Shown in pieces: positions 1-30,190 of a DNA stretch of 30,190 nucleotides. Each line of letters begins with the position of its first letter. Positions within the stretch are counted from its first letter, which is position 1. Origin of the DNA: a virus; the IMG/VR virus record IMGVR_UViG_3300020187_000139, positions 1-30,190 of that record; one strand, written 5' to 3'. The notes beneath the pieces were generated by a model that saw only the letters and a program-made list of their open reading frames with translations, did no database searches and was not told the DNA's origin. The position numbers were made by a program, and so were the translations under genes.

Positions 1-75
1 CGGCATCTGCTCAAGGTTAACTTCTTGACCTAGCAGTCGCTTGACTCCATTTAAAATTAATTTGTAATCTTTCAT
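1..75 (-). CDS. Scaffold-like protein, N-terminal fragment cut by window edge
   Basis: Only the first 25 codons are present, starting at 75 and running off the left edge. They match the first 25 codons of the complete gene that starts at 29468 base for base. It is not a truncated gene but the place where the contig begins. Read around the circle, this gene is the one at 28776-29468. Confidence 0.9.
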   Translation of the reverse strand, partial: MKDYKLILNGVKRLLGQEVNLEQMP

Positions 76-107
76 ACATATATAACTAATGCATGATTAA
101 TCTGTCA
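73..107 (-). promoter_or_regulatory. Recurring upstream element, left copy
   Basis: On the minus strand this reads TGACA, a 15-bp spacer, then AGTTATATATGTATG, with the final ATG being the start codon at 75. The same element precedes genes starting at 2313, 10243 and 27115, with a 14-bp spacer in those. It is the same locus as 29466-29500 across the circular junction. Its role as promoter or translation signal is inferred. Confidence 0.7.
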
Positions 108-126
108 CATTTAAGCTAGTTTTTCA

Positions 127-261
127 TTAGCTACCGCACGCCTCACATTCAGCGTCATCTATATCGCATACTTGTGGCTTGACAACCTTTGTCTTGTCCT
201 GATTCTCAGCGGCTCGCATTAATGCCTCTAAGCCGTTTGCTTCTTCCGTAATGTTCGCCAT
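127..261 (-). CDS. Small Cys-containing protein, 44 aa, allele A
   Basis: A 44-residue reading frame starts at 261 (MANITEE) and ends with TAA at 127-129. The C-terminus carries three cysteines (C32, C39, C42) in an acidic stretch, which could bind a metal. The diverged copy at 29520-29654 keeps the frame, length and all three cysteines. By my codon-by-codon comparison it has about ten synonymous and four amino-acid-changing codons, which supports a real gene. It follows the 75-residue gene by one base and precedes the scaffold-like gene, so it belongs to the structural operon. I do not recognise the family; a virion accessory role is a guess from position. Confidence 0.75.
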   Translation of the reverse strand: MANITEEANGLEALMRAAENQDKTKVVKPQVCDIDDAECEACGS

Positions 262-262
262 T

Positions 263-490
263 TTAATCTTCTGTTTCTATAGGGTTAAATTCATTCTTCC
301 AATTAATGAATGTATTCGCATTACCAATAATTGTGACAGAGGTGTCTGTGCTTAGATCTCTAATGGTTTCAATACCATCATACGAAGTCACCGATCCATC
401 TGCGTTTGTTTTAACAAAATCCCAAATTACATCACCATCTCCTTTAGTAAAGGATTCTTGGTTAATTATATATCCGTATTTATTTTCCAT
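263..490 (-). CDS. Small protein after the fibre gene, 75 aa, allele A
   Basis: The start at 490 (MENKYG) is chosen because its ATG overlaps the TAA stop of the LamG-type gene as TAATG. A longer version from 505 would intrude further into that gene. The protein is soluble-looking, has no membrane segment, and ends in ETED. The second copy (29884-30111) differs at about six residues and keeps the length. Location directly behind the fibre-like gene suggests a fibre accessory or assembly protein, but this is inference only. I do not recognise a family. Confidence 0.75.
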   Translation of the reverse strand: MENKYGYIINQESFTKGDGDVIWDFVKTNADGSVTSYDGIETIRDLSTDTSVTIIGNANTFINWKNEFNPIETED

Positions 491-1569
491 TAGTGTGCTA
501 TCCAATAAGTTCCTGTAAAATTATTTAATGTTCCTGTGTTACTATTACCGCTATCATCAATAGCTGTTATATCTGTTCCTGAGCCATTCAACCTATAATA
601 AATATTTGGGTCTGTTACAACGTCAGTAGCAAATTGCCCCAGTCCACCATTATATAAGTCATCAACATTTTGTTGAGTTAATGAGGACGCTACCTTAACA
701 AATAGCTCATCAAGAATGAATTGCGCATAAGTACCAACACGTTCGCCTATTCGATCAAAACTTATAGTTTCGGGATCGTAATTATCGGTATCTCCTGTAT
801 ATTTTGTCCCATTAATCCACATTTCATTTACTCCTCCATTTAATGAAACAGCAATGTAATACCAAGTACTTGTGGAAATGGCTGGAAATGAAAATGTAGT
901 AGTTGCAGCACCAGCAGATCTACTTCTAAATGTAGCAGAGGTGCTATTGTTCCACCTAAACCATTGATTTCCATTAGTTGAATCGCCTAAAATATATTCA
1001 AAATTGGGCGTTGATGAAAAGTTTACCCAAAATCCAAAGCATAAACCATTTGAAGGTGGTTTGTTAATTGAGGTAAATGAAACATTGTCATTTACACCAT
1101 CAAAACTAAGTGCATTGCCAAAAGAGAACACATCCGCTATCTGCGCACTTGCTAAACTATTTGCTGAATCACTACCTGATGCGTTAGTTTCAGTTTGTAC
1201 TGCTCTTATATAATTTGCATCATCCGCTGCTACCAATGTATAAGTGATTGAATTAGCACCAATGATGTCCGCCCATCCTGTAGAACCATCAGCACTTCGT
1301 TGCCATGTCCATGAAGTTGTCGGTGTAGGATCACCTGTTGCACTTGCAGCCGTTGCCGTAATTGTTTCACCTACTTGACTCTCCGCGCTAATAGTTGGAA
1401 CACCGCTAATGACTGGAATCGTTCCTCCTCCTGCACCTTCTAAAGCAGTTAATCCAGCTTCACTATCACCGTAAACTGAACCCCAGCCAATAGTATTGTT
1501 ATCAGCTCCTTTACCCCAGCCTATATTGTTATTTAGGACACCATCTCCCCAGCCGTTATCGTTTGCCAT
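490..1569 (-). CDS. LamG/jellyroll-type fibre or receptor-binding-like protein
   Basis: This is a 359-residue protein with three visible parts. Residues 1-35 hold three GWG motifs spaced about 13 residues apart, each preceded by a short Asn-rich stretch. Roughly residues 50-145 resemble an Ig-like phage repeat (ISGVPTISAESQVGETITA, then YTLVAADDANYIRA). From about 150 to the end there is a concanavalin/LamG-type jellyroll (ALSFDGVNDNVSF, WYYIAVSLNGG, MWINGTKY, DELFVKVASSLTQQNVDDLYNGG), a fold known for sugar binding. It ends in GTYWIAH. Such proteins usually sit on tails or capsids and bind host glycans. Here it lies between the protease and the scaffold gene, so a head decoration role cannot be excluded. 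A diverged 3' end is seen at 30111-30190. Confidence 0.8.
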   Translation of the reverse strand: MANDNGWGDGVLNNNIGWGKGADNNTIGWGSVYGDSEAGLTALEGAGGGTIPVISGVPTISAESQVGETITATAASATGDPTPTTSWTWQRSADGSTGWADIIGANSITYTLVAADDANYIRAVQTETNASGSDSANSLASAQIADVFSFGNALSFDGVNDNVSFTSINKPPSNGLCFGFWVNFSSTPNFEYILGDSTNGNQWFRWNNSTSATFRSRSAGAATTTFSFPAISTSTWYYIAVSLNGGVNEMWINGTKYTGDTDNYDPETISFDRIGERVGTYAQFILDELFVKVASSLTQQNVDDLYNGGLGQFATDVVTDPNIYYRLNGSGTDITAIDDSGNSNTGTLNNFTGTYWIAH

Positions 1570-1571
1570 TT

Positions 1572-1730
1572 TTATTCTTGTATTATAACACTATTACCTT
1601 GACCAGTTAGCGAGCCTATGCCTTGAGCTTGTAAGCTGCCGTCACAGCAATCTTTGTGATATGTTCCGTTAGCACACAAACAACCTCTCTTGCCACTTGT
1701 AGGACTTGTTGATGATTCTGTCTTATGCAT
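1572..1730 (-). CDS. Small Cys-rich structural-operon protein, 52 aa
   Basis: A 52-residue frame starts at 1730, overlapping the end of the XkdF-type gene by eight bases, and stops with TAA two bases before the LamG gene. The centre reads RGCLCANGTYHKDCCDGSLQ, with four cysteines in a CxC and CC arrangement, followed by AQGIGS. From memory, similar short GCxCxDGTY..KCCDG proteins occur near structural genes in Bacteroidota phages, which I cannot verify here. The cysteines suggest a metal site or disulphides. It fills the gap between two genes exactly, which supports it. The function is unknown. Confidence 0.7.
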   Translation of the reverse strand: MHKTESSTSPTSGKRGCLCANGTYHKDCCDGSLQAQGIGSLTGQGNSVIIQE

Positions 1731-2313
1731 CTTTTAAAAGTTCTTTGATTGCCTCAATTTTCTTTTCATTTTCTGTCGGCTCTTCTACTTTACTCATCTC
1801 GGTTCGATCAGCGAAGTATCCTTCTATGCTAAATCCTTTGACCTTTCCAGTTTTTACAAAATCACGCCATACGTCTTCGTTATCAACTTTGACGGATACC
1901 ATCCAAGTGCCAACAGGCATTGATAAATTATAAAACGCACTCTTGTCTTTTTCTTGATCATCAACCAGCCATGACTCAACCACCGTCAAACCTTCTAACT
2001 TTAGATTGTGTTCTAAAGTACTTTTAGATTGTGAGCCGTTTTTTAGGAATAACTGACTGGCCTTTTTAATAGTGTCCTGTGAGAAATAAACATAGTATGG
2101 CTCTTCTCTATCGTTTCTGTAAATAGTCTTATTAGGGATAAGCGCAGCACCCATAAGTATTCGTTTCTCTGTATCTATTGCTGCAAGTTTAATCTCTTGA
2201 TCTTTCGACAGGGCAATGAAATCTGATTCAATTGCAGGATGCTCAACAATACTGATGGCGTTTACACCAGCTTCTATATTATTCTCATCCAAAAGAAGTT
2301 CTATTATTCGCAT
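1723..2313 (-). CDS. XkdF-type phage serine protease (prohead protease candidate)
   Basis: The 196-residue product fits the XkdF-like putative phage protease family (peptidase S78-like). Visible landmarks are GAALIPNKTIYR (about 55-66), STLEHN (98-103), VVESWLVDD (111-119), GTWMVSVKVD (135-144) and KVKGFSIEGYF (157-167). His102 and Ser162 are the likely catalytic pair by analogy to prohead proteases; this is inference. The start at 2313 is fixed by the conserved upstream element whose ATG it uses. Such proteases normally trim scaffold and capsid proteins and sit beside portal and scaffold genes. Here it follows the tape measure gene and is separated from the scaffold gene by the fibre-like gene, an unusual order. 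It heads its own transcription unit. Confidence 0.8.
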   Translation of the reverse strand: MRIIELLLDENNIEAGVNAISIVEHPAIESDFIALSKDQEIKLAAIDTEKRILMGAALIPNKTIYRNDREEPYYVYFSQDTIKKASQLFLKNGSQSKSTLEHNLKLEGLTVVESWLVDDQEKDKSAFYNLSMPVGTWMVSVKVDNEDVWRDFVKTGKVKGFSIEGYFADRTEMSKVEEPTENEKKIEAIKELLKDA

Positions 2314-2344
2314 ACTTATATAACTTGAAAATTAAAATTTGTCA
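2311..2344 (-). promoter_or_regulatory. Recurring upstream element before the protease unit
   Basis: The minus strand reads TGACA, 14 A/T-rich bases, then AGTTATATAAGTATG, ending in the start codon at 2313. The element fills the space between the tape measure stop (2347) and this gene. The match to the copies at 10241-10274 and 27113-27146 is exact over TGACA and the last 15 bases plus the preceding CA. Confidence 0.75.
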
Positions 2345-2346
2345 TA

Positions 2347-4179
2347 TTAAGGGAAGGTCGCTTCTTTGATTCTGTTGCGATCTAAACTTTGAGCAGAGCT
2401 AACTTCACCTGATACCACATAGGCTTTAGTAGGATTTCTGTTGTTGTTATTTAGTGATTCGTTTATCTGATTAAATCCACTTGTTCCAACGGTATTGAAT
2501 TGTGGTGCAGATGGTGTTCCACCTGATAATGATCCGCCTCCGCCTCCGCCTCCGCCTCCGCCTGATGCTCCTCCGCCTTCAAACTTTGTCGTTGCAATTT
2601 TTGCTATATTTGCTGCTGCTGTAATACCTATTGCTGCTGCTGCAATAACATTTGCAGGAAAAGGTAACGCAGGTTCAGATAGTGTTTTTTGAACGGATAC
2701 AACTCCTTGAATTGTGGCTTGAGTAATTGAAATTGCTTTGTTTATTTGGAACGCTTTTTTAGCGGATATTAATCCTTTCTTTTCAGCTATTGATGCTAAA
2801 ACATTTATGCCATCAAGCGTAGCCATTGCAAGTTGAAGTTTCGCTTCTTTTATTTTTTCGGCTGTTTCAATATCTGAATCCTCTTTTGCCTTATTTGCTT
2901 TATCGTTTATATCTTTTATTTCCGCTGCTTGCATTGCCTCAATGGCAGCTTTGTCTTCACCGTATAATTCAGCTTCCTCAATTAATCTGAAGTACTTCTC
3001 TTGAACCATTCGGATTTCCCAATCCTGATCAGATAAAAGTTTTTCAAAAGCCTCATCTTGAAGTTCAGAAAGTTGATTTCTATACTCCTGTTCTGCTTGT
3101 ATTTCTGAATCTCCTTGTGCTTTTAGAGCTGCATCTAATCTGTCTTTTTTTTCCGCTTCGTCTGCATCGCTCCATTCATTTTCAAGTTGTGTTTTTTTAT
3201 CAAGCCATTGAATCTCATAAGATTCTTTTAATGCTCTTTTTTGTTTTTCGGTAAATTCAGATTCTTCAATTGACCTCCTATTGTTTTCAAGTTCAAATTC
3301 AAGTGCTTTTAATTGCCTTTCTCTATCATCTTCAATTAGTGAAAGTGAATGCGCTTGCTCTAAACTTAATTTTAAGTCAAGATATTTTTTAGTTAAATCA
3401 ATTCTTTTTTCTTGTTCTGCTTCTGTTTTTTCCGTTACTTCTTCCTGTAATTTCTTCTCAAGCTCTTTTTGTTGAAATATTAAATCTTTTACGTTTTCAT
3501 TGTATCCCTCATATACTTTAAACGATTCATCAAATATTTCTTTAGCTTTTGTTATGTCTTCTTCACTAACACCTAAACCAAACAATTTGTCAAGTTTTGA
3601 TAATTTTTTTCGTTCTTGAACAAGTTTGTCGAATGTTTTAAAAGCCTCGCGTGAGGCTTTATCTGCAATCGCTGTCAGTTCCTTTTGTTGGCTTATTCTA
3701 TTTTTTAGTTGATCTAATTCACTTGCCCCATTTCTTTTTAACGCTGCGCTTACTTTTTTATTTAAATCTTCTGACTTTTGCAACTCTTTATTATAAGCCT
3801 CTTGTGAATCAATAAGGTTTTGCATTTCATCATCTCCATCGCCAATAAAATCAACAATTTCATCCCAATATGCTACCACTAAACCAAGTCCTACCACCAA
3901 CGCACCGATACCCGTAGAAATTAAACCAGCTTTCATTCCTGTAAGTGCTGTAGCGGCACTTTTACCCATCTTAAACCATCCTTGAGCAGATGACGCTAAC
4001 CCACCTGTGAACTTATCAATTAAACCAACCGCATTATTTGTAGTTTCATTTGATGCTTCTTGCTGGTTATTTAGTTCTTTTCTTGTGCCAATGATTTTAT
4101 TTAAATCCGCATCAAGTTTTTTAACATCACCACTATCAACATCTATCTCTAATTCTAATACTTTTTTAGTTGTTGCCAT
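2347..4179 (-). CDS. Tail tape measure protein
   Basis: This 610-residue protein has the build of a tape measure. It starts with a short head region (MATTKKVLELEIDVDSGDVK). A glycine-rich hydrophobic segment follows at roughly residues 75-105 (ALTGMKAGLISTGIGALVVG). Then comes a long charged coiled coil (about 120-440), a second hydrophobic Ala-rich segment (about 480-525), and a poly-Gly linker near 535-550. It should set tail length and occupy the tail lumen; by the usual relation, a 610-residue protein implies a fairly short siphovirus tail. It follows the tail-tip genes and overlaps the 49-residue gene by 14 bases. It is the last gene before a new upstream element. Confidence 0.8.
   Translation of the reverse strand: MATTKKVLELEIDVDSGDVKKLDADLNKIIGTRKELNNQQEASNETTNNAVGLIDKFTGGLASSAQGWFKMGKSAATALTGMKAGLISTGIGALVVGLGLVVAYWDEIVDFIGDGDDEMQNLIDSQEAYNKELQKSEDLNKKVSAALKRNGASELDQLKNRISQQKELTAIADKASREAFKTFDKLVQERKKLSKLDKLFGLGVSEEDITKAKEIFDESFKVYEGYNENVKDLIFQQKELEKKLQEEVTEKTEAEQEKRIDLTKKYLDLKLSLEQAHSLSLIEDDRERQLKALEFELENNRRSIEESEFTEKQKRALKESYEIQWLDKKTQLENEWSDADEAEKKDRLDAALKAQGDSEIQAEQEYRNQLSELQDEAFEKLLSDQDWEIRMVQEKYFRLIEEAELYGEDKAAIEAMQAAEIKDINDKANKAKEDSDIETAEKIKEAKLQLAMATLDGINVLASIAEKKGLISAKKAFQINKAISITQATIQGVVSVQKTLSEPALPFPANVIAAAAIGITAAANIAKIATTKFEGGGASGGGGGGGGGGSLSGGTPSAPQFNTVGTSGFNQINESLNNNNRNPTKAYVVSGEVSSAQSLDRNRIKEATFP
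2534..2563. repeat. Hexanucleotide tandem repeat in the tape measure gene
   Basis: Five tandem copies of CCGCCT (plus strand) encode ten consecutive glycines near the C-terminus of the tape measure. Short tandem units of this kind can change copy number by slippage without losing frame. Confidence 0.9.
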
Positions 4180-4315
4180 TGGTTCTTCTCTTTATGTAGT
4201 TAATACACTCCTTGAATGATTGCGGTGATTTGTATTTACCTTTTGCTATCTGAATCGCCTCAGAAGCATTAAAGTAATCATCCGTCTTTAGTAGGTCTAT
4301 GATGTCTTTTATCAT
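4166..4315 (-). CDS. Small protein between tail-tip and tape measure genes, 49 aa
   Basis: A 49-residue frame begins at 4315 with an ATG that overlaps the TGA stop of the upstream tail gene (ATGA). It ends with TAA at 4166-4168, inside the first codons of the tape measure gene. Such stop-start overlaps on both sides suggest translational coupling. The sequence is basic and helical looking (MIKDIIDLLKTDDYFNASEA, ending YIKRRTNGNN), without membrane segment. I do not recognise it. Position suggests a tail assembly helper, by inference only. Confidence 0.65.
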   Translation of the reverse strand: MIKDIIDLLKTDDYFNASEAIQIAKGKYKSPQSFKECINYIKRRTNGNN

Positions 4316-6822
4316 TCTATCAATGTTAATAGTTCAAATTTTGTTTCTCCCGTAATCATATTCATACTCATATCGTTAATGCGATAGCTCTTTGTTTTGA
4401 TTACAATCGTATCATTTACCTTTAATGTTAAGATCACACCTAACGGAAGGATCGTTTTCACAATTGTCCTTCTCATTCTGTTGTTGTAGATGTCGGAGAT
4501 GTAATCCTCCCAATAAGTATTATATATTGAAGGTGATGACGCTGATCCATCGTTTAAAGTAAGCGGATTGATTTCACTTCCAAAACATAATGAATTAGTA
4601 AACGAATCATCATCAGTATTGAATTGATAGCAAAGGTTATAAACCTCGTATTTATCTGCAATCGTTGGCGGAGTTGAATAGAATTTTCTTACACTATAAG
4701 CTGTGTTCGCGCTAATATCCTTTTGCCCTGCGTAATAAAATATGAAAGGTTTATCGTTGATAGGTTTTAACTCTGAATCAACCATAAGACAAACCAAAAG
4801 CTCACTTAGAAATGGAGCAATGCTAGCAGTACTCGCGGTGTTTGTCAAGCGATTCCAAGAAGGATTCACGAAAGGCACTTTTACCTCGAAAGTGTCTGAG
4901 CCTAATGGATCGCCGAAGCTATCTATCAATGAAGTTTTAAGATCACCGTATCCGACACCTGTATTATTGTCGCTGAACTCTTTACCTATCAACTGGGTTG
5001 TCGGTTCATATTTAAAATTAATCTCATTAAACAAGGAAATCGTCATAACTTCCTCTTCTGACTGATCTGTGTATTTAGTTAAGTCTACCGTATCGCCATT
5101 GGAATACCAATCTTCCAGCGTTAGTACTTCAAAGATGTTGTTATCATTATCGTCTGGAACGATAACAAGATTGAACATTTTTATGATTGAACTAAAAAAG
5201 TCATAAACTTTCATCGCAGGCAATCCTCCGTTAACGCTTTTTGTCAAGCCTGTTACATCATCAATGTATGTGGAGTTAAAAAAGTGAAATCTGCAACTTC
5301 CATCATTGTCAAATTCCCTATCTCTACCTACAAGCGTAAAATCTAAATAAGTGCTTGTGCTTCGCAACGTCCATTCATAAACTTCAGGAAACGAAGATTT
5401 GACATAGAATTTTATGTATTGAACGTTTCCGCTACTTGGTCGCGTGAAGTTTAATGCTATTCTGTAATAAGTTTCCTCGTCCTCCAATTCATATTCAGTA
5501 GTATTTGTAACTGCACCGTTTAACCATTCCTCAACCAATAACGTTGGTAATGGTATTGGAAAATTTGACCCTGTTACCCTTGACGTTTTTGTTCCAATTC
5601 TAAATTCAATTTGATTAATTACATCTCCATCGGTTGGCGTTACTCGAAGCCTACTGCTCGCGTTTTGCCAAATACCGTTTGGATCAATAGTTGTGTCTGG
5701 CGAATTGATTAAACTCCAATTACTTTCAAAATGATTGCCGACACCAATTTCTCTATTTGTCCACATAAAGAGATCGGTGAATGCGGATGTTCCTAAAAAG
5801 TCAGAGCTGAAAGTTAAGCCGTATTTTGATTCAATATTCTCAACTATTTTACTAAGTGCAAGCGCAGGTTTAAACTCGTATAGCAAAGCACCGTTGACTC
5901 CATATTCAAATCGCCAGATAACCAACTCGCCATTAAATATCGCGCCATTAAGTATTGCAAACTCGCAAATTGGCGAGTAAATAAATTCATATACTAATTC
6001 TTTTTGCCCCGATTGTTGCTGAAGTATATTTGCTTGAATATTAGCATTACCAGTAATAGAACCACTTGCATACTCTAAATTAAAATTGTTAGCCCTGTCA
6101 TAAATATTAATTTCCCAAGAAGTTGTCTGATCGCTAACTCCAACACCTATACCAATAGGCAAATAATATTGCCCCGCATTATCTGTACTTCTATAAATTA
6201 CAGCACTATTTAGTAAGTCTAAATTATCGTTTGCGTCAGTATTTGCGGTGAACCTTAAATATTTGTTTTCGTTATCTGCACCCGCGAATCCGTTATAATT
6301 TATTGTACCAATATCAGGCAGGCTGTTTAGAGTCCAATTACGAGATGGGCTGATCATTGGAAGTAATACCTCGTTTTGTTGTATTCTATTATCTAGCGCA
6401 GACGCATATGTGTTATATGGAATTACATTTGTAGAAGGTAAATCAGTCAATACATCATCAGCAAATATCTGCTTTAAATTTACAAGCGCAGTAAAGAAGG
6501 TGATTGAGTAGCTATCTATTTCACCGTCTTTTATTTGAGAGCTTTCGTATTTAATAAACCCTTTTTTAAAGAGGTGTTTGTTGATTTCAAGTCTTGCGCT
6601 CTTTTTTGAGGAAGGATTAAAAGTTTGTTGCACATCGGAATCATACCAATGCTCCATAATCACATTGTTGTTTTTTGATGCTGGAATGCTAAAAGTTTGC
6701 GAGTAATCACTAAAGAGCTTATCTATTTCTCTGTAATTCTTAACGGATCGTTGAAGCGTTACGTTTTCATCATCAAACAAGTCCAGCTTGCTATTTCCAA
6801 TATAAACCTCTAAATCTATCAT
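4312..6822 (-). CDS. Large tail/tail-tip protein
   Basis: This 836-residue protein begins MIDLEVYIGNSKLDLFDD and has the build of tail-tip or baseplate-hub proteins that I know from Bacteroidota phages. It has a beta-rich N-terminal part (SVKNYREIDKLFSDYSQTFS), a long middle of mixed beta structure, and a conserved-looking region around SVNGGLPAMKVYDFFSSIIK. The C-terminus describes a compact beta domain (VNDTIVIKTKSYRINDMSMN, then GETKFELLTLIE). It has no signal peptide. It lies between the 548-residue tail protein and the tape measure. It probably forms part of the tail tip complex. No enzymatic motif is evident. Confidence 0.65.
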   Translation of the reverse strand: MIDLEVYIGNSKLDLFDDENVTLQRSVKNYREIDKLFSDYSQTFSIPASKNNNVIMEHWYDSDVQQTFNPSSKKSARLEINKHLFKKGFIKYESSQIKDGEIDSYSITFFTALVNLKQIFADDVLTDLPSTNVIPYNTYASALDNRIQQNEVLLPMISPSRNWTLNSLPDIGTINYNGFAGADNENKYLRFTANTDANDNLDLLNSAVIYRSTDNAGQYYLPIGIGVGVSDQTTSWEINIYDRANNFNLEYASGSITGNANIQANILQQQSGQKELVYEFIYSPICEFAILNGAIFNGELVIWRFEYGVNGALLYEFKPALALSKIVENIESKYGLTFSSDFLGTSAFTDLFMWTNREIGVGNHFESNWSLINSPDTTIDPNGIWQNASSRLRVTPTDGDVINQIEFRIGTKTSRVTGSNFPIPLPTLLVEEWLNGAVTNTTEYELEDEETYYRIALNFTRPSSGNVQYIKFYVKSSFPEVYEWTLRSTSTYLDFTLVGRDREFDNDGSCRFHFFNSTYIDDVTGLTKSVNGGLPAMKVYDFFSSIIKMFNLVIVPDDNDNNIFEVLTLEDWYSNGDTVDLTKYTDQSEEEVMTISLFNEINFKYEPTTQLIGKEFSDNNTGVGYGDLKTSLIDSFGDPLGSDTFEVKVPFVNPSWNRLTNTASTASIAPFLSELLVCLMVDSELKPINDKPFIFYYAGQKDISANTAYSVRKFYSTPPTIADKYEVYNLCYQFNTDDDSFTNSLCFGSEINPLTLNDGSASSPSIYNTYWEDYISDIYNNRMRRTIVKTILPLGVILTLKVNDTIVIKTKSYRINDMSMNMITGETKFELLTLIE

Positions 6823-8469
6823 TTATAAGCTGTTGTTAATTGCATTGTAAGCAAAATTGAACTCAACCTCATAATTAATCAGCTTGTCATTTACGCTCGT
6901 TTTAAAATCAACGTTTTGCGTGTTTAAGACAACTGGCTCAACAACATCGTCAATGATCAGATAAACTCTTTCACTAAGCATCATTTCCTCAAGTAACAGA
7001 TTGAAAGACTCATCCACAAATCCTGTGTTGACCGTTATCCTTTTGATGCCGTTCTTATTGTATTGCACATTTTGATGATCAGTCAATGAATAGCTATATT
7101 TCGGAGTACTAGTTCCTAGCGGCCCCCTATCAACGAAACCAATATTTCTTTTATATTGACTTGATGTTATGGCTAGTTTCTGCATTGACTTTTTGATGAA
7201 GCTGAATGAATCCCAGCATCCCCATTTGTTTATAAAAAGACAATCAATCACGTTATACTTAGGCTCGCAAATGATTTCGTAGCGCAAAACGGGTTGTTTG
7301 TTAATCGATAGCATTTCATTTGAAACCTCATTTCTTTGATAAGTTAAAATGCCATAATTTATTAACTCTAACTGAGTTGCTTGTAAGCAATCTACTTGCT
7401 CTCCTGCTGAAGCATCTGGTTTAATACACGTTATGCTGTTTGTTCCGATGCTTGAAACATCCCAAGAATCTGTTCTGCTCACCCAACTAACTCCGCAATC
7501 TGTAAACGCTGGAAGCTGAAGTGTTACACTTGTTTGTGTGATTGGTTGAAATTGTGTAGAAATGGTAAGCAATCCTGTGCCTGAATTATAGTTTAAAAAT
7601 CCTGCTTCAGTAATCGTTTCAATCTCACTAACAACAGGTAAGATTTCGGAGGCAGTTACAAAATGACCAACTCTTAAATATTCAAACCCACTAATCCAGT
7701 TGTTAAGTAAATTGACCTTTCCAAGCGGCGTGTAAAGTAAAGAATCCTCTACCTCTCCATATCTAGAAGAAGAAGATTCAGCGGCAGCAATATTAATGTC
7801 CTTGCAATTCGTATTTGAAGTTACGTCTGTTTTCCAGTTCTCGCCAGCTCCAAACTTAATTCTTGCAAAAGATGCGCTTTCACTATTATGCCGATCAAAC
7901 TCACCTGTGTTGATTCCTAAGATAGCGTAACTATTTTGCCCGATTTGACGATAGCAATTGGTTGCCATTATTGTGACATCAGTACCATACGCTGCTGTGC
8001 CTGAATACGAACCTTCAAAGATGTAATTGCCAGTTGCGCCAGTAGATGGTAGATAGTTTACACCGTCTTTAAAACTACCATAGCCATCCTTAATTGTGTA
8101 GTATGTAGTTTCATCAGGCGGATTAGGGGCCATTGTATTTACTATCGACTTCACAACTTTGACAAAATAAACCTGACCTTCATTTGACGTTTTAGTTACA
8201 GCCTGAAGAGCTAAAAACGTTAAATACTCATGCTTAAAAAAATCTTTAATGATTGCCGCAATATCAAATACAATGATACCATCAACAGCATCAGTTTTAG
8301 ATAATGTGTAGCTTTTCACATCTGTCATTGATGTGACAGAGGAACGCCTATCACCCAACTGAACCGTTACCGATAGTGAAGCACTTACAATAGTTCCAGC
8401 AGAAGGCTCGCAGTTTATAAAATAGGGCGATCTTGTTGATATCGGTGTGTGATTTTTAAGTGCTAGCAT
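6823..8469 (-). CDS. Tail-associated structural protein, 548 aa
   Basis: The product is beta-rich and repetitive in Ser/Thr. Its C-terminal region (about residues 395-545) contains FINKWGCWDSFSFIKKS and ends AYNAINNSL, which I associate with tail proteins paired with the next gene in Bacteroidota phages. The start at 8469 overlaps the previous gene by 14 bases, and the stop abuts the next start (TAAATG). The tail block position suggests a distal tail or baseplate component. No catalytic motif is visible, so the exact role is uncertain. Confidence 0.6.
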   Translation of the reverse strand: MLALKNHTPISTRSPYFINCEPSAGTIVSASLSVTVQLGDRRSSVTSMTDVKSYTLSKTDAVDGIIVFDIAAIIKDFFKHEYLTFLALQAVTKTSNEGQVYFVKVVKSIVNTMAPNPPDETTYYTIKDGYGSFKDGVNYLPSTGATGNYIFEGSYSGTAAYGTDVTIMATNCYRQIGQNSYAILGINTGEFDRHNSESASFARIKFGAGENWKTDVTSNTNCKDINIAAAESSSSRYGEVEDSLLYTPLGKVNLLNNWISGFEYLRVGHFVTASEILPVVSEIETITEAGFLNYNSGTGLLTISTQFQPITQTSVTLQLPAFTDCGVSWVSRTDSWDVSSIGTNSITCIKPDASAGEQVDCLQATQLELINYGILTYQRNEVSNEMLSINKQPVLRYEIICEPKYNVIDCLFINKWGCWDSFSFIKKSMQKLAITSSQYKRNIGFVDRGPLGTSTPKYSYSLTDHQNVQYNKNGIKRITVNTGFVDESFNLLLEEMMLSERVYLIIDDVVEPVVLNTQNVDFKTSVNDKLINYEVEFNFAYNAINNSL

Positions 8470-9022
8470 TTGATATTGTGTCTAGTTGTGTGTCTATGTA
8501 ATCAATTTGATCTTGAGCTATTGCTTCTTGAATGTCGTTGTAGTATTTTTCTTGCTGGCTTTCAAAAGCATCTGTGAAAAAGTTAGTAGGTGCAATTCCA
8601 TTCTCCTTTGCGTTCCTGCTTATAACGTATGCTAAACCCCTTACCCTTGAAGCGGTTTTCTTAATAAATGAACCAGTTTCTAGGTCGCGTATTTTAAGCG
8701 GCTTCTTATTGATCCAATCTATCAAAGGCTGCATTGGTATACCCTTGCCTGCTTTGCGCCCTTTATCAACTGTTAAACCATAATCCAGCATCGACCAAAC
8801 AATGTTCGCTTTTTCAAATCTGCCAGTCTTATCGTTCCGTTGCTTTACTTTTGCTTTGATTGAATTGCGAAGGTTTCCGCTATTGTCAATTCTTTTTTTA
8901 TAACTTTTACCGCGTGAATTTTTAGCTGTGTAAGTTTTACCCAAATTAATTTTTGATAGCCTCACAACGTTGTCTGCAAAATCAGCCAACACTTTACCTC
9001 GCATAGATTGTTTAACGGGCAT
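8456..9022 (-). CDS. HK97 gp10-like tail completion protein
   Basis: This is a 188-residue basic protein. The centre carries LDYGLTVDKGRKAGKGIPMQ (about residues 78-97), which resembles the central motif of HK97-gp10-type proteins. These sit at the head-tail interface or complete the tail. It follows the putative tail terminator with its start overlapping that stop. Low sequence conservation in this family keeps the call moderate. Confidence 0.55.
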   Translation of the reverse strand: MPVKQSMRGKVLADFADNVVRLSKINLGKTYTAKNSRGKSYKKRIDNSGNLRNSIKAKVKQRNDKTGRFEKANIVWSMLDYGLTVDKGRKAGKGIPMQPLIDWINKKPLKIRDLETGSFIKKTASRVRGLAYVISRNAKENGIAPTNFFTDAFESQQEKYYNDIQEAIAQDQIDYIDTQLDTISNAST

Positions 9023-9486
9023 TATACGCAGATTTCGGTGTTAGGTACTTCGATAGCAATATCAATTGCCCATCCAGCTAAAAGGTTCTCAAACCTATCC
9101 TTAAAGGAAGTGGCGTTTATCGATCCTGTTAATTGATAAAAGTTGTCAAACGCATCTCCTCTTCTTAATTGCTCAACCAATCTATTACAAACTTGAAGCT
9201 GAGTATTCCAAATATCTTGAAGGTCTGTTGTTCCGTAGAATGGCTCTGACTCGTTTCTAGAATCAACTTTATTAACGTCAACTATGTCCATACATACTAT
9301 TGTAAAGTTCATAGTCATTGTCGATCCGTTCAATGAAGTATCTCCTACTACTATATGCGACAACGGAAAGATAGATTTTTTTGCCAAATCAACTTCGCTA
9401 ATATCACCGATGCTAACTGTGTTTACGTTATCATCAGCAATAAGTAGGTCATGAAGTTTTTCGGTTACTGTATAAAATTGCCTCAT
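9022..9486 (-). CDS. Putative tail terminator / completion protein
   Basis: This 154-residue protein begins MRQFYTVTEKLHDLLIADDN and has a mixed alpha/beta look. It shares position with tail terminator proteins beside gp10-like genes. Its ATG overlaps the TGA of the frameshifted chaperone extension (ATGA), implying coupling to ribosomes that have shifted frame. Members of this class cap the tail tube before head joining. Family assignment rests on context and general form, not on a diagnostic motif. Confidence 0.45.
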   Translation of the reverse strand: MRQFYTVTEKLHDLLIADDNVNTVSIGDISEVDLAKKSIFPLSHIVVGDTSLNGSTMTMNFTIVCMDIVDVNKVDSRNESEPFYGTTDLQDIWNTQLQVCNRLVEQLRRGDAFDNFYQLTGSINATSFKDRFENLLAGWAIDIAIEVPNTEICV

Positions 9487-9746
9487 TGTCTTTGTCTTTG
9501 TCTTTTTAATTCTTGCGCTTCAATCTCAGCTTTCTCTTTATCAAAACTTAATTTGCGCAAACATTGATGAACATTAGTTCCTGTGACTTCATCGAGCTTA
9601 GTAACATCTCCATTTGCGAGATGTACAATTGATTGATACCATCCCCATTTTGCTGCGAACTGAGATCTTCCTCCGAAGTCATTGTCTTTGATTCCTTCAC
9701 CAAAGAGGCTATCGTATGTTCCACCAATTCTCTTCCTAAAGTCCAA
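9483..9746 (-). CDS. Tail chaperone frameshift extension (T-like part)
   Basis: This 87-codon frame has no ATG at its head; it opens in the -1 frame directly at a run of nine U in the upstream gene. A -1 shift joins residues 1-166 of the upstream product to LDFRKRIGGTYDSLFGEG and onward, giving about 253 residues. The extension contains FAAKWGWYQSIVHLANGDVT and ends in a Gln/Arg-rich helix. This is the layout of lambda gpG/gpGT-type tail assembly chaperones. The next gene starts inside its stop codon, which supports that this frame is read. Confidence 0.75.
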   Translation of the reverse strand: MDFRKRIGGTYDSLFGEGIKDNDFGGRSQFAAKWGWYQSIVHLANGDVTKLDEVTGTNVHQCLRKLSFDKEKAEIEAQELKRQRQRQ

Positions 9747-10243
9747 AAAAAAAGCATTGCACCTAACGCATCCGATAGTCCAACTTCCTTCATCGCTTCG
9801 GCATATTGATCAGAGCCTTTGTATGGTTCAATCAAATATGTGTCCTTAACTTCCATCGTAATAGGTCGGTAAAGAATAGTCAACGCCTTGTGAAATGTAA
9901 GCGGATCAGATATGTAACTTTCTAAGTCTACATATTCTCCCAATGTCATCGCGTCTATTTTAGGAATGAAGCCAAACTTTTTCCCGTCTAACTCAATTAT
10001 TTTATTATACGAAGGCTTACGCTCTAATATTTTAGCTAGTTCATCAACCGCAAAACTAAATACGCTAATATCTGCCTGTCTGAGTTTGTCTGGATCGGCC
10101 TTGCAGAATATCTCCAGCATTTTCATTTGAACAAATGTCGAATCTTCTTGACCTTCGTTTGCTTTAAGTATCTTTTGAAACTCTTGATAATCACCTAAAG
10201 CGATATCGTTTAGCGAAGCTGGTATTTGAAACTTTACTTTCAT
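9548..10243 (-). CDS. Tail assembly chaperone (G-like), 231 aa
   Basis: The zero-frame product begins MKVKFQIPASLNDIALGDYQ, typical of the N-terminal part of chaperones that load the tape measure. It ends in the zero frame at 9548, after the slippery site used to make the longer fusion. The start at 10243 is set by the recurring upstream element. Residues 167-231 exist only in the unshifted form. By analogy with siphoviruses, most ribosomes would make this form and a minority the fusion, the ratio mattering for tail assembly. It heads the tail transcription unit right after the large terminase gene. Confidence 0.75.
   Translation of the reverse strand: MKVKFQIPASLNDIALGDYQEFQKILKANEGQEDSTFVQMKMLEIFCKADPDKLRQADISVFSFAVDELAKILERKPSYNKIIELDGKKFGFIPKIDAMTLGEYVDLESYISDPLTFHKALTILYRPITMEVKDTYLIEPYKGSDQYAEAMKEVGLSDALGAMLFFWTLGRELVEHTIASLVKESKTMTSEEDLSSQQNGDGINQLYISQMEMLLSSMKSQELMFINVCAN
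9745..9753 (-). other. Slippery U9 site for programmed -1 frameshift
   Basis: The mRNA reads CTT TTT TTT TGG in the zero frame, which contains the heptamer U UUU UUU in the correct phase for a -1 shift. After the shift the frame reads TTG GAC TTT AGG, entering the 87-codon extension. I did not establish a stimulatory downstream structure. Confidence 0.75.
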
Positions 10244-10274
10244 ACTTATATAACTTGATTTTTGATTTTTGTCA
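10241..10274 (-). promoter_or_regulatory. Recurring upstream element before the tail unit
   Basis: The minus strand reads TGACA, 14 bases, then AGTTATATAAGTATG, with ATG being the start of the chaperone gene. It occupies almost all of the gap after the large terminase stop codon at 10276-10278. It is part of the four-locus set described in the findings. Confidence 0.75.
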
Positions 10275-10275
10275 C

Positions 10276-11439
10276 TTAACGAATAGCGTAAACTCCGTAG
10301 TTTGGTTTACTTAACTTATTCCATACAGCGTATCTGGTCGCGTCAATAGCATGGTTAAAATTGTCTATTGGCTTGTTCAGTAGATTGCCGTTTTTATCTT
10401 CTTGCCATTTATAGTTTTGAAGTTCCTTGATGATGTTGAGGCTTGACTTAGTTACATGAATCTTGTATCGCTTGAGCATATCAATGCCAGCCATAACACT
10501 ATCCGCACCTTTAGCCGTTGGCTTTACATTCCACCTCATACGATATAGTTCTTCGATTGATTTAGGCTCTGCGCTGTCTGCAAATATTTCGTCTTGTCTA
10601 GTTAGCTGAAGCTCCGCAAACTTATCTGATATGTCAGGGTTGGTTAAATTGGTGTGATAAAGTAACTCATCTAAATAAAGGTTTTCTCCATCTTTATAAA
10701 CGGCAACCATAGAAGTAGGATCGTTGGTAAATCCAAAGTCTAAACCATACGATAGTATCTTAACATCAGCAGGTACTTCATCAACTACTGAGAATTGAAA
10801 TATAGTGGCTCTTGATGAACCACGCTCACCAAGTCCATATATACGCCAGTAATCATTATCAGTAAATTGAAGTCGCTCAATCTCCATCTTGATACTTTTA
10901 TCAAGAAACTTATTATCCTTATAAGTGGTTTGTAAGAAGTCGCAATCATCTCTTGGCACTACTTTATCATAAATCCAATGAAAGCTATCAGAAGGATTGT
11001 AATCAAGTATTATACGGCCTGTGGTTCTGAATACAATTTGTTGCCAATCTTCCCAATAAAATTCATTGGCTTCGTTAAGAAATGCTAAATCTCTTTTTCG
11101 GCCTCTGACTTTTTGCGGTTGATCTAAGCTAATAAACTCAATTAGGTTGCCGTTAAGAATATATTCGCTATTGCTTTTGTTGTGGTAGTCTTCGTTGTAT
11201 ATTTCGTGCTTCCTCAGTATGTCAAAGAAGTCACGCATTACAGATGAACGCAATGCAGGAAAAGTCTTTCTAGCAATTGTAACTGTTTTACCTGTGTTTT
11301 TGTTGCAATAGTAAAAGATAATCCAAAGCAGAATGTTGTATGTTTTACCAGACCTTGTACCGCCTTGCTCAACAATTATCTTCTTCTCTGAATACTTGAG
11401 ATGATGGTAGACTCTATTCGTTTCTATCTTTCCCGTCAT
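10276..11439 (-). CDS. terL: Terminase large subunit
   Basis: This 387-residue protein is the packaging motor ATPase and nuclease. Walker A is GGTRSGKT at residues 26-33, and a Walker B-type segment LAFLNEANEF lies near 119-128. The nuclease part shows YGLDFGFTNDPTSM (about 232-245), ADSAEPKSIEELYR and, near the end, NHAIDATRYAVW with its acidic residue. It is close to the PBSX/XtmB-type terminases. Its start overlaps the end of the small subunit gene. It follows the modification cluster directly, so the packaging genes appear to share that transcript. Confidence 0.95.
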   Translation of the reverse strand: MTGKIETNRVYHHLKYSEKKIIVEQGGTRSGKTYNILLWIIFYYCNKNTGKTVTIARKTFPALRSSVMRDFFDILRKHEIYNEDYHNKSNSEYILNGNLIEFISLDQPQKVRGRKRDLAFLNEANEFYWEDWQQIVFRTTGRIILDYNPSDSFHWIYDKVVPRDDCDFLQTTYKDNKFLDKSIKMEIERLQFTDNDYWRIYGLGERGSSRATIFQFSVVDEVPADVKILSYGLDFGFTNDPTSMVAVYKDGENLYLDELLYHTNLTNPDISDKFAELQLTRQDEIFADSAEPKSIEELYRMRWNVKPTAKGADSVMAGIDMLKRYKIHVTKSSLNIIKELQNYKWQEDKNGNLLNKPIDNFNHAIDATRYAVWNKLSKPNYGVYAIR

Positions 11440-11767
11440 CTTCTATAATCTCAAAGGTTTTAATTCCTTCGTGTGCTATTTCTTGACGTTCAATGTAACC
11501 TCTTCTCTTTCCTTTGGTCTTTAAATAAAAAATAGTTGACGTTGGATTACCGTCTTGAATTTGTTTGTGCAAACTACTTTCGGCAAAGTCAATAGCAAGG
11601 TCTGCAATACTTTCAACTGAGGCGCGATATTCTTCATCCTCCTTCATCCAATTGTAATGTGAACCCCTATCTATACCAACCGTCTTGCAAGCCGTTGTAA
11701 CGATGCCTAATGATTTTTCAAGCGCAACTATCATCGCCTTTTTTAGTGTTGAATTTTGTTTGTTCAT
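11414..11767 (-). CDS. terS: Terminase small subunit
   Basis: A 117-residue DNA-binding protein. A helix-turn-helix is visible around residues 18-45 (LGIVTTACKTVGIDRGSHYNWM). GNPTSTIFYLKTKGKRRGYIER (two adjoining blocks, about 73-94) is a hallmark of this terminase small subunit group. The C-terminus is acidic. It should recognise the packaging start site on phage DNA. The gene is adjacent to and overlaps terL by 26 bases. If the cluster upstream modifies phage DNA, this protein would have to act on modified DNA. Confidence 0.85.
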   Translation of the reverse strand: MNKQNSTLKKAMIVALEKSLGIVTTACKTVGIDRGSHYNWMKEDEEYRASVESIADLAIDFAESSLHKQIQDGNPTSTIFYLKTKGKRRGYIERQEIAHEGIKTFEIIEDDGKDRNE

Positions 11768-11768
11768 A

Positions 11769-12578
11769 TTAAATTCCTTTGAATGCTTTTAATGGATAAA
11801 ATATTAGACTATTTCTATAACCTCCTTCGTGAGTTGGTATTATTGGCGTTACTCCGTGAACGTTTCTCCAAGCTGGGTAAACTAATATAGAGTTATCCTT
11901 TTGTCCTATCGTGGCATCATAGTCTGGTATGTGCAAATCTCCGCCTTTAGAATTATGTTTCTTGCAAATGATTACGTTTACTGCTCCCACTATATTGCCA
12001 CTATCTCTGTGAAATGGAGCTGAAATATTAAAATTTGAAATTGAACCTGTAAACAAATTAGAAAATTTCCATTTGTCGTTTATTTCCGTAAACAATTCTG
12101 TTTGAAGTTTGTGTTGTTCTGGCAATATTTGTCTAATAAGTTCTTCGCTCTCTTTAGCTAACAGCAACATTGCTTTAACAAAAATCTCAGCTGATTTTAC
12201 AGAATGAACGCTTGACCTTGAGGCGTAAGGTCTTCTTACCATAGGCTTTGGAGGTATAGATCCAAGTATAACCGACATCTGAGATACTTCACCGCCTTTT
12301 TTGTTTTTATATTTTTCAATTATATCTGGTCTTGCAGATTGTTGATTAATAGCAGACGCCCTGTTCATTATTGATTTCGGCACTCTTTTTGAATTAAATT
12401 CTGCGTCTGCTAAGTCTGCTAACTTGCACATCTTTTCAGGCATTTTAGTAAGGTAAAACCCTATTGCCTCTCTATCTGCATAAAATATACAGTCTTCAGT
12501 TACATTAGGTTCTATATATTCGCAAGCCTCTCCTATCTTTCTGCTATGCTCTACTTTTATTAAATCAACTCTTTTCAT
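11769..12578 (-). CDS. TET/JBP-type Fe(II)/2-oxoglutarate DNA dioxygenase candidate
   Basis: The C-terminal third of this 269-residue protein has the signature of a double-stranded beta-helix dioxygenase: FHRDSGN gives the HxD iron ligands H190 and D192, HGVTPI gives the distal ligand H241, and R255 in GGYRNSLIFYP is placed to bind 2-oxoglutarate. GGDLHIPDYD (183 onward in the same domain) fits the GGxL strand. The pattern resembles the TET/JBP family, which oxidises the methyl group of 5-methylcytosine or thymine in DNA. The N-terminal ~175 residues are not diagnostic. Its start overlaps the end of the glycosyltransferase gene by four bases (ATGA), and a ParB-like gene precedes that. Other 2OG oxygenases remain possible, so substrate is unproven. 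Confidence 0.7.
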   Translation of the reverse strand: MKRVDLIKVEHSRKIGEACEYIEPNVTEDCIFYADREAIGFYLTKMPEKMCKLADLADAEFNSKRVPKSIMNRASAINQQSARPDIIEKYKNKKGGEVSQMSVILGSIPPKPMVRRPYASRSSVHSVKSAEIFVKAMLLLAKESEELIRQILPEQHKLQTELFTEINDKWKFSNLFTGSISNFNISAPFHRDSGNIVGAVNVIICKKHNSKGGDLHIPDYDATIGQKDNSILVYPAWRNVHGVTPIIPTHEGGYRNSLIFYPLKAFKGI

Positions 12579-13306
12579 TTTACTGTTTTGTTATAATGCA
12601 TAGCTAGTTCTTTTATCTTTGTTTTCATGTCAACTCTATCTCCTTTGTTTTTTAAGGTTACAAATGGATGCCACTCATAGCACATTTTTTTAGCAGTTTC
12701 CTCATCCTTTTTTGCTTTGTACTCAGACTGAAGACCTCCAGCGTTTGAACCAACATCAGGGCAAGCAAACCAAAAGTGATTAAACCTTAAAACTCCATTA
12801 CCTTTTTTTATAGTTTGCAATGCAAAATCTCTATCCTCTTTTAAATTAAACTCTGGTCGGTAATCCCATTTTATTTTACTTACGTTCATTAAGACGCAGA
12901 CTTCCGCAAACTTTCTATTTATAGAGTAACTTGTTTTCTCGTGCCAAGCGTGTTGAGTATAATTTATACCAACCAGTTCAAAAGGTAATTTTTTTGCTTT
13001 TTCTAATATATTAAACCATATAGATGCGTCTTTTTTTACCGTTTTACCATTGTAAATACCAAAAGAAGTTACATCATCATCGCATATTATAACCCATTCA
13101 AAACTATTCTGCCTAGCATAGTTTAACATAAAATTACGAACGTATCCAATGCCTTTGTCATTATCTAATATAGAAACTTTATTAGGCACATTGTAATCAT
13201 CAAACTCTTGAGGCTCAATAAAATGAAAAACTTTTATACCAACGTCTTGAAAAAGTTTGTACGTTTTTGTGTTTAACCTTCCTTTTGTGGGTATAAAGCA
13301 AATCAT
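12575..13306 (-). CDS. TET-associated-type glycosyltransferase (GT-A fold) candidate
   Basis: This 243-residue protein starts MICFIPTKGRLNTKTY, where the IPTKGR loop (5-10) suits nucleotide-sugar binding. An IGYVRN segment (53-58) comes before the metal-binding DDD at 76-78 (WVIICDDDVTSFG). LKEDRDFALQ further on fits the acceptor side of GT-A enzymes. The overall form matches the glycosyltransferases found next to phage TET/JBP genes, thought to glycosylate hydroxymethylated bases. Both ends overlap its neighbours by four bases (ParB-like gene before, dioxygenase after), indicating one coupled operon. A role on other acceptors such as protein or cell-wall sugars is possible but less favoured by context. 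Confidence 0.7.
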   Translation of the reverse strand: MICFIPTKGRLNTKTYKLFQDVGIKVFHFIEPQEFDDYNVPNKVSILDNDKGIGYVRNFMLNYARQNSFEWVIICDDDVTSFGIYNGKTVKKDASIWFNILEKAKKLPFELVGINYTQHAWHEKTSYSINRKFAEVCVLMNVSKIKWDYRPEFNLKEDRDFALQTIKKGNGVLRFNHFWFACPDVGSNAGGLQSEYKAKKDEETAKKMCYEWHPFVTLKNKGDRVDMKTKIKELAMHYNKTVK

Positions 13307-13872
13307 AACTTATTTTTTTGATCCTTTAAATATTCCATTATCATACCTCCAACATACGCTTCACGTTCGCGCCAAAACTTGACCAGCTCATACGCTTCCT
13401 CATAGTGCTCTGCTTCAAATTCTATTTGAATGGCTTTCTTAACCCCATTGGTCATATCGGAAAGCTGCTCAGAAACGTCATCCTCGTCAAGAATTGAATA
13501 GTCTACGTCTGCTGGCTGTTGCCAAACATCCAATCCCCACTCCTCAAGCTGAAAAGAATCCCACTCGTTTGCTAAAATATCCCAATCCCATTCTCCAAAG
13601 CCTACATTGTCTTTTACTATAAACTCCTTCTGTTGCTCTTTCGTTAATTGTTCAGCAATTATAATAGGAACTTCTTTTAATCCAGCTTCTTTGCAAGCCT
13701 TTAAACGCATATTACCACCAAGAACTACCATATCATTATTGACAACAATAGGTCGCAATTCCAGCATCTGAGGAAATTCATTTATTGATTTGACCAGCTT
13801 CTTAAACTTGTCATCCTTTATAATTCTAGGATTTTTAGGATTTGCCTTTAAAGTGTTAATCTTAACTTTCAT
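13303..13872 (-). CDS. ParB-like nuclease-fold protein
   Basis: The N-terminal ~95 residues form a ParB/sulfiredoxin-type domain: NPKNPR at 11-16, RPIVVNNDMVVLGGNMRLKA with the GGNMR box at 52-56, then EVPIIIAEQLTKEQQKEF. The rest is acidic with a helical tail (about 130-189). Stand-alone ParB-like proteins of this kind are common beside DNA-modifying enzymes in phages. It overlaps the glycosyltransferase start by four bases, so it is likely made together with it. It may target or regulate the modification enzymes, or nick DNA; this is inference. A plasmid-type partition role is unlikely because no ParA is present. Confidence 0.75.
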   Translation of the reverse strand: MKVKINTLKANPKNPRIIKDDKFKKLVKSINEFPQMLELRPIVVNNDMVVLGGNMRLKACKEAGLKEVPIIIAEQLTKEQQKEFIVKDNVGFGEWDWDILANEWDSFQLEEWGLDVWQQPADVDYSILDEDDVSEQLSDMTNGVKKAIQIEFEAEHYEEAYELVKFWREREAYVGGMIMEYLKDQKNKL

Positions 13873-13873
13873 A

Positions 13874-14338
13874 TTATATTTTTTTAAGTTCTAAATGCTT
13901 TATATCTGAATATCTTACTTTAGTTATTAAATCCTTTTTACCCCACTTTTCTCTTGTGTAGAATTTTAAATACTCTTTCTTATCTGTTGTTTTTTCTTTA
14001 ACGTTTGATTCTACAAATTTCAATAAATCTGCTCTATCATAAATAGAGAAAGAATCAAGTTCAGATATGTGCATAGCAATGTACTTTGCATCTCCTCTTA
14101 ACCAACCCTTATTTCCGTTCACGTTAGAATATTCCAGCCATATAGTTTCTAAATGACGGTTTCCTTTTACGTCAACACCAAAACCATTAACGTAACAATC
14201 AATATGTTTATACCAATCATCTTCATTTGTTCCATCTCTAAATTTCAGACCTCTTGCAATAACCTTTTTCATAAATAGCGACTCAAACTTATCCCCATAT
14301 ACGGAACATCTATTTAGTCTACTTTTAGAAACCTCCAT
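13874..14338 (-). CDS. PD-(D/E)XK nuclease-like protein
   Basis: This 154-residue protein shows a plausible PD-(D/E)XK core: E19 in DKFESLF, D47 in HIDCYVNG, and D56-V-K58 in GVDVKGNR. A following ETIWLEYSNVNGNKGWLRGD segment resembles a phage nuclease-like family with WxExxNVxGxxGWLxG motifs. It is the first larger gene of the modification cluster. It might process phage DNA or degrade unmodified DNA, by inference. The catalytic assignment is from motif spacing alone. Start at 14338 is in the GTTTCTAAAAG-rich context with no clear ribosome site. Confidence 0.6.
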   Translation of the reverse strand: MEVSKSRLNRCSVYGDKFESLFMKKVIARGLKFRDGTNEDDWYKHIDCYVNGFGVDVKGNRHLETIWLEYSNVNGNKGWLRGDAKYIAMHISELDSFSIYDRADLLKFVESNVKEKTTDKKEYLKFYTREKWGKKDLITKVRYSDIKHLELKKI

Positions 14339-14355
14339 TTTTTAATCGTTATAAA
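14337..14355. repeat. 19-bp direct repeat, copy 1 (copy 2 at 14527-14545)
   Basis: The plus strand reads ATTTTTTAATCGTTATAAA here and again at 14527-14545. The two copies flank the 48-residue gene exactly, each lying at a gene junction. On the minus strand copy 2 contains the end of the 44-residue gene (Asn-Asp-stop), and copy 1 lies just before the nuclease-like gene. Recombination between them would remove the 48-residue gene cleanly. Confidence 0.9.
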
Positions 14356-14373
14356 ATACTATAACTACCATTT

Positions 14374-14520
14374 CTATTTAATATCTGAAGGTTCTTTTAT
14401 TCTATCAATCATAAATGACATTTTCAACATCCTTAAGACGTTTATATGATTTAGCTTGTAAAGATCTCTAACTTGTTTTTTCAATTCCTTATTCTCTTTC
14501 TCTAGTTCTTTTTGGTTCAT
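14374..14520 (-). CDS. Small coiled-coil protein, 48 aa
   Basis: A 48-residue frame from 14520 (MNQKELEKENKELKKQVRDL) to TAG at 14374-14376. The first half is a highly charged heptad-like helix, and the second half is moderately hydrophobic (INVLRMLKMSFMIDRI). It is the only frame filling this gap on the coding strand. Flanking 19-bp direct repeats make it look like a movable or deletable cassette. The function is unknown. Confidence 0.5.
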   Translation of the reverse strand: MNQKELEKENKELKKQVRDLYKLNHINVLRMLKMSFMIDRIKEPSDIK

Positions 14521-14531
14521 GGCTTTATTTT

Positions 14532-14666
14532 TTAATCGTTATAAACTACCAGCACTATATCAAAAACACCAATATATAAAACGTGTTCAGTAAATTCTTC
14601 TTGATGATAGCTTCTATATCCAAACAGAAAGCCATTTATTATTCCTACTAATAGTTCCCAATTCAT
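14532..14666 (-). CDS. Small hydrophobic protein, 44 aa
   Basis: A 44-residue frame starts at 14666 with an ATG that overlaps the TGA stop of the preceding 60-residue gene (ATGA), suggesting coupled translation. The sequence runs MNWELLVGIINGFLFGYRSY, then a second hydrophobic stretch near the end (VLYIGVFDIVLVVYND). It may be membrane associated. I do not recognise it. Confidence 0.55.
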   Translation of the reverse strand: MNWELLVGIINGFLFGYRSYHQEEFTEHVLYIGVFDIVLVVYND

Positions 14667-14845
14667 TGTGCTGCTTTTATTACTTCCTTATAAAACTTAG
14701 GGTCAATCTCTCTTATCCATCGATCGGTGCGAGAATAGTTTTTAGCAAAAGCAGTCTTAGAATATTTAGGCTTGTTGGCTACTAAGTAAACTTGTGTCTT
14801 AATTGCTCTGTCTAGTAGGTGCTTTGTCAGTTGTTCTGGTGTCAT
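14663..14845 (-). CDS. Small helical protein, 60 aa, unknown
   Basis: This short basic protein (MTPEQLTKHLLDRAIKTQVY) has a second half (KTAFAKNYSRTDRWIREIDP) that could form an HTH-like DNA-binding unit. Its start overlaps the stop of the 145-residue gene and its stop overlaps the next start, so it lies in a tightly coupled run. Function is not recognised; a regulatory role is only suggested by the basic helices. Confidence 0.55.
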   Translation of the reverse strand: MTPEQLTKHLLDRAIKTQVYLVANKPKYSKTAFAKNYSRTDRWIREIDPKFYKEVIKAAQ

Positions 14846-15279
14846 TGTTCTTCGTATGTTGAATAAGTTAGTTCAATGTCAGCGCGCCAGTTATCCCATT
14901 GCTTGGGTGAGCAAGTACACGGCTCGTGATATTTATGTCCGTATATCTCTGAATGAATCTTGGCGATTGCTGGGTATGTCTTTGTGATATACTCGTTTTT
15001 TTCATACTTCTTGATGTCTTTTACGCTTGTCCAAAGATCATGATGTTCTTTCGACATACATTCTACTGGCTTATGGCGGCCGTTCATTGAGAATAAGACG
15101 TTGAGTTTCTCTTTGCGTGCATCACAACCGCAATCTATACCTGTGAGTTTGCTAAATAATTCAACAGCTTTTTTTATTCCTGTGGCTTCCGTAATGTTTT
15201 CAACTACATCACCAAGTCCTTTTGGTTTAGGCTTGCGGCCTCTTTTCTTCGGCAGCGGCTTTGATTCTTTCTTTAGCAT
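14842..15279 (-). CDS. AT-hook-like basic, Cys-containing protein, 145 aa
   Basis: The N-terminus carries PKKRGRKPKPKGLGD (about residues 10-24), which contains an AT-hook-like RGRKP core. The middle has GIDCGCDARKEKLN and the C-terminal part has EPCTCSPKQWDNW, so paired cysteines could bind metal. The gene overlaps the end of the sigma-like gene by 53 bases in another frame. DNA binding is plausible; transcription control with the neighbouring sigma-like factor is inferred from position. I know similar proteins from Bacteroidota phages but no function for them. Confidence 0.6.
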   Translation of the reverse strand: MLKKESKPLPKKRGRKPKPKGLGDVVENITEATGIKKAVELFSKLTGIDCGCDARKEKLNVLFSMNGRHKPVECMSKEHHDLWTSVKDIKKYEKNEYITKTYPAIAKIHSEIYGHKYHEPCTCSPKQWDNWRADIELTYSTYEEQ

Positions 15280-15736
15280 TTTTTATAGTGTTATGTATTG
15301 ATGAAAGGCTTATAGTGCTATCTCTGGCCATCTCCCTTTGCCCAATACCATGTTTGTAAACGTATTCAAAAAGCGTGCGATCATACCAATACCAATCTTT
15401 CATCTCTTCTAACACAATAGAGTTTAGTTCATCTATTGTTTCATCAAATGGTTCATCGGCTATTTCTAGAGTTTCGTAATCAATATTCGTATCAATTAAC
15501 TCTTGAGATTTCTTTTGGGCGCGGTTAAAGTCGTAAACTAAATTACGGAGCGTTATGTAAACAAAGCTCTTATTAATTTCATCACCGTACATAACTTTTT
15601 CAACGCTGTCAATGTATTTGTGCAGTCTTAAATACATTTCTTGAACTATATCTTCGCTGAAGTTACCGCAACCTAAAGACTTAGCCATTGCTATCCATTC
15701 TTTGTGTTTTGTAGTCGCGAGTTCCAGTATGTTCAC
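15227..15736 (-). CDS. RNA polymerase sigma-like factor, 169 aa
   Basis: The layout matches a small sigma-70 family protein. A region-2-like part spans about residues 5-75 (FSEDIVQEMYLRLHKYI, then NKSFVYITLRNLVYDFNRAQ). A linker follows, and a region-4-like HTH lies near 125-160 (HGIGQREMARDSTISLSSIH). The start is GTG at 15736. A TAGCTTTG box lies only five bases upstream, so a later start cannot be excluded. It could direct host RNA polymerase to phage late promoters. The recurring element upstream of four structural operons is a candidate target, which is inference. Confidence 0.7.
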   Translation of the reverse strand: MNILELATTKHKEWIAMAKSLGCGNFSEDIVQEMYLRLHKYIDSVEKVMYGDEINKSFVYITLRNLVYDFNRAQKKSQELIDTNIDYETLEIADEPFDETIDELNSIVLEEMKDWYWYDRTLFEYVYKHGIGQREMARDSTISLSSIHNTIKNAKERIKAAAEEKRPQA

Positions 15737-15741
15737 AAATA

Positions 15742-15749
15742 CAAAGCTA
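15742..15749 (-). promoter_or_regulatory. Possible -7 box before the sigma-like gene
   Basis: The minus strand reads TAGCTTTG, an exact TAnnTTTG match, but it lies only five bases from the GTG start and has no clear TTTG box about 19 bases upstream. If it is real, the transcript would be almost leaderless or translation would begin further in. Confidence 0.3.
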
Positions 15750-15758
15750 TATAATTAT

Positions 15759-15902
15759 TTAATCATTCTGACTGTCTGCTAATTTTTGAAATAAAAAAGG
15801 TATGAAATAGTACATCAACACTACTATCATTAACGCTGTAATCATACCACCAACAAAGAATCCTCGCGCTTCTGCAACTGTAAATAATATTTCATATTTC
15901 AT
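15759..15902 (-). CDS. Small membrane protein, 47 aa
   Basis: A 47-residue frame starts at 15902, one base after the stop of the preceding gene, and ends with TAA at 15759-15761. It holds one clear transmembrane segment (FFVGGMITALMIVVLMYYFI) followed by a short polar tail. It fills the only gap between the 111-residue gene and the sigma-like gene. It lies far from the lysis genes, so a lysis role is not indicated. Function unknown. Confidence 0.6.
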   Translation of the reverse strand: MKYEILFTVAEARGFFVGGMITALMIVVLMYYFIPFLFQKLADSQND

Positions 15903-15903
15903 A

Positions 15904-16239
15904 TTAAAAAGGTGTTTCGTTAAACTGTTTACTTATTAAAGGCTTGGTCATATATTCAGCCTCGTTAAATGGTTCGTTAGGTTTAGTGTCCAATGATTCT
16001 AAATGCTCTTCAAAATCATCTTCAACAGTTCCTAGTTTGCTAATCGAATGTTCTAGCGATCTTATCTCGCCTAACATCTTAAGATTCCTTTCGCGCATCT
16101 GACGAATTACAACCTCAACTTTATTGAAGTACTCAACAAACTCATGGTCTGGCTTTTTCGTTAGCGTTTCATTACGCATGATCGTTATCATTGTGAGTGC
16201 GTTAGTAGCCTCATCCATTATATCTAAACTTTCGGCCAT
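15904..16239 (-). CDS. Helical protein of unknown function, 111 aa
   Basis: An acidic, largely helical protein (MAESLDIMDEATNALTMITI) with a charged coiled-coil middle (VIRQMRERNLKMLGEIRSLE). Its start overlaps the helicase gene end by 16 bases. It belongs to the replication operon by position. No motif is recognised; a replisome accessory role would be a guess. Confidence 0.6.
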   Translation of the reverse strand: MAESLDIMDEATNALTMITIMRNETLTKKPDHEFVEYFNKVEVVIRQMRERNLKMLGEIRSLEHSISKLGTVEDDFEEHLESLDTKPNEPFNEAEYMTKPLISKQFNETPF

Positions 16240-17246
16240 AGTATTCCTTTTTTAGTTTCGTTTAACAAGTCTAGTGAATAATATCTATTCAGATTTCTAT
16301 CAAAAAACATTCTACACTTACCCGTCTTGCCACTTCCTTTTGGCTTAGACTTCTGAACAATCACCTCTCGCACGTTATTATAATTTTCTACGCTGTGTTT
16401 CATTTCAATATCTCCTGATTGCGCGCCCATCGTTTGATGCGTTTTATGAGGATTGTAAACTAAAATTATTTGATAGCCTTTACGATCGAACTGCTGGCCA
16501 TAAGCAAGCTCCTCTTTCTTTGTTGGTGGAGTCCAAAAGAATAGTTCATTGTCATTATCCTTAGACGTTATTTCACGCTTATCCTTAACGTGGTTCGTTA
16601 GTATCGTGCAGTAGGATTTCTTCTTTGTCCATGCGATTAGCACGTTAAGCTCTTCTTTAACTGCATTCATAATATTTGACCAATCGATATCTAGTTCATT
16701 AAACGGATCAATACACACACCATCAAACTTCTTGCCTAGTCGATTCTCTTCTTCGCCTACTTGCTCAAAAAAGTTCTTTAAATTAAGGTTTAAGTTCTCA
16801 AAGTTCTCCGTCCAATTCTCCATCGGATCAAGTATCCTAAAATACTTATTGATCCAGTTTATGCAGTTGTTAAATGTATCGTTTGACATTGGTAAGTGGT
16901 TTGGGTCGGCTTCTTCAGAAGGAGATAAAATGTCAACAATCTGGCCTTTACTTACCTTTTCTATAAGTTGCTCAATGATCTCATCTCTATCGCCCATCTC
17001 TGGTGACATCACTATCCAAACCCATTTATGCATAAGCGAGGCATTTATCATGATGTCTAAAATTAATTCAGTCTTTCCAACTCCTCCTTCTCCAGCTATA
17101 ACAATTGGATAACCTTTTTTTAGTGAAGCAAGTTCATTTAGGTTAGGCCAAGCAAAGTCTAAACCTCTTCTCCTGTTTGATAGCCTTCTCTTTTCAATAG
17201 CTGACTTTCGTTCTAGTGGTGCTGTTGTTAGTTTTTTAGTAACCAT
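16224..17246 (-). CDS. RecA-fold replicative helicase/ATPase (DnaB-like, short)
   Basis: A 340-residue ATPase with Walker A GEGGVGKT at residues 52-59 and a Walker B-type FDGVCIDPFNELD near 173-185. ILTNHVKDKRE near 222 fits the sensor-type strand of DnaB/KaiC-like enzymes, and KPKGSGKTGKCRMFFD near the C-terminus matches the usual final strands. The N-terminal DnaB domain is absent, so this is a core-only helicase. Its start overlaps the replication initiator-like gene by 11 bases. Together they would load and run the phage replication fork. Confidence 0.75.
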   Translation of the reverse strand: MVTKKLTTAPLERKSAIEKRRLSNRRRGLDFAWPNLNELASLKKGYPIVIAGEGGVGKTELILDIMINASLMHKWVWIVMSPEMGDRDEIIEQLIEKVSKGQIVDILSPSEEADPNHLPMSNDTFNNCINWINKYFRILDPMENWTENFENLNLNLKNFFEQVGEEENRLGKKFDGVCIDPFNELDIDWSNIMNAVKEELNVLIAWTKKKSYCTILTNHVKDKREITSKDNDNELFFWTPPTKKEELAYGQQFDRKGYQIILVYNPHKTHQTMGAQSGDIEMKHSVENYNNVREVIVQKSKPKGSGKTGKCRMFFDRNLNRYYSLDLLNETKKGILWPKV

Positions 17247-17865
17247 AATTTGGTGCTTTAATTTTTTTATGTTCTGTTGTTTTATCCTTTAACCATTCAG
17301 CATTAAAACCACTCCAAGACATTTCAACGCATTTAGTTATTACTTCATTTGCTGATAAGGTAGTTTTTTCTATTTGGTTTTTAAGTGAGTTAAAAGCTGT
17401 TTCGGTATTTACAGCCTTCTTTGTTTTCCTGACCTTCATGTATTCAGTTGCAATCTTATTATCTACCTCTAAAGCACATAAAGACTTTTTAAAAGAAAAG
17501 GCGACTGTATTATTAATAACATTCTCATTATCATTTACATTCTCATTATCATTTACAGCCATTTTTGCCATAGCGTTTATGCGTTTGCCATCATTTGCTA
17601 TGTTTTGCCATCTGGCATCAGCTCCTCTTTTACCAGCTTCAGACCTGTTTTCCTTAGTTTTTTCAAACTTTTTCAAATCTCTTTTAAGCTGTTGCTTTAT
17701 AGGTTCAAATACAAGGTTGATTATTTGATCATCTATTGACGGGTTTTCGTCATTGACATACCTATAAATATGTTTAAGTAATTTACCAGCTTGATCGTCA
17801 GTCAGTAAATCAATCGTTGTCTTTTGATCGGCGTAAAGAATAAATGATTTCTTGTCTTTTGCCAT
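17236..17865 (-). CDS. Replication initiator / helicase loader-like protein
   Basis: This 209-residue protein opens with SFILYADQKTTIDLLTDDQA, followed by GKLLKHIYRYVND, a domain I know from Bacteroidota phage and prophage replication proteins (DUF6291-like). The C-terminal part ends with MSWSGFNAEWLKDKTTEHKK, which resembles the C-terminus of replisome organisers. Between them an Asn/Asp-rich linker contains the repeated peptide NDNENV encoded by 18-bp direct repeats. It lies directly before the helicase gene. The start at 17865 follows a strong hairpin and promoter (see 17877-18005), so expression may be attenuated. Confidence 0.65.
   Translation of the reverse strand: MAKDKKSFILYADQKTTIDLLTDDQAGKLLKHIYRYVNDENPSIDDQIINLVFEPIKQQLKRDLKKFEKTKENRSEAGKRGADARWQNIANDGKRINAMAKMAVNDNENVNDNENVINNTVAFSFKKSLCALEVDNKIATEYMKVRKTKKAVNTETAFNSLKNQIEKTTLSANEVITKCVEMSWSGFNAEWLKDKTTEHKKIKAPNYGY
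17521..17556. repeat. Two 18-bp tandem direct repeats in the initiator-like gene
   Basis: The plus strand has two perfect tandem copies of ATTCTCATTATCATTTAC (17521-17538 and 17539-17556), encoding NDNENV-type repeats in the linker. Repeats inside an initiator gene are known for lambdoid phages, where they act as iterons. A replication origin here is therefore plausible but unproven. Confidence 0.85.
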
Positions 17866-17871
17866 TAAAAA

Positions 17872-17968
17872 TTAGTTATAAAAAAACCCCTGTACCGATA
17901 GCCACGACCAAGAGGCGTTTCGAGTACAGAGGTTTAAAATGTATATTCTTGTCATTTGGTCGTAATTT
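17872..17968 (-). ncRNA. Structured leader or small RNA with pseudoknot potential
   Basis: Between the promoter at 17975-18005 and the initiator-like gene, the minus-strand RNA would be about 90 nt long. Its 12-bp stem (17924-17935 with 17884-17895) encloses a loop that contains UUGGUCGU (17911-17904). That segment is perfectly complementary to ACGACCAA upstream (17963-17956), allowing a pseudoknot or an alternative antiterminating pairing. A 27-codon frame (start 17955, stop 17872-17874) crosses the same region and may be a leader peptide or chance. Whether it is a stand-alone RNA or an attenuating leader is open. Confidence 0.5.
17877..17935 (-). terminator. Strong hairpin plus U-run before the initiator-like gene
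   Basis: On the minus strand AAACCTCTGTAC pairs with GTACAGGGGTTT over 12 bp with one G-U pair. Inner CGA/TCG and GCC/GGC pairs extend the structure, and the 3' arm runs into seven U. It has all parts of an intrinsic terminator. It lies between the VRR-NUC gene and the initiator-like gene, so it could end one unit or attenuate the next. Confidence 0.75.
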
Positions 17969-17974
17969 AAAAAG

Positions 17975-18005
17975 CAAAGATAAATTTATTTTAGATACCA
18001 GTCAA
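17975..18005 (-). promoter_or_regulatory. Bacteroidota-type promoter before the hairpin leader
   Basis: The minus strand has TATCTTTG (17975-17982), an exact TAnnTTTG -7 box, with TTG (18003-18005) 20 bases upstream as the -33 element. It overlaps the 3' end of the VRR-NUC gene. It would start an RNA that runs straight into the terminator-like hairpin. Confidence 0.6.
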
Positions 18006-18387
18006 TTATTTCTTTTGCTTCATCGAATCCAGTAGCGAATGTCGCATAGTAACCAGCATCTCTTAGTCGTTTATGAACTTCGTTTTGATTCTCGGTGTGT
18101 TCATTCTTGCGAAGCTCACCATCTTTTTTAAACAATACATATCCATCAGGTTTTAATTCAAGCATCAATGCACCATATTCTATTAAATTAGTTGCTTCGT
18201 GATCTATCTTAGTCTGAAATATTATTAGATCAGGCCAGCCTCTTGATGGATTCTGATTTCTTTTAAGGTTCTTAGCTTGCCCCATCGTCAATTTGATTCC
18301 CGATGGTGACACCATAAACATAGTCGATGCATATTGTAGTCTTAGATAGTCGCAAACAGCGTTCTGAAGCTGTTGTTCTGGCTTCAT
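17986..18387 (-). CDS. VRR-NUC domain nuclease
   Basis: A 133-residue stand-alone VRR-NUC protein of the PD-(D/E)XK superfamily. PSRGWPDLIIF gives P52-D53, and GALMLELKPDG gives E77-x-K79 as the catalytic core. QNEVHKRLRDAGYYATFATG (about 100-119) is the typical following helix and strand. Such phage enzymes are proposed to cut branched or flap DNA during replication and recombination. Start overlaps the previous gene's stop by four bases (ATGA). Confidence 0.85.
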   Translation of the reverse strand: MKPEQQLQNAVCDYLRLQYASTMFMVSPSGIKLTMGQAKNLKRNQNPSRGWPDLIIFQTKIDHEATNLIEYGALMLELKPDGYVLFKKDGELRKNEHTENQNEVHKRLRDAGYYATFATGFDEAKEIIDWYLK

Positions 18388-18635
18388 ACTTCGTTTGCTT
18401 TTCTGATTTCGTGAACAGCGTTCTCTATGATCTCGGTAACGGCCTCTAGTTTTTGAGGATCGCTATGTTTTTCAACAAGTTTCACCATCCTATCACCTTC
18501 CTTCTGCCATCGGTTAAATATCATCTTAGCCTCGTATTTCGTGCGACCAATTAGCATTGACATCTGTTGAACCGTTGCTCTAAATAGTGCTATTAAAATC
18601 ACCCATTCGATATATGATTTATCTTCTTTATTCAT
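18384..18635 (-). CDS. Small helical protein of unknown function, 83 aa
   Basis: The sequence (MNKEDKSYIEWVILIALFRA) is helical with a central SMLIGRTKYEAKMIFNRWQK segment that may be HTH-like and DNA binding. Four-base ATGA overlaps join it to both neighbours, so it is part of the replication operon. I do not recognise the family. Confidence 0.6.
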   Translation of the reverse strand: MNKEDKSYIEWVILIALFRATVQQMSMLIGRTKYEAKMIFNRWQKEGDRMVKLVEKHSDPQKLEAVTEIIENAVHEIRKANEV

Positions 18636-19057
18636 AAGTGTAATTTATTTTTTTCGTGTCCGTAAATGTAACCTGCCTGTTTAGCTTCTTGTTCTATATC
18701 AACCCACAACCATTTTTTGCCATCTTTTCCATAGTGCAATTCATTTGTACTAAAAGGTTTTTCAACGTGTGGTATATACACCTGTTTTGCAAATCCTCTA
18801 TGGCGATAAACTGACAATTCCTTGTATTGACTTGGCATTGCTTTAACATAAAGACTAACAGCTCGCTGAGTTCCATACTTAATCTCGCCATTAACTTTTA
18901 CCCAACCCCTGTCCATCATTGAACTAATTGCTGTGCTGACTTGTTTTAAGGTTAAATCTGTTCCGTCTTGAATATCAATAATAGACTTTGGATTTCCATT
19001 AAGTCTTTTATAAACTTTTTGCTGAATAGTTTCATCTTTATTTGGATCTACTTTCAT
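18632..19057 (-). CDS. Winged-helix DNA-binding protein candidate, 141 aa
   Basis: The first ~75 residues look like a winged helix: KVYKRLNGNPKSIIDIQDGT, then LTLKQVSTAISSMMDRGWVK as recognition helix and wing. The remainder is basic with aromatic residues and ends HEKNKLHL. Its position among replication genes suggests an early regulator or replication accessory. The function is not established. Confidence 0.6.
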   Translation of the reverse strand: MKVDPNKDETIQQKVYKRLNGNPKSIIDIQDGTDLTLKQVSTAISSMMDRGWVKVNGEIKYGTQRAVSLYVKAMPSQYKELSVYRHRGFAKQVYIPHVEKPFSTNELHYGKDGKKWLWVDIEQEAKQAGYIYGHEKNKLHL

Positions 19058-19338
19058 AATCCGCAGATGTTTTTAACGTGCTTAGATGTTTGAAACTGGC
19101 TAGGAAGGTGTGAGCCATGCGTTACTTGGTTAGGCATCGTTTCGTACAGCCAACAGATTAAATGGTGCGCTTCTTCTTCGCTAGGTGATTGAGCAATCAT
19201 TATTCTAATACCTCTTAAAGTATCATCGTCAAGCCTCATATCATTTAACAAGTCGGCTATCGCCCATTGCTGCTCTTGCGTCATAGCAGATGGAGAACTT
19301 TGCTCCACCTGCTGCCAAAATTGTTCGAAATCCTGCAT
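19054..19338 (-). CDS. Unknown acidic protein, 94 aa
   Basis: The start at 19338 (MQDFEQFWQQVEQ) is chosen because it lies just after the stop of the previous gene (19343-19345) and is preceded by purine-rich AAAAAGTAATAAG. Longer in-frame starts run into that gene. The product is helical (MTQEQQWAIADLLNDMRLDD) and acidic. Four bases overlap the next gene start. Function unknown. Confidence 0.6.
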   Translation of the reverse strand: MQDFEQFWQQVEQSSPSAMTQEQQWAIADLLNDMRLDDDTLRGIRIMIAQSPSEEEAHHLICWLYETMPNQVTHGSHLPSQFQTSKHVKNICGL

Positions 19339-19342
19339 CTTA

Positions 19343-19723
19343 TTACTTTTTAAAATCATCAGATTCATCCTCCGAATATAGATACCCATGTGCATCAATA
19401 GCGATTAGTATTGCTCTGGCCTTCGCGCGCTTCTCAGCCATTTCTAGGTAATACTTCTGAGCGTTCTTTACGTTTGACTTTTCCGCAGATCCAAATGAAA
19501 TAGATAGAACTTCATCGTCAAAACTAGACACAGTGCATTTTACCGCGCAATAATCTGGATCGCAATTGATAACATCAAAGCTGTATTTGAATTTCTCAGC
19601 AGATGCAATCTTTTGAATGCCTGTCTTGGTGATGATAGCAGTTCCATGCAAAGCAAAAATGTCTTCATCTTTGCTTAGATTGTATTTCTCAAACGTGCTT
19701 CTTAAAAAATCTTTCTTGTTCAT
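19343..19723 (-). CDS. Possible single-strand annealing-like protein, 126 aa
   Basis: The sequence has the pattern ITKTGIQKIASAEKFKYSFD, a beta-rich middle, SFGSAEKSNVKNA, and then MAEKRAKARAILIAIDAHGY followed by YSEDESDDF. The MAEKRAxxRAxL...SEDE arrangement recalls phage recombination proteins of the Rad52/Erf-like group, though this one is short. It lies next to the SSB-like gene, which fits recombination or replication. The family call is tentative. Confidence 0.45.
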   Translation of the reverse strand: MNKKDFLRSTFEKYNLSKDEDIFALHGTAIITKTGIQKIASAEKFKYSFDVINCDPDYCAVKCTVSSFDDEVLSISFGSAEKSNVKNAQKYYLEMAEKRAKARAILIAIDAHGYLYSEDESDDFKK

Positions 19724-19740
19724 ATTGTTTGTTTTTTAGA

Positions 19741-20052
19741 TTAAAATGGAAGTGAATCGTTGCTGTTTTCTGATTGGGCTACTTTAGGCGCATCATCAAA
19801 GTTCTTCTTGCATAAGGTTATCTTGCCGTCAGTCCATACGGTGTTGCCGTTTCCAACAAAGAAGCGCGGCTTTTTATCTTCTCGCTGCTCTTTGTTTTGA
19901 CTTACCCACGCGGACACATTTTGCTGCCACTGATTAGGCTCATCGTTTAGACTTACAGTTATTTCGATGCCTTTGTTATCCGTAACGTTTAACGTCTTTA
20001 GGATTGTTTCAAGAGTATCTTTCTTGATGTAAAGTGTATTAATTGAACTCAT
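19741..20052 (-). CDS. SSB-like single-stranded DNA-binding protein candidate
   Basis: This 103-residue protein ends NSNDSLPF, which mimics the acidic C-terminal tip of SSB proteins that docks partner proteins. The middle holds VSAWVSQNKEQREDKKPRFF with aromatic and basic residues, and VGNGNTVWTDGKITL looks like beta strands. It is shorter than typical bacterial SSB, and the OB fold cannot be confirmed by eye. Replication genes surround it. Start overlaps the preceding stop by four bases. Confidence 0.5.
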   Translation of the reverse strand: MSSINTLYIKKDTLETILKTLNVTDNKGIEITVSLNDEPNQWQQNVSAWVSQNKEQREDKKPRFFVGNGNTVWTDGKITLCKKNFDDAPKVAQSENSNDSLPF

Positions 20053-20285
20053 ACTTTATCTATTAATTGATTTATTTTTTTAAGAATTGTTAGCTTTAAT
20101 TTCTCAGCTTCATACAAATATTCATTAGCTTGATCTGTGTAACTGTCTAGTTGTTCTATTTGACCACAATCGTATGCTAATTTGCTAAGATTAGTAAATG
20201 TTTTATAGAGCTTCTCTTGACTTTGCAATTCAATGTCCAGTAGGAATATTTCTTTCGTTAGTTTGCTTCGTTCGTATGGCTGCAT
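20049..20285 (-). CDS. Small helical protein, 78 aa, unknown
   Basis: A fully helical, charged protein (MQPYERSKLTKEIFLLDIEL) probably forming a coiled coil. It sits between two other small early genes with a four-base overlap to the SSB-like gene. No family is recognised. Confidence 0.55.
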   Translation of the reverse strand: MQPYERSKLTKEIFLLDIELQSQEKLYKTFTNLSKLAYDCGQIEQLDSYTDQANEYLYEAEKLKLTILKKINQLIDKV

Positions 20286-20286
20286 C

Positions 20287-20703
20287 TTACTTAATTTTTA
20301 TTGTTTTTAGGATTGCTTTCTCTAGCAATTTACGCATTTTAGATGAAACTTTAACAAAGTATTCGTTTGCGTTCGAGTCTATTAAAGAAATTTGATTTGA
20401 TGAAAAGTCAACGTGAACATCAACGTTTTTATCATCGCTATTGATTAGCGGTAAGTATTTATGGATGTAAATGTTGCAGTCAATAATTACGGCATAACTT
20501 AAATCATATGCCAACACCCTAATTGTAACGTCTTGGTCTATAATATCAACATCTCTATTTTTAAATTTAAAATTGAGAGGCTTATAAATGCCATCCGTTT
20601 TAAAATTAATTTCATCTTTTCTCGCTTCCGTGATTATTGATTCGCATAAAATTGTATTTTTGCTTTTCAATAGTTCAATTGCTTTTCTTACTAATTGTTT
20701 CAT
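20287..20703 (-). CDS. Early protein of unknown function, 138 aa
   Basis: An alpha/beta protein (MKQLVRKAIELLKSKNTILC) with a basic C-terminal helix (SSKMRKLLEKAILKTIKIK). Upstream is AAAACAAACAAC before the ATG, an A-rich context repeated before the gene at 19723, instead of a Shine-Dalgarno site. A hairpin (20718-20737) lies in the short gap to the HTH gene. Function unknown. Confidence 0.6.
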   Translation of the reverse strand: MKQLVRKAIELLKSKNTILCESIITEARKDEINFKTDGIYKPLNFKFKNRDVDIIDQDVTIRVLAYDLSYAVIIDCNIYIHKYLPLINSDDKNVDVHVDFSSNQISLIDSNANEYFVKVSSKMRKLLEKAILKTIKIK

Positions 20704-20717
20704 GTTGTTTGTTTTAG

Positions 20718-20744
20718 GCCTCTCAGAAATGGGAGGCTTTTTTT
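20718..20744 (+). terminator. Hairpin with T-run on the plus strand
   Basis: GCCTCTC pairs with GGGAGGC (one G-U), loop AGAAAT, followed by seven T on the plus strand. For plus-strand RNA this is a good intrinsic terminator. The genes on either side are on the minus strand, where the hairpin lacks a U-run. It could stop antisense transcription or structure the early mRNA. Confidence 0.5.
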
Positions 20745-20925
20745 ATTTAAAATTAAATGTTTCAAAGTAGATTTCTTTAATAGCTTCTGATTCGCTGAGT
20801 TTAAACTCTGAATTTCCAGATATTTTAGCTTTCAATGTTGCTGGATTAATGCCTAGCTTTTTAGCTAACCATGTTGAGCTTTTAAACCCGATAATCATAA
20901 ACGCTTGTTGTGTTGTGTGATTCAT
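20743..20925 (-). CDS. Small HTH protein, first early gene, 60 aa
   Basis: The sequence SSTWLAKKLGINPATLKAKI (about residues 16-35) is a helix-turn-helix pattern like Cro/transcriptional regulators, followed by a short tail. It is the first gene behind a near-perfect Bacteroidota promoter. It is divergent from the plus-strand genes, a position typical for a phage switch or early regulator. Its operator would probably lie in 20926-21051. Confidence 0.6.
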   Translation of the reverse strand: MNHTTQQAFMIIGFKSSTWLAKKLGINPATLKAKISGNSEFKLSESEAIKEIYFETFNFK

Positions 20926-20945
20926 TGTATTTCTTTTTAGTTTTT

Positions 20946-20976
20946 CAAAGATAAAAAAATCTATTGAAAGCGCAAA
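20946..20976 (-). promoter_or_regulatory. Early leftward promoter
   Basis: On the minus strand TTTG (20973-20976) is followed after exactly 19 bases by TATCTTTG (20946-20953). This matches the Bacteroidota housekeeping promoter (TTTG, 19 bp, TAnnTTTG). It would start RNA about 15 bases before the HTH gene ATG at 20925 and drive the replication block. Confidence 0.8.
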
Positions 20977-21003
20977 TTTATTTTACTTTTTAATTAATTT
21001 TCT

Positions 21004-21030
21004 TTTGTATTCAATTAATTTCTATCTTCG
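21004..21030 (+). promoter_or_regulatory. Possible rightward promoter
   Basis: The plus strand has TTTG (21004-21007) and TATCTTCG (21023-21030), a -7 box with one mismatch to TAnnTTTG, with a 15-base spacer that is shorter than usual. It lies 21 bases before the first plus-strand gene. The A/T-rich gap 20926-21051 thus holds two back-to-back promoters. Confidence 0.4.
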
Positions 21031-21051
21031 CTGAAACTAAAACAAATAGAC

Positions 21052-21408
21052 ATGAAAAACTCAATAAAAATAGAGCTAACAAGCTACCTTTTAGACCTTG
21101 CTAATGAAGGTGTGCTAACAAATAATAACCGAGAAGATTGGCACTTTCAAGCGTTTAACGAGGATTACTATATTATAGGCTACTACCAATGTAATATGTG
21201 GCTTCAAAAGCATGATATAGATCCTTTTGAAGCGGTAAGTATTTGCCAACAGTATGAAATAGACAATTTTGGTGAAGCAAGTAGTGTTTATGACAATAGC
21301 GAAAAGGTTGTTAATATGTTAGTTTACATATGTGGCGAAAAACTTTTAAACGAGCTTAACGTTGAAACAGTTGAAGAATTAAAGTCTGAACTTTTAGAAT
21401 TAGTTTAA
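21052..21408 (+). CDS. Divergent early protein, 118 aa, unknown
   Basis: An acidic protein (MKNSIKIELTSYLLDLANEG) with an aromatic-rich middle (YYIIGYYQCNMWLQKHDIDP) and helical C-terminus. It is the first of three plus-strand genes, in the opposite direction to all the rest. Acidic small proteins in such a position are often host-takeover or anti-defence factors, but nothing specific is seen here. The start has an A-rich leader (AAACAAATAGAC). Confidence 0.6.
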   Translation: MKNSIKIELTSYLLDLANEGVLTNNNREDWHFQAFNEDYYIIGYYQCNMWLQKHDIDPFEAVSICQQYEIDNFGEASSVYDNSEKVVNMLVYICGEKLLNELNVETVEELKSELLELV

Positions 21409-21410
21409 AC

Positions 21411-21611
21411 ATGAGAGAAGTCAAAACAAAACGCAACACTATTAGCCAAAGGACATTTAAGATAGGTGATCGGGTAACGTACCTTGATAACTATCAGCTA
21501 GGAACTGTTTATGATTTTCATGAAGATGATGATGGCTTTAATAGGATGGAAGTTGAACTAGATAATGGTGAGGCTGTATGCAAAATGTTTCACTGGTTTG
21601 TTAAATTATAA
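21411..21611 (+). CDS. Small SH3/KOW-like protein, 66 aa
   Basis: The core FKIGDRVTYLDNYQLGTVYD, with a following acidic stretch and MEVELDNGEAVCKMFHWFVKL, resembles a small beta-barrel of SH3/KOW type with the usual GDxV...G.V pattern. It starts two bases after the previous stop. It might bind nucleic acid or protein. Function unknown. Confidence 0.6.
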   Translation: MREVKTKRNTISQRTFKIGDRVTYLDNYQLGTVYDFHEDDDGFNRMEVELDNGEAVCKMFHWFVKL

Positions 21612-21617
21612 ATTAAC

Positions 21618-21809
21618 ATGAAAATGGATTATACGAAAATTGAAAACGTAGAAGTAGATGGGATAGATACAAAAGACTATCCAGACTTTTGCGATGCGTT
21701 TATAGCAAGTGCTGATTATAATGGCGAGCCAATGACTGACGATCAGTTAGATAAACTCAACGATGATGGTGACTTCGTTCATGAATGCGTACAAAATCAA
21801 TTGTTTTAA
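21618..21809 (+). CDS. Small acidic protein, 63 aa, unknown
   Basis: A very acidic short protein (IENVEVDGIDTKDYPDFCDA) with DYPDF and SADYNGEPMTDDQLDKLNDD. I recall similar short acidic proteins in many phages without assigned function. It ends the plus-strand unit, and converges on the membrane-protein gene ending at 21830. Mimicry of DNA charge is a speculation only. Confidence 0.6.
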   Translation: MKMDYTKIENVEVDGIDTKDYPDFCDAFIASADYNGEPMTDDQLDKLNDDGDFVHECVQNQLF

Positions 21810-21829
21810 TTGCGCATAATTGGTAAGAC

Positions 21830-22228
21830 TTACAACTGATAACGAATAGCCATTAATGAACCAACTACAAAAGCTACTGGAATAGTGACCACAGCACCTA
21901 ATGTTATGGTTCTCCAAAATTTAGTCTTTTTTTTCTCGGAATCTAGGTTGATCATTAGCTGATCATTAGTCGATCTTTGACTTTCAATTATTAAGCTATC
22001 GCCTTTTGAAATAATAATGTAGTTTTTAATCGTTTTATTGCAGTCTAAAATCTGATTTTCATACTCTGACATTAACACCTTTAATGATTTATTTTCCTTG
22101 TGAAAGGCGTTTAAATCATTGTTCATTTTAATGACTTCGCGTTGCAGTTTAATTGGTATCTCTTGCGAGGAGGCGGTTTGTAAGGATAGCAATAACGCTA
22201 TCAGTAACATCATTATGTTCAATCTCAT
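21830..22228 (-). CDS. Signal-peptide coiled-coil membrane protein, spanin candidate
   Basis: This 132-residue protein has a signal sequence (IMMLLIALLLSLQTASSQ), a coiled-coil middle (about 25-95) and a C-terminal transmembrane segment (ITLGAVVTIPVAFVVGSLMA). An N-terminal export signal, coiled coil and C-terminal anchor recall unimolecular spanins, but the lipobox cysteine is missing. Its first 80 bases overlap the end of the previous membrane protein gene in another frame, as Rz1 does with Rz. Lies at the end of the lysis side. The spanin call is tentative. Confidence 0.45.
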   Translation of the reverse strand: MRLNIMMLLIALLLSLQTASSQEIPIKLQREVIKMNNDLNAFHKENKSLKVLMSEYENQILDCNKTIKNYIIISKGDSLIIESQRSTNDQLMINLDSEKKKTKFWRTITLGAVVTIPVAFVVGSLMAIRYQL

Positions 22229-22490
22229 CTACTTTATTATTTAGTTGTTTGTTTTCTGGTTTAATAACAGCTATTGATTTCTTCATTGAATCAATGCGCA
22301 TAAGCCTGCGATGTGACACAACCTTTATATAGTCGTTTTCCTTTATTAAGGTTGACTTTTGATGCTCAAGTAGTGTTATAATACCCTCATCATTTTTAAC
22401 GGCCTTAGAAGGGCTTAAAATGATTGAAGATAAAATCACTATTGCGACAATTGTAATTGTGTGAACGATGTAGTGTTGTGATGCGGTCAT
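22149..22490 (-). CDS. Membrane-anchored coiled-coil protein, Rz-like candidate
   Basis: This 113-residue protein has an N-terminal transmembrane segment (IVHTITIVAIVILSSIIL, about 8-25) and a long charged helix behind it. That is the topology of an inner-membrane spanin. It overlaps the next gene by 80 bases. It follows the metallophosphoesterase gene by one base. The family is not recognised by sequence, only by topology and position. Confidence 0.5.
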   Translation of the reverse strand: MTASQHYIVHTITIVAIVILSSIILSPSKAVKNDEGIITLLEHQKSTLIKENDYIKVVSHRRLMRIDSMKKSIAVIKPENKQLNNKVDEIEHNDVTDSVIAILTNRLLARDTN

Positions 22491-22491
22491 A

Positions 22492-23553
22492 TTAAAATAG
22501 ATGAGTTATCCTTGCCACTTGTCCAGACTCAAAAGAATGAATGAAACCTTCAATAGCAACCTTTGAACCTTTGTAGCCATTTCTATCGTGCCAGCTATCA
22601 GCCTCAGAAGGGCTGCGTAAGTATTCAACCGTCACACCAATGTAATCTTTACCGTTCATGAACTTCGTTGACTGCTTGTGATGGATATGGTGAAGATAGA
22701 TATAGCGATATTTACATTCATTCCACATCAGCGGATTTTCGGTTGCCATTAATAAAGGCATATCAGCCATCTTAGCACCATCACCATGACTTGTGCCAAT
22801 CATACTTTTTCCGTACTGCGTGACTTTACGATGTGATATGTCAACGTTAAAGGAAACGTTATTAGACTTTCTAAAATACGCGCGTATCGTTTGGGCTAAC
22901 ATAAAACCGCTGGCGTAATCATGGTTTGATGGATTGTAAACGACTTCAACATCGCAAATAGGTATTAGCTTTTCAATGATAGCAACATACATCTGCTCGG
23001 CAGCTAAATACATTTCGTGCCACATTGCTGAAGTGTCTTGCCTTGTTCCGCTTGTTGTAGTTCCGTGAGGATTATCTATATGCAATACATCGTTACCAAT
23101 AATAAGGATAACCTTATCTAAATTAAAGCCGTAGGACTTGTCTAAAACGCCCTGAACGCCTTCATCTACTCTGGCCAATGCTGTTTCGATATCGTACTTG
23201 CCGCCCGTTTCAACGAATGAAGCAAGTTTACCGATGTGAATATCCGCTGGATCAAGAACGAGGCAATGCGGATCTTTTGATTTAGTACGTTTAAATGTTT
23301 TGAATGAAGGGCTATATTCCTTTAATCTATCAAAGGCATTGTCTATTAGACCATTCCAGTCTTTATCTGATCCTTTTACTTGTATTGAATAGCGTTTGTC
23401 TTTATCCCAATACTGCGCAACGTCTTGTGGGTTGATGCCTTTTTCTTGGCATATGGTTAAGAAGTCCTCTGAGTTAGGGTTGCTTCTTATGTTTTCAATT
23501 AATCTATATTCTGCTTCGGATAATCTTGGTCTGTAAGATTTTTTCCTTCCCAT
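22492..23553 (-). CDS. Calcineurin-like metallophosphoesterase
   Basis: The start at 23553 (MGRKKSYRPRLSE) is preferred over an upstream in-frame start because the region before it is a promoter and A-rich leader. The 353-residue product has the metal-site motifs DIHIGK, GNDVLH, PSNHDY, GTSHGDG and HHIHHKQ in order, so it is a DNA/nucleotide-type metallophosphoesterase. The basic N-terminus (about 1-40) may bind DNA. A nuclease or DNA-repair role is likely from family knowledge, though substrate is unknown. It lies between the endolysin and the membrane proteins and has its own promoter. Confidence 0.75.
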   Translation of the reverse strand: MGRKKSYRPRLSEAEYRLIENIRSNPNSEDFLTICQEKGINPQDVAQYWDKDKRYSIQVKGSDKDWNGLIDNAFDRLKEYSPSFKTFKRTKSKDPHCLVLDPADIHIGKLASFVETGGKYDIETALARVDEGVQGVLDKSYGFNLDKVILIIGNDVLHIDNPHGTTTSGTRQDTSAMWHEMYLAAEQMYVAIIEKLIPICDVEVVYNPSNHDYASGFMLAQTIRAYFRKSNNVSFNVDISHRKVTQYGKSMIGTSHGDGAKMADMPLLMATENPLMWNECKYRYIYLHHIHHKQSTKFMNGKDYIGVTVEYLRSPSEADSWHDRNGYKGSKVAIEGFIHSFESGQVARITHLF

Positions 23554-23570
23554 GTTTTTTTGTTTAGTGT

Positions 23571-23598
23571 CAAAGTTAAGTGAAAAACAATTATCAAA
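23571..23598 (-). promoter_or_regulatory. Possible promoter before the metallophosphoesterase
   Basis: The minus strand holds TAACTTTG (23571-23578), an exact TAnnTTTG box, with TTTG (23595-23598) 16 bases upstream, a little close. It lies in the 68-base gap after the endolysin gene, 17 bases before the start codon. Confidence 0.5.
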
Positions 23599-23621
23599 GG
23601 TAAAAAACACTTACACAGCCA

Positions 23622-24110
23622 TTAGCACAAAAGGTAAACAGTTTTTCCACCTTGCTTAACCGCCTTTAAAACTTGTCCTCTATTATTGACCTCATCTTTG
23701 TAAGAAACATGAACCCACGATGGGTTCTCTTCCGTTCCAAATTCCCAGATGAGTTGATCAAAGTTAAGATTATCTTTAATGTAGTCGAATATTTGCTTAT
23801 TTGTCGGATATTCAACCGCGTCATTATCTAAATCTAATGCTTGCCCTTTGCAATGCTGTGAGGTTGCTACATATTCTCCTTTGATAATCTTATGCGCTCC
23901 TCCTATTGCCTTGTTTAATTCCTCTGACCTGTAACCACTACTGACAAAGATAGGCGCACCAAAATGCTCTCTAATTCGCTCGAATATGTTTTGAGCGGTA
24001 GATATCAGATTATTTAAATGCTCACCATGTGGCGTGTTATCAATACCCTTTCTACTTGCCGTGTTTGATTTGCTAACCTCTAATAGTGATAAGTGATTGC
24101 TAATTTTCAT
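23622..24110 (-). CDS. Peptidase M15-type endolysin
   Basis: A 162-residue zinc carboxypeptidase-like lysin. SSGYRSEELNKAIGGA (57-72), SQHCKGQALDLD (84-95) with ligands H86 and D93, and SWVHVSY with H133 fit the M15_3 (D,D/L,D-peptidase) pattern. It would cut peptidoglycan peptides at lysis. No signal peptide is visible, so a holin is needed; the membrane protein gene directly upstream is the candidate. The start overlaps that gene by 11 bases. Confidence 0.85.
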   Translation of the reverse strand: MKISNHLSLLEVSKSNTASRKGIDNTPHGEHLNNLISTAQNIFERIREHFGAPIFVSSGYRSEELNKAIGGAHKIIKGEYVATSQHCKGQALDLDNDAVEYPTNKQIFDYIKDNLNFDQLIWEFGTEENPSWVHVSYKDEVNNRGQVLKAVKQGGKTVYLLC

Positions 24111-24426
24111 TTGTTGGTCTTTTTTTAGAAACCCTAGTTTTGGCGGTTTGGACTATTCTTTCCTCAAGTCTTGCAATAGTTGCGGTTTGTTCTGTGAGCA
24201 AAGCGTTGTATGTTTCTAATTTTTCACGCAATTCCTGAATTTCAGCCCGAAGCAAAGCAATGGTTTCTTCGTTCTTTTTAACCAGCGCACTAGCTTGCAG
24301 CATCGTTACTAGATAAGCTCCAATTTCTTTTCCTTTCCAAATCAAAACGCCTACCAAAACTGCTGACAAAACCGTAAATAGTCCATGCGTAGCTATCAGA
24401 TCAGTTATCTTTTCAATTATCTCCAT
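24100..24426 (-). CDS. Holin-like membrane protein with coiled coil, 108 aa
   Basis: One strong transmembrane segment (LFTVLSAVLVGVLIWKG, about 17-33) near the N-terminus is followed by a possible second amphipathic helix. Then comes a long coiled coil (about 48-95) and a basic tail ending KKRPTNEN. This resembles holins located directly before M15 endolysins in Bacteroidota phages. A structural or spanin role is also conceivable. Confidence 0.6.
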   Translation of the reverse strand: MEIIEKITDLIATHGLFTVLSAVLVGVLIWKGKEIGAYLVTMLQASALVKKNEETIALLRAEIQELREKLETYNALLTEQTATIARLEERIVQTAKTRVSKKRPTNEN

Positions 24427-24511
24427 TTTTCTCTATCTTTTTTTCTATAAACTTTTGCAGTTTAATTATATTCTCTTTTTTTGGTTTTGATTTTCTCTTT
24501 ACAGCACCCAT
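24413..24511 (-). CDS. Tiny basic protein, 32 aa
   Basis: A 32-residue frame starts at 24511 within the last codons of the connector gene and stops with TGA inside the first codons of the holin-like gene, so it fills the gap between them. It is strongly basic (MGAVKRKSKPKKENIIKLQK). The A-rich composition means chance is possible, but the tight fit supports it. Function unknown. Confidence 0.4.
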   Translation of the reverse strand: MGAVKRKSKPKKENIIKLQKFIEKKIEKNGDN

Positions 24512-24999
24512 GAACAAAAGTTATTATCAGTTGAAGGATTAACGTCTTCGTTGGTATTTGAATTGTATTCTGGAAATAGCGTTGAGTTATTACATAAATA
24601 ATCAACTAAACGATTTGAGTAGTAAACCGCAAAGTCACGCTCTTGGCTAACTAATGAATCAACTTCTTCGCTGCTTAGTGTATTAGCGTTTTCAGGCGCG
24701 TGACGATAAATCCCACCGTTACCAATTGTAACTGAAATCATCGGAAGTAATTCTACCAATGTCCAATGGATCAAAGCAGGCTTAACCCAATTTGTAACTA
24801 ATGAAAGGTAGTTACCACTCAAAGTGCTGCCAATGATGTCGGATTGAATTTTCTCAAGGAGATCAGTACCTAACAATCGCTGGACATGAATGTCTTGAGA
24901 AATGCTAACATACTGAATTGCCTTATCGCTGTCAACATTGCCGCTCATATTAGAGTACCTAAGTAAATCATCGTAGGTTATTAATAGTGCTTTTGCCAT
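24499..24999 (-). CDS. Head-tail connector protein (DUF6712/gp6-like)
   Basis: The 166-residue helical protein starts MAKALLITYDDLLRYSNMSG and carries DIHVQRLLGTDLLEKI (about 36-51), the hallmark of a connector family common in Bacteroidota phages. These adaptors attach below the portal ring. Its ATG overlaps the portal stop codon (TAATG), consistent with head completion. Confidence 0.7.
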   Translation of the reverse strand: MAKALLITYDDLLRYSNMSGNVDSDKAIQYVSISQDIHVQRLLGTDLLEKIQSDIIGSTLSGNYLSLVTNWVKPALIHWTLVELLPMISVTIGNGGIYRHAPENANTLSSEEVDSLVSQERDFAVYYSNRLVDYLCNNSTLFPEYNSNTNEDVNPSTDNNFCSWVL

Positions 25000-26771
25000 T
25001 ATCCTCTAGGTTTTAAAAATCCGTTATTCTCCATGTCAGTTGGTAGCTTGGCAACCTTTGCGTCATTCTTTTTTAATGGAACACCTGCCTTTCTTGCTTC
25101 GTTTACGCTAACTGGTTTATCATTTGAAAGTCCTTCGTTTGGCAGAAACACACCCGATGAATTTCTCTTTCTCATATAAACTTTTCGCATCCAGTAGTGG
25201 TGGCAGTCACCGCCACCTTTGTAAAACCAAATGCTGTAAGTGTCAGCTCCATTTGGCCCCCAACCTGCATTGACAACTTTATTGTCCATCGCGATAATAT
25301 CTTCTTTTCGATAAATTTTACTAGCAGAAACCATTTTCTTGCAAAAATCTCTACTATTTCCACTTGTCTTGTCAGGCGCGTACTGATAGCGTACCTTAAA
25401 AAGTCCTGTGTCTTGTTCGCTTTTTTGGTTTGGTCTAGCCGTTCCTGTGCTGACAAAATTCCATACTTTAGATAAAAGGCTTTGCTCTTGTTCTTTTTCG
25501 TCATCTGTTAAATAATCAACAGCTTCTGAACTTATTAAATCCCAATCTTCTAAATCTTCATCTTCGCCTAAATCAATAAGTTTATCAACCATTTGATCAA
25601 GCCCGTCATCTTGATTTGAACAGCATATTTGTTTAGACATTTCAATGCCTGTTTGCTCCTCTATGGCTTCTACACCTACATCTTCATTCTTCATCTCCGT
25701 AAAGTCTAAAGGTTGTGAGGTAATCATATAAAGGTTTAAAGAAATCTGATTAAAGTTTAGGATCTTGTTTACGCCCTCAATAATCACTCGTTGCATTGGC
25801 TTGATCACCGTGTTGTCAAATAACATTGCTGCCATCTTAATCTCTTCCGCGTTTGAACCTAAACCACCGTTTTGTGGTAATCCAAATAATAGCGGAGATG
25901 TAACTCTGTGAGAAACCATTAACTTTCTACTTGCCTCTTCTGCAATAAACTGATACTGATTGTGAGCATCGTTAAGTTGAGGTGTTTGTATGTCGGCCGC
26001 GCTTTCTTTGTTATCATTGAATGATACTATTACGCTTTCACCTTCTGTACCTGTGTACTTGTCTTTTATTTTATTTTCAATCGCTCTTTGCTGCTCATCA
26101 TTGGGCTGTCCATTATTAAAATTAATAATCATATTCGCGCTAAACCTATTATAAATATTGTTTAGGTGAAACTTTGCAAGCTCAATTTCTACAAAAGCAT
26201 AATCTAAACCGCTTTGATATTCGACTGGCGAGAAATAATGAAAGCCTGATTTGTATGGCTTTAAAACCAACACCTCTAAACCTTCTTTGCTCATCCCAAA
26301 TGATGGTATTCTTTCAAGCGTTTCGTTTCTTTTAACTTTTGTCCAATCGTCTGAATAGTAGTAAGCCTCAATATCACCCTCTTCATTGCATCGCTCTGGT
26401 CGCAAGTTTTGAATTGGAATATGCTCAACGCTTGTAATAGTTGTATGGCTTTGATCATATACAACTTGAATAGAAGCCTCACCTAATGTGTAATAGTCAT
26501 CAACGATTTTTCTCATTAAGTCTTCGCTAAACATCTGAACTAATGCAGCCCATTCATCAGGCTTCCGAGATGCATCTGTCGCGCCCAAACCTTTACCATA
26601 GATCATATCCGATATGCTATTGATCAATGCGCTATTTGTTGGTGATTCCTTAGAATCTAGTAGTGTTTGATAATAGTTATTATCGTCACCATAACTAACC
26701 CATTTATCCTTTTTAGTTTCGGATATTTTAGGCGTAGTGTATTTACCTAATTCAACTATTTTTATGCTCAT
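24999..26771 (-). CDS. Portal protein with extra C-terminal Cys/His domain
   Basis: Residues 1 to about 400 form a PBSX/HK97-type portal: NALINSISDMIYGKG-like N-terminal region, EHIPIQNLRPERCNEEGD, YFSPVEYQSG, SHRVTSPLLFGLPQNGG and the helical clip. Acidic spacers follow. A separate domain at about 455-535 has NSRDFCKKMVSASKIYRKED and KGGGDCHHYWMRKVYMRK, with C477 and C523-H524-H525. I have seen that pattern attached to other phage head proteins in Bacteroidota phages. The portal is the ring through which DNA enters. Unusually it lies downstream of the capsid gene rather than next to the terminase. Start overlaps the previous gene (ATGA). Confidence 0.85.
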   Translation of the reverse strand: MSIKIVELGKYTTPKISETKKDKWVSYGDDNNYYQTLLDSKESPTNSALINSISDMIYGKGLGATDASRKPDEWAALVQMFSEDLMRKIVDDYYTLGEASIQVVYDQSHTTITSVEHIPIQNLRPERCNEEGDIEAYYYSDDWTKVKRNETLERIPSFGMSKEGLEVLVLKPYKSGFHYFSPVEYQSGLDYAFVEIELAKFHLNNIYNRFSANMIINFNNGQPNDEQQRAIENKIKDKYTGTEGESVIVSFNDNKESAADIQTPQLNDAHNQYQFIAEEASRKLMVSHRVTSPLLFGLPQNGGLGSNAEEIKMAAMLFDNTVIKPMQRVIIEGVNKILNFNQISLNLYMITSQPLDFTEMKNEDVGVEAIEEQTGIEMSKQICCSNQDDGLDQMVDKLIDLGEDEDLEDWDLISSEAVDYLTDDEKEQEQSLLSKVWNFVSTGTARPNQKSEQDTGLFKVRYQYAPDKTSGNSRDFCKKMVSASKIYRKEDIIAMDNKVVNAGWGPNGADTYSIWFYKGGGDCHHYWMRKVYMRKRNSSGVFLPNEGLSNDKPVSVNEARKAGVPLKKNDAKVAKLPTDMENNGFLKPRG

Positions 26772-27115
26772 ATAATGATGAATGAATTGTCTGTTTGTGT
26801 TGGCTCTGTATATACACCTTCGTTAATAGTGAATTGTGGCAAGTCTGTTTGATTTGTCACAAAGATCTTACCTCTCCAACAAAGCTCTAATCCGTCTTTT
26901 ACCTCTAATCTGTAATTTTGATTCAAAACTAGAACTGGGCTAAACGCGCTTGACAAAGATAAATATCCATTTGAATACACTCCCGTTATTGTCAGCGTGT
27001 GAGTTAACTTGTTTTGTTGTTCTGAATACATTGTTACCGTCACATCACCCGTAGGCTCAAAGCGAGGAATTATTGAGAATGTTTGAGAATCAGAAGTGTT
27101 TGATAGAATTACCAT
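26768..27115 (-). CDS. Beta-rich structural protein, 115 aa
   Basis: The start at 27115 (MVILSNTSDSQTFSII) is set by the recurring upstream element; a longer frame from 27160 would translate through that element. The protein is beta-rich (VTVTMYSEQQNKLTHTLTIT and so on) and ends in a hydrophobic IIII. It precedes the portal gene with an ATGA overlap. It may be a head decoration or joining protein; I recognise it only as a Bacteroidota phage structural-region protein. Confidence 0.6.
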   Translation of the reverse strand: MVILSNTSDSQTFSIIPRFEPTGDVTVTMYSEQQNKLTHTLTITGVYSNGYLSLSSAFSPVLVLNQNYRLEVKDGLELCWRGKIFVTNQTDLPQFTINEGVYTEPTQTDNSFIII

Positions 27116-27146
27116 ACTTATATAACTTGAAAATATTTTTTTGTCA
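27113..27146 (-). promoter_or_regulatory. Recurring upstream element before the portal unit
   Basis: The minus strand reads TGACA, 14 bases, then AGTTATATAAGTATG ending at the start codon. It begins four bases after the terminator stem that ends the preceding gene, so it is the obvious place for transcription to restart. This location supports a promoter function more than the other copies do. Confidence 0.8.
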
Positions 27147-27149
27147 TAA

Positions 27150-27179
27150 AAAAGCCCCAATCAAACGACTGAGGCTTTT
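27150..27179 (-). terminator. Intrinsic terminator after the 183-aa structural gene
   Basis: On the minus strand AAAAGCC and GGCTTTT form the stem ends, with an inner TCA/TGG-type pairing and a U-rich 3' side. The A- and U-runs make it usable in both directions. It separates the 183-residue gene from the portal unit. Confidence 0.75.
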
Positions 27180-27200
27180 ATCTATATAAGTTAAGGAATA

Positions 27201-27752
27201 TTAAACTCCAACCGTTACATTTACTCCAAGTGCCGTAAGTTGAGCGGCAATAGTTGAGCCAGCAGCAACACAGAAATTAGCTGGAACTTTTTCAGAACCA
27301 GTTAATGTCAAAGTATAGCCAACAAGTTCACTTAACGCTGCGCCACTAACAATAGTGCCTCCTGTTACATCCATTCCGTGTTGATTGCCAGCATAGAATA
27401 GATCACCGTTGTTAGTCTCCACGATAACGTGAGGTCTGCCATAGCAAAGAAGTTTTATCTCTTTGTGGTCTTCCTTTGTCAACTTAGTAAAAGTAACTGC
27501 AAGCGTTTGATCAAATGCAGTAGTGCCGTTAGCAGCAGATGAGGTAATTGCTTCAGAATATGTTGAAGCTCCTTTTAGATCGTATCTAAAGGCGGCAACA
27601 GCAGTTCCAAGAGAATCAATCACATCGGTGTCTGTTACGTCATAAGTAACCTCCAAACCGCTGTCCTCATAGTTTATAAAGTAGATTGCCTTCAGGCCAC
27701 CTACCGAGTCTTTACATGGAACTAATCTTCCAAGTGTTAAATCACAAGCCAT
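27201..27752 (-). CDS. Structural protein, candidate major tail protein, 183 aa
   Basis: The sequence begins MACDLTLGRLVPCKDSVGGL and contains KAIYFINYEDSG, a long beta-rich middle (ITSSAANGTTAFDQTLAVTF), then KEDHKEIKLLCYGRPHVIVE and GYTLTLTGSEKVPANF. I know close relatives as abundant proteins in Bacteroidota and marine phages, often unnamed. Its size and beta content would suit a tail tube subunit. It is framed by terminators on both sides, so it is a separately controlled, presumably highly expressed gene. The role as tail or capsid decoration is not settled. Confidence 0.6.
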   Translation of the reverse strand: MACDLTLGRLVPCKDSVGGLKAIYFINYEDSGLEVTYDVTDTDVIDSLGTAVAAFRYDLKGASTYSEAITSSAANGTTAFDQTLAVTFTKLTKEDHKEIKLLCYGRPHVIVETNNGDLFYAGNQHGMDVTGGTIVSGAALSELVGYTLTLTGSEKVPANFCVAAGSTIAAQLTALGVNVTVGV

Positions 27753-27770
27753 ATTTTTTATGTATTAAAA

Positions 27771-27802
27771 AAGGGCGAACGAACAACTGCTCATCCGCCC
27801 TT
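27771..27802 (-). terminator. Intrinsic terminator after the capsid gene
   Basis: The minus strand has AAGGGCG pairing with CGCCCTT over 7 bp, with GAGCA/TGTTC-type inner pairing, followed by a U-rich stretch (TTTTTTAAT). It lies between the major capsid gene and the 183-residue gene. Partial read-through could tune the expression of the latter, since no recurring element or TAnnTTTG box follows it. Confidence 0.8.
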
Positions 27803-27823
27803 CTTGTTATTATTAAGTATTAA

Positions 27824-28774
27824 TTAATTCGCAGCGTTTGTCACTCCGTAAGTTACAATCTCCTCAGCATAACCATAGTTAGCGGCAGCGGTAAAACGCA
27901 TTACAAAACGGATATTTTGTGATCCGTCAATTGGAGAGAGGTCAATCAACTGAACTTCGTTGTAATCGCTCATCAAACCAGTAGCAAAATACAAGTTAGA
28001 TTTTTGAGTACAGATAGCTTGATCGGCAGTAAGACCTTCAGCAACGAATAATGGAATGCCATCAAACATAACATCACCCAATTGTTGATTGTTGCCTTCT
28101 CCTCTGTAACCATTAGCACCTAATCCAGCAGCACCAAAACCTCCCAAAGCTCTTTTGTAAAGTTTGTAGATATTTTGTGATACATAGATATGAAGATCAG
28201 GTAGGCCATAAAGACGAGGAGGCAGCGCGTCTACGATTTTTCCAAGCTCTCCAACCACATTTTCTGCGGTAACAACCGTTCCTGCAACTTCTTGAGCAGG
28301 TGGCAAAGCAGCATCAACAGCTATTTGAGTCATGATACCATCGTACTGACCGCTAGTTCCTGTTGCTCCATTCCAAAAAGAAACCTCATTTGCAGATGCA
28401 ACCTCTTCAGCCATACGAGCTAAAAAGAAATCTCTGAAAGATGCAGGTACTTCGTTAAAAGCAGAGTATCCAAGCTCAATAGCCTCCCAAGTCTGAACAA
28501 AAGAAGTCTTGCAGATTTGTACGTTTACTTGAAGCTCCTTTGGAGAAAGTGTTCTTTCAGTCAAAGCAACAGTACCCGTAGCTGTAAAATCACATGAACC
28601 GTCTGCGATAATAGCAGATGTGTCAATCTTTTGGATAGTAGCCGATTTTTTTACGTTAGGCATAATCTCAACGCCACCTCTATCTAAAGTAGGTGACATC
28701 AATAACGCTGGAGCAATAATTTTGCCTGCCGACTCGCCCGCGTATGTAGAATTTATAGTAAGTGTAGTAGCCAT
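27824..28774 (-). CDS. Major capsid protein (HK97 fold)
   Basis: The 316-residue protein has the features of an HK97-type capsid subunit: FRDFFLARMAEEVASANEVS forms the long spine helix, GIMTQIAVDA and AENVVGELGKIVDALPPRLY follow, and DLHIYVSQNIYKLYKRALGG is the typical P-domain strand and helix. LGDVMFDGIPLFVAEGL, KSNLYFATGL and NIRFVMRFTAAANYGYAEEI complete the A-domain and C-terminus. It has no long delta domain because scaffolding is on the separate gene before it. It is separated from that gene by one base and ends before a terminator. Confidence 0.85.
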   Translation of the reverse strand: MATTLTINSTYAGESAGKIIAPALLMSPTLDRGGVEIMPNVKKSATIQKIDTSAIIADGSCDFTATGTVALTERTLSPKELQVNVQICKTSFVQTWEAIELGYSAFNEVPASFRDFFLARMAEEVASANEVSFWNGATGTSGQYDGIMTQIAVDAALPPAQEVAGTVVTAENVVGELGKIVDALPPRLYGLPDLHIYVSQNIYKLYKRALGGFGAAGLGANGYRGEGNNQQLGDVMFDGIPLFVAEGLTADQAICTQKSNLYFATGLMSDYNEVQLIDLSPIDGSQNIRFVMRFTAAANYGYAEEIVTYGVTNAAN

Positions 28775-28775
28775 T

Positions 28776-29468
28776 TTAAGAAATATTTATATTGGAAAAC
28801 TTCGCCATCATTTTGTCGCGTAGTGTGTCCTTTTTGTTATTTGAAAACTTGAAATTGTCAGCCTTTTTAGATTCCCTTTCAGGATTAGGCTTAATTGCTT
28901 TGGCTGCTGGCATCGCGGCCATTTGGCTTTTCTTAACTCTGTTTTTCTTTTTTGAGTTAAGATTTGCTTTTAATTGCGCCATCATTGCTGTTGGCACGTT
29001 TGCCTCAACCACCGAAATAATTTCAGCAATCACATCCTCTGCGATTGTTGCTGAATCTTCCGTTGTTACTTCCGTTGGTGTAGCTTCGTTGATAATATCT
29101 GCAACTTGGCTCACTACTTGAGTTTGAACCTCTTCAATTGCAACAACAACTTCTTCAGCAATTACCTCTGGGGCAATTTCTTCAGCAGCTTCGACTTCAA
29201 CTTCCGCTTCAGCAGCAGGAGCTTCAGCATCTTTCATTTCTGAAATAACACCTTCCTCCACAACTACAAGAACGCGACCATCTTCCAAAGTATAATCTCC
29301 AACAGGCAAAGGAACTTGACCGTCTTCGGTAACTATGAAAACTGGTGAACCAGCTTCGAAAGCATCTGCTTCGATAACTGTACCATTATCAAGCGGCATC
29401 TGCTCAAGGTTAACTTCTTGACCTAGCAGTCGCTTGACTCCATTTAAAATTAATTTGTAATCTTTCAT
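28776..29468 (-). CDS. Scaffold-like capsid assembly protein
   Basis: A 230-residue protein in front of the capsid gene. The N-terminal ~80 residues are globular (GQEVNLEQMPLDNGTVIEAD, VGDYTLEDGRVLVV). A very acidic Glu/Ala/Val-rich coiled segment (about 82-150) and a basic C-terminal tail (about 165-230, LKANLNSKKKNRVKKSQMAA, ending KFSNINIS) follow. Acidic helix plus basic tail is the design of scaffolding proteins that bind capsid subunits. The start at 29468 is set by the recurring upstream element. An internal role in head maturation by the XkdF-type protease is expected. Confidence 0.7.
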   Translation of the reverse strand: MKDYKLILNGVKRLLGQEVNLEQMPLDNGTVIEADAFEAGSPVFIVTEDGQVPLPVGDYTLEDGRVLVVVEEGVISEMKDAEAPAAEAEVEVEAAEEIAPEVIAEEVVVAIEEVQTQVVSQVADIINEATPTEVTTEDSATIAEDVIAEIISVVEANVPTAMMAQLKANLNSKKKNRVKKSQMAAMPAAKAIKPNPERESKKADNFKFSNNKKDTLRDKMMAKFSNINIS

Positions 29469-29500
29469 ACATATATAACTAATGCATGATTAATCTGTCA
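29466..29500 (-). promoter_or_regulatory. Recurring upstream element before the scaffold/capsid unit
   Basis: The minus strand has TGACA, a 15-base spacer, then AGTTATATATGTATG, one base different from the other copies. It is identical in the left copy at 73-107. It would drive the most highly expressed virion genes. Confidence 0.75.
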
Positions 29501-29519
29501 CATTTAAGCTAGTTTTTCA

Positions 29520-29654
29520 TCAGCTACCACACGCCTCACATTCATCATCGTCAATGTCGCATACTTGAGGCTTGACAACCTTTGTCTTGTCCTGATTCGC
29601 AGCGGCTCGCATCAACGCCTCTAAGCCTAGAGACTCTTCTGTAATGTTCGCCAT
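29520..29654 (-). CDS. Small Cys-containing protein, 44 aa, allele B
   Basis: Same gene as 127-261 in a second allele, starting at 29654 and ending TGA at 29520-29522. Four residues differ (8, 9, 19 and 37), while the C-terminal cysteines C32, C39 and C42 are kept. The stop codon itself differs (TGA here, TAA in allele A), so the reading frame end is conserved despite change. Confidence 0.75.
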   Translation of the reverse strand: MANITEESLGLEALMRAAANQDKTKVVKPQVCDIDDDECEACGS

Positions 29655-29666
29655 TTTTAATCTTCT
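29650..29666. repeat. 17-bp direct repeat flanking the 74-aa gene (copy 2 at 29877-29893)
   Basis: The plus strand reads GCCATTTTTAATCTTCT here and again at 29877-29893. Each copy spans a gene junction: GAAGAT-TAA stop, two A, ATG-GC start. Allele A (258-273) has one copy with one T fewer and lacks the gene between. Confidence 0.9.
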
Positions 29667-29881
29667 ATTAATGGTATGGGTGGATACCAACTCTCAGGCA
29701 ATACTTCTACTTCTTCCATATCGCTATGGTATTTGTCATTTTTTATAACAGCGTATTGAACCTGTATTGGGTTTTCAATAATATCTGACCAGCGAGTAGT
29801 AGTGCCATGATAGTTTTCTCCAACAGTAACCTCTTGGTTGTAATCTTCACACTCTTGATTTGTTCCTATGTAGTATGCCAT
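29657..29881 (-). CDS. Strain-variable accessory gene, 74 aa
   Basis: This acidic 74-residue protein (MAYYIGTNQECEDYNQEVTV, ending WYPPIPLIED) is present only in the right-hand allele. It lies between the 75- and 44-residue genes, two bases after the stop of the former. It has no membrane segment or known motif. Its presence or absence between otherwise collinear alleles marks it as an accessory gene. Length (228-bp segment) equals that of the 75-residue gene, and both end in an acidic ED, but sequence homology is not apparent. Confidence 0.7.
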   Translation of the reverse strand: MAYYIGTNQECEDYNQEVTVGENYHGTTTRWSDIIENPIQVQYAVIKNDKYHSDMEEVEVLPESWYPPIPLIED

Positions 29882-29883
29882 TT

Positions 29884-30111
29884 TTAATCTTCTGTTTCTA
29901 TAGGGTTAAATTCATTCTTCCAATTGGAGAATGTATTTGCATTACCAATAATTGTGACAGAGGAATCTGTGCTTATATCTCTAATGGTTTCAATGCCATT
30001 GTACGAAGTCACCGAGCCGTCTGCGTTTGTTTTAACAAAATCCCAAATTACATCACCATCTCCTTTAGTAAAGGATTCTTTGTTAATTATATATCCGTAT
30101 TGATTTTCCAT
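29884..30111 (-). CDS. Small protein after the fibre gene, 75 aa, allele B
   Basis: Same gene as 263-490 in the second allele. The start at 30111 overlaps the LamG-type stop as TAATG. Residues 4, 11 and four more in the second half differ (for example Q for K at 4, K for Q at 11), while the rest is identical, including the ETED end. Confidence 0.75.
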   Translation of the reverse strand: MENQYGYIINKESFTKGDGDVIWDFVKTNADGSVTSYNGIETIRDISTDSSVTIIGNANTFSNWKNEFNPIETED

Positions 30112-30190
30112 TAGTGTGCTACCCAATAAGTTCCTGTAAAATTATTTAATGTTCCTGTGTTACTATTTCCACTAGAGTCTGTTGCCGTTA
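30111..30190 (-). CDS. LamG-type protein, C-terminal fragment cut by window edge
   Basis: The last 25 codons plus stop of a second allele of the gene at 490-1569. It reads DSSGNSNTGTLNNFTGTYWV then AH, against DDSGNSNTGTLNNFTGTYWI then AH in the full copy. The fragment is cut only by the end of the contig. It shows that the divergence between the two alleles reaches into the fibre-like gene. Confidence 0.85.
   Translation of the reverse strand, partial: TATDSSGNSNTGTLNNFTGTYWVAH

Follow-up and report, generated by a model that had tools for sequence, protein, structure and literature searches.

Burke et al. (2021) reportedly found that phage TET dioxygenases act on 5mC supplied by a partner methyltransferase, and that they work together with glycosyltransferases. 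PMC12730594 also describes the assayed phage TETs as acting on 5mC. In the base J pathway of kinetoplastids, the TET/JBP enzymes JBP1/2 act first, and a glycosyltransferase (JGT) then acts on the hydroxymethyl base. Thymidine hypermodification in the phages M6 and ViI is thought to start from 5hmdU produced at the level of the free nucleotide and, in M6, to work via a 5hmdU DNA kinase (PMC6449724); the M6 gene product gp58 is annotated as a thymidylate synthase.

The phage locus described here shares with the system of Burke et al. a TET/JBP dioxygenase and a glycosyltransferase, but it differs in that a ParB-like gene is constant and the tailoring gene is variable, and in that the C5 methyltransferase partner is absent from the cassette, from the whole stretch of DNA that was analysed (hereafter the window), from G001, a record of nearly the same phage, and from 35 of 41 records of at least 20 kb with this TET. 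If, as we suggest below, thymine is the substrate, the steps that we propose, action of the TET/JBP enzyme followed by that of a glycosyltransferase on the hydroxymethyl base, would resemble those of base J synthesis. The partners that define M6-type pathways, a thymidylate synthase homologue and a kinase, are missing from the window cassette; in related cassettes, the same slot is occupied by an M6 gp54-family kinase and an ADDT gene. Unlike the M6/ViI pathway, the TET would make 5hmdU within DNA, and the thymidylate synthase family PF00303 was found in none of 42 records searched, which included G001 and six records without this TET clade. What is new, as judged from sequence comparison, is a constant chassis, made up of ParB and TET, around an exchangeable middle gene.

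The window is a complete IMG/VR record of 30,190 bases, and all of the genes considered here lie on its minus strand. The cassette begins with a gene for a ParB-like protein (13303..13872), continues with the exchangeable middle gene, which here encodes a TAGT-family GT-A glycosyltransferase (12575..13306), and ends with a gene for a TET/JBP 2-oxoglutarate/Fe(II) dioxygenase (11769..12578). The open reading frames overlap by four bases at both junctions (13303-13306 and 12575-12578), which agrees with the original prediction of a tightly overlapping three-gene cluster. That the terminase genes follow directly was also borne out: a single base separates the dioxygenase stop codon from the gene for the terminase small subunit (11414..11767; phrog_309, 1.5e-7), which serves as a landmark for the modification slot, and the large subunit is encoded at 10276..11439 (PF04466, 1.4e-21; PF17288, 3.4e-19). 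In G001 (locus L004; 43025 bases), the cassette is 100% identical, and positions 1-29666 of the window are covered at 98-100%. Directly upstream of the ParB gene is a gene for a small protein that looks nuclease-like by eye (13874..14338), whose membership in the cassette is uncertain. It matched no Pfam or PHROG family above noise and, among the loci tested, was present only in L004 and L092, which are the same phage; a relative with 34% identity is found in L199.

Fold, motif and profile together identify the dioxygenase as a member of the TET/JBP family. The Tet_JBP profile (PF12851) matched at 31.6 bits (1.2e-7), which is below its curated cut-off of 34.9. Of 26 records, which comprised relatives, kinase loci, TAGT loci and two phages, 11 scored above that cut-off, several of them of the same clade; the record of the same phage, at 32.8 bits, fell below it as well. 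An AlphaFold (AF2) model, built from 37 sequences with a mean pLDDT of 82, resembled TET2 most closely (Z 18.5; 3.5 Å across 246 residues), followed by NgTET1 (17.9), CMD1 (17.4) and CcTet (16.0), so that known TETs were ranked ahead of FTO (14.1), and CcTet and TET2 took the top Foldseek ranks. The residues that had been singled out as the active site, H190 and D192 of the HxD motif, H241 and R255, are invariant across 38 aligned dioxygenases, including that of the window, and they coincide with the HxD...H and arginine positions of TET2 in a profile alignment of low significance (E 0.013). Because the dioxygenase is conserved, with 223 relatives in viral contigs (of which 80 were kept), chance can be excluded.

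The family assignment of the glycosyltransferase, made by profile and motif, also agrees with what had been proposed. The TAGT profile (PF20691) matched at 58.3 bits (1.3e-15), well over its cut-off of 27.5, and the IPTKGR and CDDD motifs are both present. Among 33 aligned middle-slot glycosyltransferases, the window's included, R10, D158, G190, G191 and the acidic residues D77 and D78 are invariant.

The first gene is ParB-like, as predicted, since ParB_N (PF02195) matched its product at 36.1 bits (6.7e-9) against a cut-off of 26.3. The protein consists of an N-terminal ParB/Srx domain and a C-terminal tail, KKAIQIEFEAEHYEEA. A search with this ParB, from which the best 80 of at least 597 loci were kept, yielded 74 new identifiers, with six sharing sequence with earlier loci. 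Among these 74 best-matching loci, a TET gene lies downstream in 55, 18 have no TET, and one ends at the contig edge. Within the same best-80 set, a strict pattern for the ParB tail was found in 43 of the 55 loci with TET and in none of the 18 without it, and most of the remaining 12 TET loci have tails that appear related by eye. The four-base overlap on the ParB side is present in 93 of 102 junctions. In nine of 113 TET loci, a ParB gene was not detected by the script, and all nine have at most 750 bases before the inferred TET start; in one of them, that of the Mycobacterium phage Acadian, the annotated ParB protein gp1 occupies the space before TET. In L131, from an Oscillatoria metagenome-assembled genome (MAG), ParB overlaps TET directly.

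The 113 TET loci were collected from the TET relatives, three further searches and phage records, minus repeated contigs and the Prochlorococcus phage MED4-117. The middle gene could be typed in 107 of them: it encodes a TAGT-like GT-A glycosyltransferase in 66, an FkbM methyltransferase in 26, a P-loop kinase in ten, five of which also have an amino acid:DNA transferase-like (ADDT-like) gene, and a GT-B-like protein in five. The six others (L007, L124, L125, L127, L131 and L132) are truncated, have another arrangement or lack a middle gene. The FkbM assignment is based on PF05050 (6.1e-12 for L030); the GT-B-like type was called by eye, and two of its members, L019 and L129, had no Pfam match. 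Families of GT-A proteins were merged by blastp (E 1e-5), and one of them, the L006 type, matched only phrog_842 and no Pfam family. The partial locus L013 was typed via an earlier tblastn match.

To follow the middle gene, a maximum-likelihood tree was made of 76 TETs from the 107 typed loci; near-copies (at least 97% identity with the same label), TETs of 230 residues or fewer and the long branches L001, L129, L130 and L099 were left out. On this tree, the coarse middle type requires at least 15 changes, compared with a minimum of 3 and a shuffled mean of 26.2, and none of 200 shuffles gave so low a number. The middle type is, therefore, partly inherited and often swapped. The fine type requires 30 changes (minimum 8, shuffled mean 42.7). 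Pairs of TETs with 96.6%, 94.7% and 92.8% identity have, respectively, a glycosyltransferase and an FkbM gene, a glycosyltransferase and a kinase, and an FkbM gene and a glycosyltransferase in the middle. Comparison at the DNA level identifies recombination as the means of exchange. In L022, the glycosyltransferase region does not differ from that of the window: all 60-base blocks between 13400 and 12561 have an identity of 1.00. L029 gives the same values except in the last block (0.98). Outside this region, identity to the window falls to 58-78% in the 5' part of ParB and 28-77% in the middle of TET; a second stretch of high identity (88-98%) lies near the TET end (12020-11781). L022 and L029 come from two different metagenomes. 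A search with FkbM, from which 80 of 229 loci were kept, gave 69 new identifiers, 17 of which share sequence with earlier loci. Among those kept, TET is directly downstream in 69 of 69 and ParB directly upstream in 67 of 69; the two without an upstream ParB start at the contig edge. It appears that related phages, by keeping the outer genes and swapping the middle one, each decorate their own DNA differently.

Several described phages carry recognizable versions of this arrangement. The Prochlorococcus phages MED4-184 and MED4-117 have the order ParB-X-TET-terminase, as in the window, and a TET with 49% identity, but their middle gene is an FkbM-type methyltransferase instead of a TAGT. The MED4-184 gene annotated as 'DNA methylase' reads as ParB. 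PMC7852597 describes P-HS2 as a Prochlorococcus phage, which by analogy with MED4-184 would be of the FkbM type. In Acadian, gp1 to gp5 are ParB, TET, a TAGT-like glycosyltransferase, a PIG-L deacetylase and a phrog_800 kinase, located beside the large terminase gene; unlike the window, the order is ParB-TET-glycosyltransferase, and the TET is a remote relative, with 27.5% identity across residues 102-267. In the Nonlabens phage P12024L, a TET adjoins a TAGT that is 36% identical to the window's, but the TET belongs to another clade, an N6/N4 methyltransferase gene is adjacent, and no match to the window ParB was found in that phage.

Among the best 80 of at least 597 ParB loci, the 18 without TET show what else can occupy the slot. 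Six hold Mom (L183, L184, L201, L202 and L206 by PF25680, L207 by similarity), five have ParB fused to an N6/N4 methyltransferase (all PF01555), and four contain an ABC ATPase-GNAT pair or fusion (L191, L194 and L198 by Pfam, L203 by similarity). L193 has a C5 methyltransferase in the slot, L199 a TGT-like gene together with preQ0 genes, and L197 a TAGT alone. Of the 74 ParB loci of this best-80 set, 60 (49 with TET and 11 others) have a match to the window terminase genes no more than 6 kb downstream; the other 14 have less than 6 kb of downstream sequence and no such match. Because the same slot holds Mom, methyltransferases, ABC-GNAT genes and the like, the TET cassette is placed by its position among DNA-modification systems, which supports the predicted role in DNA hypermodification. 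Iyer et al. (2013) may discuss the neighbours of ParB. Mom and a predicted ABC-GNAT modification are described in phages in PMC7824862. Among the papers listed on ParB-like proteins and DNA modification, no title or abstract opening describes the slot, and passages of PMC8670742, PMC9599517, PMC11780129 and PMC7653180 contain nothing that bears on the cassette.

The kinases that take the place of the glycosyltransferase suggest a link to thymidine chemistry. A search with the kinase, a query that contains no TET information, returned 11 loci, in ten of which TET adjoins the kinase; the remaining contig, L126, stops at the kinase, which has ParB beside it. The kinase is the sole occupant of the slot in L119-L123, and an ADDT-like gene precedes it in L010, L038 and L039, with weaker matches in L059 and L005. 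The ADDT gene of L038 matched PF18724 (2.6e-12); related genes occur in PhiSH19 and other Salmonella phages. Slot kinases matched phrog_800 at 9.9e-8 (L005), 1.2e-4 (L119) and 4.3e-4 (L122, the weakest), and the same family was matched by Acadian gp5 (2.5e-31) and by M6 gp54 (2e-39), which we take to be the M6 5hmdU kinase. Direct alignment of the kinase with M6 gp54 was weak (hhalign E 0.0011, probability 20.7%), and that with Acadian gp5 was better (E 2.2e-5, probability 76.4%). Thus, at the sequence level, the slot kinase and the ADDT-like transferase resemble enzymes of 5hmdU pathways. The window and two further pieces of G001 contain no slot-kinase match (tblastn, E 1e-3).

The question is which base the dioxygenase acts on. 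The original prediction noted that neither a C5 methyltransferase nor a thymidylate hydroxymethylase was visible, and this was confirmed: PF00145 is absent from the window record, PF00145, PF00303 and PF01555 are all absent from G001, and two methyltransferase motif patterns had no match in frames of at least 120 residues of the window and two further G001 pieces. Both records are linear, so that a gene outside the known sequence is possible. Among the 41 records of at least 20 kb that carry this TET, mostly fragments and possibly incomplete, six have PF00145 (3/24: L021, L072 and L084; 3/17: L155, L211 and L212). This count includes both near-copies L001 and L003 and leaves out L002 (another clade), the distant Acadian and TAGT loci, five TET-less records and L171 (contig end). 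Shorter records with PF00145 are L020, L073, L010, L059, L062 and L079. The matches in L021, L072, L084, L020 and L073 are short frames of 215-222 residues, and those of L072 and L021 bear PPCPSHS and ENV motifs. Among the kinase-type records, PF00145 is present in two of seven (L010 and L059) and absent from L038, L119, L121, L122 and L123; it is also absent from both Prochlorococcus phage records and from the 69.9-kb Acadian record. PF01555 was found in three of 26 records. The P12024L-like TETs, chosen as a contrast clade, provide no positive control, because only one of 19 records has a C5 methyltransferase; at the distant TAGT loci L106-L116, PF12851 and PF00145 were each found in 0 of 11. 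In the weak profile match to TET2 (E 0.013), N1387 and H1904, presumably the 5mC contacts of TET2, align with invariant N195 and invariant L263, respectively, a pattern of pocket residues that favours neither thymine nor 5mC.

We lean towards thymine as the base, with a base J-like glycosylated 5-hydroxymethyluracil as the product, and the comparative evidence thus tilts the earlier alternative of thymine or host-made 5mC towards the former while both remain in play. If cytosine were the substrate, 5mC would be made by a host methyltransferase or by one encoded outside the known sequence, TET would convert it to 5hmC, and TAGT would glycosylate the product. Several observations fit: the phage TETs assayed to date use 5mC (PMC12730594), Pfam names TAGT for its association with TET, and a C5 methyltransferase does occur in 6 of the 41 records and in two of seven kinase-type records, and in one case, L193, it occupies the slot. 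The enzyme is, however, missing from the 35 other records, G001 lacks PF01555 as well as PF00145, and PF00145 occurs at a similar rate in TET-less neighbours of the slot family (1/5, a very small sample). Moreover, because the apparent hosts are diverse (Prochlorococcus and, from MAGs whose contigs may be misbinned, Flavobacteriaceae, a beta proteobacterium and Oscillatoria), useful host 5mC would be unlikely to be available everywhere. We regard cytosine as a possible substrate rather than a probable one.

Two further readings depart from DNA modification altogether or in part. The 2OG dioxygenases are versatile, and the free-thymine hydroxylase T7H appears at Foldseek rank 30, which would suit a dioxygenase with RNA, a protein or free nucleotides as its substrate, in a cassette that does not serve DNA modification. 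Such a role is very improbable in view of the ranking of the DNA-acting TET2, NgTET1, CMD1 and CcTet ahead of all others, the best about 4 Z units above FTO, and of the DNA-modification genes that fill most TET-less slots. Alternatively, ParB might be a partition protein, as its Pfam and PHROG names imply, that lies beside modification genes by chance. In the best 80 of at least 597 loci, however, 72 of 74 have ParB beside TET (55) or beside a different DNA-modification gene (17), and the remaining two are the lone TAGT of L197 and the contig end of L171; we consider a chance association improbable.

Taken together, ParB, TET/JBP and TAGT probably constitute one DNA-hypermodification cassette that is directed at thymine and is one of many alternatives for the slot. 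On the evidence of sequence and structural model, the three genes very probably serve to oxidize a base in phage DNA and attach a sugar to it. ParB would bind phage DNA and assist the dioxygenase; TET/JBP, to judge from its family and structure, would hydroxylate a pyrimidine of existing DNA at its 5-methyl group; and TAGT, as expected of its family, would place a sugar on the hydroxymethyl group, giving glycosylated 5-hydroxymethyluracil if thymine is the base. The modification may protect the packaged DNA. Retention of ParB and TET with recombination of the tailoring gene would alter the DNA decoration and, therefore, which restriction enzymes the phage evades. A broader hypothesis, which we put forward tentatively, is that TETs of the ParB-X-TET chassis are phage thymine dioxygenases that make 5-hydroxymethyluracil in finished DNA for interchangeable caps, which would include sugars (base J-like) and phosphate and amino-acid derivatives; at the 26 FkbM loci, an O-methyl cap would give 5-methoxymethyluracil, which to our knowledge has not been described in any DNA. 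ParB would then be a general loading factor, common to unrelated DNA-modification enzymes beside the terminase.

If TET turns thymine into 5hmU in phage DNA, the origin of base J would become testable in bacteria. Should the thymine reading be true, the cassette would represent a second route to 5hmdU hypermodification, one in which the nucleotide pool is not replaced. With its exchangeable middle gene, the chassis supplies a naturally varied set of tailoring enzymes that is of use for new kinds of DNA chemistry, and the terminase-side slot is a place to search for unknown DNA-modification genes across many phages.

The ParB encoded upstream of the predicted TET/JBP-type dioxygenase (TET) in three relatives (loci L006, L051 and L088) carries an N-terminal domain of another type. 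Overall, these proteins are 46-48% identical to the ParB of the window, and their C-terminal tail is conserved despite the differing N-terminal domain, as if the targeting domain, like the middle gene of the cassette, had been exchanged as well.

The contents of the slot that separates ParB from the small terminase gene also vary among relatives. At L199 (5860-8674), it holds a TGT-like gene together with QueD, QueE and GTP cyclohydrolase I. TET is missing at L197 (48-1726), where ParB is accompanied by a TAGT glycosyltransferase (PF20691 match, 5.2e-10) and the small terminase gene, and on an Oscillatoria MAG contig (L131, 9406-10792) ParB and TET overlap, the tailoring gene between them being absent.

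Directly upstream of ParB in the window lies a gene for a small protein (13874-14338) that looks nuclease-like by eye, with a VDVKG motif. Pfam and PHROG gave no family match above noise for this protein; a relative is encoded at L199 (34%). The window also encodes a sigma-factor-like protein (15227-15736; phrog_1740, 6e-11; PF04542 under the cut-off).

The database labels for the cassette families are misleading. In PHROG, the family of TET (window 11769-12578), phrog_6059, is labelled 'queuine tRNA-ribosyltransferase', and phrog_800, the family of the gp54 kinase from the thymidine-hypermodifying phage M6, is labelled 'terminase small subunit'. The ParB of Prochlorococcus phage MED4-184 (CPAG_00033, NC_020847.1) is annotated as 'DNA methylase'.

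The window start (1-971) matches the end of G001, a record of nearly the same phage, at 100%, and window positions 29877-30174, within the end region 29655-30174, match part of that same G001 stretch at 94%. Because two stretches within G001 are, in addition, 88% alike across 458 bases, the breakpoint of both assemblies seems to lie at a repeated gene, a reading that goes partly beyond the matches themselves.

The glycosyltransferase gene is followed by a sulfotransferase gene at L028 (947-2247; Pfam match, PF03567) and by a PIG-L deacetylase gene in mycobacteriophage Acadian (L127, 1707-3025). These neighbors point to accessory tailoring and suggest that the DNA of the two phages may carry sulfated and deacetylated sugars, respectively.
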